A stretch of 64,000 nt of DNA, from NCBI RefSeq assembly GCF_001887775.1, contig NZ_CP015519.1, positions 1 to 64,000 of the forward strand, given 5' to 3'. The position numbers and the translations under genes were made by a program. Shown here one piece after another: positions 1-64,000 of this stretch; position 1 is the stretch's first letter; each line of letters opens with the position of its first letter. This DNA is from Syntrophotalea acetylenivorans. Lineage in GTDB: Bacteria; Desulfobacterota; Desulfuromonadia; Desulfuromonadales; Syntrophotaleaceae. The notes under the pieces are model-generated. The model was not told the origin of the DNA. It did no database searches and worked only from the letters and a program-made list of their open reading frames with translations.

Positions 1-1492
1 GTTGTACGACAAAGAGTTTGTTGAAAACTGGTGTGTTGGGTTTGAAGAGCTTAAAGAACGGGTTCAGGAATATCCTTTAGACAAAGTTGCGGAAATAACC
101 GGATGCGATGCCGAAGAAATCAGGAAAGCTGCTGTTATGTTCGCAACCGAGGGGCCTGCATCCATACCTTGGGCTGTTTCAACTGACATGCAGAAAAACA
201 GTACGTCGGCGATCCGCGCTCAATGCATTTTAAGGGCAATTACTGGCAGCCTTAAGCAAGGGGCGGAGTTGTTGGGGCTCCCCCATTCAGAGTTCGTGTC
301 TGTTTCCCAGATTCAGATGCACGAAGCACTGCCTGAAGAAAAGAAAAAGATTCAGCTCGGTACAGAACGGTACCCGCTCCTTACATACACGGGGATGAGT
401 GCGTTTGAAGAGCCGTCAGCAAGAGTCTATGGGGAAGAAAATAGGTACTTCCACAATATGGCCGCGTTTATGGCCAATCCGACGGATATGTTTACGGCTA
501 TGGCTTCCGAGAAACCGTATCCTGTGAAGGCCTTCTTTACATTTGCCAGCAATGCGCTGATGGGCTTTGCAAATCAGGAAAACGCACTCGCTGGTCTCAT
601 GAATCAGGAATTGGTTGTTTGTTACGATCAGTTCATCAACCCTACAGCGCAGCTTGCCGATTATATTCTCCCCGGTGATCACTGGCTGGAGAGGCCTGTT
701 GTTACGCCGAATTGGGAAGGTATTCCTTTCGCCAATACTTCCCAGCAAGTTGTCGAACCGGCTGGCGAAGCCAAAGATGAATATTATGTCGTCAGAGAGC
801 TGGCCATCAGGATGGGACTTGAAGAGCATTTCCCGTGGAAGGACCGGGCTGAATTGATGAACTACAGGATCAGCCCGACTGGTAAGGATTGGGAAGAGTT
901 CCAGAAGCAATTCACCTATCCGTCTAATATTCCCGATTATTTTGCCCCGGGTGGGGTAGGCGTGGCGACCCCATCAGGAAAAGTTGAGCTGTATTCAAGT
1001 GTGCTTGAAGGACTTGGGTATGATCCGTTGCCGTACTACAAGGAGCCGGAGCAGACTCCAATCAGTGACCCGGAACTTGCGAAGGAATATCCCTTAACCC
1101 TTTTTGCTGGTCTGCGTGAAGATCCGGGCTTTAACTCCTGCTATATGCAGGAAGGGCCCCTTAGAAACGTAGAGCCCGATCCTGTTGCCTTGCTTCATCC
1201 AAAAACTGCGCAGTCCCTTGGACTTCCCTCCGGCGAATGGATCTGGGTTGAGACAACTCATGGGAGGTTGAAGTTGCTCCTCAAGCATGATGGTGCGCAG
1301 CCGGAAGGTACGATAAGAATACCCCATGGACGGTGGTGCCCTGAACAGGAAGGTGGTCCTGAGACTGGATTTAGTGGAGCCATGCTGCATAATGATGCCA
1401 TGGTATTAAGTGATGATGACTGGAATCTCGATCCGGAGCAGGGTTTGCCAAATCTTAGAGGCGGTATTCTTGCGAAGGCATATAAATGCTGA
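1..1492 (+). CDS. ahy: acetylene hydratase, second copy, 5' end outside the window
   Basis: The window opens inside this gene. The reading frame runs from base 2 to the TGA at 1490-1492 and encodes residues 237-732 of acetylene hydratase, a tungsten/bis-MGD/[4Fe-4S] enzyme that hydrates acetylene to acetaldehyde. The 496 residues are identical to the C-terminal two thirds of the complete copy at 19551-21749, and the nucleotides agree as well. Trp293 of the substrate ring is present (SIPWAVS). The cluster cysteines, Asp13 and Cys141 would lie upstream and cannot be checked. It is followed by mobA, mobB and moeA, which finish the cofactor. Whether the gene is complete, or only the assembly edge of a repeat, is unknown. 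Confidence 0.9.
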   Translation, partial: LYDKEFVENWCVGFEELKERVQEYPLDKVAEITGCDAEEIRKAAVMFATEGPASIPWAVSTDMQKNSTSAIRAQCILRAITGSLKQGAELLGLPHSEFVSVSQIQMHEALPEEKKKIQLGTERYPLLTYTGMSAFEEPSARVYGEENRYFHNMAAFMANPTDMFTAMASEKPYPVKAFFTFASNALMGFANQENALAGLMNQELVVCYDQFINPTAQLADYILPGDHWLERPVVTPNWEGIPFANTSQQVVEPAGEAKDEYYVVRELAIRMGLEEHFPWKDRAELMNYRISPTGKDWEEFQKQFTYPSNIPDYFAPGGVGVATPSGKVELYSSVLEGLGYDPLPYYKEPEQTPISDPELAKEYPLTLFAGLREDPGFNSCYMQEGPLRNVEPDPVALLHPKTAQSLGLPSGEWIWVETTHGRLKLLLKHDGAQPEGTIRIPHGRWCPEQEGGPETGFSGAMLHNDAMVLSDDDWNLDPEQGLPNLRGGILAKAYKC

Positions 1493-1807
1493 AAAAGGCT
1501 TGTGGATAGGTAGGTGGGGTATTGCAGCAGGCTGCCAGTCGATCGATTTTACGTGCCGAGCGTTTGATGAGTGAGGCGGATTGTGCAGATTTTCTGCCGG
1601 AGGTAGACCGCCGGCTTGCAGGATTGGTTCTCATTCTTTGAGTTACAGGATGTTCTGGTAAATCGGATTTCTTGGAAACCACCCCACTTCGGTGGCCATG
1701 CCTTCTCCTTCAGAAAGGATACTTTGTGTTTGGGGGAGGCATGGTCACTACCCTTGCTTTGTTAAAGCAAATGAGTGATCACCCTATTGGCAAAATTAGT
1801 ACTTACA

Positions 1808-1850
1808 TGTCGGGTCCCGCATGATTCTTGACCTGTTTATGGAAAATTCC
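1808..1850. mobile_element. fossil end of an IS481-family element
   Basis: This stretch lies in the 442-base gap between ahy and mobA. It matches the right terminal repeat and the last transposase codons of the intact IS481-family element at 33697-34773, read in reverse (starts TGTCGGGTCCCGCATGATTC, then GACCTGTTTATGGAAAA). Only about 43 bases remain and there is no partner end. The equivalent fossil in the right repeat copy (22065-22108) matches the intact element more closely. The rest of the gap shows no gene. Confidence 0.75.
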
Positions 1851-1934
1851 GGTTTTTTTGCCAATCTTTTCGACAGTAAACAACGCATAGATTTTTAACG
1901 TCCCGTAGGGTTTTACGTTTGGGAGGATACTGCG

Positions 1935-2537
1935 ATGAAAGGGAATTCGTCATTAATAACCGGCATAATCCTCGTTGGCGGAAAGAGTCGTCGCATGGGA
2001 ACCGATAAGGCATTCCTCAAAATCGAAGGCATTTCCCTTTTTGAACGGGTCCTCCAGGTTATGGAGGAAAATTTCACCTCGGTTTTGTTGATCGGGAATT
2101 GCAGAGAGCGTTATTTTCGTTACAACCTACCGGTGATTCCTGACCAATACTCAGGAAGCGCCCTGGGAGGTCTCTATACAGGTCTCAAATCCTCTTCCAC
2201 TGAACTCGTCTTTGTTGCCCCTTGCGATATGCCCTTTCCCAGTTCCCAACTTATTCGGCTGATCTGTTCTATGTCTGATGGCTTCGACGTCGTGGTCCCT
2301 CGTACCCGAAATGGCCTCGAGCCCCTTTTTGCTGTTTATCGTAAAACCTGTCTTGAACCGATGCGCCGATTTTTGGAGAAGGGCCATTATCGGATATACG
2401 ATTTTTATTCGGAAGTGGCAGTGCGTTACCTGGAAGAAGAAGAGATGGCTTGGGCCGTGGATGAGGGTAGATCGCTCATAAATCTCAATACTCCCCGGGA
2501 ATTAATCACGTTGAAGGAGAAAGAACTATGCCTGTAA
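1935..2537 (+). CDS. mobA: molybdenum cofactor guanylyltransferase MobA
   Basis: MobA transfers GMP from GTP to the metal-pterin, making the MGD form that acetylene hydratase carries. The 200-aa product has the family signature LVGGKSRRMGTDKA near residue 16, the (V)APCDMPF metal site near residue 95 and a length normal for MobA. A good Shine-Dalgarno (GGGAGGA) stands about 8 bases before the ATG. It overlaps mobB by 10 bases, so the two are co-translated. Together with mobB and moeA it forms a cofactor-maturation block placed directly behind the tungsten enzyme, consistent with dedicated supply. A dead copy of its 5' end is at 22197-22328. Confidence 0.93.
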   Translation: MKGNSSLITGIILVGGKSRRMGTDKAFLKIEGISLFERVLQVMEENFTSVLLIGNCRERYFRYNLPVIPDQYSGSALGGLYTGLKSSSTELVFVAPCDMPFPSSQLIRLICSMSDGFDVVVPRTRNGLEPLFAVYRKTCLEPMRRFLEKGHYRIYDFYSEVAVRYLEEEEMAWAVDEGRSLINLNTPRELITLKEKELCL

Positions 2538-3073
2538 GAGCAGTTTCTTTCATTGCCAAATCTGGCACTGGCAAAACAACTCTATTGGAAAAAGTCATTT
2601 TAGAGTTGAAGAGTCGAGGATACTTGGTTGGTGCAGTCAAGCACGATGCCCATAGTTTCGATATCGATCACCCCGGCAAGGATTCACATCGCCTCACTGC
2701 CGCCGGGGCCGACACCATGGTGATCTCGTCTTCCGAAAAGTTGGCTCTCGTCAAAAAACACCAATCGCCCCCATCATTGGAAGAGATCATCGAAACCTAT
2801 TTCAATGATGTGGATATCGTATTGACAGAGGGTTTCAAGAGGGGGGCAATGCCTAAGATAGAGGTGCACAGGCGGCAGAGAAGCAAGACCCTCTTGTGTC
2901 GGGGCGAAAAATACGATCCGACATTGGTGGCAGTGGCCAGTGATGAAGCCCTGATTCTTGATGTCCCAGTTTTTGATTTGGACGATCCGGTCGGCGTGGC
3001 CGATTTTATCGAGCAAGCTTTCCTGTCGGCCAACAAAAAAGTTAGAGGCCGTCGCGCGTCTGCAGCTCATTGA
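2528..3073 (+). CDS. mobB: molybdopterin-guanine dinucleotide biosynthesis protein MobB
   Basis: MobB is a small P-loop GTPase that assists MobA. The 181-aa protein starts with a Walker A motif (AKSGTGKTTLLEKVI, residues 9-23), then the family segment VGAVKHDAHSFDIDHPGKDS, and later LTEGFKRGAMPKIEVHR, which is characteristic of MobB. The start ATG lies inside the end of mobA. A G6 tract at 2841-2846 keeps its frame here, which matters when judging the G6 frameshifts in the methionine synthase genes. About 97 bases separate it from moeA. Confidence 0.93.
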   Translation: MPVRAVSFIAKSGTGKTTLLEKVILELKSRGYLVGAVKHDAHSFDIDHPGKDSHRLTAAGADTMVISSSEKLALVKKHQSPPSLEEIIETYFNDVDIVLTEGFKRGAMPKIEVHRRQRSKTLLCRGEKYDPTLVAVASDEALILDVPVFDLDDPVGVADFIEQAFLSANKKVRGRRASAAH

Positions 3074-3170
3074 TTTCATTTGGGGGAGGGTTGGACAAAA
3101 GAAAATTTGCCAAACCATCATGGGCAAACGCCCACAAAGGTAGTGGGTAAGCCAAATAAGGAGTATTTCT

Positions 3171-4463
3171 ATGATAAGCATTGAACATGCACAGCAGCTC
3201 ATAATGGATCGCATCTCTCCCCTGGAGATAGAAAACGCCCCGATTTTGCAGGGATTGAACAGAGTGACACCGGAGAATCATATTTCCCCTTGGGATATCC
3301 CGTTGGTGGCGAGTTCTGCCATGGACGGTTACGCTTTCGCTGGACCAGGACTGAGTGGCGATTCCATGAAAGTCAAAGGGATGCTTCCGGCTGGCCAGTA
3401 TTGTGATGAGCCGATCCTTCCTGAGGAAGCGATGAAAATCATGACCGGTGCACCGGTGCCACCAAGTTGCGATACGGTTGTACCGTTCGAAGATGTTGTG
3501 GTGAAGGGGGATCGGATTTGTCTTTCAAAAGAGGTGAAAAGAGGCGCCAATGTACGTTGCCCGGGCGAAAATGTTTGCCGAGACTCTGTGGTAATTCATA
3601 GAGGGTCGGTTCTTCGCCCTGCAGAGATAGGGATGCTTGCGACCATAGGGAAAACTACCGTACCTGTTTTCCGCAGACCCAAGGTTGCAATTCTTTCAAC
3701 CGGAGACGAACTTCAGGACCTTGGCTCGACGCCGCTCCCTGGGAAGATAATTAACAGCAACAGTTATAGCTTGGCCACACAGGTCCAAGACGCAGGTGGG
3801 GAGGCACTGCTTCTGGGAGTCTCTAATGATACCCAGGAAGCTACCTGTGAAAAAATGAAGGAAGGACTCAATGCCGATTTTCTGGTCATAAGTGGCGGTG
3901 TCTCTGTCGGGGATCGGGACTATGTCAAGCCGGCAATTGAACAGCTTGGCGGTGAAATTCTCTTTTGGAAAGTGGATATGAAACCTGGAAAACCCGTGGC
4001 ATTTGCCGAAATACAGGGGATACCAATCTTCGCTTTGCCTGGGAATCCTACTGCAGCCATGGTTGCGTTTGAACTATTTGTACGCCCGGCATTATTGAAA
4101 GCGATGGGAAATCGAAGGGTTTTTAGACCAAAAGTGATAGCAACCATAAAAGAGAAGCTCATCAATAAGAGGGAGAGGCCACATTTGGTTCGCGGCATCG
4201 TCAAACTTCTGGGTAAGGGCTATGAAGTATCGATCGCTGGCAACCAGGGTTCAGATCGAATCGCCTCTCTTGTTGAGGGGAACTGCCTCATACAGATTGA
4301 GTCTGCGGGGGCTTTCGCTCCTGGAGATAAGGTAGAGGTGATGCTCCTTGACAGAGGGTTTGAAATGGGTCTTGTCGATCATGATTTTTCATGTGATGGA
4401 CCCAAAGGTAGTCAGGTTGTCAGGGCAAAGGATTCGTCTCTGCGTTTTAGGATGTCAAGCTAA
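3171..4463 (+). CDS. moeA: molybdopterin molybdenumtransferase MoeA
   Basis: MoeA inserts molybdate (or tungstate) into adenylylated molybdopterin. The 430-aa length is typical. Recognisable parts are SSAMDGYAF near residue 46, MTGAPVPPSCDTVVPFEDV near residue 89, the MoCF-binding segment ILSTGDEL near residue 171, the ISGGVSVGDRDY loop near residue 240 and ALPGNPTAAMVAFE near residue 289. The RBS is AAGGAG before the ATG. In this location it probably loads tungsten for acetylene hydratase; metal preference cannot be read from sequence. Confidence 0.93.
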   Translation: MISIEHAQQLIMDRISPLEIENAPILQGLNRVTPENHISPWDIPLVASSAMDGYAFAGPGLSGDSMKVKGMLPAGQYCDEPILPEEAMKIMTGAPVPPSCDTVVPFEDVVVKGDRICLSKEVKRGANVRCPGENVCRDSVVIHRGSVLRPAEIGMLATIGKTTVPVFRRPKVAILSTGDELQDLGSTPLPGKIINSNSYSLATQVQDAGGEALLLGVSNDTQEATCEKMKEGLNADFLVISGGVSVGDRDYVKPAIEQLGGEILFWKVDMKPGKPVAFAEIQGIPIFALPGNPTAAMVAFELFVRPALLKAMGNRRVFRPKVIATIKEKLINKRERPHLVRGIVKLLGKGYEVSIAGNQGSDRIASLVEGNCLIQIESAGAFAPGDKVEVMLLDRGFEMGLVDHDFSCDGPKGSQVVRAKDSSLRFRMSS

Positions 4464-4541
4464 AGCCCGATTGATCGGACTTGTCGAAAATGACGAGTCA
4501 GGTTAAGGCCTTCTCAAACGGTTTACATGGAGAGCGATTAT

Positions 4542-5330
4542 ATGAAACGCATGGCCAATTGTTGCAAAAACCCACTATGGGGTGTCGTTCTGCTGCTTTT
4601 CTTGATCCCTCAAGGAGGCCTGTGCGCCAATCGCAGCACCCTGCCCATTTCTGCAGCCATGAGCCTTAAGGATGCCGTAACCGCTCTAAAAGAGGTTTAC
4701 GAGCAACAGCATCCCGATATCCGTCTGGAAGTCAATTTCGCCTCGTCTGGTGCCCTGCAAAAGCAGATCGAACAGGGAGCTCCCACAGAGCTGTTTCTGT
4801 CCGCCGGCCAGAAGCAGATGAACGCCCTGCAGTCCCAGGACCTGATCGTTCCGCAGAGCCGCTGTGACCTACTGGGCAACAGCTTGGTACTCATTGTGGC
4901 CAAGGAACAGAAAGATCGCATCTGGGGTTTCGACGATCTTGCCAAAGATGCCGAACACTTCGCCATTGGTTATCCTGATTCCGTCCCGGTCGGCCGTTAC
5001 GCTAAGCAGACCCTGCTCAGTGTCGGCCTGTGGGACACCCTGCAGGAGCGCCTGGTCTTCGCCAAAAACGCCCGTAGTGTGCTGGCCTATGTCGATTCCG
5101 GCAATGCCGATGCCGGTCTGGTATACAGTTCCGACACCAAGGTGCTGAAAAGCGCGGTGGTGGCCGCCCATGCTCCCGAGAAAAGCCATGCGCCGATCAT
5201 CTACCCGGTGGCCCTGATCAGGGACGGAAAACAACCTGCGCTGACAGGCCAGTTTTTGGACTTTCTTAAAACCGCGGAAGCCTGCAGGATTTTCGCCCGA
5301 TTCGGTTTTACTCCGTTGCTAGCCAAGTAA
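4542..5330 (+). CDS. modA: molybdate/tungstate ABC transporter, substrate-binding protein ModA
   Basis: Periplasmic oxyanion-binding protein of the ModABC importer. I chose the ATG at 4542 because GGAGAG sits 9 bases upstream and because it gives a clean signal peptide (MKRMANCCK, then a hydrophobic stretch ending ...GGLCA). The mature protein begins ISAAMSLKDAVTALKEVYE, the classic ModA opening, and contains NFASSGALQKQIEQGAP, the oxyanion-binding Ser loop. Length about 262 aa is normal. It is followed after 40 bases by modB. An upstream ATG at 4527 is possible. Confidence 0.92.
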   Translation: MKRMANCCKNPLWGVVLLLFLIPQGGLCANRSTLPISAAMSLKDAVTALKEVYEQQHPDIRLEVNFASSGALQKQIEQGAPTELFLSAGQKQMNALQSQDLIVPQSRCDLLGNSLVLIVAKEQKDRIWGFDDLAKDAEHFAIGYPDSVPVGRYAKQTLLSVGLWDTLQERLVFAKNARSVLAYVDSGNADAGLVYSSDTKVLKSAVVAAHAPEKSHAPIIYPVALIRDGKQPALTGQFLDFLKTAEACRIFARFGFTPLLAK

Positions 5331-5370
5331 GTAGTTGTTCGGTCAAAGAACTGGAAAAGGGAAAAATGCC

Positions 5371-6072
5371 ATGTACGAGCCAATCGTTCTGTCCCTTAAG
5401 GTAGCGCTGATCGCCTTGACCGTTGATGCCGTGCTTGCCACGCTGGTGGCGCGGGTCATGGCGCGACGGGATTTCCCGGGCAAGAACCTAATCGAGTCCT
5501 GCATTATACTGCCCATGGTGCTGCCGCCCACGGTGCTGGGCTACGGCATGCTGATTCTTCTAGGCAAGCGCGGACCGCTCGGTCGGCTGCTGTTGCATTT
5601 GTTCGATTGGCAGATCGTTTTCACCTGGTGGGCGGCCATTTTCGCCGCTGCGGTGGTCTCCTTTCCGCTCATGTATCAGAGCGCCAAGGCGGCCTTTGCC
5701 AGCGTCGACGCATCTCTGGAACAGGCCGCCCGTACCCTCGGCAGCAGCGAATGGCGGGTCTTTCTGCGCGTCACCCTGCCACTGGCCTATCCCGGTCTGC
5801 TGGCTGGCCTGGTACTGTCCTTCGCCCGCGCCCTGGGAGAATTCGGCGCCACCCTGATGGTGGCCGGCAACATCCCCGGCAAGACCCAGACTATTCCCCT
5901 GGCGATCTACTTTGCGGTGGAGACCGGCGACAACATCTTGGCCAGCAACCTGGTGCTGGTTATCACCGGCCTGTCTATCGCGGCTCTGTTCTGGCTCAAC
6001 CTCTGGTCGCGCAAAAAGCTTGAGATCTGGCAACAAGGAGGCAATCCTCATGCTAAACGTGTCCATTCGTAA
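5371..6072 (+). CDS. modB: molybdate/tungstate ABC transporter permease ModB
   Basis: Inner-membrane permease with about five hydrophobic segments. It carries the EAA loop (EQAARTLGSSEWRVFLRVTL, then PLAYPGLLAG) that docks on the ATPase, and the ModB-typical GEFGATLMVAGNIPGKTQTI. The start at 5371 (MYEPIVLSL) is preferred over an in-frame ATG at 5335 because it has a purine-rich site (AAAAGGGA) upstream and fits the family length (233 aa). It overlaps modC by 23 bases. Confidence 0.93.
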   Translation: MYEPIVLSLKVALIALTVDAVLATLVARVMARRDFPGKNLIESCIILPMVLPPTVLGYGMLILLGKRGPLGRLLLHLFDWQIVFTWWAAIFAAAVVSFPLMYQSAKAAFASVDASLEQAARTLGSSEWRVFLRVTLPLAYPGLLAGLVLSFARALGEFGATLMVAGNIPGKTQTIPLAIYFAVETGDNILASNLVLVITGLSIAALFWLNLWSRKKLEIWQQGGNPHAKRVHS

Positions 6073-6739
6073 GGAACTACCCAGTTTCACTATCGAAGTC
6101 GACCTGCAGTTCAATAACGGTATTTTGGTGTTGTTCGGTCCATCCGGATCGGGCAAGACCACGATTCTCAACTGCTTAGCTGGCCTGTGCAAACCTTCCG
6201 CCGGGCGCATCGCCCTTGGCGAACAGGTATTTTTCTGCAAGCAGCAGGGTGTGAATATTCCAGCCCGGTCCCGACATATCGGTTATGTCTTTCAAGATTA
6301 CGCACTCTTTCCGCATCTGACGGTCAAGGACAACGTGCTGTTCGGCCTGCCCCCAGGCCCCGACCGCTGCAAAAAGAAGCGCGGCTACCGCATGAGCGTT
6401 CGCGAGACCCTCGACACCCTGAAGATCATGCACCTGCAGGACCGCTATCCAGCCCAGCTCTCGGGCGGCGAGCGACAACGGGTGGCCCTGGCCCGGGCGC
6501 TGATGAGCGAACCAGATCTACTGCTCCTTGACGAGCCCCTGTCGGCCCTCGACAGCCAGATCCGTCAGACTCTGCAACAGGAGCTCAAGCAGTTGCAACG
6601 CACCTGGCAAATTCCCTTTGTGTTGGTCACCCACTGTCAGAAGGAACTTAAAGCCCTGGCCGACGAGATCGTGTTTCTCGAGGCGGGACGACCGGTCGCC
6701 GCTCCGGCCTGGCAGCAGCCGCTGGCCGCTCAGATCTGA
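6050..6739 (+). CDS. modC: molybdate/tungstate ABC transporter ATPase ModC, short form
   Basis: ABC ATPase energising ModB. Walker A is GPSGSGKTTILN (near residue 31), the Q-loop is VFQDYALFPHLTV, the signature is LSGGERQRVALARAL and Walker B is LLLLDEPLSALD. The ATG at 6050 follows CAAGGAGG and lies inside modB. At 229 aa it stops right after the ATPase domain, so it lacks the C-terminal TOBE/MOP oxyanion-sensing domain present in classical ModC of about 350 aa. The wtpC product at 43603 in the same window keeps such a domain. Confidence 0.92.
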   Translation: MLNVSIRKELPSFTIEVDLQFNNGILVLFGPSGSGKTTILNCLAGLCKPSAGRIALGEQVFFCKQQGVNIPARSRHIGYVFQDYALFPHLTVKDNVLFGLPPGPDRCKKKRGYRMSVRETLDTLKIMHLQDRYPAQLSGGERQRVALARALMSEPDLLLLDEPLSALDSQIRQTLQQELKQLQRTWQIPFVLVTHCQKELKALADEIVFLEAGRPVAAPAWQQPLAAQI

Positions 6740-6895
6740 TCAACAGGGATCTCACCTGGAGCCTGAGGACGAATCCTAAAACGGACTCTTTGCTTTGCCT
6801 CACGCATCCAAACAGTGTCGTACAGCCACCGTGGACCGTTAACGGATGAGGCGCAAGACCAAGGATTCTTTGACACCATTGAAAGGAAAATCGAC

Positions 6896-7642
6896 ATGGA
6901 CGTTTTGCAACAGGCTCAACAGCAGTTGGCCGTCCTGTGTGCCGAAGCCCACATCAATCCGGCACTGCCGGTGATGGTGCGCTGCCTGACCCCGGACCAG
7001 GCGATTGGGGTCGAGGCAAGCGAGGAGTTTGTCATCAAAAAGGGCCAAGAAAAGGTCATCGAAGCCGAATTCGATGGGGCCGCCGGCCAGGCTTTTACCG
7101 ACCATCCGGGCAATTGGCAGGGCAGCCTCGATGAGTTGCTGCAGCTCGACCTGACCTCCACCAGCCAACGGGCGATCTTTACTGCCGGGCTCAATGCCGT
7201 GATGCGGCGACTGGGGCGAGCGGTTGGCACCATCCACTGCAAGGGCGAGGAGCCGACTCAATGCGGAGAGAAACTGACCCTGGAGCTAAATGATCGCTTC
7301 GGGGTACGGCGTTATGGCCTGATCGGCCTGCAACCGGCCATCATGCAGGGCATGACCAACAGCTTTGGCACCTCACTGGTAAGGGTGGTGGACCTCAACG
7401 CCGACAACATCGGACAGAAAAAATCGGGCGTCCGGGTGTGGGACGGTCAAAAGGATTTAGACAAGCTGATCGAATGGTGCGAGGTCGGCGTGGCTACCGG
7501 TTCAACCATCGTCAATGGCTCTATTAACGATCTGCGGGAACGTTTCGCCAAGGCCGGCAAGCCGTTGGTTTTCTTTGGCAATACCATTTCCGGAGTGGCG
7601 GCGCTGCAGAAGCTCGAACGCGTCTGTCCTTTCGGTCACTGA
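6896..7642 (+). CDS. DUF364-like Rossmann-fold protein of unknown function
   Basis: 248 aa from the ATG at 6896, which follows GAAAGGAAAA; longer starts upstream have no such site. The N-terminal part contains a conserved-looking RAIFTAGLNAVMRRLGR followed by Cys (TIHCKGEEPTQC). The second half reads like the DUF364/putative heavy-metal-chelation fold: YGLIGLQPAIMQG, VVDLNADNIG, ATGSTIVNGSI, VFFGNTISG. There are no membrane segments or signal peptide. It follows modABC after 156 bases, which suggests a role in metal or cofactor handling, but that is inference from position only. A short hairpin (TGACCGG/CCGGTCA, 7640-7660) overlaps the stop codon. Confidence 0.7.
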   Translation: MDVLQQAQQQLAVLCAEAHINPALPVMVRCLTPDQAIGVEASEEFVIKKGQEKVIEAEFDGAAGQAFTDHPGNWQGSLDELLQLDLTSTSQRAIFTAGLNAVMRRLGRAVGTIHCKGEEPTQCGEKLTLELNDRFGVRRYGLIGLQPAIMQGMTNSFGTSLVRVVDLNADNIGQKKSGVRVWDGQKDLDKLIEWCEVGVATGSTIVNGSINDLRERFAKAGKPLVFFGNTISGVAALQKLERVCPFGH

Positions 7643-7866
7643 CCGGCAACAACCCGGTCATCGCCTGTCCCGATCCGCAGGTCACGTTGAACGTCTCCGC
7701 TGGCGTCGGTTTCAAGGATGGCTTTAAGGATATTTCACTGCACGGGTTGTGGAACTTCCGGATATCCTCATCGTTGGTCTCGTTTTTGTTCACCATTTCA
7801 TCCTGTTGCAAGCCTTTTGGGTCAGCACAGTTGAGTTCATAATAAATCTGGAATGAAGGGGCTGTC
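7643..7866. other. 224-base gap before the methionine synthase genes
   Basis: The gap holds the small hairpin at the end of the DUF364-like gene and then AT-richer sequence without a gene. I looked for a cobalamin riboswitch (B12 box with its conserved GCCACTG) and for a SAM riboswitch and saw neither. AATGAAGGGG just before the ATG at 7867 is a weak ribosome site. Confidence 0.5.
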
Positions 7867-8790
7867 ATGTCTATTTCAAAAGAACCGGTTCTTATCTTCG
7901 ACGGCGCCTGCGGCACCAATATTCAGGAAATGGACCTGCCTATATCGGCCTGGGATGACTATGAAGGATGCAACGAGTACCTGAACCTGTCCGCTCCCGA
8001 GGCAGTTGTCGCGCTTCATGCCTCGTTTCTCGATGTCGGCGCCATGGTGGTGGAGACTAACACCTTCGGCGCCAGCTCCGTGGTCCTGGCCGAATATGGT
8101 TTGGAAGGACGCACGGAGGAGATCAATCACGCCGCTGTGACCCACGCCCGTACCGCTATCGGGTCGAGAGAAGGGCGATACGTGGTCGGCTCCGTCGGTC
8201 CGACCACCAAGCTTCCTTCTCTGGGCCATATTTCTGTCCAAGACCTGACCGAAGCCTGCAGGCAGCAGATGCTGGCACTGGTCGATGCCGGGGTCGATGC
8301 CCTGATGATCGAAACCTGCCAGGACTTGTTGCAGGCCAAAACGGCGGTGGTGACCGCTCTGGAGGTGCTTGAACAGACTGGTAAGGACTTGCCGGTCATG
8401 GTGTCGGTGACCATGGAACGGCAGGGGACCATGCTGGTCGGCAGCGACATCGGAGCCATCTGCGCCACCCTCGAACCGTTTCCCCTTTTTTCTCTGGGAT
8501 TGAACTGCGCAACCGGCCCGACCGATATGGAGTCTCACTTCCGTTTTCTCAGCCACAACTGGCCCGGAAGGATCTCCTGCATGCCGAACCAGGGGCTTCC
8601 CACCGTGGTCGACGGCAAGACCTGCTATCCTCTTTCTCCGGATAAATTCGTCCAGCACATGAGGCACTTCATTGAAAGGGAAGGCGTCAGCATGGTCGGG
8701 GGGTGCTGCGGTACAACTCCCGAACATATTCGCCGCCTTGTCGATGCCTGCTCGTCTCTGGCCCCCTGCCGCCGAGAGGTGATTTCATGA
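7867..8790 (+). CDS. homocysteine S-methyltransferase subunit of split cobalamin-dependent methionine synthase
   Basis: 307 aa equal to the first module of MetH (homocysteine-activating barrel). It shows FDGACGTNIQ at residue 13, VVETNTFGAS near residue 61 and the three zinc cysteines in GLNCATGP and VGGCCGTTPEHI. The gene ends where the next begins (ATGA overlap at 8787-8790), so the N-terminal module is a separate polypeptide translationally coupled to the folate/B12 module. Its G6 tract (8698-8703) is in frame. The product would methylate homocysteine using methylcobalamin bound by the neighbour. Confidence 0.88.
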   Translation: MSISKEPVLIFDGACGTNIQEMDLPISAWDDYEGCNEYLNLSAPEAVVALHASFLDVGAMVVETNTFGASSVVLAEYGLEGRTEEINHAAVTHARTAIGSREGRYVVGSVGPTTKLPSLGHISVQDLTEACRQQMLALVDAGVDALMIETCQDLLQAKTAVVTALEVLEQTGKDLPVMVSVTMERQGTMLVGSDIGAICATLEPFPLFSLGLNCATGPTDMESHFRFLSHNWPGRISCMPNQGLPTVVDGKTCYPLSPDKFVQHMRHFIEREGVSMVGGCCGTTPEHIRRLVDACSSLAPCRREVIS

Positions 8791-10256
8791 AACCATCGGT
8801 CGCGAGTCTTTATCAGGCGGTGGAAATCGGCCAAGACATTCCCCCTTTACTCATAGGCGAACGCTCCAATCCCAACGGATCGAAAAAATTTCGAGAATGC
8901 CTGCTGGCCGAGGATTTCGAGGGATGCCTGCGCATCGGTATCGACCAAGAGGCCAAAGGCGCCCAGATGCTCGACCTCTGCGCCGCCTATGTCGGTCGCG
9001 ATGAACTGGCCGATCTGACCCGGTTGGTGAGCATGTACGCCGAGTCGGTTAAGATTCCCATCGTTATCGACTCAACCTCCCCGGACGTCATCGAAGCCTG
9101 TCTGCGCCTCTATCCGGGACGTTGCATCATCAACTCAATCAACCTGGAGGACGGCGGCAAGACCTTGGAACGGGTCTGTCGGGCCGCCCGAAAGTACGGT
9201 GCTGCCGTGGTGGCCCTTACCATTAGTGGAAATGGGATGGCCATGACCGCCGATGAAAAGGTCGCTACGGCCCGGCAGATTCATGACCTGGCGGTCGGCC
9301 GCTATGGCCTGCGTCCGCAGGATATCCTCTTTGACCCACTCACCTTTACTATCGGTTCCGGCGATGAATCACTCGAAGATGCGGGTATCCAGACCCTTGA
9401 AGCCATCCGACGCATCAAGGAGGAGCTTCCCGGGGTATTTACCCTGCTGGGGCTCAGCAACATCTCCTTTGGCCTGAGCCCGGCATCCCGCAAAATTCTC
9501 AATTCGGTCTTTTTGCACGAGGCGGTCAACCAGGGACTCGATACGGCGATTATCGACGCCGGGAAGATTCTTCCCCTGGCCCAGATCAGTGAGGAAGACC
9601 GTACCTTTTGTCTCGACCTCATTTACAATCGGGTGCAGGAGGGCGAAAAGAAACCGCTGCTGCGCTTTATCGAGCATTTTGCCGATCGCACCGAAAAAAA
9701 GCAGGAAGAGGACGACCCGAACCGGCTGGCCGAGGAGGTGTTGCACCAGAAGGTGGTCAAAGGTGACAAGGATGGCATTGATGACGCTCTCAGCATCCTG
9801 CTCCAGCGCTATCCGGCCCTCGAGATCATTAACCAGGTTCTGGTCCCGGCCATGCGCCACGTGGGCGAACTCTTTGGGCGGGGGGAACTGCTTCTTCCCT
9901 TTGTGCTCCAATCGGCCGAGGTCATGAAAATGAGCGTGGCCTTTCTTGAGCCGCACATGGAAAAACTCGACAAGGACGAAGGGGTCAAGGTCCTGCTGGC
10001 CACAGTGCAGGGGGATGTTCATGACATTGGCAAAAATCTGGTAGATATCCTGTTGTCGAACAACGGCTACAAGGTATTCAATATCGGCATCAAGGTTCCG
10101 GCTGAAACGATTATTCAAAAAGCCTTCGAGTACAAGGTGGATATCATCGGCCTGAGCGGTCTGTTGGTGAAATCGGCTATCGTGATGAAAGAGAATCTGC
10201 CGCAGTTCAAGGAGGCCGGCTTGAATATCCCCATCTTGCTAGGGGGGCAGCATTAA
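8787..10256 (+). CDS. methionine synthase folate- and cobalamin-binding modules; stops early at an apparent frameshift
   Basis: 489 aa. Residues about 10-290 are a pterin-binding barrel (LLIGERSNPNGSKKF, VIDSTSPDVIEACLR, LFDPLTFTIGSGDE). Residues about 310-400 form the helical cap, and from about residue 405 comes the B12-binding fold with the cobalt-ligand motif GDVHDIGKN. The ORF ends ILLGGQH* at a G6 tract (10242-10247). One extra G restores the expected family reading GGAALTSEF and joins the activation-domain sequence downstream. The start overlaps the previous stop. As written, the last strand of the B12 fold is lost; the real product may be longer. Confidence 0.88.
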   Translation: MKPSVASLYQAVEIGQDIPPLLIGERSNPNGSKKFRECLLAEDFEGCLRIGIDQEAKGAQMLDLCAAYVGRDELADLTRLVSMYAESVKIPIVIDSTSPDVIEACLRLYPGRCIINSINLEDGGKTLERVCRAARKYGAAVVALTISGNGMAMTADEKVATARQIHDLAVGRYGLRPQDILFDPLTFTIGSGDESLEDAGIQTLEAIRRIKEELPGVFTLLGLSNISFGLSPASRKILNSVFLHEAVNQGLDTAIIDAGKILPLAQISEEDRTFCLDLIYNRVQEGEKKPLLRFIEHFADRTEKKQEEDDPNRLAEEVLHQKVVKGDKDGIDDALSILLQRYPALEIINQVLVPAMRHVGELFGRGELLLPFVLQSAEVMKMSVAFLEPHMEKLDKDEGVKVLLATVQGDVHDIGKNLVDILLSNNGYKVFNIGIKVPAETIIQKAFEYKVDIIGLSGLLVKSAIVMKENLPQFKEAGLNIPILLGGQH

Positions 10257-11235
10257 CCAGCGAGTTTGTCGCCGACTCCTGTGTTCCGCACTACGACGGC
10301 CCGGTGGTCTATTGCGCCGATGCCTTTGACGGTCTTAAGGCGCTGAAAGAGTATGAGGAGGGACGACTCGTCTCGACCAGGAAAGAAGAGGGGAGGGCAG
10401 TGCCTCGCGGAATCCAGAGACTCAAGAACGTCGAGGTCGAACGAAGCAATGCGGTCCCTAATCCGCCCTTTATCGGCCAGCGTCATGTGTTCGACATCGA
10501 CCCTGCTAAGCTGTTTTCTTACGTCAACGAACAAGCACTGTTTCGCGGACGATGGGGCTACCGTCGGTTGCCGACCACCAGCGCCGAAGAGTACGCCGAA
10601 CTTATCCGGACGAAGGTCGCCCCAATGTATGAGGACCTCAAGGCGCGTTCCCTGAGCGAGGGGCTGTTGCTGCCCAAGGCGGCCTACGGCTACTTCCGCT
10701 GCTATAGCGAGGGGGATGCCGTCTATGTCGAGGCGGGTGGCGAAACTATCCGGTTTGCCTTCCCCCGCCAGGTCTTCCCCCCTCATCTGTGCATTGCCGA
10801 TTATTACAAAACCAGGGACGAAGGGGGGACATCGCACCCTTTTTCGTGGTGACCATCGGCGAACAGATCGCCGAAGAGATCAAGCGTCTGTTCAAAGCGG
10901 ACGCTTACCACGACTACTTGATTCTCCATGGCTTCAGCGTTCAAGTCACCGAGGCTTTGGCTGAGTACTGGCATGAGGTCATGCGCAGGGAGCTTGGGAT
11001 TGAGGCAGAAAAGCCCGCTGGTTTCAAGGGGGACGTGAAAAGGGGCTACCAGGGTTCACGCTACGGGTTTGGCTTTCCCGCCTGCCCCGATCTAGACATG
11101 CATAAGGACTTGTTCCGGCTGCTAAACCCCGAAGGGATCGGGGTCAGTCTGACCGAGACGATGGAAATGGTTCCCGAACAGACCACCTCCGCGATCATCT
11201 CCCATCATCCGCAGGCACGGTATTTCGCGGTTTAG
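10247..11235 (+). pseudogene. reactivation (AdoMet-binding) domain of methionine synthase, in two frames
   Basis: Two consecutive reading frames together spell a MetH activation domain. The first runs from the G6 tract at 10242 to a stop near 10852 (PHYDGPVVYCADAFDGLK, later FRGRWGYRRLP, PKAAYGYFRCYSEGD). The second continues to 11235 after another G6 tract at 10823-10828 (APFFVVTIGEQIAEE, then the AdoMet loop SRYGFGFPACPDL). Both junctions need the same change: one added G, or a -1 slip. The domain normally reactivates oxidised cobalamin using AdoMet and flavodoxin. I cannot tell decay from sequencing error or programmed slippage; conserved motifs on both sides argue that the breaks are recent or not real. 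Confidence 0.8.
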
Positions 11236-11292
11236 GGGAAGAATAACCCCTCCAGCGATAATGAAGCACTCACAAAAACCTAAGAGAGGTCT

Positions 11293-11550
11293 ATGATGCA
11301 TAACACACCCAATACCGAAGTTCGCATGTTCGGTTCGCTGCACACAATTCGCCGCAAGCGGGGACTGGATCCCCGCGTGGAGATGTATGTCCTCCCCGAA
11401 GGGATCAGCGGCTACGCTCTGGCCCATGAACTGGATTTGCCGGCGGATAAGATCGATAGGGTATTCATCAACAATACAGCCTGCTCCCTTGACGAACTTA
11501 TTCGTCCAGGGGATAAGGTGGCTTTCCTCTCCCCCTGGAGGCCCATCTGA
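11293..11550 (+). CDS. MoaD/ThiS-like small protein without C-terminal Gly-Gly (paralogue 1)
   Basis: 85 aa with a beta-grasp pattern: VRMFGSLHTIRRKRGL, a central LPEGISGYALAHELDL helix, then VFINNTACSLDELIRPGDKVAFLSP. The PGDKVAF.. end is where MoaD/ThiS proteins have their last strand, but the chain ends WRPI instead of GG, so it cannot be thiocarboxylated in the usual way. RBS AGAGAGG precedes ATG ATG. It stands in the tungsten-enzyme island next to a paralogue at 11872. A structural or carrier role in W/Mo cofactor chemistry is conceivable but not shown. Confidence 0.65.
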   Translation: MMHNTPNTEVRMFGSLHTIRRKRGLDPRVEMYVLPEGISGYALAHELDLPADKIDRVFINNTACSLDELIRPGDKVAFLSPWRPI

Positions 11551-11871
11551 TCCTCTGGATACTTATCTGTAGCAAAGTCCCAGTGTCAAGGGAGATTGAA
11601 CATGACTAGAAAAACAAGAACTGGTTGATCGTGTTGAAATTCAGATCGCTAAACTTAGTAATCTTGGTAGCCATCTAACCGATGGAGAGCAGGCGCACAA
11701 TTTTGTGAAATGGGCACTGTGAAATCCGTGAACGCTTTGCGTACTTTTTTGTCAGTCAGAACAATAAGGTACAACGCCTCTGAGAGTGCTTAATTAGTCA
11801 TGATTATGTAATATGTATTGTTCCGCCGGGACCAATTGATGTACTCGTAAAAACCCCTAAGAAAGAGAGCC
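11551..11871. other. spacer between the MoaD-like paralogues, with a small broken ORF
   Basis: From ATG 11602 (RBS AGGGAG) a one-base shift after the start codon opens a frame that reads LEKQELVDRVEIQIAKLSNL and ends at 11722 with FVKWAL*. It looks like a small helical protein or remnant of about 40 aa that I cannot name. The motif TTGAACATGAC around its start recurs after paralogue 2 (12175-12185), so gene plus trailing segment appear to have been duplicated together. Nothing else is apparent. Confidence 0.4.
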
Positions 11872-12144
11872 ATGATGCCTAACACACCCAATTCCAAAGT
11901 TCGCATGTTCGGTTCGCTACACTCCCTTCGCCGTAGGCGGGGACTGTCTCCCTCTGAGGAGATGTGTCTTCCTTCCGAAGGGACTACCGGACTTGCTTTG
12001 GCCCATAAGCTGAATTTGCCACTGGACGAAATCGACGGGATATTCATCAACGATTCTGCCTGTTCGCTTGATGATCTTATTCGTCCAGGGGATAAGGTGG
12101 ACTTTGTCGCTGGATGGAGGCCCACCGGGCATATTGGACACTGA
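11872..12144 (+). CDS. MoaD/ThiS-like small protein without C-terminal Gly-Gly (paralogue 2)
   Basis: 90 aa, clearly a tandem duplicate of the gene at 11293: both start with two Met codons and NTPN, share VRMFGSLH and GLALAHKLNLP-type helices, and end with CSLDDLIRPGDKVDFVAGWRP. The tail GHIGH again lacks Gly-Gly. Divergence between the copies is moderate, with the fold-defining positions kept, which suggests both are or were under selection. Upstream is an AAGAAAGAGAG purine stretch as ribosome site. Confidence 0.65.
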   Translation: MMPNTPNSKVRMFGSLHSLRRRRGLSPSEEMCLPSEGTTGLALAHKLNLPLDEIDGIFINDSACSLDDLIRPGDKVDFVAGWRPTGHIGH

Positions 12145-12228
12145 TTTGGGGGTATGCCCAAGTGTTCTAGGTGGTTGAACATGACCGAAAGAAATAAGAA
12201 AATTTGTCAATATTTAGGGGGGGAAATA

Positions 12229-12275
12229 CAAGGACCCTGACACCCTTGCCAAATAAGCCTATTTGGGTCCTCAAA
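12229..12275. other. nested inverted repeat upstream of the TetR promoter
   Basis: AGGACCC ... GGGTCCT encloses CAAATA/TATTTG within about 45 bases. It could act as a terminator for the MoaD-like unit, though no T-run follows. Between 12145 and 12333 I see no gene beyond a possible 19-codon frame starting ATG at 12181. Confidence 0.4.
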
Positions 12276-12333
12276 ACCTCCTGACATAACTTGTAAGGCA
12301 GTGCCAGTATAAGTGTCTTGTTGCAGATAAAGG

Positions 12334-12381
12334 TTGACTCGGAAATATAGTACTCGTTAACATAGTTGGGTAACCAACTAT
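12334..12381 (+). promoter_or_regulatory. promoter and palindromic operator of the TetR gene
   Basis: A -35 box TTGACT (12334-12339), an 18-base spacer and a -10-like TAACAT (12358-12363) are followed by the near-perfect palindrome ATAGTTGGGTAACCAACTAT (12362-12381), which overlaps the -10 and the start point. The same TTGACTCGG promoter core recurs at 13031 and 23624, and the palindrome core recurs at 13715-13730. Placement is typical of TetR autorepression. Confidence 0.7.
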
Positions 12382-12393
12382 ATTGGAGCTTTT

Positions 12394-12993
12394 ATGTCTC
12401 GCACAGGAAATGTTATGCCCCGTCGGGGCGATTTTTTGCCTCGTAAAATTGACAAGAGATCGATCCTGCTGGAAGTGGCCGAAAATCTAATTTGTCGGCA
12501 GGGCTTTCACAGTACGACTCTCGCTGACATTTCTCGAGAATCAGGTATTTCACTTGGCAATTTGTACTACTATTACAAAACAAAAAATGAAATTCTATCC
12601 GCTGTAACCGAGAGACAAATAAAAAAATTTGATACTTATAAAACCGACTTGGATCTGATTCCTGATCCTAGGTACAGGTTGGTTGTTTTTATAAAAATGA
12701 GTATCGTTGATTGTGACAGGATTGCAGCGTATGGCTGCTCGGTCGGGAGCCTTTCTCAGGAACTCAACAAAGGCAATGGTTGTAGTTTGGACGAATTGCC
12801 CAATCCCCTGAAGGGCCCCCTCGATTGGGCGTCGGAACAATTTCGGCTGATGGGCAAGCAGGATGCGAATGCGCTAGGCGGATGGTTTTTCGCCACCCTT
12901 CAGGGCGCAGCTCTTCTCGCCAATTCTTTTAAGGATACCGAAATATTTGTTGAGCAGGCCGAGCGTCTCATAGCCTGGGTGGATTCACTCTGA
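12394..12993 (+). CDS. TetR/AcrR family transcriptional regulator
   Basis: 199 aa. Residues about 20-70 form the TetR helix-turn-helix (ILLEVAENLICRQGFHSTTL, then ISRESGISLGNLYYYYKTK). The C-terminal ligand domain contains an AYGCSVGSLSQEL segment, which resembles the YxxxxCPxGxLA-type region in TetR proteins of the TetR_C_6 kind. The palindrome in its own promoter implies autoregulation; the same site before the flavoprotein/acetaldehyde dehydrogenase region implies control of that too. Start could also be the Met at 12415. Confidence 0.85.
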   Translation: MSRTGNVMPRRGDFLPRKIDKRSILLEVAENLICRQGFHSTTLADISRESGISLGNLYYYYKTKNEILSAVTERQIKKFDTYKTDLDLIPDPRYRLVVFIKMSIVDCDRIAAYGCSVGSLSQELNKGNGCSLDELPNPLKGPLDWASEQFRLMGKQDANALGGWFFATLQGAALLANSFKDTEIFVEQAERLIAWVDSL

Positions 12994-13030
12994 GTTTATT
13001 ATGCAAACAACAACAAGTTGTTCTGAGCTG

Positions 13031-13079
13031 TTGACTCGGAAGAGCAGTGTTTGCTATCTTTGGTCATAACTACAATTGT
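13031..13079 (+). promoter_or_regulatory. promoter of the second TetR gene
   Basis: TTGACT (13031-13036), 18 bases, then TATCTT (13055-13060). The first ten bases match the 12334 promoter (TTGACTCGGA). The operator palindrome is not kept; instead CATAACTACAATTGTTAC follows, with a CAATTG core. Confidence 0.5.
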
Positions 13080-13092
13080 TACGAGGTAGGTT

Positions 13093-13694
13093 ATGATTTC
13101 CGACGCCGACATTTTTTTTCCTCATGAAGCTGATACTCTTCCTAGTGAAACTAAGAAGAAAGTTCGCCTGCTGGAAGCGGCCCAAAGTCTATTTTTTAGA
13201 CAAGGCTTTCAGAGTACGACTCTCGCCGACATTTCTCGTGAATCAGGTATTTCGCTCGGCAATCTGTACACTACTATAAGACAAAGGAAGAACTCCTTAG
13301 CGATGTAATCGAGAGTCAAAGACAAACATTGATTACTTTGCGGACCGCCTGGGAGCTGGACCCTGATCCCAGAAACAGGTTGATCAGTCATATAGATATG
13401 CTCATCTCTGGTAAAGAGAGAGTTGGCAACGATGGCTGTCCTGTCGGGAGCCTCTCACAAGAAGTCCACAAATCTATTGGCTGCCATACAGACGTATTGC
13501 CTGACGCCCTGAAGGACCATCACGGTTGGTTGTCGGAACAGTTTCGACTGATGGGCAAGAAAGATGCGGATGCGCTGGCTGGGCAGTTTTTTTCGATTAT
13601 TCAGGGCGCCTGTCTTCTCGCCAGTTCTTTTAATGATCCCGAAATATTTGTTGAGCAGGGCGAGCGTCTCAAGGACTGGGTGAAATCCCTCTGA
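13093..13694 (+). pseudogene. second TetR family regulator, frameshifted
   Basis: The sequence parallels the 12394 gene: VRLLEAAQSLFFRQGFQSTT, ISRESGISLGNLY and later GCPVGSLSQEVHK, FRLMGKKDADALAGQFF, EIFVEQGERL. At about 13268 one base is missing after the codon for NLY; restoring it gives NLYHYYKTKEELLSDVIESQ and a full protein of about 200 aa. The loss falls just behind the helix-turn-helix, so an uncorrected product would be a 71-aa DNA-binding stub without ligand domain. Confidence 0.82.
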
Positions 13695-13714
13695 TTTTTT
13701 TTGCGCACAAAACA

Positions 13715-13730
13715 AGTTGGGTAACCAACT
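13715..13730. promoter_or_regulatory. TetR operator copy
   Basis: AGTTGGGTAACCAACT repeats the core of the tetR operator exactly, 6-base arms around GTAA. It lies directly before the flavoprotein remnant and about 1 kb before acetaldehyde dehydrogenase, suggesting that the transcription unit leading to the dehydrogenase was or is TetR-controlled. Confidence 0.7.
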
Positions 13731-13770
13731 GAGGCTCGGGATGCATAATCGAATTCTTGCCTAGGACGGT

Positions 13771-14647
13771 GTTGCCTTAAGAAAAATCCGTGGTGAGAAC
13801 TTTCTGGAAAAGAACGGCTATCACAACCCGACAGAGATCATCCGGGACAAGTTGGCCCAGGCGATCATGAAAGAAATCTTGGAGGACCCTGAAAAAAGAT
13901 ACTGTGGCATTTGATCTTAGAGGACTTTCTCCTGAAACTGCCAATGAATTATCCGCCCTGCTCCCGTCCGAGTGGGTAAAAGGCGAACGGGTTTTCCAAG
14001 TAACTCCCACCGTACATTTCTGTATGGGCGGAGTTGTGGTGGATAACAATCGAAAGACTTCCTGTGAGGGGCTCTATGCCGCAGGTGAGGTCACGGCCGG
14101 CGCCTACGGTGCCAACCGTCTGATCGGCAATGCTTTGGCAGAAGCACTTGTAATAGGCGGTCGGGTGGGAAAAACCGCAGGCGAAGCAACCATCGCCCAA
14201 GGGCCTTCTGAGGAATTTGATGCAGCAGCCGACGAGAAACTCAGTCGTTTCAATGCATTGTTCAACAATCAGGGCCAAAAACCTGGTGATCTCATTGAAT
14301 CGCTGAAAAAACATGTGGCTCAATGCAGGGATTATCAGAAATCAGAACTCCTTGAACAAGGGGACTTTATCCCCAATCAGTGTCCGAGAAAACCGCCGCC
14401 TCACAAGAAACTTAGGCTTATCGAGGAAAACCTGGGTCAGGCCGACTTTACCGTCAAGGAGGAAGCCCTGATCGCCTTCGCCCGAAAAGCCAACCTGGAG
14501 CCCCTGCGGATTCCCGATAATGAGTTCGAGGTTCTCCGCAACAGCGGCACCACCGACGCCGAGATCATCGAGGCCCTGGGCGTCATGGAACTTTTCACCG
14601 CCTTCAACAAGTTTCTCGATTCCCTCGAAGTGGCCATTGACTTCTAA
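13771..14647 (+). pseudogene. composite remnant: FAD flavoprotein fragment joined to an AhpD/carboxymuconolactone-decarboxylase-like C-terminus
   Basis: The first frame (from 13771) reads GENFLEKNGYHNPTEIIRDK and stops at about 13909. A shifted frame continues VAFDLRGLSPETANELSALL, then PTVHFCMGGVVVDN and LYAAGEVTAGAYGANRLIGN, typical for the C-terminal FAD part of fumarate reductase/aspartate-oxidase flavoproteins. The dinucleotide fold of the N-terminus is absent. After a linker the same frame ends with IAFARKANLEPLRIPDNEFE and ALGVMELFTAFNKFLD, which resembles the tail of AhpD-like proteins without its CxxC. Both partners are truncated, so this is most likely a deletion scar. The 247-aa open part (13904-14647) could still be translated. 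Confidence 0.7.
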
Positions 14648-14656
14648 GGCGGCCCT

Positions 14657-14671
14657 GGTGCCTAGGGCACC
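14657..14671. other. short perfect hairpin before acetaldehyde dehydrogenase
   Basis: GGTGCC-TAG-GGCACC lies 10 bases after the composite remnant's stop codon. There is no T-run, so it is a weak terminator or an mRNA-processing/stability hairpin. Confidence 0.4.
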
Positions 14672-14737
14672 TGGCACTAAATCGTGTGCAGCCTTGCGCG
14701 CTGCGCAACTCAACTCAAGCAGACTAGGAGGAACACC

Positions 14738-16075
14738 ATGGTAGAACAAAAAATCAACGCAATGATCGAAACGGCCAAAGTGGCCCTGGAAGACTTCAAA
14801 AAGCTCAACCAGGAGCAGACCGACGCCATCTGCGAAGCGGTAGCTAACGCCGTGGAAGCAAAAAAAGAAGAACTGGCCCAAATGGCCGTTGAAGAAACCG
14901 GCCTCGGCAACGTGGCGGACAAGACCATCAAAAACCAATTCGGTTCCACCGTCATCTGGAACGACATGAAGGGTGTCAAGACCGTTGGTGTCGTTAAGGA
15001 CGAAAACGACATCATCGAGATCGCCGAGCCCGTTGGCGTAGTGGCCGGTATCACCCCGACCACCAACCCCACCTCCACCGTTTGCTTCAAGATCTTGTCT
15101 GCTCTTAAGAGCCGCAACGTAATCGTTCTCGGCTTCCACCCTCGCGCTCAGAAATGCTGCGTGGCCACCGCTCAGTTGTGTCTCGATGCTGCTATCGCGG
15201 CTGGCGCTCCCGCGAACTGCGTACAATGGGTCGAGAAGCCTTCCATCGAAGCCACAAACGCCCTGATGACCAACCCCGGCGTGGACGTTATCCTGGCTAC
15301 CGGTGGCGGCGCCATGGTGAAAGCCGCTTACAGCTCCGGCAACCCCGCCTTCGGCGTAGGCGCCGGCGGCTGCCCTGTATATGTTGCCAGCGATGCCGAC
15401 CTTGACCAGGCCATGGAAGACACCCTGCTGTCCAAGTGCTTCGACAACGGTGTGGTTTGCGCTTCCGAGCAGAACCTGATCTTTGACGACGCTGCCGTGG
15501 CTGAAAAAGCCGTCGCCAAGCTGCAGGAAATCGGCGCGTACCTGGTCAACGAAGAGGAAAAAGCCAAGCTCGAAAAGCTCTACTTCGGCGACTGCTACGT
15601 TGTTTCCGGCAAGGTTGTGGGCCAGCCCGCTCCCAAGATTGCAGAAATGGCCGGCTTCTCCGTTCCGGAAGGAACCCGCGCTCTGCTGGTCGGTCCTCTC
15701 AAAGGCATCCAGGACGAAGAACCCATGAGCCGTGAAAAGCTCTCTCCTTCCCTCGGCTACATGGTTGTTGACGGCAAGGACGCAGCCATCGAGCGTTGCG
15801 CCGAGCTGCTGAAAAAAGGCGGCGCCGGTCATACCGCCGGTATCCACTCCGCCAGCGACGAAACCTGCATCGAGTTCGCCAGCAAGGTCGACGCCAACCG
15901 GGTTACCTTCAACTCGCCCACCAGCCACGGCGCCATCGGCGGCCTGTTCAACGTTATGATCCCCTCGTTGACCCTCGGTTGCGGCTCCCAAGGCAACAAC
16001 ATCACCACCGACAACATCAGCTTCCGTAACCTGGTCAGCATCAAGCGTGCTGCTCGTCGCGTGGTACAAGGTTAA
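14738..16075 (+). CDS. CoA-acylating acetaldehyde dehydrogenase
   Basis: 445 aa, the length of a free-standing acetylating aldehyde dehydrogenase like the N-terminal half of AdhE, or of EutE/PduP types. It oxidises acetaldehyde with CoA and NAD to acetyl-CoA. Visible are GVVAGITPTTNPTSTVCFK near residue 100, the glycine loop ILATGGGAMVKAAY near residue 185 and the catalytic cysteine in FDNGVVCASEQN (Cys241). AGGAGG stands 8 bases before ATG 14738. GC content and codon use are higher and more regular than in the surrounding decayed genes, as expected for a highly expressed enzyme. It supplies the step after acetylene hydratase. Confidence 0.92.
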   Translation: MVEQKINAMIETAKVALEDFKKLNQEQTDAICEAVANAVEAKKEELAQMAVEETGLGNVADKTIKNQFGSTVIWNDMKGVKTVGVVKDENDIIEIAEPVGVVAGITPTTNPTSTVCFKILSALKSRNVIVLGFHPRAQKCCVATAQLCLDAAIAAGAPANCVQWVEKPSIEATNALMTNPGVDVILATGGGAMVKAAYSSGNPAFGVGAGGCPVYVASDADLDQAMEDTLLSKCFDNGVVCASEQNLIFDDAAVAEKAVAKLQEIGAYLVNEEEKAKLEKLYFGDCYVVSGKVVGQPAPKIAEMAGFSVPEGTRALLVGPLKGIQDEEPMSREKLSPSLGYMVVDGKDAAIERCAELLKKGGAGHTAGIHSASDETCIEFASKVDANRVTFNSPTSHGAIGGLFNVMIPSLTLGCGSQGNNITTDNISFRNLVSIKRAARRVVQG

Positions 16076-16118
16076 TCCCAGAATCTGTAGAGATACTTAA
16101 GTTCCTCCGATAGGTTAG

Positions 16119-16142
16119 CCCCCCCCCCGCCGAGGGGGGGCC
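16119..16142 (+). terminator. C10/G7 hairpin after acetaldehyde dehydrogenase
   Basis: A run of ten C (16119-16128), loop GCCGA, then seven G (16134-16140) form a very stable hairpin 44 bases after the stop. No T-run follows. The long homopolymers make both sequence accuracy and length stability doubtful. The remaining bases to 16350 show no gene. Confidence 0.55.
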
Positions 16143-16352
16143 AATCAGGGACAACATATTGGACACTTTGGCCTTCAACGGGGCGAGCGTGTCAGGAGTG
16201 TCTAATAAACAAGGGACGATTCAAGTCTCAGAGATTAGATTGTCTCGAAAGATGTGTAATCAACTCAGGCAGGGCATAGACTGCCCAAATGACAACTGTC
16301 TTGAATTGCCTACCAATCTCCTTCCTTTCTGGTGAGTAAATTTAAAATATGA

Positions 16353-16370
16353 TGCGTGTATATACATCTA
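16353..16370. promoter_or_regulatory. MarR operator, own promoter
   Basis: TGCGTGTATATACATC lies about 20 bases before the marR start. It matches the perfect palindrome CGTGTATATACACG after the gene (16862-16875) except for one half-site base, so the pair looks like binding sites of the encoded regulator. Confidence 0.6.
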
Positions 16371-16386
16371 TCGTAAAGGAAGTGAT

Positions 16387-16836
16387 ATGAACGAACCAAA
16401 GTCTGGAAAACCATTAAGCGGGTGCGCTTGTATGAATATGCGCAGAGCATCACGGTCTATCACAAAAATATATGATCAGGCGTTGAAGGCGAGCGGACTG
16501 AAATCGAACCAGTTTTCTTTGTTGATGGCCATCAAGACAAACGGGCCGCTTAATATCAGCGCTCTGGCAAAAAAACAATGTCTGGACAGAACTACGCTGG
16601 TTAGAAACCTGAAGCACCTTGAAACTAATGAGTTAATAGAAAGCACAAAGACAAAGGACTTGCGGGAAAGGCAAATAATCATCTCTAAATTGGGGTTGCA
16701 GATTTTTGATAAGGCTCTGCCGCTCTGGAAGACAATCCAGCAGGAAATTTCCGATCATATCGGCACAATTCCACTGCAAGTGTTTGAGCAAATAACAATT
16801 TCACTTGAAAGCTTTTCCGGTACTGAAAATAAGTAA
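16387..16836 (+). CDS. MarR family transcriptional regulator
   Basis: 149 aa with a winged-helix core: LKSNQFSLLMAIKTNGPLNI, LAKKQCLDRTTLVRNLKHLE, then the wing ESTKTKDLRERQIIISKLG. RBS AAAGGAAG precedes the ATG. An N-terminal Cys pair (GCACMNMRRASR) could be redox- or metal-responsive. Matching palindromes on both sides suggest autoregulation and control of the sugar-phosphate isomerase gene downstream. Confidence 0.85.
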   Translation: MNEPKSGKPLSGCACMNMRRASRSITKIYDQALKASGLKSNQFSLLMAIKTNGPLNISALAKKQCLDRTTLVRNLKHLETNELIESTKTKDLRERQIIISKLGLQIFDKALPLWKTIQQEISDHIGTIPLQVFEQITISLESFSGTENK

Positions 16837-16861
16837 CAAGAAGTGTTTTTTTGAAAGATTG

Positions 16862-16875
16862 CGTGTATATACACG
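16862..16875. promoter_or_regulatory. MarR operator before the isomerase gene
   Basis: Perfect 14-base palindrome CGTGTATATACACG, 26 bases after marR and about 130 bases before the isomerase start at 17007. Confidence 0.65.
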
Positions 16876-17006
16876 ATCTAGTGAGTAATAAACTAGTTTG
16901 AGGTCAAGATGCTGCACTTAAAATGTTAAGTCCAGCACCGGAATTAGATACAAGTAGGAGGTGCTTGGAACCATTGGGAATTTTAGCGAAACAGGAGCGG
17001 AAACAG

Positions 17007-17990
17007 ATGCACACCCTTTCTACCCAGGCAATGATAGCCCACCAGGTTGTACAGGATGAAATCGACGCCCTGATCCAAATGAAAGAAAGGATCAATGGAG
17101 AGTTCTCTACAGCCGTAAACATGATTCTTGCCTGCGAAGGTCGCCTGATCATTACGGGAATGGGTAAGTCTGGACATGTCGGCCAGAAGATTGCGGCCAC
17201 CATGGCTTCAACCGGAACCCCTTCTTTTTTCGTGCATCCTGCCGAAAGCGTTCATGGCGACCTGGGAAGGATAACCAAAGAAGATGTCGTTCTGGCTATT
17301 TCGAACTCGGGAGAAACCGAAGAGGTGCTTCGCCTCCTTCCGGCTATCAAGCGCATGGGGTCAAAGCTGATCTCGATGTGCGGGAGGCCTGAAAGCACTC
17401 TAAGTCGTGCAGGTGATATCTATTTGGACGTTTCCGTCCCCAAGGAAGCCTGTACCCTCGGCCTGGCGCCGACTTCAAGTACCACCGCCGCATTGGTTAT
17501 GGGAGACGCACTGGCGGTAGCCCTCCTCAACGAAAAAGGGTTCAAGGCTGAGGATTTTGCCCTCTGTCATCCCTCCGGGGCACTTGGTAAAAGACTTCTC
17601 CTTCGCGTGGAAGATATCATGCACAAGGAAGCCGCTATTCCATTAGCCCCCCAGGAATGCAGTGTCCAAAATGCCCTTTTCACCATCACCGAGAAGAAAT
17701 TGGGGGTTGTTGGTGTCGTAAAGAAAGATAAGGAGCTTGTAGGTGTCTTTACCGACGGAGACCTGCGGCGTCTCCTCTTAAATGAAGGTCCCGAATGTCT
17801 CAACAAGGTTCTCGCTGAAGTGATGTCAGCAAATCCTAAGAGGATTCTAGCTAGCACCATGGCCGCTAAAAGCATGCAGAAAATGAAGGAGTATCACATC
17901 ACCTCCCTTTTTGTATTTGAGAATGACGAGTCGATATCTCCCCTCGGCATTATTCACATCCACGACCTCATTAACTCAGGATTTGATTGA
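17007..17990 (+). CDS. kdsD: arabinose-5-phosphate isomerase (KdsD/KpsF/GutQ family)
   Basis: 327 aa. An N-terminal SIS domain (ITGMGKSGHVGQKIAATMAS, HPAESVHGDLGRI, AISNSGETEEVL) is followed by two CBS domains (VEDIMHKEAAIPLAPQECSV; FTDGDLRRLL). These enzymes interconvert ribulose 5-phosphate and arabinose 5-phosphate, the first step to Kdo for lipopolysaccharide. Start 17007 has CAGGAGCGG upstream; an in-frame ATG at 16923 would add 28 residues unlike the family. The MarR-type operator at 16862 suggests regulated expression, unusual for a housekeeping Kdo gene, so it may be a conditional paralogue. Confidence 0.88.
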   Translation: MHTLSTQAMIAHQVVQDEIDALIQMKERINGEFSTAVNMILACEGRLIITGMGKSGHVGQKIAATMASTGTPSFFVHPAESVHGDLGRITKEDVVLAISNSGETEEVLRLLPAIKRMGSKLISMCGRPESTLSRAGDIYLDVSVPKEACTLGLAPTSSTTAALVMGDALAVALLNEKGFKAEDFALCHPSGALGKRLLLRVEDIMHKEAAIPLAPQECSVQNALFTITEKKLGVVGVVKKDKELVGVFTDGDLRRLLLNEGPECLNKVLAEVMSANPKRILASTMAAKSMQKMKEYHITSLFVFENDESISPLGIIHIHDLINSGFD

Positions 17991-18060
17991 TGGACCCACA
18001 TGTCAAGCTTTGAGCACTGTATTTGCCCCCAAATAGTCGTCAGGGGGTATTGGTGGGGCA

Positions 18061-18486
18061 ATGCGAAGGTGGACTACTGCAGGTATTCTAACCGGTCTTC
18101 TGTGCACCCGTGCTGCTGCGAAAGCCATGACCAAACAATGCAGCGGCTGGATCATCAATATCGCCTCGGTTGTCGGCTAAATGAGCAATGCCGGTCAGAC
18201 TAGCTACTGTGCCAGCAAGTCGTGACTGATAGGATTGACCCGCTCCAATGCCTGTAAATTGGCAAAACGGAATGTAACCGTCAATGCGGTTGCCCCTGGC
18301 TTTATCGCTACCTATATGACTGACGCATTGCCGGAATATAATCATCAGGAGTTGGCCGCCCAGATTCATCTGGAGCACCTCGGTTCGCCGGACGATATTG
18401 CCAACACAGTACTCTTCTTGGCTTCTGAAAACGCCGGGTACATTACAGGTCAGGTTATCGAAGTCAACGGCGGAATGTATATGTAA
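18061..18486 (+). pseudogene. 3-oxoacyl-ACP reductase FabG remnant
   Basis: One frame spells the C-terminal two thirds of FabG with two internal stops: LTGLLCTRAAAKAMTKQCSG, IINIASVVG*, GQTSYCASKS*, then [20 protein letters not shown] and [14 protein letters not shown]. The catalytic Ser (IAS), Tyr and Lys of YxxxK are still visible. The cofactor-binding N-terminus is missing. Confidence 0.85.
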
Positions 18487-18534
18487 ACAAAAACGGATTG
18501 GGTTTTAGCCGAAACCACACAGGAGAAAAGTATA

Positions 18535-18760
18535 TGGCTTTTATTGAAATACGTGTAAAGCAATTGTTGCTGAGCAACTGGGTGTAGACGAAGATCAGGT
18601 GGCCGCTGATGTAGCATTCATGGACGATTTTGTTGTCGATTCCCTCGATACCGTAGAGCTGGTTTTGATTCTTGAAGAAGAGTTTGACGTGGGAATTTCT
18701 GATGAAAATGCAGAAAAGATCCAAACAGTTAAAGATGCCGTTGATTATATTTTCTTCATC
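18535..18760 (+). pseudogene. acyl carrier protein remnant
   Basis: ATG at 18535 follows AGGAGAAAAG. A single missing base near codon 12 breaks the frame (after VKQL); beyond it the sequence reads [20 protein letters not shown], then [20 protein letters not shown] with the phosphopantetheine serine (DSL) intact, and [16 protein letters not shown]. The normal end is replaced by unrelated sequence. With the fabG fossil it records a lost fatty-acid or polyketide-type cluster. Confidence 0.82.
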
Positions 18761-19550
18761 ACTAAACGGAATCAACACGTTTTTCAACGACTCCCGCTTT
18801 GCAGCAATTTCAGTGGAAGAATAGCCATTTGGCCGCTTAAAATCACAATATATATCGATATAGTCTCTATTAATTGCCAAAATGGATAATTCATTTTGAT
18901 AATATGGATAGCGATATGCTTTACCAATTAGGCACAAATTCAGTTGCTGCTTTTTGTGTAATGGATCCGCAAGCGTCTCAGAATTACCCTCTATGGAATG
19001 CGAAATGCCCACGGTTGCCCCAAATATCATGTCAAAAGGGATTGTCACATATTCATAGGGATTTTACAGGTAACCGAACCGTCCGAGAAATCACAATTAC
19101 CAAGCCCCCCTGTGTTAGGACATGATAGACACGACAACTATCTTGACTCCCACCGGGTAGAGCCTTTCATTAAGGTTGATTACCAGACAACCAATTCTGG
19201 AAAGGATAAGAATACCGGCACTTCCATTCCCAGGCAGTCAGAACTTGCTGTGGGGATTGGTAACCACTTCACGTTAACCGACAGACTGACTCTTGCGCTG
19301 TCGTATGGAAAAGGCGTTTCGGGAAGAAATACGACTAAACAAATGCCCAATAAGGCCCGATTTGTCAGGGTTTTCTAACGTTTGTTTAGGCAGCGTAACG
19401 TTGAGTCCGGGCGGGAGTCTGCTATCGTTAGGCTGTCGTTCTTGAACGTTTTGGAAGAGAAGTTAACTGTTTTTTAACTCAACAAAAAGGTACTTGGGTC
19501 GGAGGGTAGTCCTGTTGATCCGCTAAGCCCTAAGCACTAGGAGGTACAAA
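18761..19550. other. 790-base region with scattered remnants upstream of acetylene hydratase
   Basis: An open stretch ending at 19378 contains VEPFIKVDYQTTNSGKDKN and NHFTLTDRLTLALSYGKGV, a pattern like the last strands of an outer-membrane barrel, but I cannot name it. The 170 bases before ahy should contain its promoter: GTTAACTGTTTTTTAACTCA (from 19461) is a notable inverted repeat. AGGAGGT (19539-19545) is the ahy ribosome site. Confidence 0.45.
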
Positions 19551-21749
19551 ATGGCTAGCAAGAAGCACGTTGCCTGTCAGTCCTGCGATATTAATTGTGT
19601 TGTAGAGGCTGTAGTGAAGGATGACGGTAAGATCCAAACAAAGAGTATCTCAGAGCCTCACCCGACAACTCCCCCCAATAGTATTTGTATGAAGTCGGTG
19701 AATGCGGACACGATCAGGACTCATAAGGATCGTGTGCTCTATCCTCTGAAAAACGTGGGTAGTAAGAGGGGAGAGCAAAGGTGGGAGCGAATCAGTTGGG
19801 ACCAGGCATTGGATGAAATTGCCGAAAAGTTGAAAAAGATTATAGCGAAATACGGTCCGGAGTCCCTTGGTGTAAGCCAGACTGAGATTAATCAGCAAAG
19901 CGAATGTGGAACGCTCCGGAGATTCATGAATCTCTTGGGTAGCCCGAACTGGACTGCCGCCATGTATATGTGTATCGGGAATACAGCCGGAGTTCATAGA
20001 GTAACTCATGGAAGTTACTCTTTTGCGAGTTTTGCCGACTCTAATTGCCTTTTGTTCATTGGTAAAAATCTCAGTAATCATAATTGGGTCTCCCAGTTCA
20101 ATGACCTTAAGGCTGCTTTAAAAAGAGGCTGCAAGCTTATTGTGCTTGATCCGCGCAGAACCAAGGTCGCAGAGATGGCGGATATTTGGCTTCCTCTTCG
20201 CTATGGGACAGATGCAGCTCTATTTCTCGGGATGATTAACGTTATCATCAATGAACAGTTGTACGACAAAGAGTTTGTTGAAAACTGGTGTGTTGGGTTT
20301 GAAGAGCTTAAAGAACGGGTTCAGGAATATCCTTTAGACAAAGTTGCGGAAATAACCGGATGCGATGCCGAAGAAATCAGGAAAGCTGCTGTTATGTTCG
20401 CAACCGAGGGGCCTGCATCCATACCTTGGGCTGTTTCAACTGACATGCAGAAAAACAGTACGTCGGCGATCCGCGCTCAATGCATTTTAAGGGCAATTAC
20501 TGGCAGCCTTAAGCAAGGGGCGGAGTTGTTGGGGCTCCCCCATTCAGAGTTCGTGTCTGTTTCCCAGATTCAGATGCACGAAGCACTGCCTGAAGAAAAG
20601 AAAAAGATTCAGCTCGGTACAGAACGGTACCCGCTCCTTACATACACGGGGATGAGTGCGTTTGAAGAGCCGTCAGCAAGAGTCTATGGGGAAGAAAATA
20701 GGTACTTCCACAATATGGCCGCGTTTATGGCCAATCCGACGGATATGTTTACGGCTATGGCTTCCGAGAAACCGTATCCTGTGAAGGCCTTCTTTACATT
20801 TGCCAGCAATGCGCTGATGGGCTTTGCAAATCAGGAAAACGCACTCGCTGGTCTCATGAATCAGGAATTGGTTGTTTGTTACGATCAGTTCATCAACCCT
20901 ACAGCGCAGCTTGCCGATTATATTCTCCCCGGTGATCACTGGCTGGAGAGGCCTGTTGTTACGCCGAATTGGGAAGGTATTCCTTTCGCCAATACTTCCC
21001 AGCAAGTTGTCGAACCGGCTGGCGAAGCCAAAGATGAATATTATGTCGTCAGAGAGCTGGCCATCAGGATGGGACTTGAAGAGCATTTCCCGTGGAAGGA
21101 CCGGGCTGAATTGATGAACTACAGGATCAGCCCGACTGGTAAGGATTGGGAAGAGTTCCAGAAGCAATTCACCTATCCGTCTAATATTCCCGATTATTTT
21201 GCCCCGGGTGGGGTAGGCGTGGCGACCCCATCAGGAAAAGTTGAGCTGTATTCAAGTGTGCTTGAAGGACTTGGGTATGATCCGTTGCCGTACTACAAGG
21301 AGCCGGAGCAGACTCCAATCAGTGACCCGGAACTTGCGAAGGAATATCCCTTAACCCTTTTTGCTGGTCTGCGTGAAGATCCGGGCTTTAACTCCTGCTA
21401 TATGCAGGAAGGGCCCCTTAGAAACGTAGAGCCCGATCCTGTTGCCTTGCTTCATCCAAAAACTGCGCAGTCCCTTGGACTTCCCTCCGGCGAATGGATC
21501 TGGGTTGAGACAACTCATGGGAGGTTGAAGTTGCTCCTCAAGCATGATGGTGCGCAGCCGGAAGGTACGATAAGAATACCCCATGGACGGTGGTGCCCTG
21601 AACAGGAAGGTGGTCCTGAGACTGGATTTAGTGGAGCCATGCTGCATAATGATGCCATGGTATTAAGTGATGATGACTGGAATCTCGATCCGGAGCAGGG
21701 TTTGCCAAATCTTAGAGGCGGTATTCTTGCGAAGGCATATAAATGCTGA
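19551..21749 (+). CDS. ahy: acetylene hydratase (tungsten, bis-MGD, [4Fe-4S])
   Basis: Hydrates acetylene to acetaldehyde without net redox change. The 732-aa product opens with the cluster motif of DMSO-reductase-family enzymes (Cys9, Cys12, Cys16, Cys46). It carries Asp13, the key acid of acetylene hydratase, Lys48 between cluster and pterin, Cys141 as tungsten ligand next to Ile142, and Ile14, Ile113, Trp179 and Trp293 of the ring that admits acetylene. The known Pelobacter enzyme is 730 aa; from memory the sequences are nearly the same, with a 2-residue insertion near residue 375 (YGEENRYFH). No signal peptide, so cytoplasmic. A strong site AGGAGGT stands 5 bases before the ATG. The second copy is at 1-1492. 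Acetaldehyde dehydrogenase lies 3.5 kb upstream. Confidence 0.97.
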   Translation: MASKKHVACQSCDINCVVEAVVKDDGKIQTKSISEPHPTTPPNSICMKSVNADTIRTHKDRVLYPLKNVGSKRGEQRWERISWDQALDEIAEKLKKIIAKYGPESLGVSQTEINQQSECGTLRRFMNLLGSPNWTAAMYMCIGNTAGVHRVTHGSYSFASFADSNCLLFIGKNLSNHNWVSQFNDLKAALKRGCKLIVLDPRRTKVAEMADIWLPLRYGTDAALFLGMINVIINEQLYDKEFVENWCVGFEELKERVQEYPLDKVAEITGCDAEEIRKAAVMFATEGPASIPWAVSTDMQKNSTSAIRAQCILRAITGSLKQGAELLGLPHSEFVSVSQIQMHEALPEEKKKIQLGTERYPLLTYTGMSAFEEPSARVYGEENRYFHNMAAFMANPTDMFTAMASEKPYPVKAFFTFASNALMGFANQENALAGLMNQELVVCYDQFINPTAQLADYILPGDHWLERPVVTPNWEGIPFANTSQQVVEPAGEAKDEYYVVRELAIRMGLEEHFPWKDRAELMNYRISPTGKDWEEFQKQFTYPSNIPDYFAPGGVGVATPSGKVELYSSVLEGLGYDPLPYYKEPEQTPISDPELAKEYPLTLFAGLREDPGFNSCYMQEGPLRNVEPDPVALLHPKTAQSLGLPSGEWIWVETTHGRLKLLLKHDGAQPEGTIRIPHGRWCPEQEGGPETGFSGAMLHNDAMVLSDDDWNLDPEQGLPNLRGGILAKAYKC

Positions 21750-22064
21750 AAAAGGCTTGTGGATAGGTAGGTGGGGTATTGCAGCAGGCTGCCAGTCGAT
21801 CGATTTTACGTGCCGAGCGTTTGATGAGTGAGGCGGATTGTGCAGATTTTCTGCCGGAGGTAGACCGCCGGCTTGCAGGATTGGTTCTCATTCTTTGAGT
21901 TACAGGATGTTCTGGTAAATCGGATTTCTTGGAAACCACCCCACTTCGGTGGCCATGCCTTCTCCTTCAGAAAGGATACTTTGTGTTTGGGGGAGGCATG
22001 GTCACTACCCTTACTTTGTTGAGGCAGATGAGTGATCACCCTATTGGCAAAATTAGTGCTTACG

Positions 22065-22108
22065 TGTCAGGTCCCGCATGATTCCTGACCTGTTTATGGA
22101 AAAGTTCC
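22065..22108. mobile_element. fossil end of an IS481-family element (right repeat copy)
   Basis: TGTCAGGTCCCGCATGATTC and the following CTGACCTGTTTATGGAAAAG equal the reverse complement of the right end of the intact IS481-family element (34730-34773). The insertion scar therefore predates the duplication of the ahy-mobA region. Confidence 0.75.
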
Positions 22109-22196
22109 ATTTTCTTTTTTTGCCAATCTTTTCGACAGTAAACAACGCATAGATTTCTAACGTCCCGTAGGGTTTCATGTTTGGGAGGATGCTGCG

Positions 22197-22328
22197 ATAA
22201 AAGGGAATTCGTCATTAATAACCGGCATTATCCTCGTTGGCGGATAGAACCGTCGTATGGGAACCGATAGGGCATTCCTAAAAATCGAAGGCATTTCCCT
22301 TTTTAAACGGGTCCTCCAAGTTATGGAG
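22197..22328 (+). pseudogene. dead 5' fragment of mobA
   Basis: Corresponds to codons 1-44 of mobA at 1935. The start codon is ATA instead of ATG, a TAG stop replaces the Lys codon within the signature LVGGKSRR, and several further substitutions are present. The fragment is cut by the IS3-family end at 22329. Confidence 0.88.
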
Positions 22329-22371
22329 TGACCTGCCCCACCTGATAGGTCTACTTCGAATGTTAGTGTAG

Positions 22372-23240
22372 CGCAACCCTGTCGGTTTCCAATGCCGCTG
22401 CTTGAATAGGCAGCGGCATTATTGTTTCGGGTACTGGTGGACGGTAGCCGAGCGAACTGTGTGGACGGATTGTGTTGTAATGTCATCGCCACTGTTCAAT
22501 CAGAATCTTGTCCTCCTTGAGGGTATAGAAAATCTCCCCATTGAGCAACTCATCCCTCAGTTTACCGTTGAAGGATTCATTGTAACCGTTCTCCCAAGGG
22601 CTGCCTGGCTCAATGAATAACGTCTTGGCCCCGAGACGCTCCAACCAGCCCCTGACCAGCTTTGCCGTAAATTCTGCGCCATTATCAGGCCGGATGTAGC
22701 CAGGCGTCCCTTGATGCAGAAACAGGTCAGACACTGTCTCCACCACATCGTTCGAGTTAAGTTTTGATCAACCCGCATGGCCAGGTACTCCCGGCTGTAT
22801 TCGTCAATCACGGTCAGCATCCGGAAGACTTTGCCATCGTGCGTTCGATCCTGGACAAAGTCATAGGCCCAGACATGATTTCGATATTCGGGTCGCTTGC
22901 GAATACAGGACCCGTCATTGAGCCAGAGTCGGCCTCGTTTTGGTTGTTTCTGTGGGACCTTTAGTCCCTCCCGTCGCCAGATCCGTTCTACCCGCTTGTG
23001 GTTGACCGTCTATCCGCCATGTTGAATGAGGGCGGTAATACGCCGATAGCCATAGCTGCCATATTGACTGGCCAATTCAATAATGGCTGCTGTCAGCGAG
23101 CCTTCGTCTTCTCGTGGCTGGGGTGGTCGTCTCTGTACGGATCGGTTGTTGGCCTAAGACGCGACATGCCCGCCGCTCCGAGATACGTAATCTTTCCTGA
23201 ACGGCATTCACGCAGGCCCGGCGACGCTCAGGACTTAGAA
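22372..23240 (-). pseudogene. IS3-family transposase OrfB, broken
   Basis: On the minus strand the pieces read VWAYDFVQDRTHDGKVFRML, TVIDEYSREYLAMRVD, a frameshift near 22757, then GYIRPDNGAEFTAKLVRGWL and PGSPWENGYNESFNGKLRDE with the catalytic Asp and Glu. After KILIEQWR a TGA interrupts before HYNTIRPHSSLGYRPP. At least one frameshift and one nonsense change make it inactive. Confidence 0.82.
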
Positions 23241-23432
23241 GTTTCCCTTGGCTGCTTCCTGCAGTATCAAAGTGCTCATCCCGCCATACTCTTTGCGCCA
23301 GCGGTAATAAGGCACTTCACTCACTCCGATTGCTTTGATTGCTTGAGCCACGGTCTGACCTTGACCGATCAAAATGTCTTCTTCACGCAGTTTGGAAATG
23401 ATCTCTTTGGGACGGTAACGTTTCTTCGCCAT
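23235..23432 (-). CDS. IS3-family transposase OrfA
   Basis: 65 aa from the ATG at 23432 (RBS GGAGGAAG). MAKKRYRPKEIISKLREEDI and GQTVAQAIKAIGVSEVPYYR are the helix-turn-helix of IS407-type OrfA, ending WRKEYGGMSTLILQEAA. It appears to be shortened and has no functional OrfB partner. Confidence 0.75.
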   Translation of the reverse strand: MAKKRYRPKEIISKLREEDILIGQGQTVAQAIKAIGVSEVPYYRWRKEYGGMSTLILQEAAKGNF

Positions 23433-23460
23433 GTTCTTCCTCCTTGTCAAATCCGGTCTT

Positions 23461-23620
23461 GGGACTTAACACAAAAATGGACCGATTTGCTGGGAGAAGG
23501 TAACAAGTGCTGAGGTGGATCAATTTGGGTCGATGATTGCCCTCGAAGGTGGGGAGGTTTTGGATGGCAATTAACAAATAAGGTCAAAAAGGGACATTTT
23601 TGCATGCCGATTGAAAAAAT
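23461..23620. mobile_element. possible remnant of a second IS end
   Basis: In reverse the sequence contains TGTCCCTTTTTGACCTTATT and CCAAAACCTCCCCACCTTCG, a style I associate with ends of IS21-type elements. No transposase sequence is left. Weak evidence. Confidence 0.3.
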
Positions 23621-23623
23621 AGG

Positions 23624-23666
23624 TTGACTCGGGAAAGCAGGGCCTGATAGTGTGTTGGTCAACCAG
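23624..23666 (+). promoter_or_regulatory. TetR-type promoter before the twin ncRNA candidates
   Basis: TTGACT (23624-23629), 18 bases, TAGTGT (23648-23653), then GTTGGTCAACCAGC. Promoter core TTGACTCGG and the GTTGG..AACCA palindrome match the tetR promoter at 12334-12381, 11 kb away. This suggests that the RNA at 23680 is repressed by the same regulator. Confidence 0.6.
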
Positions 23667-23679
23667 CCAAATTTGTTTT

Positions 23680-23889
23680 AAGTTTGTTGTTTGCGAAGGT
23701 ATTTGGTTCTGTATTGAATAGTTTGTAAACCAAGTAGTTGCAGTGCAGCAAGAACCGTTTTGTTCGACCTAGATATAGCTTTTAGAATTATCAAGTAGTT
23801 GAGTAGCCTCCGCACATGAAAAGCTAGTCTTTACCTCCTTGGAATCCCAAGTGGGGGGGACCTCCTCTCTCCCCACTTGGATCTTTTTT
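23680..23889 (+). ncRNA. candidate small RNA, copy A, ending in an intrinsic terminator
   Basis: About 210 bases without a plausible ORF, closely related to 24015-24243. Shared blocks: GTATTGAATAGTTTGT, AAG(T/A)AGTTGC(A/G)GTG, CCTAGATAT, AGTTGAGTA, AAAAGCTAGTCT and the terminal hairpin. The 3' end is a textbook intrinsic terminator: CCAAGTGGGG (23847-23856) pairs with CCCCACTTGG (23871-23880), followed by T6. A TetR-type promoter stands directly upstream. No family I know matches. Confidence 0.6.
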
Positions 23890-24014
23890 GACTAGCGGTT
23901 AAGGCTTTAGAAAGTTTGTTTTAACTTTTTCTAGAGGTGTGCAGGTCGAGTCATGAGCTTTCAAGTTACATGGTTGTTCATAGCGAAGGCAAAATGCTCT
24001 AACAGTAAATTGTT

Positions 24015-24243
24015 GAGTTTGTTTTTTGTAGGAATATTGAATCATGTATTGAATAGTTTGTTGGTCAAGAAGTTGCGGTGTAGATAGAAACTTTTTTGTT
24101 TTCCCTAGATATGGCATTTACAACTGCTCAAATAGTTGAGTAACCCCCACACACGTAAAAGCTAGTCTAGTTTTATCCTACCTATGTAATTCCAAGTGGG
24201 GGGGGGTTACTCCTCCCTTTCCTCTCCTACTTGGAGATATTTT
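24015..24243 (+). ncRNA. candidate small RNA, copy B, ending in an intrinsic terminator
   Basis: Tandem relative of copy A with the same order of conserved blocks. The terminator stem CCAAGTGGGG.../...CTCCTACTTGG (24192-24234) differs from copy A in both arms yet still pairs, using G-U pairs, and ends in ATATTTT. That pattern is what selection on structure would give. A clear promoter of its own is not visible; it could be read through from copy A or start near 24010. Confidence 0.55.
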
Positions 24244-24457
24244 GCATCCAAACATTGGACTTTCCAGAGAGTTTTTAGCAAGGACTTGGCCTTCAAATTC
24301 ACAGGTACTGCAAATGTCGTTCTCTGATCTCGTGTCTTACATAATTAATAATAACGCTAGTCACTTTCTTGTGCCGCTGTCAGAAAAATTTGACGTAAAC
24401 ATCTGGAACGCCGCCATGAACGAAGCCTTCAGGCAAATGGGGCTCGTTAATAAATGA
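24242..24457 (+). CDS. possible small hypothetical protein
   Basis: 71-codon frame; a shorter start at ATG 24314 gives MSFSDLVSYIINNNASHFLV, then NIWNAAMNEAFRQMGLVNK. It begins in the T-run of the copy B terminator and lacks a good ribosome site, so it may be a remnant. I recognise no family. Confidence 0.25.
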   Translation: MHPNIGLSREFLARTWPSNSQVLQMSFSDLVSYIINNNASHFLVPLSEKFDVNIWNAAMNEAFRQMGLVNK

Positions 24458-24519
24458 AGCGCGGTATAGCTGTTTGATTTTTGCGGTGATTGTGACGTTC
24501 TGATAATTACATTTTTTTG

Positions 24520-24745
24520 TTAGCCGTCACGGGGCTTCGGGCCGGGCCGAGAGCCTGTGACGCAGGTGGCTGTTTTGCAGGTGACAGCCTGGCTTAAGCC
24601 CGGAACCGCACTAGCGGTTTCCGGGCTTAAGTCGTTTCAGGGGGCAAAGCCTGTGGTTGGCGTCATGGTCAGCGAGTCATCCGGCAAGCGAGTTTGTAAG
24701 CAGCAATGGGGCTGAGTTGTTACCTTTTTGCTTGGTATAGAGGTT
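24520..24745 (+). promoter_or_regulatory. hairpin-rich leader before the sensory hydrogenase operon
   Basis: Three consecutive inverted repeats: GTCACGGGGCT...AGCCTGTGAC, TGGCTGT...ACAGCC, and a 17-base-pair hairpin CTTAAGCCCGGAACCGC / GCGGTTTCCGGGCTTAAG with one bulged base (24593-24631). No T-run follows the last. The structure sits 120 bases before the first gene and has the density of a structured RNA leader or riboswitch. I could not match it to the Moco, c-di-GMP-I or cobalamin consensus. Confidence 0.5.
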
Positions 24746-24749
24746 AAAT

Positions 24750-24995
24750 ATGGAACATCGTATCAAGATTTGCATGGGCAGTTCCTGCTATAGCCGCGGC
24801 AATCAGGAGAACCTGGAGCGCATCGAACGCTACCTGAACTATCGTCAGGTCAACTGCGCCATCGACCTGCGCGGCAGCCGTTGTGAAGGACGCTGTTTTG
24901 AAGGGCCGAACATCGAGATTAACGGCCGATTGTTCGGTGGAGTCAAAGCCGAGACCATCGAGCAGTTGCTCGACCAGCAACTGGGCTTGTATTGA
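24750..24995 (+). CDS. thioredoxin-like [2Fe-2S] ferredoxin (NuoE/HydC type)
   Basis: 81 aa, IKICMGSSCYSRGNQENLER... with Cys9 and Cys14 at the N-terminus and Cys45 and Cys49 in LRGSRCEGRCFEGPNIEING. This is the four-cysteine pattern of the thioredoxin-like [2Fe-2S] domain in NuoE and in hydrogenase small subunits. It is reduced to the cluster domain only. It lies 12 bases before the H-cluster gene and is likely its electron-transfer partner. Confidence 0.85.
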   Translation: MEHRIKICMGSSCYSRGNQENLERIERYLNYRQVNCAIDLRGSRCEGRCFEGPNIEINGRLFGGVKAETIEQLLDQQLGLY

Positions 24996-25007
24996 CGGGA
25001 GTGTGTC

Positions 25008-26762
25008 ATGGGGTATTACCAATGTTCACCGATTTTTACGGCGGAAAATGAGTGCCAGGATTGTTCGAAATGCGTTCGGCATTGCCCGGTCAAAGCAATC
25101 AAGGTAGCTGACGGCCAAGCCAGAATCGTGCCTGAGAAATGTGTGGCCTGCGGAACTTGTGTTCGGGTGTGTCCTGCTGGAGCCAAGCGGGTGCGTGATG
25201 ACCTGACGGATGTCAAGCAGCTACTGCAGCAATCGAAGAAGGTTTTTGCCTCCCTCGCTCCTTCTTATGTCAGCGAGTTTCCAGGTATACCCACGGCGAA
25301 CATAATTGCCGCCCTTCGGCGACTGGGGTTTGCCGGGGTCAGCGAAACCGCTTTGGGAGCCCAGGAAGTTTCTGCCAAGGTGGTCAGGGAGCTTAATGAG
25401 GGCCGGCAAAAATTGATTCTGTCCTCCGCCTGCCCGGCGGCGGTTACCTACGTTCAAAAATATCTGCCGGAATTTGCCCATTCGATCGCTTCTGTTTTTT
25501 CCCCCCTGCTGGCCCACTGTACCATGCTCCAACAGCATTACGGTTCTGATGTCGCGGTCGTGTTCATCGGACCCTGCGGGGCCAAGAAAAACGAAGGGGA
25601 CCGTCATCCGGAATTGATGGATGCGGTCATCACCTTTACTGACCTTAGGGCTTGGTTGGGCGAAACCCGTATCAACCCGGCTGCCCTGGTGATAGGGGAG
25701 GAGGATCGTTTTGTGCCTGAAAGTGCTCAAGAAGGCGCTTTGTACCCGATTGAAGGCGGTATGATTGACACCTTGCGCATGCAGGGTGGTAGCGATCGGG
25801 TCCATTACGGCACTGTGGGTGGCCTTCGCGGCATCGAGCACGTACTGGGTGATTTGCGGCCGGAGAATGTGACTCTGCCGACCTTCCTCGAATTGCTGGC
25901 TTGTCGCGGCGGTTGCATCAACGGTCCCTGTGCCACTCCAGGACAGGCCGGACTGAAGCAATGGCAGGAAGTGATCTCTCGGGCCAATATCCCGGCCGAG
26001 CCTGTTCTTCGCCAGCCCTTATCCAATATCGATGAGAATATTTGTGATCTGCCACTGCCGGCTCGGAGCTATGGTGAACAGGAAATCCGTCAGGCTCTAC
26101 GTCGCGTCGGCAAAGAAAGTCGCGACGACGAACTGAATTGCGGCGGCTGTGGTTATGAAACCTGCGGGGAATTCGCCAAAGCTATTCTGTCGGGCCATGC
26201 CGAATCATCAATGTGTCTATCCTTTTTGCGGGAACAGGCGCAGAAAAAGGCCAATGCTTTGTTGCACTGCATCCCCTCCGCCATCGTGCTGGCCGACAAT
26301 GAGCTGAAAATTCTCGATTGCAACTGTAGCTTTGCAACCTTGTTCGATGAGTCGTTGCTTGAAGTTTATGAAGTCTGTCCGGGGCTAGCCGGTGCTTCGC
26401 TGCGGAGAATACTGCCTTTTGGCGAACTGTTCGAAGAGGTGCTGAAAAGCGGAGAGTCTCTGCGCCGCGAATCGCTGCATGTGGACAATCGTATTTTCGA
26501 CCTGACCATCTTTCCGATCGATCCGGGTCTGGTAGTCGGCGGGGTCATCACCGACGTCACCGATTCGGAACTTCCACGGGAACTGATAGCCCAGCGAGCA
26601 CAGGAGGTCATTCACAAGAACCTCAAGACCGTACAGGAGGTTGCTTGCCTGTTAGGCGAAAACATGGCGGAAACGGAAATCCTGTTACGTTCGTTGGTGG
26701 AAGGGTTCGCTCCGGAAGATGCCACCGCACACAAATTGGTTCCGTCAGTCGAAGAAAAATAA
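25008..26762 (+). CDS. putative sensory [FeFe] hydrogenase with PAS domain (group C/HydS type)
   Basis: 584 aa. Two [4Fe-4S] ferredoxin motifs (Cys16-19-22-26, Cys45-48-51-55) precede an H-cluster domain: L1 SSACP (Cys142), L2 GPCGAKKNE (Cys190), L3 LLACRGGCINGPC (Cys299, Cys303). In catalytic enzymes L1 is TSCCP; here the proton-relay cysteine is Ala141, as in sensory members. A further cluster motif LNCGGCGYETCGEF..C follows at about 377-405, then a PAS-like domain (about 410-520). The preceding [2Fe-2S] gene and following phosphatase gene form the operon expected for redox or hydrogen sensing. The start ATG at 25008 is preceded by GGGAGTGTGTC. Confidence 0.88.
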   Translation: MGYYQCSPIFTAENECQDCSKCVRHCPVKAIKVADGQARIVPEKCVACGTCVRVCPAGAKRVRDDLTDVKQLLQQSKKVFASLAPSYVSEFPGIPTANIIAALRRLGFAGVSETALGAQEVSAKVVRELNEGRQKLILSSACPAAVTYVQKYLPEFAHSIASVFSPLLAHCTMLQQHYGSDVAVVFIGPCGAKKNEGDRHPELMDAVITFTDLRAWLGETRINPAALVIGEEDRFVPESAQEGALYPIEGGMIDTLRMQGGSDRVHYGTVGGLRGIEHVLGDLRPENVTLPTFLELLACRGGCINGPCATPGQAGLKQWQEVISRANIPAEPVLRQPLSNIDENICDLPLPARSYGEQEIRQALRRVGKESRDDELNCGGCGYETCGEFAKAILSGHAESSMCLSFLREQAQKKANALLHCIPSAIVLADNELKILDCNCSFATLFDESLLEVYEVCPGLAGASLRRILPFGELFEEVLKSGESLRRESLHVDNRIFDLTIFPIDPGLVVGGVITDVTDSELPRELIAQRAQEVIHKNLKTVQEVACLLGENMAETEILLRSLVEGFAPEDATAHKLVPSVEEK

Positions 26763-26789
26763 GGAGTAAAGTGAAGGGGGCTACTGAAG

Positions 26790-27965
26790 ATGGCACAGGA
26801 CCTGTTTGTCGAGATTGAATTCAGTCAATGCAACTACCACGGCGAGGATGTCTGCGGCGACTCTTTTCTGATGCAGAAGGTCGAAGACCAGAACCGCAGG
26901 ATCGCCGTGCTCTCCGACGGATTGGGACACGGGGTCAAGGCCGGAATCCTGTCGACCATGACCTCCTCCATGGCCCTGAAATTCATCGCCAGCGACCTGG
27001 AAATCGGCCGCTCGGCGGAAATCATGATGGATGCCCTGCCGGTTTGCCAGAGGCGCAAGATCAGCTATGCGACCTTCTCCATTTTTGATTACCGGGAAAG
27101 TGGCAGCGCACGGATCATTGAGATGGACAACCCGCCATTTTTGCACATCCGCGAAGATGAAGTATTGAGTACGGACTACAAAGAAGTCTGTTCACCCCGG
27201 CACCAGAAACGCAAGCTGCGTATTTCCCACATTGAACCTCGTTCCCAGGACCGTCTGGTTTTCATATCGGATGGCATTACCCAGGCCGGCCTCGGTTCAC
27301 AGCAGTACAAGCTCGGCTGGCGACTGTCCGGCTGCGCCGATTTTGTACTCGATATGCTGCGCGACGATCCGGCCATTTCCGCTCGCGACCTCTCGCAAGA
27401 GATCCTCGAAGCGGCCCTGCAGAAAGAACCCGGCCAGCAGGCCGGGGACGACATCACGGTGGGGGTGGTCTATTTCCGGGTGCCGCGGCGGACAATTTTG
27501 CTTACCGGCCCGCCGTTTTCCCAGGAGCGCGATGTCGTTTATGCCAATTACCTTGATTCATTTGCCGGGCGCAAGGTGATTTGCGGAGGCACTTCGGCCG
27601 ATATTGTGGCTCGCGAATTGGGTCGGGAGATTCATACGGATCTGGGTAGCCATGGCTGCGGCATCCCGCCAGTATCGCACATGGAGGGGGTTGATTTGAT
27701 TACGGAGGGGATTTTGACCTTGACCCGGGTAGCGCAATTTTTGGAGCAGGGGGACATCCCTCAAGAAGGCCACGGCGCCGCCCGGCTGGCCCAGATGTTG
27801 CGCGACAGCGATGCCATTTCGTTTCTGGTCGGAACCAAGATCAATGAAGCGCATCAGGATCCGAGTCACCCGGCGGAACTGGAGATCCGGCGTAACATCG
27901 TCAAGCGCGTGGCCAAGGTGTTGCAGGAGAAATATCTCAAAGAAATATCACTACAGTATATTTGA
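26790..27965 (+). CDS. SpoIIE-type PP2C serine phosphatase, output of the sensory hydrogenase
   Basis: 391 aa. Residues 1-225 are a PP2C/SpoIIE phosphatase: EDVCGDSFLM and VLSDGLGHGVKAGIL supply the metal-binding aspartates, later FISDGITQAG and GDDITVGVVYFR. A C-terminal region (about 230-391) begins RTILLTGPPFSQERDVVYAN and is conserved-looking but unnamed. It follows the PAS-hydrogenase gene after 27 bases. Known sensory hydrogenase operons often carry such a phosphatase, so it probably converts the H2 or redox state into dephosphorylation of a partner protein; none is visible nearby. Confidence 0.85.
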   Translation: MAQDLFVEIEFSQCNYHGEDVCGDSFLMQKVEDQNRRIAVLSDGLGHGVKAGILSTMTSSMALKFIASDLEIGRSAEIMMDALPVCQRRKISYATFSIFDYRESGSARIIEMDNPPFLHIREDEVLSTDYKEVCSPRHQKRKLRISHIEPRSQDRLVFISDGITQAGLGSQQYKLGWRLSGCADFVLDMLRDDPAISARDLSQEILEAALQKEPGQQAGDDITVGVVYFRVPRRTILLTGPPFSQERDVVYANYLDSFAGRKVICGGTSADIVARELGREIHTDLGSHGCGIPPVSHMEGVDLITEGILTLTRVAQFLEQGDIPQEGHGAARLAQMLRDSDAISFLVGTKINEAHQDPSHPAELEIRRNIVKRVAKVLQEKYLKEISLQYI

Positions 27966-28021
27966 GGGGCTCTGCAAGGAATTTGCTTGGTTGAGTCTAC
28001 AATCATACTCGATCTGAGGCG

Positions 28022-28468
28022 TTGCCCGAGCGTTTACCTGATGTCGGCTACCAGCAGTCGGAGTACTTTGGTCTGGTAACTAACAGGTCGGAACAACACG
28101 CTACCTTCGTTGCTTGGCACGGTCCCTTCAGCCTCTCCGATGCACTGATCACCCGCTGGTGGCAAGCGGTGCGCTTGGGCTCAGTGGTATCGCGCATCGA
28201 TCTGCCGGTTACCGAGCGAGTCTACGGGGATGATCATCACGCCTGGTGCCTCTGGTATGCCAAGGGGACCTGCGGCGCCTGCGCCAATCGCTGCCCGGCC
28301 GACGCCATCACGACAAGAGGGGGACACGACAAGCAGGATTGTTGCAGCTACATCCTGGAGACAACCGCGCCTTACGCCACAAAAACCTACGGCACCGGCG
28401 CTACACCCTGCGGTCTGTGCCAGATCAAGGTTCCTTGCGAGGTCCAGGTGCCACAAGAATTGATCTGA
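28022..28468 (+). pseudogene. 4Fe-4S protein fragment (QueG-like C-terminal part)
   Basis: 148 codons from a TTG with no ribosome site. The C-terminal half has two cluster motifs, CGACANRCPADAI and CGLCQIKVPCEV, spaced as in epoxyqueuosine reductase-like or related 4Fe-4S proteins, with AWCLWYAKGTC before. The N-terminal half is much shorter than any such enzyme. I take it as the remaining 3' end of a larger gene. Confidence 0.6.
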
Positions 28469-28518
28469 ACATGTTACACCAGACTCTGGTGCAATCATTC
28501 ATAATAAGTGGAGAAATC

Positions 28519-29706
28519 ATGCAGGTTCCGTTAAGCGAATTGCAGCAGCGGCTGAACTGTTTCCGAAGCCAGATGGATAGCACCGAGCCCGACTGGCAGG
28601 CAGCGGTCATTTTCGGCAAGGTTAATCAGTATTATTTCACCGGCACCATGCAGGACGGCCTGTTATGGATTCCGCGCGGCGACGAGGCAATCTACTGGGT
28701 ACGCAAGAGTATCGAACGGGCCAGGGATGAATCGCTGTTTCCCCGCATCGAGCCCATGAACAGCTTTCGTGATGTCGCTGCGACAGTCGGAAATATGCCC
28801 GCCCGCCTGCACCTTGAGTGCGAGCTGGTGCCTCTGGCTATGCTGCGCCGCTTCCAGAAATACATTCCCGTTAGCGATATCCGGTCCATTGATGGGGCCA
28901 TGGCAGCCGTACGGGCGGTCAAAAGCGACTACGAGCTGAACCTTATGGAGCGTTCCGGGGAGATACATCGCCGCATTCTTGAGGAGCGGGTGCCGGCCAT
29001 GCTCAGGGAGGGCATGAGTGAAGCGGAGTTTGCAGCAGCGCTCTATCCGGTGATGGTCGAAGAGGGCCATCACGGTGTGGCTCGGTTCGGTATGTTCCAG
29101 ACCGAAATGGCCCTGGGCAATATTTGTTTTGGCGAAAGTTCGATCTATCCCAACTACTTCGACGGCCCGGGTGGCAGTTACGGTCTACACCCGGCGGTGC
29201 CGCTGCTTGGCAGTCGCACCCACAAACTGGGCAAAGGCGATTTGGTTTTTGTCGATATTTGCTGCGGTGTGGACGGTTATCATACCGACAAGACCCAAAC
29301 CTACATGTTTGGCGGGCCGATTGCCGACGAGGCGATTGCCGCTCACCGCGAATGTGTGGCGATTCAGAACCGGATCACCGAACAGCTTCGACCCGGGGCC
29401 ATCCCCTCGGCGATCTATAAGCAGGTCATGGACAGCCTGAGCGACGAGTTCCTTCAGAATTTCATGGGATATGGCGCCCGCCCGGCCCGTTTTCTCGGCC
29501 ACGGCATCGGTCTGCAAATAGACGAGACTCCGGTCATCGCCAAGGGATTCGATGAGCCGTTGCAGGAAGGGATGGTGCTTGCTCTGGAACCTAAAAAGGG
29601 CATCGAAGGGATAGGTATGGTCGGTGTCGAAAATACTTTCATTGTTACTGCTGAAGGGGGGCGCTGTATCACAGGCACACATCCCGGATTGCTGAAAGTA
29701 TATTGA
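28519..29706 (+). CDS. M24 family peptidase (Xaa-Pro aminopeptidase-like)
   Basis: 395 aa from ATG 28519 (GTGGAGAAATC upstream). A creatinase-like N-terminal domain (about 1-140) precedes the pita-bread M24 fold. Metal ligands are visible: FVDICCGVDGYHTDKTQTY (two Asp), LGHGIGL (His), LALEPKKGI (Glu) and GVENTFIVT (Glu). It cleaves N-terminal residues before proline or a related substrate in the cytoplasm. It is not obviously linked to its neighbours. A G6 tract (29656-29661) is in frame. Confidence 0.88.
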   Translation: MQVPLSELQQRLNCFRSQMDSTEPDWQAAVIFGKVNQYYFTGTMQDGLLWIPRGDEAIYWVRKSIERARDESLFPRIEPMNSFRDVAATVGNMPARLHLECELVPLAMLRRFQKYIPVSDIRSIDGAMAAVRAVKSDYELNLMERSGEIHRRILEERVPAMLREGMSEAEFAAALYPVMVEEGHHGVARFGMFQTEMALGNICFGESSIYPNYFDGPGGSYGLHPAVPLLGSRTHKLGKGDLVFVDICCGVDGYHTDKTQTYMFGGPIADEAIAAHRECVAIQNRITEQLRPGAIPSAIYKQVMDSLSDEFLQNFMGYGARPARFLGHGIGLQIDETPVIAKGFDEPLQEGMVLALEPKKGIEGIGMVGVENTFIVTAEGGRCITGTHPGLLKVY

Positions 29707-30125
29707 CCCTCTAGCCAAGCTTTACGTGACGCTTGCGAGGAACCATAAGGCCGAAGGCTTTAACGTTAGGTGGAAACGATTGTTGGCAAACAAAGAAGGC
29801 CTTCCTTTTTGTTCAGAAGTAAGGGGGACAATTATTTTAAGAATACGAAAAGCCTCACTTTAAGCTTTCTTTCTTCTTCTGATAGGGCAATTAAATTTAG
29901 AAACTTTAGAATAGATTGATGATAGCGATGCTAGTATCAATGATTAAATAGATAAATCTGCTAGGGCTATACTAGAGGCGTGCGCAACCATTACAACATT
30001 ATTTTACAAATATTTTAAATATGGTTGGAGCTTGATGAGATAATTCAATCTCAGGCTGAGAAGGCATGCGCCCACCTTATTAATATCAAAATAGATAATG
30101 ATACCTTTTCCGGAGACAGTATCTA
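29707..30125. other. 419-base AT-rich intergenic region
   Basis: No ORF, tRNA or terminator is evident. The segment GGCGTGCGCAACCATTACAA ... GGTTGG ... GGCATGCGCCC around 29978-30073 has weak inverted similarity. Base composition is lower in GC than the flanking genes. Confidence 0.4.
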
Positions 30126-30740
30126 ATGTGTATTTCACATGGTCAGAACAGTACATTGGTGAATATTGAGCAGCGTCGCAGTATTCGTTCTTTTACGGAT
30201 AAACTTGTTCCCGACGAGCATCTGATGACCATTTTGCGTGCAGCCAATCAGGCGCCTTCGGCTCACAATCAGCAGTCCTGGAAATTTATCGTTATTCGCG
30301 GTAAGCGCAAAAACGAACTTGTCGGCCTGGTAGGCGCCAAAGCTGGAGAGTTTCCAAGAGCGGCAGCAGTTTTGTTGCGCATGGCAGCCAGAAGCATCAA
30401 TTCAGCACCAGTGGTTATTGTCGTGGCCAATACCGGAAAATTGATTGGACATGGCACCGAACTGTTCCAGGTCGAAAAGGATCAGGCGCTGGATTTTTTC
30501 AAAACAATGGAGATACAAAGTTCGGCGGCGGCGATCCAAAATCTGCTGGTTGCGGCCGCCTCCCTTGGTTTGGCGACGGTATGGCTTGGGATTTTGTTTC
30601 TAATAAAAGATGAGGTGCTACGTCTTATGGGGGAGCAGGAAGGAGAGTTCATGGCGGTAGTCCCCTTGGGGTATGCGGCCAAGGATGTCAAGGAACCAAA
30701 AAAAATCAATTTTGACATGATGGTGAAGTGGTTGGAATAA
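30126..30740 (+). CDS. nitroreductase family protein
   Basis: 204 aa, FMN-binding fold: EQRRSIRSFTDKLVPDEHL at the start (phosphate-binding Arg residues), RAANQAPSAHNQQSWKFIV near residue 40, then SSAAAIQNLLVAAASLGLAT and VPLGYAAKD at the end. It reduces nitro compounds or other small electron acceptors using NAD(P)H. The physiological substrate is not predictable. GGAGA lies about 10 bases upstream of the ATG. Confidence 0.88.
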   Translation: MCISHGQNSTLVNIEQRRSIRSFTDKLVPDEHLMTILRAANQAPSAHNQQSWKFIVIRGKRKNELVGLVGAKAGEFPRAAAVLLRMAARSINSAPVVIVVANTGKLIGHGTELFQVEKDQALDFFKTMEIQSSAAAIQNLLVAAASLGLATVWLGILFLIKDEVLRLMGEQEGEFMAVVPLGYAAKDVKEPKKINFDMMVKWLE

Positions 30741-31043
30741 CGTGTAGTTAAACTACGTGAAATACTAATGGTCAGATTCAATTTGCATGTGCCCCACCCA
30801 TGACTTGACCAAGCCGGAAATGAAAGTGCTGAAAATATCGCCCAAGGGAAAACCCACTATAGAGGATTTTCGGTAATTTAGAGATAAACAACCACATGGA
30901 AGAGGTGGTGGCCAGAGAAGAGAGGATTATCTAGCCCGAATCAGGAAAGAAACCAGCTCACCGCTCAACATCATCTATTTCCGGGAAGATTTGTACGGCG
31001 CTGCCGGTAACAAATCTTCCTTGCTTTTTCAGGAGAAAATATA
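30741..31043. terminator. intergenic region with an intrinsic terminator (30984-31030)
   Basis: GGAAGATTTGT (30984-30994) pairs with ACAAATCTTCC (31010-31020), followed by TTGCTTTTTC. It ends only 14 bases before the thioesterase start, so it either ends an upstream transcript or acts as an attenuator in the thioesterase leader. A short frame before it (MKVLKISPKGKPTIEDF-like, about 30818-30880) looks like the end of a lost gene. Confidence 0.6.
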
Positions 31044-32096
31044 ATGCTCAGTCCATTGCAAACATCTTTCACCAAGGTTCTTTCCCTTACCAGCGATGAG
31101 GCTTTGAAGCGGCGCTTCATGGTTTTGGATGTACCGATTCAGGCCAACATGCGCTTCGGCCTGCTGCTGGAGGTTCTCGACAAGGTGGCGGAAGAGGCCG
31201 CACTCAACTACGTCAACCAATTTTTCCCGGATGCTCGAGTAGTCACGGCGGCTATCGACAATATCATTATCCGTCATGTCACCGACATGTCACGGGACGT
31301 GCACTTCAAGGCGCGTATCAACCACGTCGGCCGCTCCTCCCTGGAAATCGGCATTCGTGTCGAGCAACCCGGCGTCCCGGTGCGTCATATTGCTTCCTGT
31401 TACTTCACCATGGTCGCTCGTTCGGGAATGGGCGAAGGAGCGGTGAGCGTTGCCCTGCCCGGCCTGGACTATGGTGAGGATATCGAGCAACAGCGGGCCG
31501 ACAAGGCTCTACAACGGCGCAAGGAATACAAGCAGCAGCAGGCGCGTCTGAACGAGCCGCCCAGTCGTGAGGAATTCCAGATGCTCACCGACCTGCATGC
31601 GGCCCAGGATGACCCTGGTTTCAAAGGTCTGCTAGCGGGAAAATTGACCGCCGACGCCTGGGAACGCATGTACCCGGAACAGGAAAACGTGCCGAAAAAG
31701 ATTTTCGGTGGATACCTGATCCGTCGCGCCTACGAACTGTCGTCCATCTGCTCCGAGCAGATAGCCCCCAATCGCCCTATTGCCGCGGCGGTCAACCGCA
31801 TCAACTTTTTTCACCCGGTACGCATGGGCGACACCCTGCACTACACCACCCGTGTGGTCTATACCAAAGGCAGCTTTATCTGTGTCGAAGCGAACATCGA
31901 GCGCATCAGTCGAGACAAGACCACCAAGGCTCTGTCAAACTCCTGTCTGTTCACCTTTGTCAATGTCGATGATGACCTGCAGCAACAACCGGTACCCCAG
32001 GTCTATCCCACCAACTACGGCGAAGATGCCCGCTACCTTATGGCCCATCGCAGCAGCCAGACCCTAATCGCGGAGGGGGCAAACGATCTGAGCTGA
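31044..32096 (+). CDS. double-hotdog acyl-CoA thioesterase
   Basis: 350 aa with two hotdog repeats. The first (about 25-160) includes ANMRFGLLLEVLDKVAEEAA; the second (about 215-330) includes KIFGGYLIRRAYELSSICSE and VNRINFFHPVRMGDTLHYTT. A charged linker (ADKALQRRKEYKQQQARLNE) connects them. This matches cytosolic ACOT-type enzymes that hydrolyse acyl-CoA. RBS AGGAG is 8 bases upstream. The substrate chain length is not predictable. Confidence 0.87.
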   Translation: MLSPLQTSFTKVLSLTSDEALKRRFMVLDVPIQANMRFGLLLEVLDKVAEEAALNYVNQFFPDARVVTAAIDNIIIRHVTDMSRDVHFKARINHVGRSSLEIGIRVEQPGVPVRHIASCYFTMVARSGMGEGAVSVALPGLDYGEDIEQQRADKALQRRKEYKQQQARLNEPPSREEFQMLTDLHAAQDDPGFKGLLAGKLTADAWERMYPEQENVPKKIFGGYLIRRAYELSSICSEQIAPNRPIAAAVNRINFFHPVRMGDTLHYTTRVVYTKGSFICVEANIERISRDKTTKALSNSCLFTFVNVDDDLQQQPVPQVYPTNYGEDARYLMAHRSSQTLIAEGANDLS

Positions 32097-32331
32097 TTGG
32101 CAGGAATTTTGGTCTATTGTCTTGGCTTTGGTTCGAAAGAAGAGGGTATGGTTTTGTGCCGAATCTGTGCCATGTTGGAACAAACTTTGGCGTTAAATGA
32201 CTATTAACGACAAAACACCACAAAAACGTCACCTAACTATAAGCGAGACAAGGTGTTGAAATTACTTGTTGAAATGTTTTTTGGATTGTTGTCTTTTATT
32301 GTGGTTTGTGGGGAGTGAAAAGGCGCGGGTA

Positions 32332-32389
32332 GGACTTAAAATCCCTCGGGAGCAATCCTGTACGAGTTCGATTCTCGTCCCGGGTACCA
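32332..32389 (+). tRNA. 3' part of a tRNA-Leu(UAA) gene (truncated)
   Basis: GGACTTAAAATCC is the anticodon stem-loop of tRNA-Leu with anticodon UAA. It is followed by a variable arm, the T arm ACGAGTTCGATTCTCGT and acceptor end CCCGGGTACCA. The 5' acceptor strand and D arm are absent (upstream is GTGAAAAGGCGCGGGTA). Such 3' tRNA fragments with CCA commonly mark the far end of an integrated element. A terminator follows immediately. Confidence 0.75.
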
Positions 32390-32396
32390 TAATAAA

Positions 32397-32443
32397 AACA
32401 AAGGGTTATGCTCTATTCAATGAGCGTAGCCCTTTGTTTTTTT
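32397..32443 (+). terminator. intrinsic terminator after the tRNA-Leu fragment
   Basis: AACAAAGGGTTATGCTC pairs with GAGCGTAGCCCTTTGTT (two G-U pairs), followed by T5. Typical tRNA-gene terminator, retained with the fragment. Confidence 0.8.
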
Positions 32444-32525
32444 GTAATCAATTGACCTGTTTACCCTCGGCGGAATATTTTAGATAAATTTTAGGCTAGT
32501 CTGGAGAGGGTGAGGCTCAACTGTA

Positions 32526-33389
32526 TCAATCTTTTTTGCGCCGTATGAAACACAGGCCCAGGATTCCTGCACCTACAAGAGCGAATGTCCCTGGTTCAGG
32601 TACGACATTCGGTTCGACAGGGGTGTTGGAAAAACTGCCAGTCTGGATGAAAACGCCAGAGTCTAAACTCCAGTCGCCAGCATCTGCAATAGCCAGGTCA
32701 AGGTGGTAGGTCTCTCCAGCGGTCAAGCCAAGCAGGCTGGCGGTAAAGACATGAGTAAAGCCGTCGTATTCGAAGGGATAAGCGCCAGGTGCATCGTCGT
32801 TGTCGTTATCATTGTAGTACAAAGTATTAGAGTTGCTGTTAATGTTGTTAATAGAAACAGCGGTGTTTGTACCTGGAATCAAGGCCACGTTGTCAGTTAC
32901 TTCAGTACCATTAAAGAAAAATCCAAAAACGTCATTATAATCACTGTTCACCCATTCATTGTATTCTTCAGACCCAAAGACGTAATTAAAGTAGGCAGCA
33001 TCCCCTGTGCTAACAAAATCAAAACTAAGGATGGTAGCGTCATAAGTGGTGAAACCAGGAATTAAATTATTGAGGGGGGCATATCCTGGCAGGTCGTTAT
33101 CACTATCTATATCGTCGCTGGTGTTGGTGGTACCATTCAGGTTGGCCGCCAAGCCGCTAGTAAGAACGATACCGCTTTCGATACCGATCCCCGCGGCAGT
33201 GCCCCCTGTAAAATAACCCGACGCAGAAGCATAACCGGTATAAGTAATATTAGAAATACTGACGCCAGCGCCGACCATGTTCTGGGCCAAATCACCAGGA
33301 GTAGTCATCGATGTGATACTCATGGCCATTACATTGGTCGTAACTGTGAAAAATAATAGAGTGTACAGTGTAGAAACAATTGCCTTCAT
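32526..33389 (-). CDS. PEP-CTERM exported protein with choice-of-anchor-L-like domain
   Basis: 287 aa. A signal peptide (MKAIVSTLYTLLFFTVTTNV, cut after MAM) and a secreted domain rich in Asp, Asn and Gly (GIGIESGIVLTSGLAANLNG; FNYVFGSEEYNEWV, DVFGFFFNG) fit the choice-of-anchor L pattern. The tail VPEPGTFALVGAGILGLCFI plus RRKKD is a full PEP-CTERM sorting signal recognised by exosortase. GAGGGGG stands before the ATG. A sigma-54-type promoter lies 58 bases upstream (33447-33462), linking it to the regulator at 52783. Confidence 0.9.
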   Translation of the reverse strand: MKAIVSTLYTLLFFTVTTNVMAMSITSMTTPGDLAQNMVGAGVSISNITYTGYASASGYFTGGTAAGIGIESGIVLTSGLAANLNGTTNTSDDIDSDNDLPGYAPLNNLIPGFTTYDATILSFDFVSTGDAAYFNYVFGSEEYNEWVNSDYNDVFGFFFNGTEVTDNVALIPGTNTAVSINNINSNSNTLYYNDNDNDDAPGAYPFEYDGFTHVFTASLLGLTAGETYHLDLAIADAGDWSLDSGVFIQTGSFSNTPVEPNVVPEPGTFALVGAGILGLCFIRRKKD

Positions 33390-33446
33390 TAAAGTCCCCC
33401 TCGAATAAATATGCCTAATGTGCTAAACAGATACAGTCGCCTACTT

Positions 33447-33462
33447 TGCAAACAATATTCCA
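33447..33462 (-). promoter_or_regulatory. sigma-54 (-24/-12) promoter of the first PEP-CTERM gene
   Basis: Minus strand TGGAATATTGTTTGCA: GG and GC are exactly 10 bases apart, and TTGCA matches the -12 element. Confidence 0.65.
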
Positions 33463-33559
33463 CGCCGTAAGATACCGAAAATACATCAAAATATTTTGGC
33501 TTGTTTCTCTTTGTAAAAAAATCCGACAATATGCTTACATCTTTTGTGGCTGGAAATCT

Positions 33560-33662
33560 TGACTTGCCCCATCTGATAGGTCCACTGGTGTGAAAGGTTT
33601 ATGTTCTAACCCGGCCTTTCGATAGATTCTCGCGAACATTTCATCAGTAGCGGGGCAGATCA
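33560..33662. mobile_element. 103-base MITE-like element with IS407-type ends
   Basis: TGACTTGCCCCATCTGATAG at 33560 is a close match to the terminal repeat of the IS3-family element at 22329. The other border reads GGGGCAGATCA, whose reverse complement TGATCTGCCCC completes the inverted repeat. No coding sequence is inside, so it looks like an internally deleted, trans-mobilised derivative or a deletion scar. Confidence 0.6.
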
Positions 33663-33696
33663 GCTTGGCTATTTGAATCGCTACTAGAAGCCTAGA

Positions 33697-34773
33697 TGTC
33701 GGGTCCCAGATGATTCCATCAGCAGAAAAAGCTTCCCGTTGTTCCTAGCTCGGGATATGCTTTTTGACATTCTCTGCTGTGAAATCTGAAGGAGTCCGAC
33801 ATGACGATTCGGTTACACGCGAACGCAACGACAACACCTAGGATACGACGCTATATCCAACAGTCCCAAAAGACGGATAAAGCCTTGGCCAAAGAGCTGG
33901 GTATCTCTATTGATACGGTTCGTCGTTGGCGAAAGCGCGACGACGTTCATGACCGTTCTCATACAGCTCACAGGCTGAATACGACTCTGAGCGAAGCCCA
34001 GGAAGCTGTTGTTGTCGAACTGCGGCGATCTTTGCTCCTATCCCTGGATGATCTGCTGGTGGTCACCCGGGAATTTATCAATGCCGACGTTTCCCGCGCA
34101 GGACTGGACCGCTGTCTGCGCCGGCATGGTATTTCTCGATTGGCCGATCTGATCCCCCAAGAGGAAACGGCCAAAGACAAACCCAAGACTTTTAAAAACT
34201 ACGACCCGGGTTTCGTTCATGTCGACATCAAGTACCTGCCGCAAATGCCGGATGAAACTTCACGGCGGTACCTGTTTGTGGCCATCGACCGCGCCAGCCG
34301 CTGGGTCTACTTGGAGCTGCGCAAAAGCAAGTCGTCCCAAGCCGCTACGGGTTTTCTAAACCGTCTGGTAAACAAAGCTCCGTTTGTGATCCGCAAACTG
34401 CTGACCGACAACGATAAGGCCTTCACGGATCGTTTTAGCACTGCCGGCGAGCGAAAGCCGACGGGAAAGCATATATTTGACCAAGCCTGTGTGCGACACG
34501 GTATCGAGCATCGGCTGATTCCACCCCGTCGCCCTCAGACCAATGGCATGGTGGAGCGTTTCAATGGCCGCATCAGCGAAGTGCTGGCAACGACCAGGTT
34601 CAATTCCGCTGAAGACCTGGAACAAACCATGCTGCGTTATGGGTATTTATACAATCAGCATATCCCCCAGCGGGCCTTGGAACATAAAACCCCGGTAGAG
34701 GCTCTAAAACAGTGGCAAAAAAGGAAGCCGGAACTTTTCCATAAACAGGTCAGGAATCATGCGGGACCTGACA
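33697..34773 (+). mobile_element. intact IS481-family insertion sequence with 6-base target duplication
   Basis: Ends: TGTCGGGTCCCAGATGATTC on the left, and GAATCATGCGGGACCTGACA on the right; the left end and the reverse complement of the right end agree at most positions. The flanking hexamer CCTAGA occurs at both 33691-33696 and 34774-34779, a target-site duplication. Total 1077 bases. It is inserted between the promoters of the two divergently arranged PEP-CTERM genes' region, without breaking either. Confidence 0.88.
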
Positions 34774-34778
34774 CCTAG
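33801..34778 (+). CDS. IS481-family transposase
   Basis: 325 aa. An N-terminal helix-turn-helix (KALAKELGISIDTVRRWRKR) is followed by the rve integrase core with catalytic Asp (FVHVDIKYL), Asp (LLTDNDKAFT) and Glu (QTNGMVERFNGRI). The reading frame is intact, so the element may be active. The stop codon TAG is supplied by the target-site duplication (CCTAGA), so the last residues of the protein depend on where the element lands. Confidence 0.92.
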   Translation: MTIRLHANATTTPRIRRYIQQSQKTDKALAKELGISIDTVRRWRKRDDVHDRSHTAHRLNTTLSEAQEAVVVELRRSLLLSLDDLLVVTREFINADVSRAGLDRCLRRHGISRLADLIPQEETAKDKPKTFKNYDPGFVHVDIKYLPQMPDETSRRYLFVAIDRASRWVYLELRKSKSSQAATGFLNRLVNKAPFVIRKLLTDNDKAFTDRFSTAGERKPTGKHIFDQACVRHGIEHRLIPPRRPQTNGMVERFNGRISEVLATTRFNSAEDLEQTMLRYGYLYNQHIPQRALEHKTPVEALKQWQKRKPELFHKQVRNHAGPDT

Positions 34779-34875
34779 ACACTAAGGGTTTTGCTGAAAT
34801 GACGCCAACCCTCAAATGCGGCCGTGTTGTAATCAGAGACAACTTTCTGGATACCTCGGACACATAGATACAACA

Positions 34876-34906
34876 CGGCCCAACCTGTTTGAAACAGGTT
34901 GGGCCG
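34876..34906. terminator. strong hairpin between the IS element and the second PEP-CTERM gene
   Basis: CGGCCCAACCTGTTT pairs with AACAGGTTGGGCCG around a tiny loop. For the minus-strand PEP-CTERM gene it lies about 90 bases past the stop, so it probably terminates that transcript. The T-run is poor. Confidence 0.55.
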
Positions 34907-34992
34907 TTCGATGTTCTAATCGTAAAATTTCACCACCTGATTCGTGGGTGTATAGCCAACCGAAGACAATTCAGTATCGAATCAACCTTGAT

Positions 34993-35754
34993 TCAACTAG
35001 TGCGTTGCCGTAGCCTCATTCCAATCACTCCGACGATGCCGACACCCAATAAAAGCACCGTGGACGGCTCAGGGACTGGGGAGGTTTGTACGGTTGTCAC
35101 GCTTGCAAAAAAACTCTGAGTGCCATATCCAGGCGCGGTATATGCGGATTCAAACAGGTTTGTTGTTACTACAGTCCAATCATTGGGCAACAAAGGAATT
35201 AGGAAGTTGAAATGGGTTGCCAAATCGGGGTTTGTTTCAAAAATGGCATTCGGGTCCTGGCCATTTAGCAGGTAATAGCCCAGACTGTTATCATGGGTGA
35301 GAACATTGACATCACCGTTCGATATTAAGTGAGTGAAAGCGGTACTAAAAGTATTATCTGCATTCCATATCAATTCATTGGTTGCTGTTGAATCGAGTAC
35401 TGCAGTTTCATTCCCCGTCAAGGTCTCAATCCCTGTATCCAACCCAACCATGGTGTTTACGCCAACCTGAAGAGGCGCGGCAAACACATTGGACCCAGTA
35501 AGATTGACGTAAAGGCCAGGTAGTGTGGACCCGACTGAGGCGGCACCGCTGTTATTGGAGTGACCGGATACGATGGGAATAGTTAAATCATCGCCCGTGC
35601 CGTACAGGCCATCTTCTCCGGGTGAAAGGGTGCTAAAAGTTGAGTGCTCAAAAAATGAAAGTGTAGTTGTGGTGGCCGAAGCATTGCCGCTCAGGAAAAA
35701 GATAGCAATGAAGAGAAAAAGTTTGAACAGATTGAGTTTAATGTGTTTGTGCAT
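34993..35754 (-). CDS. PEP-CTERM exported protein
   Basis: 253 aa from the ATG at 35754, chosen because AGGAGGATT precedes it and because the chain then starts with a signal peptide (MHKHIKLNLFKLFLFIAIFF, cut near GNASA). The body is Asn/Thr/Gly-rich with no named domain. The tail PVPEPSTVLLLGVGIVGVIG plus RLRQRTS is a PEP-CTERM sorting signal. A strong sigma-54 promoter lies about 40 bases upstream; a longer start at 35808 would overlap this promoter and is rejected. Confidence 0.9.
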   Translation of the reverse strand: MHKHIKLNLFKLFLFIAIFFLSGNASATTTTLSFFEHSTFSTLSPGEDGLYGTGDDLTIPIVSGHSNNSGAASVGSTLPGLYVNLTGSNVFAAPLQVGVNTMVGLDTGIETLTGNETAVLDSTATNELIWNADNTFSTAFTHLISNGDVNVLTHDNSLGYYLLNGQDPNAIFETNPDLATHFNFLIPLLPNDWTVVTTNLFESAYTAPGYGTQSFFASVTTVQTSPVPEPSTVLLLGVGIVGVIGMRLRQRTS

Positions 35755-35792
35755 GATCCTAATCCTCCTTTTTTGGTGATCAAATCTTTTTA

Positions 35793-35808
35793 GCATAATT
35801 TGTGCCAT
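35793..35808 (-). promoter_or_regulatory. sigma-54 (-24/-12) promoter of the second PEP-CTERM gene
   Basis: Minus strand TGGCACAAATTATGCT: perfect TGGCAC, GG to GC distance exactly 10. This is the best -24/-12 match I found in the window. Confidence 0.75.
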
Positions 35809-36253
35809 CTAAAATTCCCTTTTTAATTCTGGTGTTTTTAATATGCCAACAGTAGGAGTCAGCAGAGTGTTAACATTTCCGACACTTTGAGATACAAATT
35901 TGGCCTCATTTGACGTCGAGCATTGATTCATTTCTAAAGACCCCTTTTTGATTATTTCAGGGACCTGTATTGGGATAATGATTTTGAGCAAACGCCAAGC
36001 TTAAATGCCTAATGGGACCTAAACAAGTTGGTCGTGTAGGCCAATAAGAAGGGTAGGCTTATGTTTGCTTTAGTTCTTATTGCCTGGGCGGAAGGTTGGA
36101 AAGGTACCGTCATCATTTATCCTATGACATTTTTTAGTGTTGGGAGGCACGGTTGCTATCAACCTATTATTATTGATATAAGGATTAATATATTATTGAT
36201 TTCGATGCGTGAAAACGGCCGATTGAGGTACCTTGGCTTTTTAAAGGAGTGAC
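35809..36253. other. 445-base intergenic region
   Basis: Contains a 63-codon frame (36061-36252) without recognisable features, ending just before the TVP38 gene; I regard it as chance. GGAG at 36246-36249 is the ribosome site for that gene. Confidence 0.4.
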
Positions 36254-36967
36254 ATGATGCTGGTGAAGAAAAAAAATAACCGTTGGTCGGTATTGGGCAG
36301 AGTCCTTCTTGTCCTGCTTTTACTAGCTGCTCTATTTAGCGCGATGCGTTTCCTGGGGGTTCAGGATTTGTTGCGCTCGGCCTTGGATTGGGTCGCCGGT
36401 GTGGGTGTTTGGGGCATGGCGATTTTTCTCTTGCTTTATGTTTTGGCAACGGTGCTGTTTTTGCCCGGTTCAATACTGACCCTTGGTGCCGGGGCGCTAT
36501 TCGGGGTGCTTAAGGGCTCGATCATCGTTTCGATATCGGCGACTTTAGGTGCGACAGCAGCCTTTCTGGTGGGGCGCTATCTGGCACGCGAATGGGTGGC
36601 AAGGCGTATCTCCGGGAACCCAAGGTTTCAGGCTGTCGATCAAGCGGTCGCGCGGGAAGGATGGAAGATCGTTGGCTTGACTCGGTTGTCACCGGTATTT
36701 CCTTTTAATCTTCTCAACTATGCCTTTGGGGTGACCAGCGTTTCTCTCAGGGACTACTTCTGGGCGTCGTGGGTTGGTATGTTGCCCGGCACGGTGATGT
36801 ACGTTTATCTCGGTTCTCTGGCCGGTGATCTTGCTCTGCTTGGAACCGAAGAACAAAGCCGTTCTCCCTTTGAATGGGGGTTGTATCTCGTCGGTTTGTT
36901 GGCAACCGTTGCCGTCACCATTTTCGTGACCCGTCTGGCGCGGACTGCTTTGGCCAAGAAAGTCTAA
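36254..36967 (+). CDS. TVP38/TMEM64 family inner-membrane protein
   Basis: 237 aa with about five to six membrane helices. The family core is visible: VLFLPGSILTLGAGALFGVL, GATAAFLVGRYLAR and GLTRLSPVFPFNLLNYAFGV (re-entrant loop segments shared with DedA/VTT proteins), then GMLPGTVMYVYLGSL. The VTT superfamily contains lipid scramblases and transporters; the precise role here is unknown. Start could be 36254 or the next codon, as two Met codons are adjacent. Confidence 0.88.
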   Translation: MMLVKKKNNRWSVLGRVLLVLLLLAALFSAMRFLGVQDLLRSALDWVAGVGVWGMAIFLLLYVLATVLFLPGSILTLGAGALFGVLKGSIIVSISATLGATAAFLVGRYLAREWVARRISGNPRFQAVDQAVAREGWKIVGLTRLSPVFPFNLLNYAFGVTSVSLRDYFWASWVGMLPGTVMYVYLGSLAGDLALLGTEEQSRSPFEWGLYLVGLLATVAVTIFVTRLARTALAKKV

Positions 36968-37013
36968 TAGTGTCGTCCCTTGTCGGAAGAAGGGCAGACC
37001 AGAACCAATTTTA

Positions 37014-37125
37014 CCGCCCGTTCGATTCTCTCATTCGAGAACGCAGAGAGCGCAAAGGAAACCGGAAAATCGTGGTTGCTCTATCTCTGCGACCTCGCGA
37101 AATCTGCGGTTAATGTTTTTTGAAG
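37014..37125. repeat. dispersed CGCAGAG-type intergenic repeat
   Basis: GAGAACGCAGAGAGCGCAAA ... CTCTGCGACCTCGCGAAATC, TGCGGTT is an imperfect inverted repeat. A sibling lies at 44641-44722 (GCGCAGAG ... GCGACCTCTGCGGTG). Function unknown. Confidence 0.55.
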
Positions 37126-37183
37126 TTTAATTTGTTGGCGCGGGCAGAGCATTACCCGCCGTTCTTATAAACACGGATTGATT

Positions 37184-40100
37184 ATGACTTTTGACCCCCA
37201 AGCCTGGAAGCGCTTTGAACATGATGGCACCCCTATCTATGTGCGTGCTGACCGGCCGAGTTGGTTTGTGCCTAACCGGGCCGGTGATGAGTTGCTGCAA
37301 CAACTTAAAGAAGGTGTCTGTGACAATGCCGATCCGTTGGCAATGCGTTTTTTACAGCGATTACCTGAAGACTCCGGCCAGCCTTATCCTGGCCGGGCCG
37401 TCCTTTTGGGTCGACCGCAGTTGCGGGAACTTTGGTTTCACCTGACCAACAACTGCAACCTGAGTTGCCGGCATTGTATGTTTGCTTCTGCACCGGGAGA
37501 TGGAGCGCAACTGAGCGCCGACCTGGTGCAGGAACTGGCGACTCAGGCCCTCGATGAAGGTTGCCGGGTCTTTGCCCTGACCGGCGGTGAACCCTTGATG
37601 CACCCCGATTTTCGGTCCATCGTTCGGAGTTTGTTGCAGCCCGACAATACTCATGTGGCGCTGCTGACCAACGGTCTTCTGTTACGCCGGTTTCTCGATG
37701 ATGAAAACTGGGACTTTAACCGGTTGCACCTGCAGATCAGTCTGGACGGTCTGCAGGTCGCTCACGATCGGCTTCGGGGCCCTGACGCCTTTGCCCGGCT
37801 GAAAGAGGAGTTGCTGTGGCTCAAAGAACGGAAGATCCCCTTTACTCTTTCCATGTGTGTGACGACTGACAACTTGGCTGATATGTCCGGAGTGATCGAT
37901 TTTGCCGCTGAAGTCGGTGCGGGCAATGTCCACTTCATGTGGTATTTCATTCGCGGACGGGGTGCTGCTGAAGGCTTTGCCCGGCCTGAAGAGATTTTCC
38001 AGCAGCTAGTCAAGGTGAATGCCCGTGCTGAAGAGCAGGGTATCGTTGTCGATAATTTAACCGCCTTGCGCAGTCAGGTGTTTGCTCCCGGAGGCACAGT
38101 GCACGACGGAAGCGGTTGTGGTTGGGAGTCTGCGGCTGTGGGTGTCGATGGGCAACTCTATCCTTCGGCGGCCCTGGCCGGTCTAACCGAACTGGCTACT
38201 GGGCTTGAGTCGGGGCTGAAATCAGCTTGGCAGGAAAGCCCCGTGTTGCAGACAATTCGCCAAACCACGGCGGCCGGGCTCGATTCTCAATGGCGCTTGC
38301 TGCTCGGTGGTGGCGATCTGGATCACAGTTATTTATATGGCGGATCGTTTATCGGTGACGATCCTTACACGCCTCTACATGAGCAGTTGGCCCGTTGGCA
38401 GGTCGTTCGCGAAGCTGCCCAACAGAGCGACGAGGGGCCGCCGCGGTTGCGGTTGAAGATGGGGGATGTTCTGGAAAGTTGCGGTGCTCACGGAGCGGTG
38501 GCTCTGGTCCATTCCAACTGCCTGTTGTCTCTAGCTCAGTCGGACAGTCGGACCGTGGTGCAGGAATTTTATCGCGACGCCGCCGATGAGACCAAAGAGG
38601 ATATTCTCAACCCGGTTTGTTACGATCCGTCTCTTATCGATCATATCCCCGCTGAATATCGTTTCCGTGGCTATGGTTGCGGTAGTCCGGTGCTCGATGC
38701 GAACCTGCAGTGCGGTGAAAGGGTGGTCGACCTCGGGTGCGGCCGTGGGGTCGAGTGCTTCATCGCAGCCCGGCAGGTTGGTCCGCAGGGATCGGCCGTC
38801 GGAATCGATATGCTCGATAATATGCTGGCTCTGGCGGGGCAGGGGGCCGTTGCTGTGGAGGAGCGCCTCGGCTATAAGAATCTTGAATTTCATAAAGGGT
38901 TCCTTGAAAGCCTGCCACTGATGGACCAGACAGCCGATGTGGTGTTATCCAATTGCGTGATGAATCTGTCGGCGCATAAACGCAGGGCCTTTGCCGAGAT
39001 TTACAGGGTATTGAAAGCAGGCGGTCGTCTGGTGATATCGGATGTTGTCTGCGAACAGGAACCGTCGGCTTCTTTGCGCAATGACGAACTGCTGCGTGGG
39101 GAGTGTATCGCCGGGGCCCTGACGCAGAAGGATCTGGTCGGTATTCTCGAAGAGTCCGGGTTTATCGCGATTCGGCTGATCAAACGTTTTCCCTATCGGG
39201 TGGTCCAGGGTCACCCTTTCTTTTCCCTGACCTTTGAAGCGTTCAAACCGAATCCGACTGAAGCCGTAACGATTCTCTATCGAGGCCCCTTTGCAACGGT
39301 GATCACGGATGATGGGCAACAGCTGATCCCCGGGCAGGTGACGAAAGTCGATCGACAGGTTGCTGCCGCAGCCGGTGACAGTCTCTTTCAGCTTGACAGA
39401 CAAGGTGCGGTGACCAATCTCGAGCTGGGATCCTCGTGTTGTGCCCTGCCAAAGGAGACTGACGTAGTCCCGGGCGTCGATTCACAGGAAGACCGTTTTC
39501 GCTCCGGCTGTATGGTTTGCGGCAAAGATATCCGGTATCTTGACGGAGAAGAAGAACGTCGGTGCAGTTATTGCCAAGAAATAATGTCGGCCAGCGCTGT
39601 TTGTGAGCAGGGTCATTTTGTTTGCGATCATTGTCATGCGGCGGATGCTTTGCAGGTGATAGAGCGGTTGGCTTTGGCCAGCACCGAGACCGACCTGCTG
39701 AGCCTGTTCGAAAAAATCCGAAGCCATCCAGCCATCCCTGCTAATGGTCCCGAATATCACGCCCTGGTGCCGGCCGTAATCCTGGCTGTTTACCGCAATA
39801 GCGGCGGCGAACTAAGAGATGAAGAATTGATTGCCGGGTTGGGAAGAGGGACTCAGCTGGCCGGCGGCAGTTGTGCTTTTTGGGGAGTTTGTGGCGCCGC
39901 GGCCGGAGTTGGGATCGCCTTCAGTCTGATACTCAAGGCCAACCCCCTCGATGGCCCGGCTCGGCAGCTGGTGCAGGAGGCCAGCCAGCAGGTACTATCC
40001 GAGATTAGTGCTCTGCCGCTGGCTCGCTGTTGTCGTCGGGACTGCTGGCTGGCTTTGAAAAAGGCGGCCAAGATCTCCGGTACGGTGCTGTCCGTTACAC

Positions 40101-40192
40101 TGAAAGCCGATGCCCTTATTGCCTGTGATCAGATAGAAATTAACCGGGAATGTGCAGGTGCCCAGTGTCCCTGGTTCCCCGTTCCCGAATGA
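37184..40192 (+). CDS. large fusion: PqqD-like, radical SAM, methyltransferase and DUF5714-like domains
   Basis: 1002 aa from ATG 37184 (TTG 37178 is an alternative). Residues about 5-45 resemble a PqqD peptide-binding fold (PIYVRADRPSWFVPNRAGDE). The radical SAM domain has CNLSCRHC (Cys91, 95, 98) and TGGEPLMHPDF; a shortened C-terminal extension keeps GSGCGWESAAVGVDGQLYPS. A class I methyltransferase starts near 475 (ARxYGCGSP-type segment, motif I VVDLGCGRGVECFIAA near 515) and resembles ArsM. The last 230 residues begin with a cysteine cluster (CMVCGKDI, CSYCQEIM, CEQGHFVCDHC) and contain LAGGSCAFWGVCGAAAGVGI, typical of DUF5714. No substrate can be named; a peptide or a thiol/metalloid compound are options. 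It stands alone, ended by a strong terminator. Confidence 0.8.
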   Translation: MTFDPQAWKRFEHDGTPIYVRADRPSWFVPNRAGDELLQQLKEGVCDNADPLAMRFLQRLPEDSGQPYPGRAVLLGRPQLRELWFHLTNNCNLSCRHCMFASAPGDGAQLSADLVQELATQALDEGCRVFALTGGEPLMHPDFRSIVRSLLQPDNTHVALLTNGLLLRRFLDDENWDFNRLHLQISLDGLQVAHDRLRGPDAFARLKEELLWLKERKIPFTLSMCVTTDNLADMSGVIDFAAEVGAGNVHFMWYFIRGRGAAEGFARPEEIFQQLVKVNARAEEQGIVVDNLTALRSQVFAPGGTVHDGSGCGWESAAVGVDGQLYPSAALAGLTELATGLESGLKSAWQESPVLQTIRQTTAAGLDSQWRLLLGGGDLDHSYLYGGSFIGDDPYTPLHEQLARWQVVREAAQQSDEGPPRLRLKMGDVLESCGAHGAVALVHSNCLLSLAQSDSRTVVQEFYRDAADETKEDILNPVCYDPSLIDHIPAEYRFRGYGCGSPVLDANLQCGERVVDLGCGRGVECFIAARQVGPQGSAVGIDMLDNMLALAGQGAVAVEERLGYKNLEFHKGFLESLPLMDQTADVVLSNCVMNLSAHKRRAFAEIYRVLKAGGRLVISDVVCEQEPSASLRNDELLRGECIAGALTQKDLVGILEESGFIAIRLIKRFPYRVVQGHPFFSLTFEAFKPNPTEAVTILYRGPFATVITDDGQQLIPGQVTKVDRQVAAAAGDSLFQLDRQGAVTNLELGSSCCALPKETDVVPGVDSQEDRFRSGCMVCGKDIRYLDGEEERRCSYCQEIMSASAVCEQGHFVCDHCHAADALQVIERLALASTETDLLSLFEKIRSHPAIPANGPEYHALVPAVILAVYRNSGGELRDEELIAGLGRGTQLAGGSCAFWGVCGAAAGVGIAFSLILKANPLDGPARQLVQEASQQVLSEISALPLARCCRRDCWLALKKAAKISGTVLSVTLKADALIACDQIEINRECAGAQCPWFPVPE

Positions 40193-40197
40193 ACAAA

Positions 40198-40223
40198 AAA
40201 GGCCCGCCGGGGGGCGGGCCTTT
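40198..40223. terminator. bidirectional intrinsic terminator
   Basis: AAAGGCCCGCC / GGCGGGCCTTT with a GGGG loop; A-run on the left and T-run on the right serve the converging fusion gene and FKBP gene. Confidence 0.88.
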
Positions 40224-40241
40224 AAAGAGAAATTGTTATAA

Positions 40242-40931
40242 CTAGTTGACCGAAATCAGCTCCACATCGAAAATCAATGTGGCGTTGGGGCCGATCATCG
40301 GCCCGGCGCCTTTTTCACCATAGGCCAGCTTGGCGGGGATAAACAGCTGCCACTTGGCCCCTTCTTTCATCAGCTGCAGTCCCTCCGTCCAGCCGGGGAT
40401 CACGCCTCCCACCGGAAAGGTTGCCGGTTTGTTGCGCTTGTAGGAACTGTCGAACTCGGTGCCATCCAGCAGGCGGCCACGGTAGTTGACCGTCACTTTA
40501 TCGTCGCGCCCCGGTTTTTTTCCGGTGCCCTTGCTGATGATCTTGTACTGCAGGCCGCTCATAGTGGTCTTGACACCCTCTTTTTGGCGATTTTCCGCCA
40601 GAAAGGCTTTGCCTGCCTGTTCATTGGTTTCCGCCATCTGTTTTACCTGTTGCTGCTGCTGGGCTATCATCTTTTTTTGCAGATCCATCATGGCCTGCCG
40701 CATCTCGTCTTCGCTGAGGGCGGTGGTGGAGCCGGATAACGCATCCTTCATGCCGCGCATCAGTGCGTCTGGGTCGATGTCGAGTTGCTTCTGGCTAAAA
40801 TCCCGGCCGATGTTATAGCCCAGGCTGTAACTGACTTTTTGTTGCTCGCTTTGAACCGGTGGTTGTTCCTGGGCACAGGCGGTAGGGGCGAGCAGCCCCA
40901 GACAGGCCAGTGCCAGCAGTGTGTTTTTCAT
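40242..40931 (-). CDS. FKBP-type peptidyl-prolyl isomerase, Mip/FkpA-like, exported
   Basis: 229 aa. Signal peptide MKNTLLALACLGLLAPTACA, possibly a lipoprotein (LAPTAC). An N-terminal helical dimerisation domain (about 30-125, Gln-rich QQQQQVKQMAETNEQAG) is followed by the FKBP domain (GRDDKVTVNYRGRLLDGTEF, GVIPGWTEGLQLMKEGAKWQ, IPAKLAYGEKGAGP). It catalyses proline isomerisation of periplasmic or surface proteins. Confidence 0.92.
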   Translation of the reverse strand: MKNTLLALACLGLLAPTACAQEQPPVQSEQQKVSYSLGYNIGRDFSQKQLDIDPDALMRGMKDALSGSTTALSEDEMRQAMMDLQKKMIAQQQQQVKQMAETNEQAGKAFLAENRQKEGVKTTMSGLQYKIISKGTGKKPGRDDKVTVNYRGRLLDGTEFDSSYKRNKPATFPVGGVIPGWTEGLQLMKEGAKWQLFIPAKLAYGEKGAGPMIGPNATLIFDVELISVN

Positions 40932-41149
40932 TGGGAATCCTTTCCTGGTGTGAACTGGTTCGGAGCCTTTCTACTAAAGCGGCTCACTGGTTGCAACAGT
41001 TTGATAGCTAGACATTTATTCGCCTCAGCTATTTTAGAGTAATCCGCTGATTAGGCAACGTTTTTCTTTGTCTCGGCTGACAGGCAGCCATTCAAGCATG
41101 AGCAATGTTGCCCGAAAATTATTCAATCCCGAGAAAGGAGTTGCACTTT

Positions 41150-41629
41150 ATGGAGATTATTTATCAACCGATTGGAATAATTCATACCCCCTTTGCTGTA
41201 CGGAAAGGCACGCCGATTCAACCGGCCGCTGCCGCTGGAGCAGTGGGTCATATTGAGATTGCTGAATGCTACCGGGCGGGTCTTAAAGATCTGGACGGTT
41301 TCTCTCACCTGATTCTGCTTTATCATTTTCATCTGTCCAGCGGTTACGAGATGGAAGTAACCCCCTTTCTCGACACCCAGCCTCGGGGCTTGTTTTCCAC
41401 CAGGGCACCAAAGCGGCCTAATGCTATCGGTTTGTCGGTGGTGAGATTGACGGCTATCCATGACGGGATATTGGAGGTGGCGGATGTCGACATGCTCGAC
41501 GGTACGCCGTTACTCGACATCAAACCCTATGTGCCGCAACTCAATCCGGCGGAGGTGGAACGAATAGGCTGGTTTAGTGGAGCCGTTACCGACTTGCAGG
41601 GCCGTACCGCCGATGAACGTTTTCGCTGA
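41150..41629 (+). CDS. TrmO/TsaA family tRNA methyltransferase-like protein
   Basis: 159 aa from ATG 41150 (AGAAAGGAG upstream; the longer frame from 41105 lacks a site). Family marks: IGIIHTPFAVRKGTPIQPAA, LDGFSHLILLYHFH, LFSTRAPKRPNAIGLSVVRL, DVDMLDGTPLLDIKPYVP. TrmO methylates t6A37 to m6t6A in threonine tRNAs. The protein lacks the C-terminal domain of E. coli TrmO, as archaeal-type short homologues do. The group also contains members next to metal enzymes, so a different role is possible. Confidence 0.85.
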   Translation: MEIIYQPIGIIHTPFAVRKGTPIQPAAAAGAVGHIEIAECYRAGLKDLDGFSHLILLYHFHLSSGYEMEVTPFLDTQPRGLFSTRAPKRPNAIGLSVVRLTAIHDGILEVADVDMLDGTPLLDIKPYVPQLNPAEVERIGWFSGAVTDLQGRTADERFR

Positions 41630-41784
41630 TTTGTGACCTGGTCTCACCATGGGAATCTTATTGACGCTGATGTTCAGTTTCGCTATATTCATCTGGATAT
41701 AACGAGCGGGTGGTGTCAGCACGGTCAGTAAGAGTGCTTAGCACTTCTCTTTCTTAATTTCAATGCAGAGTAAAGGAGCATTTT

Positions 41785-42771
41785 ATGAAGAAGTTGCTGG
41801 GAGTCTTACTGGTACTGGCCCTTGGGGTCTTCAGTTACAGCTTTTTGCTGGCGGATAATGATCAGCCGAAACCTGCGGGAAAGTTGGTTGTCTTTCATGC
41901 CGGAAGTTTGTCCGTCCCCTTTGCCGCCATTGAAAAGCAGTTCGAGGCCAAGTATCCGCAGGTCGATGTGTTGCGTGAGTCGGGCGGCAGTACCAAGATG
42001 GCCCGCCTGATCTCCGAGGTTGGCAAGGCCGCCGATATCATGGCTTCGGCTGATTACAATGTTATCGACAAGTCGCTCATTCCGGATCATGCCGCGCTCA
42101 ACATCCGTTTCGCAACCAATCAGCTTGTTCTGTGCTATACCGACAAGAGCAAATTCGCCAACGAAGTCAGCGCCGACAACTGGACTGAAATCCTGCAGCG
42201 TCCGGAGGTGGTATGGGGTCATTCGGCTCCCGACCTCGATCCCTGCGGCTATCGTAGCCTGATGGTATTGCAGCTGGCAGAGAAATATCTGAAACAGCCG
42301 GGCCTGTACGAAAAGATTATCGCTAACCGTCCGCTGAAAAATGTTCTTCCCAAGGCGAAACAACTTGTTGCTCTGTTGAAAAATGGTGAAATGGATTATG
42401 CCTGGGAATACCGTTCGGTAGCGGTTCAGCACGGTCTTAAATACGTGACCTTACCCGATGAAATCAACCTCGGTAACTACCTGCACAATGATTTTTACAA
42501 GCAGGCCACCGTGGAAGTCAGCGGCAAAAAACCGGGTACTACCCTCACCCGTGTCGGTAAATCGATTACCTACGGTGTGACCATTGTCGATGCGGCTCCT
42601 AACAAGCCCGCAGCCGAAGCCTTTCTCGCTTTTATGCTCGATCCCGAAGGCGGCCTGAAAGTACTTGAGGAGATGGGTCAGCCGCCTTTCGTGCCGGCTC
42701 GGGTCCCCACAAAAGAGATGCACGCACTGCTGCCAGCTTCACTGAAACCGTTGGTCGAAATAAAACAGTAA
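41785..42771 (+). CDS. wtpA: tungstate/molybdate-binding protein WtpA (operon copy)
   Basis: 328 aa with signal peptide ([20 protein letters not shown]). Family signature [40 protein letters not shown] and [11 protein letters not shown] identify the WtpA group, which binds tungstate with octahedral coordination and high affinity in characterised members. AAAGGAG precedes the ATG. Next come wtpB and wtpC. Given the tungsten enzyme in the same window, tungstate is the likely substrate. Confidence 0.9.
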
Positions 42772-42775
42772 TCCG

Positions 42776-43606
42776 ATGCAAATGGGTTCCGCACAACAAG
42801 GGGTTGGCGAGCGTCGAAGACTGTCGCTCGGCAGCCCCTTTCTATATCTGACCGGTTTCTGCAGTTTTACCATTCTGCTGTTTATCGTGCTGCCCCTTTA
42901 CCGGATGGTTTCTCAGCCGACCATAGCCAGCCTGGTAGAGACCATCCGGGACCCAAAGGTGTTTTCGTCCATCTGGCTGTCGATCTATACGGCAATGGCT
43001 GCAGCCCTTATTTCCTTTGTGTTCGGTACTCCGCTGGCTTATCTGCTGGCTCGCCACGACTTCCCAGGTAAAAAGCTCGTTGAGAGCATCATAGACCTGC
43101 CGATTATGATCCCCCATCCGGTGGTCGGTATCGCTATCCTCAGTCTGCTCGGCCGCGGTCATTACCTGGGTCAATTGATGGCCAAGGTCGGCCTGCATAT
43201 CATGGGCAGTGTCACCGGCATTATCGTGGTCCTGACCTTTGTCGGTTTGCCTTTTTATATCAATTCTGCCAAGGCGGGGTTCGAGAGTGTGCCGGTACGG
43301 CTGGAGAACGTGTCCCGCAGTCTCGGTGCCGGCAGGGCCGCTACATTTTTTCGAGTAACGGCGCCCTTGACCTGGCGGCACATGCTCGGCGGTTTCATCA
43401 TGTGCGCCGCCCGTGCGGTTAGTGAATTCGGGGCGGTGGTCATTGTGGCCTATCATCCCATGATCGCGCCGGTACTTATGTATGAACGTTTCACTGCCTA
43501 CGGCCTGAAATACTCGCAACCGGTCGGCGTGTGGCTGATCCTGGTCTGTCTGCTGTTGTTTACCCTGCTGCGGCTGGTTTCCCTGCCGCGAAAGGTCGAG
43601 CGATGA
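42776..43606 (+). CDS. wtpB: tungstate/molybdate ABC transporter permease WtpB
   Basis: 276 aa, about six membrane helices. EAA loop: ENVSRSLGAGRAATFFRVTA followed by PLTWRHMLGG; later ARAVSEFGAVVIVAYHPMIA, typical for oxyanion permeases. It starts 4 bases after wtpA and ends overlapping wtpC (ATGA). Confidence 0.92.
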   Translation: MQMGSAQQGVGERRRLSLGSPFLYLTGFCSFTILLFIVLPLYRMVSQPTIASLVETIRDPKVFSSIWLSIYTAMAAALISFVFGTPLAYLLARHDFPGKKLVESIIDLPIMIPHPVVGIAILSLLGRGHYLGQLMAKVGLHIMGSVTGIIVVLTFVGLPFYINSAKAGFESVPVRLENVSRSLGAGRAATFFRVTAPLTWRHMLGGFIMCAARAVSEFGAVVIVAYHPMIAPVLMYERFTAYGLKYSQPVGVWLILVCLLLFTLLRLVSLPRKVER

Positions 43607-44634
43607 TTCAACTCGATGAGCTGACCATTGCCCTGCCCGGCTTTACCGTGCAGGATATTTCGCTACAAGTAGCTGCCGGGGAGTTTTTTGCCTTGCTCGG
43701 ACCAACCGGTTCCGGCAAAACGGTGATTCTTGAGGCGATTGCCGGTTTGGTTAAAGTAACTCAAGGCCAAATCAGGGTGGATGGAAAAGAGTTGACCCAT
43801 CTGCCGCCGGAACGCCGACGCATCGGTATTGTCTATCAGGACTATGCCCTCTTCCCCCATTTGACGGTGATGGAGAATGTTCGCTTCGGCTTGCGCTATC
43901 ACGGTATCGACCCGGTCGAAGGTCAACAGCGGATAGATCATCTGATCGAGTTGCTCGGGCTGCAACGGATCGTGCAAAGGCGCCCGTTGCACCTCAGTGG
44001 CGGCGAAAAGCAACGGGTCTGTCTGGCTCGGGCCTTGAGCGTCAATCCTCAGGTACTTCTCCTCGACGAGCCATTGTCCGCTCTCGACCCCAACTTTCGA
44101 GACGAAATCCGGCGGGCCCTTAAAGACCTGCACCGCGAGCTGGGTATCACCTTTATGATGGTTACCCATGATTTCAACGAAGCCCTGTGTCTCGCCGACA
44201 GGGTAGGGGTGATCCGGGAAGGAGTCATGGAGCAGGTGGGGACCACCGAAGAAGTTTTCGAACAACCCGCGACCCCTTTTGTCGCTAATTTTGTCGGGAT
44301 GAAAAACGTTTTCGAGGGGCGTTTTACCGGTGAATTTGCCGAGTTCGGCGGTTTGAGTTGTCCCTTGCCGTCATCGAACAGCGGTCGTTACCTGGCTCTG
44401 CGACCGGAGGACATTGTCCTGGCTAAAGTGCCCCTGTCCGATGTTGACTGTCAGGTGTTTCCCGGCGAGATCGCAAAGATTGTTCCCCTCGGTTTTGTCC
44501 ATGAAATCAGTGTTCGTTGCCAAGAGGCCGAATTTGTTACTTATCTTGATCGTAAGGCCCTATTTAATAACGGTTTCGAAGTAGGCGATACGGTCACTCT
44601 TGGTTTCAATCCAGCGGTCGCTCACGTCTTTTAA
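43603..44634 (+). CDS. wtpC: tungstate/molybdate ABC transporter ATPase WtpC
   Basis: 343 aa from ATG 43603, which overlaps the wtpB stop. Walker A GPTGSGKTVILE, signature LSGGEKQRVCLARALS, Walker B VLLLDEPLSALD. A C-terminal TOBE-like domain (about 285-343: RYLALRPEDIVLAKVPL, FPGEIAKIVPLGFVHEISVR) is retained, in contrast to the short modC at 6050. Confidence 0.92.
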   Translation: MIQLDELTIALPGFTVQDISLQVAAGEFFALLGPTGSGKTVILEAIAGLVKVTQGQIRVDGKELTHLPPERRRIGIVYQDYALFPHLTVMENVRFGLRYHGIDPVEGQQRIDHLIELLGLQRIVQRRPLHLSGGEKQRVCLARALSVNPQVLLLDEPLSALDPNFRDEIRRALKDLHRELGITFMMVTHDFNEALCLADRVGVIREGVMEQVGTTEEVFEQPATPFVANFVGMKNVFEGRFTGEFAEFGGLSCPLPSSNSGRYLALRPEDIVLAKVPLSDVDCQVFPGEIAKIVPLGFVHEISVRCQEAEFVTYLDRKALFNNGFEVGDTVTLGFNPAVAHVF

Positions 44635-44640
44635 GCTTAA

Positions 44641-44722
44641 TTACCGCCGAGAGCGCCGAGTGCGCAGAGAAAAGATTTAGAGTCAACAGGGATTTCTTTG
44701 CGACCTCTGCGGTGAAAGCTTT
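44641..44722. repeat. dispersed CGCAGAG-type intergenic repeat
   Basis: Second member of the repeat at 37014: ACCGCCGAGAGCGCCGAGTG ... GCGACCTCTGCGGTGAAAGC. It separates wtpC from the solo wtpA and could form a long hairpin in the mRNA. Confidence 0.55.
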
Positions 44723-44747
44723 ATGTTTTCCTAAAGGAGTATATGCC

Positions 44748-45725
44748 ATGCTCAATATCCTTCGTGCCATTTTCGTAACCGTGCTGTTTTGCTGTTTAAG
44801 CCTGCCCGTTACGACGCAGGCCGAAGTCACCGGCAAACTGCGGATATTTCATGCCGGTAGTTTGACCGTGCCTTTTGCGGCCATGGAGAAAGAGTTCGAA
44901 GCTCGTTATCCCGGCGTCGATATTCAGCGCGAACATGGCGGCAGCACTCGCATGGCGCGGCTGATCTCAGAAGTGGGCAAGCCCGCAGACTTGATGGCCT
45001 CTGCCGATTTTCAGGTCATCGATAAGAGCCTGTTGCCGGACCTTGGGATCGGCAATATCCGTTTTGCCACCAACGAGTTGGTGTTGACTTACAGTGAGCA
45101 GAGTAAGTTTGCGGATGAAATCAATCAGGACAACTGGTTCGAGATACTCAGTCGGCCCGGAGTTTCTTTCGGTCACTCCGACCCCAATATCGATCCGGGC
45201 GGATACCGTAGTATGATGGCCATGCAATTGGCGGAGAAGTATTATCAGCGGCCTGGCCTTTACCAACTCCTGTTGGCGAACAGACCTTTGGGCAATATGC
45301 GGGGAAAATCGGTGAGTTTAACTGCCCTGGTGCAAAATGGTGATCTCGATTATGCCTGGGCTTACCGCTCCATCGCTTTGCAGCACGGTTTGAAATTCGT
45401 CAGCCTGGACGAACATGTCAATCTGGCTAATCTTGATTATGACGCCTTTTACCGGCTGGCGCGGGTAACAGTGACCGGTGAACGCCCCGGGACCTTCTTT
45501 GATCGCGAGGGACGGTTTGTCGCTTACGGCATTACGCTCCTGAAAGATGCGCCTAATCGTAAAGCCGCCGTAGCCTTTCTGGATTACTTGCTCGATCCCG
45601 AAGGTGGCCAGAAGATTTTGGCCAGTTTCGGTCAACCTCCATTCAACCCGCCCTTCGTGCCCACGGAACAAATGCGCGACCAATTCCCAATGGAAGTGCA
45701 AGCCCGGGTCATCGTTCGGCAATAG
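44748..45725 (+). CDS. tungstate/molybdate-binding protein WtpA (solo paralogue)
   Basis: 325 aa from ATG 44748 (AAAGGAG 8 bases upstream). Signal peptide MLNILRAIFVTVLFCCLSLP. It parallels the first WtpA over the whole length ([60 protein letters not shown]). No second permease or ATPase follows, so it would have to share WtpBC. It may provide a second affinity or metal specificity. Confidence 0.9.
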   Translation: MLNILRAIFVTVLFCCLSLPVTTQAEVTGKLRIFHAGSLTVPFAAMEKEFEARYPGVDIQREHGGSTRMARLISEVGKPADLMASADFQVIDKSLLPDLGIGNIRFATNELVLTYSEQSKFADEINQDNWFEILSRPGVSFGHSDPNIDPGGYRSMMAMQLAEKYYQRPGLYQLLLANRPLGNMRGKSVSLTALVQNGDLDYAWAYRSIALQHGLKFVSLDEHVNLANLDYDAFYRLARVTVTGERPGTFFDREGRFVAYGITLLKDAPNRKAAVAFLDYLLDPEGGQKILASFGQPPFNPPFVPTEQMRDQFPMEVQARVIVRQ

Positions 45726-45754
45726 TTTAAATCGTTTATGGTGTTGTATTGCTT

Positions 45755-45792
45755 GGGCGCCGCCTTCCCTAAGGGGAGAGCGGCGCCCATTT
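45755..45792 (+). terminator. terminator hairpin after the solo wtpA
   Basis: GGGCGCCGC ... GCGGCGCCC with an inner TCCCT/AGGGGA stem, followed by ATTT. The gap to 46055 holds no gene; CCGTATGCGTAATCCGTAAG near 45985 belongs to the GTAATGCGTGAGG repeat type seen also at 60132 and 62877. Confidence 0.75.
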
Positions 45793-46055
45793 CGTTTGGC
45801 AGTTCGACTAACTGCTCCTCAAGCATAGCTTACGGTCTTTTTGGCGGGTAGCGGGATGTTGGCAATGCTCCGTTTGCATTCTAGGGGGAATTTGGCTTAT
45901 TATGTCCAATTATGGGTAAAGCCAGAGGACAGAGAAAGTCTCGCAATGGCGGCCCGGTAAACAATGGATCACGATTAAAACCCGTATGCGTAATCCGTAA
46001 GGCGTAAAGGGTTTTAACGGTTACGGCTTACAACTTTCAATAGGAGTAGATATTC

Positions 46056-46532
46056 ATGGCAGATGCTATCAAGGATGGGGATATCATCAAGGTTCATTAC
46101 ACCGGTCGGCTCAAAGACGGTGAGGAGTTTGATTCTACCAGAGATCGAGATCCTATGATCTTTGTGGTCGGTGTGGGGCAGGTGGTCAAGGGATTCGATC
46201 AGGCTGTGCTTGGCATGTCCGCCGGGGAGAAAAAGACCATCCATCTCGCTCCGGAACTGGCTTATGGTGTACAACAGCCGGAAAACCTGCTGGAGTTCCC
46301 CTTGGCCGGCATGCCCCATCTGCAGAGCATGAAAGTCGGCATGCAGCTTAAGCTGCCCTTGCAGGGAGGTCGCGCGGTTTCCGCCAAGGTTGTCGAAGTG
46401 ACCGAGGAGGTTATCCGGCTCGACGCCAATCATCCCCTGGCCGGCAAAACCCTGACCTTCGACCTGGAAATTGTCGAAACTGGCCTTGATCCCGCTCGGT
46501 TGTATGCCGAGGCGGTGGAAGGCAAGCAATAA
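46056..46532 (+). CDS. SlyD-like FKBP peptidyl-prolyl isomerase (1)
   Basis: 158 aa. FKBP part DGDIIKVHYTGRLKDGEEFD, the inserted-in-flap domain between about residues 70 and 120 (PELAYGVQQPENLLEFPLAG), and the closing strand LAGKTLTFDLEIVETGLD. No metal-binding His/Cys tail. AGGAG precedes the ATG. Cytoplasmic chaperone and isomerase; a diverged tandem paralogue of the next gene. Confidence 0.9.
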   Translation: MADAIKDGDIIKVHYTGRLKDGEEFDSTRDRDPMIFVVGVGQVVKGFDQAVLGMSAGEKKTIHLAPELAYGVQQPENLLEFPLAGMPHLQSMKVGMQLKLPLQGGRAVSAKVVEVTEEVIRLDANHPLAGKTLTFDLEIVETGLDPARLYAEAVEGKQ

Positions 46533-46674
46533 TCATCGGCTTCTAAGGATTTAATTCTTCGTCTCAGCAGCCGATCTGATCTATCGAAGAAAGACAACTG
46601 CGTGCCGACCTTTTCGTCAGTGCGGACCGCAAGCCCATGCCTGTGGTTTAACCGAAAAATCAAGGAGAAACTGA

Positions 46675-47178
46675 ATGTCTGAAGCAATCAAAAACGGTGA
46701 TACCATTACCGTCAATTACACCGGCAAATTCGAAGACGGTAACGTTTTCGATTCCTCCGAGGGCAAAGAGCCCCTCAAGTTCACCGTTGGCTCCGGTCAG
46801 TTGATCAAAGGCTTTGACGATGCTGTTATCGGCATGGTCGCCGGCGACAAGAAGACCGTTACCCTGGCCCCCGCCGATGCTTACGGCGAGCTTCAGGACG
46901 GCATGATCATCGATATTCCCAAGAGCCAGATCCCCGAGGATATGCAGCTGGAAATCGGTCAGCGTCTGCATCTTCGCGATCCCCAGGGTCAGCCTGTGCC
47001 TGCAGTGGTAGCCGAAATTACCGAAGAATCGGTCAAGATGGACGCCAACCATCCCATGGCCGGCAAGACCCTGGTCTTCGATCTTGAGATTGTTGAAACC
47101 GGTCTTGAGGCCGATGCTCCTTCCTGTGATGATGGCGGCGAAGGCGGCCATGTCTGCACCGGTTGCGGCAAGCACTAA
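46675..47178 (+). CDS. slyD: SlyD-like FKBP peptidyl-prolyl isomerase (2) with metal-binding tail
   Basis: 167 aa. NGDTITVNYTGKFEDGNVFD, GSGQLIKGFDDAVIGMVAGD, ADAYGELQDGMIIDIPKSQI and NHPMAGKTLVFDLEIVETGL define the SlyD type. The tail GGHVCTGCGKH carries Cys and His residues like the nickel-binding tail of SlyD, which helps [NiFe]-hydrogenase maturation; no such hydrogenase is in the window. CAAGGAGAAA is the ribosome site. Confidence 0.92.
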   Translation: MSEAIKNGDTITVNYTGKFEDGNVFDSSEGKEPLKFTVGSGQLIKGFDDAVIGMVAGDKKTVTLAPADAYGELQDGMIIDIPKSQIPEDMQLEIGQRLHLRDPQGQPVPAVVAEITEESVKMDANHPMAGKTLVFDLEIVETGLEADAPSCDDGGEGGHVCTGCGKH

Positions 47179-47204
47179 GCAGTAAGCAATAACTAGTTAC
47201 AACT

Positions 47205-47246
47205 AAAAAGCCGGATTCCCTGTACATGGGAAATCCGGCTTTTTTT
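47205..47246 (+). terminator. intrinsic terminator after the SlyD genes
   Basis: AAAAAGCCGGATTTCCC-type stem (AAAAAGCCGGATTCCC / GGGAAATCCGGCTTTTT) with loop TGTACAT, followed by a T-run. Confidence 0.9.
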
Positions 47247-47341
47247 ACTTGTACTCACCAGTTAGGTTATTTTTCTCAAGTTGCCCCGATTTTTCAAAAG
47301 ATCATGATTCTGGTCCTACCTGAAGTATAAAAATTCATTCT

Positions 47342-47447
47342 TACCACGAAGGTCACGAAGTACACGAAGGAAAAATGAAGGCTAGAAAATCCATAAAAGA
47401 TTGTTTTTCAGGTGTTTCTTCGTGCTCTTCGTGTGCTTCGTGGTTAT
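47342..47447. repeat. CACGAAG palindromic interspersed repeat
   Basis: ACCACGAAGGTCACGAAGTA CACGAAGG on the left and CTTCGTGCTCTTCGTGTGCT TCGTGGTT on the right make a 106-base inverted repeat. Related CACGAAG runs occur at 61790, 62951 and 63157. The rest of the gap 47250-47857 shows nothing codable. Confidence 0.7.
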
Positions 47448-47857
47448 AGCTTTTGGGTTTTGTATTTTTGTTTTTCGCCACAGCCTCCACAAAGCCCGAA
47501 AGATCAAAGGACAAAAAAATCACTCGACTAGGGTAGATAACCAAATATGCGGAACGTAATGCATTCGTAAAAGCTTAAAAGATTGCTAAAAAAACTTTGT
47601 TCGTCGACTGAGTGGGGCAGGGCACAACTGTTCCAGAAGGATTAAAACTCTTTTTTTATTGAATTTGCAGGGAAAATTAAGGACTGTCGAAAAAGCTTAC
47701 ATCGGTGATGGGGAGCCTTGACGATGGGAAAAAATCCTGGTTATTTAATGGGTAAGGAGTAGGAGAGTTTCTTGCAAAGAGTTCCATGGTTCTATCTATG
47801 TGTACCCCTTGAAACCGGTCTGGTTCGCTCGGTTATTGGCCAGAGCTGCGTATTTAT

Positions 47858-50134
47858 GTGAGAGAGCAGATGTCCCAGGACCAGGAAGTCCCAAAACCAA
47901 ATATGAACGGCATGGCGATCATCGATGAAATCTCCCGGGCCATTATCGGAGCCGATGATATTAGCTCTATCGCCTACCTGATTCTCGACCTGGCCATCAA
48001 TTATACCGATGCCGAAAAGGGCTCCTTGATGTTGCTTGATAACCGGGGCCAGCTCTATATCCACAGTTCAAGGGGAATCAAGCATGAGCTAAGCCGTGAT
48101 TACCGGCTCAATGTCGGCGAAGGCATAGCCGGCCGGGTTGCCGCCGAACAAAAACCGGTTCTGGTCACCGATATCGAGACCGATCAAAGGTTTCAGGATA
48201 GCGGCCGCGACCGTTACAGGACACGATCCTTCGTATCTTGCCCGATTGTCGGCCAGCACGGCTTGCTCGGGGTGCTTAACATTAACGATAAAAAGGGTGG
48301 TCAGCCTTTTACGGAAGAGGAATTTTCCCTGATTAAGGCGGTGGCCAGCCAGGCAGGTCTGGCGCTTAAAAACGCTCTGCTGGTCGACAAGTTCAAGGAA
48401 AAAATCACCTACTCGGAAGAAGTCAACCGGAAGCTCATCGAGACGGATCTGGCCAAAACCGATTTTTTGACCCGCCTTTCCCACGAACTACGAACCCCCC
48501 TGAATTCTATCAAGGGAGCGGTTTATTACCTGAAAAATACTGAGGCCTCCCGGGGCAGCGGCCAGAATGAGTTTTTGGGTATCATCGAAAGCGAGACCGA
48601 ACGCCTTTCGGTTATCCTCGAAAAACAACTCGATTTTTTGCGGCTCGAAAACGAACGGCGGGTAGTCCAGAAATCGATTATCTCCATCGTTCCCCTTCTG
48701 GAACAGGCTATCGACTCCCACCTCATCAAAACCGCTCTGACCCAATATCAGGTGACTGTCGATCTGGAAGCCGATGCTTTGGAGCCGGATATCGTTGGTG
48801 ACAAGGTACAGGTGAGCCATTTGCTCATGAACCTGGTTGCCGGTCTGGCAGGGCATCTCGAAAAGGGAGCCGGGATACGAATTCGGGTTTGCGAGGAGGA
48901 TTCGGTTCTGCTTGAATTTATCTGCGATCAGGCCCTGCACGAGTCCACTCTAAAGACCCTGTTCCAGGGCAAAGACGATTTTGGTCTGGGCGAGTCGAGT
49001 CCGGCGATCAAGCTCTATCTCGTACGCAAGGCAGTGGAGACCAATGGTTGGCAGATAGAAGCCCATAACGGCCCCGAGGGGTTGGTCTGCCGCCTGTTGA
49101 TTTCCCGCATGGCCTTGGAAATGGAGGAAGCGGCCCTGGATATGACCATGGGCAGGGTACTGGAATTCGTCTCCGGTCTGCTCGGAGCCAATACTTCCTC
49201 GCTGATGCTTTGCGATCAGCTGTCCGGTGACCTGGTGATTCGTTCCGCCCGGGGGATCGACGAAGAGTCTGTGCGAGGTACCCGGCTACGTATCGGGGAT
49301 CGGTTGGCGGGCTGGGTAGCTGCCGAAGGCCAGCCCCTGCTGGTAGAGGATATCGAGGGCGACCCCCGTTTCAATCGCGGAGGCGGTAACCCTCGCTACA
49401 GTTCCCGGTCGTTGTTGTCTGTGCCGCTCAAGCGGAACGGCAAGGTGATCGGGGTGCTCAATCTGACCGACAAGCAGACTGAACAAGCCTTTACCGACAA
49501 AGATCTGAAGGTCGCCCAGGTGGTGGTGGAACGCATCACCGCCTTTATAGATAACCTCAAGGGCATGGCCAATCAGGGCGAAAAGGATTTTCGCAAGATT
49601 ATCGCCTCCTTAGACAGCCTGCTGTCCGCAGAAGCCCGCTACGCCAAACGCAATACCTGCTACCTGGAACTGGTCGACGCTCTGATGAAGGAATTGCAGG
49701 CCGATGAGCGGGAACAAGAGTTGGCCTTATACGTTGCACTGATCTACGATCTCGGGCTTATGCTTCTTGACCGCCGCTTGTTGGAGAAGAAAAAGGAACT
49801 CTCCGATCTGGAGATGACCGCCCTTCAGAGTCATCCCTTCACCACCCTCGAGTTGCTGCAGGACTTCGACTGTTCCGAAGAGGTGCGCCATATCATTCTC
49901 CATCATCACGAACATTTCGACGGCAGCGGTTATCCAGACGGCCTGGCCGGCGAACAGATACCTCTGCTGTCTCGGGTGCTGGCAGTGGTCGACAGTTATT
50001 GCGCCATGACCGAAGATCGACCCTATCGAAGGGCATTGTCTTCCAGGGATGCTTTGGCAAAAATTCTGGAAGAGAGAGGGCAGAGCTACGATCCACAGGT
50101 GGTGTCGGCGCTGGAAAAGGTTTTGGTTGACTGA
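47858..50134 (+). CDS. GAF - degenerate histidine kinase - GAF - HD-GYP-like sensor protein
   Basis: 758 aa from GTG 47858 (ATG 47870 also possible). Domains: GAF (about 25-165; GEGIAGRVAAEQKPVLVTDI), a HisKA helix with LTRLSHELRTPLNSIKG, a poor ATPase domain in which the N box reads LLMNLVAG and no clear G boxes are seen, a second GAF (about 430-560; IGDRLAGWVAAEGQPLLVED) and an HD-GYP-like C-terminus. The latter keeps HHHEHFDGSGYPDG but the first HD is YD (LIYDLGL). It probably senses a small ligand and signals by a non-standard route, upstream of the polysaccharide/PEP-CTERM regulators. Confidence 0.82.
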   Translation: MREQMSQDQEVPKPNMNGMAIIDEISRAIIGADDISSIAYLILDLAINYTDAEKGSLMLLDNRGQLYIHSSRGIKHELSRDYRLNVGEGIAGRVAAEQKPVLVTDIETDQRFQDSGRDRYRTRSFVSCPIVGQHGLLGVLNINDKKGGQPFTEEEFSLIKAVASQAGLALKNALLVDKFKEKITYSEEVNRKLIETDLAKTDFLTRLSHELRTPLNSIKGAVYYLKNTEASRGSGQNEFLGIIESETERLSVILEKQLDFLRLENERRVVQKSIISIVPLLEQAIDSHLIKTALTQYQVTVDLEADALEPDIVGDKVQVSHLLMNLVAGLAGHLEKGAGIRIRVCEEDSVLLEFICDQALHESTLKTLFQGKDDFGLGESSPAIKLYLVRKAVETNGWQIEAHNGPEGLVCRLLISRMALEMEEAALDMTMGRVLEFVSGLLGANTSSLMLCDQLSGDLVIRSARGIDEESVRGTRLRIGDRLAGWVAAEGQPLLVEDIEGDPRFNRGGGNPRYSSRSLLSVPLKRNGKVIGVLNLTDKQTEQAFTDKDLKVAQVVVERITAFIDNLKGMANQGEKDFRKIIASLDSLLSAEARYAKRNTCYLELVDALMKELQADEREQELALYVALIYDLGLMLLDRRLLEKKKELSDLEMTALQSHPFTTLELLQDFDCSEEVRHIILHHHEHFDGSGYPDGLAGEQIPLLSRVLAVVDSYCAMTEDRPYRRALSSRDALAKILEERGQSYDPQVVSALEKVLVD

Positions 50135-50592
50135 AGCAGGCGTCGCTTTCGCTGCTCGATCACCGACTGCCAAGTCCACCCCAATGTTAATTGCCTAAAG
50201 GCGGAATCTTCTACGGAAGGTTCCGCCTTTATGGTTTCTGGAGGCAGTTTGTCGGAAATGTTTACATGCTCGATGAGTTTGGCTTTGATCATAAATATAA
50301 GATAAACCCATGTTGCAAGCCTGATTAGCGGATGCGGGAATTCGAAAGTGTCTTGAATCAAGCGCAGCGTTGTGCAGAGAAACCCCTAGGGGGTTTGGGG
50401 TGCTTTGAAAAAAGTTAGAAAAGTCTGTCGAAAACTTTTACAAGCATGAAAATGAGGCGATTCGCAGAAGAAAAACATAGAGAAAACGGGTATTTATGGT
50501 GTTGGTATGGGTGTTGCTGTATAGATGGCCAAGAAGCGATTTGAACGTATTTGGCAATTTGGGTGGTCCTTCCAATATCTTAAAAGGAGATC
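50135..50592. other. intergenic region with terminator and sigma-54 promoter
   Basis: AAAGGCGGAATCTTC / GAAGGTTCCGCCTTT (50197-50230) is a terminator for the sensor gene. The rest holds the promoter at 50503 and no ORF of note. Confidence 0.7.
50503..50518 (+). promoter_or_regulatory. sigma-54 (-24/-12) promoter of the third PEP-CTERM gene
   Basis: TGGTATGGGTGTTGCT: GG-N10-GC spacing exact, TTGC at -12. It lies 81 bases before the ATG at 50599. Confidence 0.65.
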
Positions 50593-50598
50593 GTGAAA

Positions 50599-51432
50599 AT
50601 GAGGAAATTATTAGTTGTATTGCTTTCTGCTGCATTGCTGTTTGGGGCAGGCCTTGGCTCAGCCTTTGCGTTAACCCTGGACAATGGTCTTACGGGGGTT
50701 AACAACTTTCATCTTGAGTTGGGTCAGGGGCTGACCAGCAGTAGTATCGGTTTCGGTGGTTATGCCGATCAAGTTTTCCAATGGGATGTGTTCGTCGAGG
50801 TTGACGGGGCCGTGAGCAGCCTCTCTAATACTAGCATCTGGACCGAAACGCTCTCAATTGATGCTGGTAATACCGCCCTCAGCTTTGTGAACAGCGCTTT
50901 GGGTCTTACTGTGCAGGTGAATGGCACCCTCGGTCTCTTTGATAATGTCTTTGTCACCTCCTATACTCTGGCCAATACAGGTTCGCAAACCCTCACCGAC
51001 ATCAGCCTGTTTCAATACCTCGATCCTGACTTGGGCAATACCACCTCTAATGATGCTGCCGTTACTACTGTGGGTGGCGAAACCATGCTGCTGGCCATCG
51101 AAAATGATTCGGTGCCCAACTCCAGCATCGGGCTTGTTAATGGCGGGACTTTCGGTGGACTGAGCTTTGCCGGATGGGAGATCGACAATTTCTCTGTCCT
51201 GCGCAGCAATATCTTGGGTGGTGGTTATGACCTGACTGACAGCATCAACGGCACCAACCCCTTCGATGTTACCATGGCTCTGCAGTACGATATCGCTAGT
51301 CTTGCTGTCGGCACTTCTGTCTCAGCGACTTCTGAGTTGGTTGCCAACCCGGTTCCCGAACCCGGCACTCTGCTGCTGCTCGGCGGCGGCCTGGTCGGCC
51401 TGGCTTACCTGCGCAAGCGCAAAAAGGCCTGA
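50599..51432 (+). CDS. PEP-CTERM exported protein
   Basis: 277 aa from ATG 50599: AAGGAG at 50584-50589 is well spaced for it but too close to the GTG at 50593. Signal peptide MRKLLVVLLSAALLFGAGLG, cut near SAFA. The body is an all-beta secreted domain (LTSSSIGFGGYADQVFQWDV, TLANTGSQTLTDISLFQYLD). The tail PVPEPGTLLLLGGGLVGLAY plus LRKRKKA is a strong PEP-CTERM signal. It has its own sigma-54 promoter and double terminator, so it is a single-gene unit, probably highly expressed. Confidence 0.92.
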   Translation: MRKLLVVLLSAALLFGAGLGSAFALTLDNGLTGVNNFHLELGQGLTSSSIGFGGYADQVFQWDVFVEVDGAVSSLSNTSIWTETLSIDAGNTALSFVNSALGLTVQVNGTLGLFDNVFVTSYTLANTGSQTLTDISLFQYLDPDLGNTTSNDAAVTTVGGETMLLAIENDSVPNSSIGLVNGGTFGGLSFAGWEIDNFSVLRSNILGGGYDLTDSINGTNPFDVTMALQYDIASLAVGTSVSATSELVANPVPEPGTLLLLGGGLVGLAYLRKRKKA

Positions 51433-51483
51433 TCGATTTCAGCCTGACATAAAATGGGGCTGATTGCTCCTTGGATTTTAATA

Positions 51484-51545
51484 AACCCCGCTTCTTTTAG
51501 AAGTGGGGTTTGTTTTTGATGGAAACCTTAGGTTTCCATTTTTCG
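51484..51545 (+). terminator. two consecutive terminator hairpins
   Basis: AACCCCGCTTC / GAAGTGGGGTT then TGTTTTT (51484-51517), followed by GGAAACC-TTA-GGTTTCC and ATTTTT (51521-51544). The remaining bases to 51751 hold nothing recognisable. Confidence 0.85.
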
Positions 51546-51751
51546 AGTTGTTCGATAATCATTCTTTTCTCTTTGGTTTGTCCAGAATATTTGAAGTGTC
51601 TATAATATTAGTACAGCTGAAAAAAACAGTTTGCTTTTATTCGCGCCCTTTGATATTCCTAATAAGTCATAAAATTGACATGCCTCGATGTGTTGTTTTT
51701 TCCATTTTTATGGCCCCTCCGGGCTGTTTTGCATAGGGTCGCAATATCTAC

Positions 51752-52786
51752 ATGTCCTTGATGAAATTCGCTGTCAACCAGAACTTGTGTTTCATCAGCT
51801 GTTGTTCCGCATTGGAAGAGCGGTTGGGCGTGTCATGCCGGCAGTTAATCGGCTCTCCTTACCATGAATGGCTTCCGACCATTAGGGAAGGGGCCGATGA
51901 CGCGCTGAGTAAGGTGATTCGCTTTGGCGAGCCTGTGCAGCTTGTAGGGTATCGTTTTGTCTCATGGAATGGCGCCTGTACCGCCGACGTTGTTATTGAG
52001 CCCATGATGATGGATGATGGTGCCGTCGGTGCCCGGGTTCAGATCGGGGACCTTGAGTTCTGTGCCCCATCAAACAGCCTTCCGGCAGGCAAACGCTGGA
52101 GCGATATGGGCAAACTAGCGGCGATGCTTTCCCATGGAGTGCGCAACCCTCTCAATGCCATCAAGGGGGCGGTGACTTATCTGCAGGGTCGCTATTCCGA
52201 GGAAGCCGACCTGCAAGAGTTCACAGGCATCATGGTCGAGGAGATTTCCCGCCTGGAACAGTTTATTTGCGGTTTTCTAAGCACTTCTACGCAGGGGGCC
52301 GAACCGGAACTGGTCACTGCCGACTCTCTTCTGAAAAAGGTTGTTTCCTATACCCTCCTTCAGGCCAAAGCCGCCGGAGTATCCATCGCCCTTCTAGGTG
52401 ACGATATTATACCGGTGCGTATCGATGCTTTTCAGTTCGAGCAGGCTGTCCTCAATCTGGTAAATAACGCCATGGCTGTGCTGGATGACGGCGGGCATAT
52501 TCAGCTGTCCTGTACCATGTTGCAGCAGGGAGGGCTCCCCTTTGCGGTGGTGGAGGTCGCTGACGACGGCCCAGGAATGGATCCTGCCAGGATCAAGGAA
52601 TTGCATGATCCCGCCAGTGAACCGCAGCTTGGTAAGGATCGCGGTTTTGGCCTGTACATTACTAGAGAAGTGGTCACTTCCTACGGTGGACGTTTGGAAA
52701 TTGTCAGTGCTGAAGGGCAGGGAACCCGGGTCCAGCTGTGGTTGCCGGCCGCTAAAAGCGAAACCGAAGCGCAGGAGCAGTCGTGA
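51752..52786 (+). CDS. NtrB-type sensor histidine kinase (PrsK-like role)
   Basis: 344 aa. The first 105 residues form a PAS-like domain (FISCCSALEERLGVSCRQLI). The HisKA box is LAAMLSHGVRNPLNAIKGAV, the N box QAVLNLVNNAMAVLDDGG and the G boxes VADDGPGMD and GFGLYITREVV. No membrane helix, so a cytoplasmic sensor. It ends overlapping the regulator gene (GTGA), a strong sign that they form one two-component system. It is shorter than the usual PrsK with its membrane and GAF parts; I infer the role from the neighbourhood. Confidence 0.88.
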   Translation: MSLMKFAVNQNLCFISCCSALEERLGVSCRQLIGSPYHEWLPTIREGADDALSKVIRFGEPVQLVGYRFVSWNGACTADVVIEPMMMDDGAVGARVQIGDLEFCAPSNSLPAGKRWSDMGKLAAMLSHGVRNPLNAIKGAVTYLQGRYSEEADLQEFTGIMVEEISRLEQFICGFLSTSTQGAEPELVTADSLLKKVVSYTLLQAKAAGVSIALLGDDIIPVRIDAFQFEQAVLNLVNNAMAVLDDGGHIQLSCTMLQQGGLPFAVVEVADDGPGMDPARIKELHDPASEPQLGKDRGFGLYITREVVTSYGGRLEIVSAEGQGTRVQLWLPAAKSETEAQEQS

Positions 52787-54126
52787 GCAAGGGCCGCGTG
52801 CTGGTGGTCGATGACGAACCGAATGCGCTGCGGGTGTTGTCGGCCATCCTTGGCGAAGCCGGTTTCCATGTGCGCACGGCCAGTCATGTTGCCGAAGCGA
52901 AGCGGTTACTGCACGAGGACGAACTCGATGCCGTGATTACCGATATTCGCATGCCGGGCGAAGACGGACGGCAACTGTTCGATTATATCCAGCAGGAATT
53001 TTCCCAGATTCCTGTCATCTTTCTTACCGCTTTCGGTTCCGTCGAGTCCGCGGTTCGGGCGATGATGGAGGGGGCCTTCTACTATTTTGTGAAGCCCCCC
53101 GATTATGCCGCCCTGAAGGGGATATTGGCCCGGGCGGTGGAGCAGTGTTCTCTCAAGCGGGAGGTAGAGGAACTTAAGGCGCGCATTTCCGCCGGAGAGC
53201 GCCGGCCTGCTTTTGTGGTCGGATCGACCTCGAGCCGCAAGATCTGGGAAAATATACAGATCATCAAGGATGCCGAAAGCAGCGTGCTGATTCACGGGGA
53301 AACTGGCACCGGCAAGGAGCTCGTCGCCAGGGCGCTGCACTTTCAGGGGGTGCGTAAAGACCGTCCCTTTGTGGCCGTCAACTGTGCCGCGATCCCTAAA
53401 GAGCTCATCGAGTCCGAGTTGTTCGGCTATGAAAAGGGGGCCTTTACCGGCGCCGCCAGCCAGCGAATCGGTCGGGTCGAGCAGGCCGCCGGGGGAACCC
53501 TGTTTCTCGATGAAATTGGCGAACTCGACATCTCCGTTCAGGCCAAACTGCTGCGCCTGCTGCAGGAAAAGGAATTTGAACGCTTGGGCGGGAACCGCAA
53601 GGTCTCCGTCGATTTCCGGCTGCTCGCGTCCACCAACCGCCACCTTCCCGATGAGGTAGCTCAGGGCACTTTTCGCGAGGATCTTTTTTATCGCATCAAT
53701 GTTTTTTGTATAGAAGTGCCCCCGTTGCGGGAGCGGGTTTCCGATATCCCCTTGCTGGTGGCCGAATTTTTAAAAGAATTCTGTGCCCGGGAAAACAAAC
53801 TTCTTTCCCTCTCCCCCGCGGTAATGCAGCTATTCGAGCAATATCCCTGGCCAGGCAATATCCGACAACTGCGCAATGTTTTGGAGCGGGCCGTGGTGCT
53901 GTCCCGCGGCCGGGAAATCACCGAGCTCGAACTGCCTGTAGAAATTACCGCCCATCGTAGTGCCACCATTTCTTCTCTCGCCCCCGTTCGTCCCCTCAAG
54001 GAAGCGGAAGCGGACCTGATCCGCGATGCCCTGGAGCGCTGCCATGGCAACAAGTCCCAAGCCGCCCGCCTGCTCGGTATGTCCCGCAAGACCCTCTACA
54101 AGCGGATTGCTGATTTTAATCTTTGA
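52783..54126 (+). CDS. NtrC-type sigma-54 response regulator (PrsR-like)
   Basis: 447 aa starting with GTG inside the kinase stop. Receiver (about 1-120) with VVDDEPN, phospho-Asp in VITDIRMPG and Lys in FVKPPDY. The AAA+ domain (about 140-375) has Walker A GETGTGKE, the sigma-54 contact loop GAFTGAAS, Walker B GGTLFLDEIGEL and the R-finger region. C-terminal Fis-type helix-turn-helix (CHGNKSQAARLLGMSRKTLY). GAFTGA is intact, so it should open sigma-54 promoters. The four -24/-12 sites I see before PEP-CTERM and polysaccharide genes are plausible targets. Confidence 0.92.
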   Translation: MSKGRVLVVDDEPNALRVLSAILGEAGFHVRTASHVAEAKRLLHEDELDAVITDIRMPGEDGRQLFDYIQQEFSQIPVIFLTAFGSVESAVRAMMEGAFYYFVKPPDYAALKGILARAVEQCSLKREVEELKARISAGERRPAFVVGSTSSRKIWENIQIIKDAESSVLIHGETGTGKELVARALHFQGVRKDRPFVAVNCAAIPKELIESELFGYEKGAFTGAASQRIGRVEQAAGGTLFLDEIGELDISVQAKLLRLLQEKEFERLGGNRKVSVDFRLLASTNRHLPDEVAQGTFREDLFYRINVFCIEVPPLRERVSDIPLLVAEFLKEFCARENKLLSLSPAVMQLFEQYPWPGNIRQLRNVLERAVVLSRGREITELELPVEITAHRSATISSLAPVRPLKEAEADLIRDALERCHGNKSQAARLLGMSRKTLYKRIADFNL

Positions 54127-54270
54127 AAGCCGTGATGGGTGAGGCCGTGAGACCAAAAGGCCGTAATTCGTGAGGGGTGGAGCCGTGAATGGTGAGTCCG
54201 TGAAGGGTGAAACCGTGAATTTAAACACGTAAATGGATTGAGACTGATTACGATTCACGTAAGTTCCCTC
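54127..54270. repeat. GTGA-rich degenerate repeat tract
   Basis: Irregular recurrence of CCGTGA(AGG)GGTGA-like units (GCCGTGATGGGTGAGGCCGT, GAGTCCGTGAAGGGTGAAAC). It directly precedes the regular minisatellite and may be a related, decayed repeat. Confidence 0.45.
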
Positions 54271-54606
54271 ACGTTTGTCCACCCACGTTTGTCCACCCAC
54301 GTTTGTCCACCCACGTTTGTCCACCCACGTTTGTCCACCCACGTTTGTCCACCCACGTTTGTCCACCCACGTTTGTCCACCCACGTTTGTCCACCCACGT
54401 TTGTCCACCCACGTTTGTCCACCCACGTTTGTCCACCCACGTTTGTCCACCCACGTTTGTCCACTCACGTTTGTCCACTCACGTTTGTCCACTCACGTTT
54501 GTCCACCCACGTTTGTCCACTCACGTTTGTCCACTCACGTTTGTCCACTCACGTTTGTCCACTCACGTTTGTCCACTCACGTTTGTCCACTCACGTTTGT
54601 CCACTC
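54271..54606. repeat. 14-base minisatellite, 24 tandem units
   Basis: Unit ACGTTTGTCCACYC repeated 24 times without interruption. The first 13 units carry CCC, later ones CTC except unit 17, so the array has two blocks that grew separately. It lies between the regulator gene and the sigma-54 promoter of the polysaccharide operon. Because 14 is not a multiple of 3 and the unit lacks stops in several frames, both strands are open by accident; I do not regard these frames as genes. Confidence 0.95.
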
Positions 54607-54809
54607 ACTGTTTTTTCCTTCGGTCATCGTGAAGTTGTCACTTTTGGGTACAGTCGGGGCTTTATAAACGGGCCCTAAACAAACTGTTTCTTTTGTATAC
54701 AGTGCTGGGGCAGCAAAGTGTGTCTAATGGTTACATATTGCTGCTTCCGCCCGGCTAAAACCTCCCTTCTTCAAGCTATCTCCCCCGCCAGGTTGCGTTG
54801 TTAATCCCT
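54607..54809. other. spacer between minisatellite and promoter
   Basis: No gene. It contains ACTGTTTTTTCC directly after the array; otherwise featureless up to the -24/-12 promoter. Confidence 0.4.
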
Positions 54810-54825
54810 TGGTATAACCCTTGCT
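54810..54825 (+). promoter_or_regulatory. sigma-54 (-24/-12) promoter of the polysaccharide operon
   Basis: TGGTATAACCCTTGCT with GG-N10-GC. Its -24 element has the same TGGTAT as the promoter at 50503. It ends one base before the ATG at 54826, so that ATG would be outside the transcript and the true start must lie downstream. Confidence 0.65.
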
Positions 54826-54927
54826 ATGTTTGGCTTCGTTAATTTTTGTCAGGACAAAGCCGTGGTTTTTATGGACCTATGTGGGCATCTGCAACGGTTA
54901 TGGTTCTGCCTGAAAAGTGAGGCTGAT

Positions 54928-55278
54928 GTGAGTGCAAATCATATTTTAATCATTGACGAACAAAGAGCTGGCAGGATTTTTTCAGCCCTTACGACCCAGA
55001 GCGGCTATCAGACCGACTGGGCGGGGGCAGAGGATATTCTCCGGCATGAAATCGATCGATATGACCTTATCGTCATCAGTTATCCCTATGGGCGCGGGCT
55101 CATGGAACGGTTGGCGGAACAGGGACGGGCGTTGCTGGTATTAGCCGACTATGTTTGTGACGAACTCAGCTCGATCCTGGCGGGCCGTATGAACTGTTTT
55201 TATACTGTTAAACCTCTCGATTTTTCCAATTTTGGCAAGCTTGTGAAAAGTATATTAAATGAAAAGGGGGCCTTGTGA
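54928..55278 (+). CDS. pseudo-receiver (response-regulator-like) protein
   Basis: 116 aa from GTG 54928, chosen because GTGAGG (54917-54922) precedes it and because ATG 54826 lies at the promoter. It has a CheY-like alternation: ANHILIIDEQRAGRIFSALT, a central strand DLIVISYPYGRG and the end FYTVKPLDFSNFGKLVKSIL with the conserved Lys-Pro. At the phospho-Asp position the sequence has Ser (VISYP), so it probably is not phosphorylated. Stop overlaps the GTG of prsT. Confidence 0.7.
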   Translation: MSANHILIIDEQRAGRIFSALTTQSGYQTDWAGAEDILRHEIDRYDLIVISYPYGRGLMERLAEQGRALLVLADYVCDELSSILAGRMNCFYTVKPLDFSNFGKLVKSILNEKGAL

Positions 55279-57947
55279 AAAATTTAAAAGACTTGACCCG
55301 ATTGGTGTTGGTCGTTCTGCTGGTTTTTTCCTGCTTCGGGTGCGACAGCCGAACCAAAGAGCAACTTTTGCAAGAAGGCCTGGAATTGCAGGAGCAGAAG
55401 AATTTTACTGGCGCCATTGTGTTGTTTAAAAATGCATTGGAAAAGGACCCGAATTTTTTCGAGGCTCGCTATCAACTCGGCTTGATTTATTCCGCGAATA
55501 AACAGTACCTCAAGGCCGAAAAAGAACTAGAAAAAGTATTGCTGCAGGATCCGGGGAATGGTGAAGCCCTTTTACATTTAGCAGATGTCCGTCTTAAAAA
55601 TAATCACGTAGACGAGGCTGTTTCTCTGTTGGAAGGTTACTTGAAAGAGCAACCCTCGAGCGTCCGGGCTCACGTGTTGTTTGGAAGAGGGATGGCTTTA
55701 AGCGGCAATCTGGATAAATCTGAAGCAGCGTACCAAAAGGCCCTCGCTTTGGATAATACCCACCATGGTGCGCGTAACGGCCTGGCCAGAGTCTATGGTG
55801 CCACGCAACGCTTCTCAGCTGCCCTAGCACTACTGCGAGAGTCCGTTGAGGACGACCCGCAGAACAAAGAAGCTCATTATTTACTCATGCAGTTGGAAGG
55901 AGCTGCCGGGAATGGCGATGAAGCCATAGCCGCGGGTCGCCAGCTACTCAAGGCGTTCCCCGGTGAACTTAAGGCCACGTATTTACTTGGGGTTCTGGAG
56001 CTTAATCGCGGGGGAGCCGATGCTGCGAAGGACCTGGCAGCCGACTTGGCGGCGCGTTACCCTGAACATCCTTATACTATTCGTCTCCAGGGTTTAGTCC
56101 TTTATGCGGAACAAAAATATTCCGAGGCTGCTGAGAAATTGCAACAGTCTCTTCAGAGAATGTCTGATCTTTCAGGTAAATACGTGCTCGGGTTGGCTTA
56201 TTACAAGGAAGGTCAATACGAACTGGCGCTAAATCAGTTTCAAAATGCTCTTGATGACCAGCCTGAACATATCCAGGCACGACTCATGGTCGCACAAACC
56301 CTATTTAGACAGAACCGGCTTGACGACAGTCGGGTTGCCGCTGAACTGGTACTCAAAGCTGACCCGAAAAATGCTTTGGCCCACGACATTGTTGGGAGTG
56401 TGTATCTTGCCCAAGGCGATTTTGATCGGGGCATGTCTGCAATTGACGAGGCTGTAAAATTAGCCCCTGACCTGGTTGATGCACAGCTTAAGAAAGGCAT
56501 GTTCCACCTGACCCAGGGAAGCTTTGAAAAGGCTGAAGAGCCTCTGGCAGAGGTGGTGCGCATGACTCCCGAATTGCTGAATTCACGTCTGCTTTTGGCC
56601 TCGTCTTATCTGCGGCGGCAGGACTATGTCAAGGCCATCGATGTGCTGCAGAAGGGGTTAAAGGGTGGCGAAGAAGATGCCGTGATTCACAATTACCTGG
56701 CTGCGGCCTATCTGGGACAAGGGCAAACGGAGTCAGCCTTGGTTGAGCTAAAAAAAGCCAAGGAAAGTAAACCGAACTATCTGTCGCCTTATATCAATTT
56801 GGCCAATCATTATCTTACCCGCGGGGAGCTGAAGCGTGCGGCGGGTGAATACCAGGCATATCTGCAAGTAGTCCCTGACAATCTCAGGGCCTTGCTTTCC
56901 TTAGGCACGATCCAGGAATTGGAGAAGGACAATCAAGGTGCTGAAAAGACATTCGTCAGCGCTGCTGAAACCGGCGCACCAGAGGGCCATATTGCTTTAG
57001 CGATGTTCCTGGGCCGCCAGGGCCAGATGCAAAAAGCGTTGGATGTTTTGCAGGAGGGGTTGGCGCAGCAAGCGAAGCACCCCGGTTTGCTGGAATTAAA
57101 GGGTAAAATGCTGATCAGACAAAAGCAGTTTGCCGAAGCACAAGAAGTTTTTCAGATTCTCTCCGAAGTTCAACCCGCTAAGGGGCTTCCTCTATTGGTC
57201 GCAACCCTTGTTCAACAAGGGCATGTTGAACAAGCGGAAAAGGTAGCTCGCCAGCAAGTCGAGCGTGCCGCTGGCGATCCTCAGGGCTATCTGCTACTGG
57301 CGGAGATCTATAAACAGGAGCAAAAATTTTCCAAAGGGATCGAGGTCCTGGAACAGGGTCTGGCTATGATAAAAAATGCGCCAGCTTTACACATGACCCG
57401 TGCCGCAATTTATCAAGCTTGGGATAAAAAAAACCAGGCTCTCGAGGTTTATGGTGAATTACGCAAGCAGTATCCTGAGTACCTGCCCGCGACTTTCAGC
57501 CTGGCCGCCCTGCATGACAGCCGGGGCGACAAGCGGCAGGCTCTGTCCCTGTACCGCGCCTGTCTCGAACAGGATGCCGACTACCTGCCGGCATTGAACA
57601 ATCTGGCTTATCTGTATGCCGATAACTACGGGGATCTTGATGAAGCGCTGAACATGGCCGGCCGTGCTTTGCGCAGCCAGCCGACGAATGCCGGCATCAT
57701 GGATACCTTGGGATACGTTTTGCTGCGCATGGAACGGTTCACCGAAGCATTGCCGTATTTACAAAAAGCGGCGCAGATGCTGCCGAAGGAACCTCTGGTT
57801 AAGATTCACTTGGGGCAGGCTTACTTTGGTCTCGAGCAATTTGTCGAAGCACAGAAGGTGTTGCAGCAAGTCCAAACCGGCAGGCTGAGCGAAACCGAGA
57901 CTCTTCAAGTGGAAAAACTGTTGCAAGAATTGGCTACCAAAGGTTAA
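55275..57947 (+). CDS. prsT: TPR-repeat lipoprotein PrsT of the PEP-CTERM system
   Basis: 890 aa from GTG 55275. Signal peptide LVLVVLLVFSCFGC suggests a lipoprotein. The rest is about 20 tetratricopeptide repeats (e.g. FFEARYQLGLIYSANKQYLK, GHIALAMFLGRQGQMQKALD), with a length typical of PrsT (about 900 aa). PrsT stands in exosortase-linked polysaccharide loci and probably scaffolds secretion or assembly in the periplasm. It is the second gene of the operon driven from 54810. Confidence 0.9.
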   Translation: MKNLKDLTRLVLVVLLVFSCFGCDSRTKEQLLQEGLELQEQKNFTGAIVLFKNALEKDPNFFEARYQLGLIYSANKQYLKAEKELEKVLLQDPGNGEALLHLADVRLKNNHVDEAVSLLEGYLKEQPSSVRAHVLFGRGMALSGNLDKSEAAYQKALALDNTHHGARNGLARVYGATQRFSAALALLRESVEDDPQNKEAHYLLMQLEGAAGNGDEAIAAGRQLLKAFPGELKATYLLGVLELNRGGADAAKDLAADLAARYPEHPYTIRLQGLVLYAEQKYSEAAEKLQQSLQRMSDLSGKYVLGLAYYKEGQYELALNQFQNALDDQPEHIQARLMVAQTLFRQNRLDDSRVAAELVLKADPKNALAHDIVGSVYLAQGDFDRGMSAIDEAVKLAPDLVDAQLKKGMFHLTQGSFEKAEEPLAEVVRMTPELLNSRLLLASSYLRRQDYVKAIDVLQKGLKGGEEDAVIHNYLAAAYLGQGQTESALVELKKAKESKPNYLSPYINLANHYLTRGELKRAAGEYQAYLQVVPDNLRALLSLGTIQELEKDNQGAEKTFVSAAETGAPEGHIALAMFLGRQGQMQKALDVLQEGLAQQAKHPGLLELKGKMLIRQKQFAEAQEVFQILSEVQPAKGLPLLVATLVQQGHVEQAEKVARQQVERAAGDPQGYLLLAEIYKQEQKFSKGIEVLEQGLAMIKNAPALHMTRAAIYQAWDKKNQALEVYGELRKQYPEYLPATFSLAALHDSRGDKRQALSLYRACLEQDADYLPALNNLAYLYADNYGDLDEALNMAGRALRSQPTNAGIMDTLGYVLLRMERFTEALPYLQKAAQMLPKEPLVKIHLGQAYFGLEQFVEAQKVLQQVQTGRLSETETLQVEKLLQELATKG

Positions 57948-57966
57948 GGGAAAGGGTGAATCAATC

Positions 57967-59328
57967 GTGAGAAAGATTTCCTGGGGGCTCCTTTGGGCCG
58001 ATACCACCCTTGCACTGTTATCTCTGCTGATTGGGGCTTTCCTTCGCTTTGGCAGGGTCGAAGAGGTTCCCAATCTGCCCTATTATGGATTTTCCAAGGT
58101 AGTGCCATTTGTGGCCATAGTCATTATATGCGGGTTTTTCTGTGAGCTCTATTCCAAGGAGCACCGCAGCCAGGGGGCAGAACTGGCGGCCCGTCTTGCC
58201 GTAGAGATGATGGCGGCGTTGCTGGTGCTGTCGGTCTTTTATTATTTGGTGCCGCCGGCTATGATCGGACGCGGCTATCTGACCCTGGCTTTGGCAACAT
58301 GCGGAGTGCAGCAGTTCATACTCCGCAGGGCCCTGCAGGAACTGGGGCGCTTGCCCGGGTTCGCCCAGCGGGTACTGATTCTCGGTGTCGGGCCGTTGGC
58401 CGAAACCATGGAGCAGGCCTTGGGCCTATCCAAGGACAATTACGTACTGGCAGGTTTTGTCCAGCCGGATACCGATTTGGTGACCGTGTCTGCCGATCGG
58501 GTGGTTGGCCGGGTCGAGGATATTCGTGAGCTGGCCGACCGTCACCGCGCCACCGAGTTGGTTGTTTCCTTGACCGAGCGGCGCGGGGCTTTGCCAATGC
58601 GGGAGCTTCTGAGGTGTAAGCTGAGTGGCATCAATGTACTGGATGCTTCCTGCTTTTATGAAAAGATGGCCGGCAAGCTGCTGGTGGAAAATATCCAGCC
58701 GAGCTGGTTTATCTATTCCGGTGGCTTCCGCAATACGCCCTTCCGACTTTTTTTCAAGCGGATTCTCGATGTCGTGTGTTCGCTTTTCGGGATTTTACTT
58801 GCGCTGCCGCTCTTCCCGTTAGTGGCTCTGCTGGTCAAGTTCGATTCGCCCGGGCCGGTGCTGTTCAAGCAAAAGCGGGTTGGCGAAGGCGGGCGCGATT
58901 TTTACATTCTGAAGTTTCGCACCATGTGTCAGGATGCGGAGAAAAAGACCGGTGCGGTGTGGGCCACGGAAAACGATCCGCGCGTAACCCGCGTCGGAAA
59001 CTTTTTACGCAAAACCCGCCTTGACGAAATTCCCCAGCTGTTCAACGTGTTGCGAGGCGACATGAGCTTTGTCGGTCCTCGTCCCGAACGTCCTGAGTTC
59101 GTCAGTCGACTCAGCGAAACGATTCCCTATTACAATAAACGTCATTTCATCAAGCCGGGAGTGACCGGCTGGGCGCAGATATGCTACCCCTATGGCGCAT
59201 CGGAAGAAGATGCCCTGGAGAAGCTGCGTTACGATCTGTATTACATTAAGAATTATTCGATTCTTCTCGATTTGTCTATTATGCTGGAAACCGTCAAGAC
59301 GGTTATCTACGGCCGCGGAGGAAGGTGA
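57967..59328 (+). CDS. undecaprenyl-phosphate sugar phosphotransferase of the XrtA/PEP-CTERM type
   Basis: 453 aa. Four N-terminal membrane helices (about 5-110), a CoA-binding-like Rossmann section ([18 protein letters not shown]), then the polyprenyl-phosphate transferase domain: one helix near 260, [40 protein letters not shown] and [11 protein letters not shown]. It starts the polysaccharide repeat unit on the lipid carrier. The GTG start is 19 bases after prsT (GGGAAAGGG upstream). First sugar unknown. Confidence 0.9.
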
Positions 59329-60126
59329 ATGCTTGGGAAAAAGTTGATTTTAGCAGTGGCGTTTCTGGGTTTATTGAGCTCGGTCGCCTGGGGCAAGGAC
59401 TATCTTGTCGGTGACGGCGACGTGCTGCAGGTTTCTGTCTGGGGTGTACCTGAGCTGACTGTCGAGGTTACCGTGCGGCCCGATGGCAAGATTACCCTGC
59501 CTGCCGCCGGTGATGTGGTTGCCTCCGGGTTGTCTCCGGCGCAGCTTAGTTCACGCTTGACCGAAGTACTTGAGAAATTTGTGAAAAAACCGGTCGTGAC
59601 CGTTTCCGTGAACCAGATCACCAACAACCGGGTCTATGTTTCAGGTGGCGGCTCCGGACCAACGGTGGTGCCCCTGCCTGGTCGTACCAGCCTTCTCAAG
59701 CTGCTCTGCCGGCTGGAAAATCTTAGCAATGCGGATCTGCGCCGGGCTTACATCATTCGCGATGGTCAGCGTGTCGAGGCCGATTTCTACCGGCTGTTCG
59801 TCAAGGGGGATATTTCCCATGATGTCACCTTGCAGCCCGAGGATGTGCTGTTTCTGCCCACTCAAGAGCTCAACAAGGTCTATGTAACCGGTGCCGTTCA
59901 AGATCCGAAATATATTTTTTACCGCGAGGGCATGACGGTGCTCGATGCCATTCTTGAAGCCGGCGGCTTTGGCGAATATGCCAAACAAAACGATGTCCTG
60001 GTCGTGCGCAAGGACAGTGAAGAACTGGAATTACGCATCAAGGACCTGATGTTTGGCAAGGATCTCAAACAGAATATTGCCCTGCAGCCCGGTGACCAGG
60101 TCGTGGTCAAGGAAAGCATGTTTTAA
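59329..60126 (+). CDS. polysaccharide export outer-membrane protein (Wza type)
   Basis: 265 aa with an N-terminal signal peptide (MLGKKLILAVAFLGLLSSVA). The Poly_export domain YLVGDGDVLQVSVWGVPELT (then VRPDGKITLPAAGDV) is followed by SLBB-type beta-grasp repeats (VYVSGGGSGPTVVPLPGRTS; VYVTGAVQDPKYIFYREGMT). No lipobox cysteine is evident. It starts directly at the stop of the sugar transferase gene. Confidence 0.9.
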   Translation: MLGKKLILAVAFLGLLSSVAWGKDYLVGDGDVLQVSVWGVPELTVEVTVRPDGKITLPAAGDVVASGLSPAQLSSRLTEVLEKFVKKPVVTVSVNQITNNRVYVSGGGSGPTVVPLPGRTSLLKLLCRLENLSNADLRRAYIIRDGQRVEADFYRLFVKGDISHDVTLQPEDVLFLPTQELNKVYVTGAVQDPKYIFYREGMTVLDAILEAGGFGEYAKQNDVLVVRKDSEELELRIKDLMFGKDLKQNIALQPGDQVVVKESMF

Positions 60127-60230
60127 TTTCCGTAATGCGTGAGGCGTGAATCGTAACTGGTTCAAGCCAATCTGCCCCTCACTGCTTGCGAGAAACAAAC
60201 CTATTACGTTTTACGAATTACGGATTATAG
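60127..60230. repeat. GTAATGCGTGAGG inverted intergenic repeat
   Basis: TTTCCGTAATGCGTGAGGCG and, inverted, TTTTACGAATTACGGATTAT form an imperfect palindrome between two operon genes. Related copies lie near 45985 and 62875. Confidence 0.55.
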
Positions 60231-61739
60231 ATGGAATCGAATAAAAACGAAATTATCAACATCCTGCGGATGGTCTACCGGCGCAAAGGGCTTTTCTGCC
60301 TGGTGGCCCTGCTGATCACCACCTCGGTGATCACCTACAGCTATTTCATTCCGAAAAAGTACCAGGCAGACAGTACGGTCTTCATTGAAAAGAATGTCAT
60401 CAACAGCCTGGTCAAGGGGCTGGCGATTACTCCGGATATGAACGACCGGGTCCGGGTGCTGAAATACGCCCTGCTCAGCCGAGAGTTGGTGGCCCGGGTA
60501 TTGGACGATATCGACAGCACTCCTCCGTTGGGCAATGAAAGCCAGAAACAGGATTTCATTAGTGCACTGCAGCGGCGAGTCAAGCTGTCGGTCAAGGGGA
60601 AAGGGGACCTTTTTATTATTTCCCTGATCGATGGAAACCCGATTTTCGCCCGGGATTTTATCAACAGCCTGGTGCGCACCTATGTCGAGGAAAACCTGTC
60701 GGCCAAAAGGGAGGAAACCTATGGTGCCAACCGGTTCCTCGATGAGCAGATTGCCCTGTTCAAAATCAAGCTGGATCAGAGTGAGGATGCGATCATTCAG
60801 TTTCGCCGCAGTCAGAACGTGTTTCTTGGCAACGACGAACAGTCCAAGGTGGCCGATATAAAAAGCTATCAGAGCCAGATCGATCAGATCGACCTGGATA
60901 TTACCACCCTGAGCGCTAAAAAGCAGTTGCTGGGGAAACAGCTGCAGACCATCGACCCTGAAATCTCCCTGTTCAGTGAAAAACGCCGGAAAGACACCAT
61001 TGCCCTGCTTGAAGAACGGCTCAACGGCTTGTTGCTAACCTACACCGAGAGCTATCCCGAGGTGGTCCGCCTCAAGGCCGAAATCGAGGCTCTGCGAATA
61101 CAAAAGGAGCGTGGCGGCGACCAGATTGCGCCGATGGAAATGCAAGGAGTCAACCCCGTCTATCAGGAAACCTTGCAGAATAAATTGGCCCTCGAAGCGG
61201 AAATTAATTCGTTAAAAGCCAAAAAAAGTAAGTTGCAGCAGATGGTTCAGGCGCGGGAGGCAGCGCTGCGGGAAGTGCCGGAGCAGCGCAAGGAACTCGA
61301 TCGCCTGATCCAAGAACGGGACTCTGCCCGCAAGATCTACCAGGAACTGTTGCTGCGCCTCGGCCAGTCGGAGGTCTCCAAGCAGATGGAGATCGGCGAC
61401 AAAGCCACTACCTTTCGCATCGTCGATCCGGCCATTCTGCCCCGAGTACCGGTGTCGCCAAATATGCTCAAGATGATCCTGCTGGCCATTGCCGCCGGAC
61501 TCGGTGCCGCGGGAGGGCTAGTGATGCTCCTCGAAAAGAGCGATGCCTCGGTAAAAAGCGTCGAGGACCTCAAGCCTCACGGGTTGCTGGTACTAGCACA
61601 GATTCCGAGCATCGTTGACGAGCAGGCGGTACGGAGGAGAAAAAAAAGGGACCGCTGGTTCTATGCCGCAGCAACGGGCTATGGGCTGTTGGTCTTTGCT
61701 CTGCTTGCGTATGAGAGTCTCTATCGGCTTAAAGGGTAA
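60231..61739 (+). CDS. polysaccharide chain-length determinant (Wzz/GNVR type)
   Basis: 502 aa. Membrane helices at about 20-42 and 480-497, with a periplasmic Wzz N-domain and a long coiled coil between (e.g. LEERLNGLLLTYTESYPEVV, then NKLALEAEINSLKAKKSKLQ). The GNVR-like end PEQRKELDRLIQERDSARKI precedes the second helix pair. A ribosome site is not obvious (GGATTATAG). Confidence 0.9.
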   Translation: MESNKNEIINILRMVYRRKGLFCLVALLITTSVITYSYFIPKKYQADSTVFIEKNVINSLVKGLAITPDMNDRVRVLKYALLSRELVARVLDDIDSTPPLGNESQKQDFISALQRRVKLSVKGKGDLFIISLIDGNPIFARDFINSLVRTYVEENLSAKREETYGANRFLDEQIALFKIKLDQSEDAIIQFRRSQNVFLGNDEQSKVADIKSYQSQIDQIDLDITTLSAKKQLLGKQLQTIDPEISLFSEKRRKDTIALLEERLNGLLLTYTESYPEVVRLKAEIEALRIQKERGGDQIAPMEMQGVNPVYQETLQNKLALEAEINSLKAKKSKLQQMVQAREAALREVPEQRKELDRLIQERDSARKIYQELLLRLGQSEVSKQMEIGDKATTFRIVDPAILPRVPVSPNMLKMILLAIAAGLGAAGGLVMLLEKSDASVKSVEDLKPHGLLVLAQIPSIVDEQAVRRRKKRDRWFYAAATGYGLLVFALLAYESLYRLKG

Positions 61740-62042
61740 AATGCAAGGCTAATTGGACGCAGATGACCGCAGATTAGGTCAAAGTCTTATCACCACAGAG
61801 GGCACGAAGAACACGAAGGAATATTCTTGAAGTAACAGCTTATCTCTGTGTTCTCTAGTGAGTGCAACGAACGGGCGGTAAAACCCAGTTTTTGTTTGAT
61901 CAGCGTATGCGAAGCATCAGATTTTATCTGCGTCCAATTCCGGGTTTAAGGGGTTGTAAAGCTTAATCGAGACACAGATTACGAATTACTGATTACTTTT
62001 TACCGTTTGTGGATTACAGGTTTTAGGAAACGGAAATAAATT
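61740..62042. repeat. composite interspersed repeat, copy 1
   Basis: Order of blocks: GGACGCAGAT, GGTCAAAGTCTTATCACCAC, CACGAAGAACACGAAGGAAT, AGTAACAGCTTATCTCTGTG, GAACGGGCGGTAAAA, TTGATCAGCGTATGCG, CAGATTTTATCTGCGTCCAA. The same order recurs in copies 2 and 3. No coding potential. Confidence 0.75.
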
Positions 62043-62870
62043 ATGAGCCGAATTGAAAAAGCCATCGAAAAGGCCAACCAACTGCGACAGGGCGCTCCTG
62101 CCGATATATCACCGGTAAAGGTTACGCCGCTGCCGGCCGCTGCGTCGACCATCCAGCCGCCCGCCGAGGACCTTCCGACGGGTCAGGCCCTGCAGCCGGA
62201 CCACCCCTGTTTGGTCATCAACCGTGACCCCGGTGAAGGAATCGCCGAAGAATACCGCAAGCTCAAGTCGGTGGTGTTCGAACTGACTCGGCAGGGCGGC
62301 TTTGACAACACCCTGTTGGTGACCAGCGATCTGCCCGATGCAGGTAAGAGCCTCACAGCTCTCAATCTGGCTCTCACCATGGCCAAGGAGTACGACCATA
62401 CGGTGCTGCTGGTCGATACCGACCTGCGCAAGCCGTCGGTGCATAAATACCTTGGCATTGCCCCGGAAAAAGGTCTGTTGCATTGTCTGACCGAGAACTA
62501 CCCCCTGGAAAAGGCCTTGATCCGCACCGGCATCGGTAAGCTGGTGGTGCTGCCGGCCGGTGGCACCGTAGCCGACCCAGCCGAACTGCTCGCATCCAAT
62601 CGCATGCGCGATCTGGTTGCCGAACTCAAGGCTCGCTATCCGGATCGCTATGTCATCTTCGATACCACGCCGGTATTACCTTTTGCCGAGGCGTCGGTGC
62701 TCGGCTCCCTGGTCGACAAGATCCTGTTCGTGGTCCGCGAGCGCCAGACCCGTAATGACCATCTGCAAGAAGCCCTGGGAATGCTCAAAGGGAACAATCT
62801 GCTCGGCATCGTTTATAACGACGCCGATGTCAGTCATAAAATGGATCATTACCGGTATTACAATTATTGA
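62043..62870 (+). CDS. XrtA-associated-type tyrosine autokinase (BY-kinase)
   Basis: 275 aa cytoplasmic kinase. Walker A LVTSDLPDAGKSLTALNLAL, Walker A' VLLVDTDLRKPS and Walker B YVIFDTTPVLPF mark the bacterial tyrosine kinase family. A C-terminal tyrosine cluster (HYRYYNY) is the autophosphorylation site. It should pair with the chain-length protein upstream to control polymer length. ATG 62043 follows GGAAATAAATT (weak site). Confidence 0.92.
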   Translation: MSRIEKAIEKANQLRQGAPADISPVKVTPLPAAASTIQPPAEDLPTGQALQPDHPCLVINRDPGEGIAEEYRKLKSVVFELTRQGGFDNTLLVTSDLPDAGKSLTALNLALTMAKEYDHTVLLVDTDLRKPSVHKYLGIAPEKGLLHCLTENYPLEKALIRTGIGKLVVLPAGGTVADPAELLASNRMRDLVAELKARYPDRYVIFDTTPVLPFAEASVLGSLVDKILFVVRERQTRNDHLQEALGMLKGNNLLGIVYNDADVSHKMDHYRYYNY

Positions 62871-62879
62871 TTTCCGTAA

Positions 62880-63105
62880 TAGGTAATGCGTGAGGCTTAA
62901 CGGGACGCAGATTCACGCAGATCAACGCAGAAAAGGTCAAAGCCTTTTCACCACGAAGCTCACGAAGGACGCGAAGGAATAGTCTGGAAGTAATAGCTTA
63001 TCCCGGTGTTCTCAACCAGCGTAACGGTTAGGTGGTAAAAGCCGGGTTTAAATTGATCAGCGTATGCGTCAGTATCAGATTTTATCAGCGTCCAAATCAG
63101 GGCTT
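62880..63105. repeat. composite interspersed repeat, copy 2
   Basis: Blocks as in copy 1: GGGACGCAGATTCACGCAGA, GGTCAAAGCCTTTTCACCAC, CACGAAGGACGCGAAGGAAT, AGTAATAGCTTATCCCGGTG, TTGATCAGCGTATGCG, CAGATTTTATCAGCGTCCAA. A GTAATGCGTGAGG unit precedes it. Confidence 0.75.
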
Positions 63106-63117
63106 AAAGGCTTTTCG

Positions 63118-63268
63118 GGAACGCAGATGAACGCAGAAAAGGTCAAAGTCTTTTCACCACGAAGGGCACGAAGAAACACGAAGAGATCCTTTTGGAATAA
63201 TGGTTTTCTCTGTGTTCTTTAGTGAGCAGAGCGAACGGGCGGTAAAAACAAGGTTTTGATCGCTTTAC
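63118..63268. repeat. composite interspersed repeat, copy 3 (shorter)
   Basis: GGAACGCAGATGAACGCAGA, GGTCAAAGTCTTTTCACCAC, CACGAAGAAACACGAAGAGA, TTTTCTCTGTGTTCTTTAGT, GAACGGGCGGTAAAAA. The GATCAGCGTATG end block is missing. Confidence 0.7.
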
Positions 63269-63314
63269 GTTTAAGTGATGATTTTATGGGTTTGGAATGT
63301 CGAAGGAGGAAACT

Positions 63315-64000
63315 TTGCAGCGTATATTGACCATTATTGTCCTGCTAGGAGCCTTATGGCCGCTGTCAGCCCGGGCGGCATTTCAGATCGAACCCCGCCT
63401 GCAGCTTCGGGAAGAGTTTACCGACAACCTGTTTCTCGATGACCGGGACGAAGAAAGTGATTTCATCACCACCATCAATCCGGGGATTCTACTGCGCTAT
63501 GACGCCCGGTTGCTGGAGCTAGAACTCGATTATGGCCTAAACTTTCTCAAATATTTGCACCACGACGAAAAGGACGAAACCAGCCTGAGAGATACTCAGC
63601 GGATTCAGTTGAGAAGCGTCTTTTTGCCCGGGCAGGATTTCTCCGTGACGGTGCTCAATGAGTATCAGCGGGTGACCATCGACAGCCAGCGCCAAGTCGA
63701 TGAAGACAGTCCTTTCGTCAACAAGAGCAACCGTAACAAGCTGGTGATCAACCCCGAATATCGCAGCAGCTATTTCAGGACCTTTACCCCCAGCGTCGGT
63801 TACCGGTTTGAAAAAATTGACTATGACAAGCCGGAAGGGGACGATTCCTACAGCCAAGAGGTCTACCTTGATCTGCGCAAGCAGCTCAACTCCAAGATCG
63901 ATGTGACCCTTGGGGCGAGCCAGCAGTTCTATCGTGCCGACCGGGATCAGGATACTGGCCAGGACGAGGACTACGATCGCCTGGATGTCACCGGTCGTCT
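63315..64000 (+). CDS. PEP-CTERM-system-associated outer-membrane beta-barrel protein, 3' end outside the window
   Basis: TTG start at 63315 with GGAGGA 5 bases upstream (an in-frame ATG at 63297 has no site). Signal peptide QRILTIIVLLGALWPLSARA, then FQIEPRLQLREEFTDNLFLD and ITTINPGILLRYDARLLELE, followed by alternating strands (SYFRTFTPSVGYRFEKIDYD; EVYLDLRKQLNSKIDVTLGA). This matches the TIGR03016-type barrel of XrtA loci and is typical in position after the autokinase. About 229 residues are inside the window. Confidence 0.85.
   Translation, partial: MQRILTIIVLLGALWPLSARAAFQIEPRLQLREEFTDNLFLDDRDEESDFITTINPGILLRYDARLLELELDYGLNFLKYLHHDEKDETSLRDTQRIQLRSVFLPGQDFSVTVLNEYQRVTIDSQRQVDEDSPFVNKSNRNKLVINPEYRSSYFRTFTPSVGYRFEKIDYDKPEGDDSYSQEVYLDLRKQLNSKIDVTLGASQQFYRADRDQDTGQDEDYDRLDVTGR

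Follow-up and report, generated by a model that had tools for sequence, protein, structure and literature searches.

The 64,000-nucleotide stretch of Syntrophotalea acetylenivorans DNA analysed here (the window) contains a 13.25-kb block (19158-32408) that is 98.3% identical to a region in a genome of a different genus (G010:C1:1030981-1044217). Within it lie a putative acetylene hydratase gene (19551-21749), an IS3 remnant, two tandem RNA units (copies A and B) and a sensor-like operon. The product of 19551-21749 is a molybdopterin oxidoreductase by profile, and the specific name acetylene hydratase comes from the context given by the first-pass annotation and from the literature on these strains. 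Given its near-identity in another genus, the block is a recently transferred acetylene-hydratase island, and both RNAs therefore moved with it. G010, a member of the same family, carries copies A and B with four differences over the A-to-B region, and model R1 of the RNA found no further copy there. At positions 1-2066, the window also holds a second acetylene-hydratase-like gene, about 91% identical to the acetylene hydratase part of G010.

Copies A (about 23678-23889) and B (24013-24243) are direct-repeat units of roughly 210-230 nt, offset by 335-345 nt, with the same block order and 71-90% identity per block (Table 1). A BLASTN search of the genome with copy A returned copy B at 76% identity (E=2.9e-25), so their likeness is not due to chance. 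These comparisons bear out the first-pass annotation, which had described units of about 210 bases with ordered shared blocks, the same CCAAGTGGGGGGG hairpin at both 3' ends and no ORF conserved between the copies; the last holds for either strand.

Table 1. Features of RNA copies A and B, in window positions.
Feature	Position	Strand	Remarks
RNA copy A	23659..23889	+	5' end inferred from promoter, 3' end is terminator T-run; model R1 133.7 bits
Copy A candidate promoter, TTGACT, 16 nt, GATAGT	23624..23651	+	consensus match alone
Copy A stem P1, 5' strand, AGATATAGCTTTT	23771..23783	+	predicted
Copy A inner hairpin P2, TCAA-GTAG-TTGA	23791..23802	+	weak in copy A
Copy A C-rich site 1, GCCTCCGCACA	23806..23816	+	within P1 loop
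Copy A stem P1, 3' strand, AAAAGCTAGTCT	23819..23830	+	predicted
Copy A site 2, anti-Shine-Dalgarno-like linker, ACCTCCTTGG	23833..23842	+	mean unpaired probability 0.74
Copy A intrinsic terminator	23847..23889	+	loop bears CCTCC (site 3)
RNA copy B, conserved body	24013..24243	+	model R1 145.4 bits; transcript start estimated near 24010
Copy B weak candidate promoter, TTGTTC, 18 nt, TCTAAC	23974..24003	+	read from sequence, under scan threshold
Copy B stem P1, 5' strand, CTAGATATGGCATTT	24105..24119	+	predicted
Copy B inner hairpin P2, TGCTCAA-ATAG-TTGAGTA	24125..24142	+	7 bp
Copy B C-rich site 1, ACCCCCACACAC	24143..24154	+	unpaired in model, CCCCC 0.92
Copy B stem P1, 3' strand, AAAAGCTAGTCTAG	24157..24170	+	predicted
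Copy B intrinsic terminator	24192..24243	+	loop bears CTCCTCCC

The promoters of both copies are weak matches. Matches such as the TTGACT-16-GATAGT before copy A are no more frequent than in shuffles; its position agrees with the -35/-10 placement relative to the RNA at a third copy, L003. A TetR-type promoter had been proposed before copy A. What stands there (23622-23664) is just an 8-bp inverted repeat, GGTTGACT/GGTCAACC, which overlaps the promoter match; its arms are complementary over 7 bp and have 27 nt between them. This repeat occurs once in the window and was not seen upstream of the other RNA copies; the mark of a TetR-regulated promoter, a compact palindrome serving as operator throughout a regulon, was not found, which leaves that proposal unsupported. 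At the 3' end, the terminator tail of copy A is T6 (23884-23889) and that of copy B the weaker ATATTTT. The copy B terminator had been thought to have changed in both arms with pairing kept. Its 3' arm reads CCTACTTGG rather than the CCCACTTGG of copy A, so the changes are one-sided, from G-C to G-U, and are accompanied by a longer G-run.

Two further copies lie in the same genome, L003 at ~1.388 Mb (1388047-1388199, + strand) and L004 at ~1.400 Mb (1400386-1400538, - strand). Elsewhere, G004 has a single copy (79%) and G012 a distant relative that scores 46.5 bits (E=3.8e-7); in G002 a fragment with the terminator end is present at the edge of a contig (L015). Among 277 genomes of the class, model R1 matches are confined to five genomes of one family, and no confident relative was found outside it; the weakest of these matches, in G011 (L036), and one at L039 were judged to be probably terminator-only or chance. 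When 84,980 genomes were scanned for the pattern, only UBA6812 and CSMAG_2380 came up, apparently the genomes G012 and G004, and searches of plasmid and viral collections for the RNA returned nothing. In agreement with the earlier statement that the units match no known family, an Rfam 15 search of the window gave 0 matches above the gathering cut-off, and at E<=10 the region 23500-24760 yielded unrelated weak matches only. Copies A and B do not match the 6S RNA model (RF00013), and a divergent 6S RNA was rejected because the genome carries two separate 6S RNAs. The two 6S genes (1249372-1249554 and 942636-942816; L090, L091) both score over the Rfam cut-off. In the literature searched, regulatory RNAs of Desulfuromonadales or acetylene fermenters are scarcely covered.

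L003 and L004 are old paralogues, and their identity, computed in 60-bp bins, is 90-98% from the -35/-10 boxes (TTGTC(A/G)-17 nt-TATTAT) through the terminator. It is 40-63% just upstream of the RNA block, 66% after the terminator, and 67-87% in the neighbouring ferredoxin-like coding gene, below that of the RNA. Because the conserved block starts at the -35 box and stops at the terminator, the pattern marks an RNA gene under selection from promoter to terminator; gene conversion could raise L003/L004 identity too, but would not naturally end at those points. Together with the G012 copy, these boundaries indicate, at the level of sequence evidence, an independent transcription unit closed by an intrinsic terminator. 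This supports the earlier description of the units as two copies of a small RNA that is structured, does not code for protein and has a terminator in each copy; it has homologues elsewhere and is conserved as an RNA gene. We conclude that the RNAs form a real, conserved and narrowly distributed sRNA family that is uncatalogued.

In the shared fold, a 13-pair stem (P1), formed by CUAGRU-A-NAGCUUUU with AAAAGCUNGUCUAG and with the A bulged, encloses a 7-bp inner hairpin (P2) and single-stranded CCCCCACACA. The inner hairpin reads UGCUCAA/UUGAGUA in copy B and L014 and CUUUCUU/AAGAAAG in L003 and L004, so that the clades differ at 5/7 pairs. Such a hairpin seldom arises in shuffles of four copies (p 0.0003-0.011; 0.10 for copy A). 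Two-sided changes also occur at one stem pair and at one terminator pair (L014). The compensatory changes suggested earlier are thus missing from the copy B terminator and present elsewhere in the family. Sliding of the partner strands abolishes pairing; the count of pairs changed on both sides was equalled by 63/500 shuffles and, coming from few, related sequences, lends modest support. MFE z-scores of the copies range from -1.8 to -5.5. In the predicted folds the C-rich sites are mostly unpaired across all six copies, with the exception of site 1 of copy A, for which the model gives only about half exposure (0.44). Most copies have more of these sites than their shuffles do, an excess clearest in B, L003 and L004. 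A conserved unpaired seed is present in most copies, though B and L014 have a degenerate site 2.

Several described sRNAs expose similar motifs. The sRNA NfeR1/alpha-r14 (cuckoo) of Rhizobiales folds into multiple hairpins and leaves several anti-Shine-Dalgarno motifs of the CCUCC type unpaired (PMC10746234). The present RNA likewise has unpaired CCUCC-type sites; unlike alpha-r14, with its three hairpins bearing identical unpaired CCUCCUCCC, it forms one long A-bulged stem with a C-run, and the 9-nt motif is not in each loop. The 6C/B11 sRNA of Actinobacteria has exposed C-runs able to bind G-tracts in 5' UTRs (PMC10470900). It comes from a different phylum and has two C-rich hairpin loops, whereas the exposed C-run of the present RNA, which has no Rfam match, is ~5 nt long and lies outside a hairpin loop, 3' of the small hairpin inside the large stem loop; the two stem-loops of 6C RNA (RF01066), each with at least 6 loop C, are not seen. 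Staphylococcus aureus RNAIII and its UCCC-motif sRNAs bind ribosome-binding sites through an unpaired C-rich motif (PMC2837412). The present RNA shares such a motif, and homology to RNAIII was not detected. RNAIII is longer than the present RNA and encodes a peptide. PmaR of Agrobacterium has a 'spoon' shape, in which a long stem holds a single-stranded loop with C-rich regions (PMC6234868). That architecture recurs here, and homology to PmaR was not detected; PmaR acts on its targets mostly as an activator and is not of the anti-Shine-Dalgarno kind.

We favour, at a probability of roughly 0.6, a new narrow family of C-rich, anti-Shine-Dalgarno-type sRNAs that would base-pair in trans and be encoded by free-standing genes. 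A trans-acting role in occluding ribosome-binding sites is suggested by the free-standing unit, the exposed C-rich and CCUCC sites, the sibling copies and the precedents of NfeR1, B11/6C and RNAIII. The sequences show homology, selection, the L003/L004 boundaries, shared structure, lack of a conserved ORF and independence from the downstream operon; transcription, pairing and targets are inferred. Each unit would be transcribed from its own promoter into a ~210-230 nt RNA ending at its intrinsic terminator. The long A-bulged stem would present the short hairpin and single-stranded C-rich CCCCCACACA, followed 3' of the stem by a CCUCC linker and then by the terminator loop, again with CCUCC. 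Most likely these exposed sites would pair in trans with G-rich ribosome-binding sites, and such pairing would block mRNA translation. Copies A and B would be sibling sRNAs that arose by local duplication and diverged at site 1 (CCUCCGCACA vs CCCCCACACA), which may give them overlapping yet distinct target sets.

Across the window's 53 crude gene starts, the best pairing of copy A is with the SpoIIE gene (26790; 10 bp, p about 0.005 before correction for ~50 genes, which fails multiple testing) and that of copy B with the hydrogenase-like gene (25008). The paralogues and G004 show no pairing with their own SpoIIE genes, and in a conservation check of both pairings relatives did not pair with their own versions. 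Because the pairing is not conserved in relatives, these neighbours are not claimed as targets; failing both conservation and multiple testing, they were dropped and serve as a hypothesis only. It is a long shot that copies A and B are a dedicated riboregulator travelling with the 13-kb island, the seeds of the two siblings having diverged so as to shut off the hydrogenase-like redox sensor and the SpoIIE phosphatase that partners it.

A thioredoxin-like [2Fe-2S] ferredoxin gene stands downstream of the RNA at four loci (the window, L003, L004 and G004), in most cases with hydrogenase-like/FeS and SpoIIE genes after it. Such a shared operon 3' of the RNA would be expected if the copies were tandem cis-acting attenuators or riboswitch-like leaders, with CCCCCAC and the G-rich terminator 5' arm forming an antiterminator except where termination is promoted by a ligand or protein. 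CCCCCAC can pair with this arm, in copy B as a 17-nt inverted repeat, and folding the RNA up to the 5' arm alone gives the alternative structure in B, L003, L004 and L014. However, C-runs pair with G-runs generally, the antiterminator pairing is weak in G012, and ~500 nt separate the copy B terminator from the gene. In G012 the RNA comes after a DUF4125 gene, and the next gene, radical-SAM-like (called from its CxxxCxxC motif, not by profile search), is convergent to it, with no same-strand gene nearby downstream; the RNA is therefore not a 5' leader of a controlled gene in every member. G004 has a second copy of the operon that lacks the RNA, as do operons in other genera. The hydrogenase-like gene is frameshifted at L003 (1.389 Mb; L003 2075-3019 and onward), possibly through a sequencing error in a G-run, and is a short stub at L004 (1.400 Mb; 752-1250), yet at both loci the RNA is intact and the best-conserved part. 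Given G012 and the retention of the RNA at two damaged operons, a cis-attenuator is unlikely; we leave it some weight since the C-run is able to pair with the terminator 5' arm.

The DUF4125 gene found in G012 also lies upstream at L004, and a remnant of it at L003, so the DUF4125-RNA order appears ancestral; the RNA was not found in the DUF4125 neighbourhoods of five other family genomes. Since these relatives, in the same genome and in G012, occupy loci without an acetylene gene, membership in an acetylene regulon, as the first-pass annotation had it, is unsupported. What stands of that claim is the duplicated sRNA gene and its physical linkage to acetylene hydratase, common to a second genus.

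A second, GC-rich structured element lies 5' of the thioredoxin-like ferredoxin gene (window 24522-24640; L003 1640-1746; L004 1312-1430, - strand; L014 2022-2138; L051 3570-3690, - strand). It has three hairpins, the last being TTAAGCCCGGAACC...GGTTCCGGGCTTAA, is present at every same-genus operon copy examined, with three occurrences only in the genome, and found no credible counterpart in Rfam, also at E<=10. This element may be what truly serves the ferredoxin operon as a leader. Between copy B and this element, a short conserved frame ending in ...HFLVPLSEKFDVNIWNAAMNEAFRQMGLVNK (window 24242-24457; L014 1740-1960; also in G004) has no Pfam match and is either a remnant or a small protein.

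A long stem with a C-rich loop that is conserved and exposed, together with the multiple gene copies, would also suit a protein-titrating or structural RNA whose loop binds a protein (e.g. of cold-shock or KH type) instead of mRNAs, a reading we consider improbable. A CsrA-like RNA or CsrA sponge was rejected because GGA-type motifs are absent from the loops, as read from the sequence. It is very improbable that the units are functionless, decaying remnants of a mobile element or pseudogene duplicated along with the operon. An IS3-type transposase remnant does lie just upstream (22483-23450) and the RNA moves together with duplicated operon blocks, but decay would not explain the sharp conservation edges, an RNA identity exceeding that of neighbouring coding sequence, or folds retained in the copies, and the units have neither protein homology nor a conserved ORF.

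Coding potential of the units was rejected. An opposite-strand ORF of L003/L004 after AAGGAGGTG is absent from A and B, and a TTG-started peptide-like frame that A and L014 both keep was rejected on visual inspection, its changes being mostly non-synonymous. A type I toxin-antitoxin or small-peptide gene pair, which tandem short units with a terminator on each might suggest, is largely refuted and has hardly any probability left, as that opposite-strand ORF is not kept and a six-frame comparison of A, B, L003, L004, L014 and G012 found no common peptide.

With four paralogues of the proposed trans-acting sRNA in a single genome, of which two are carried by the recently transferred island, the family makes a small testable system. 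If the RNA controls island genes, it would bear on the regulation of acetylene fermentation, and, were the dedicated island riboregulator true, a horizontally acquired metabolism would bring its own RNA-level control.
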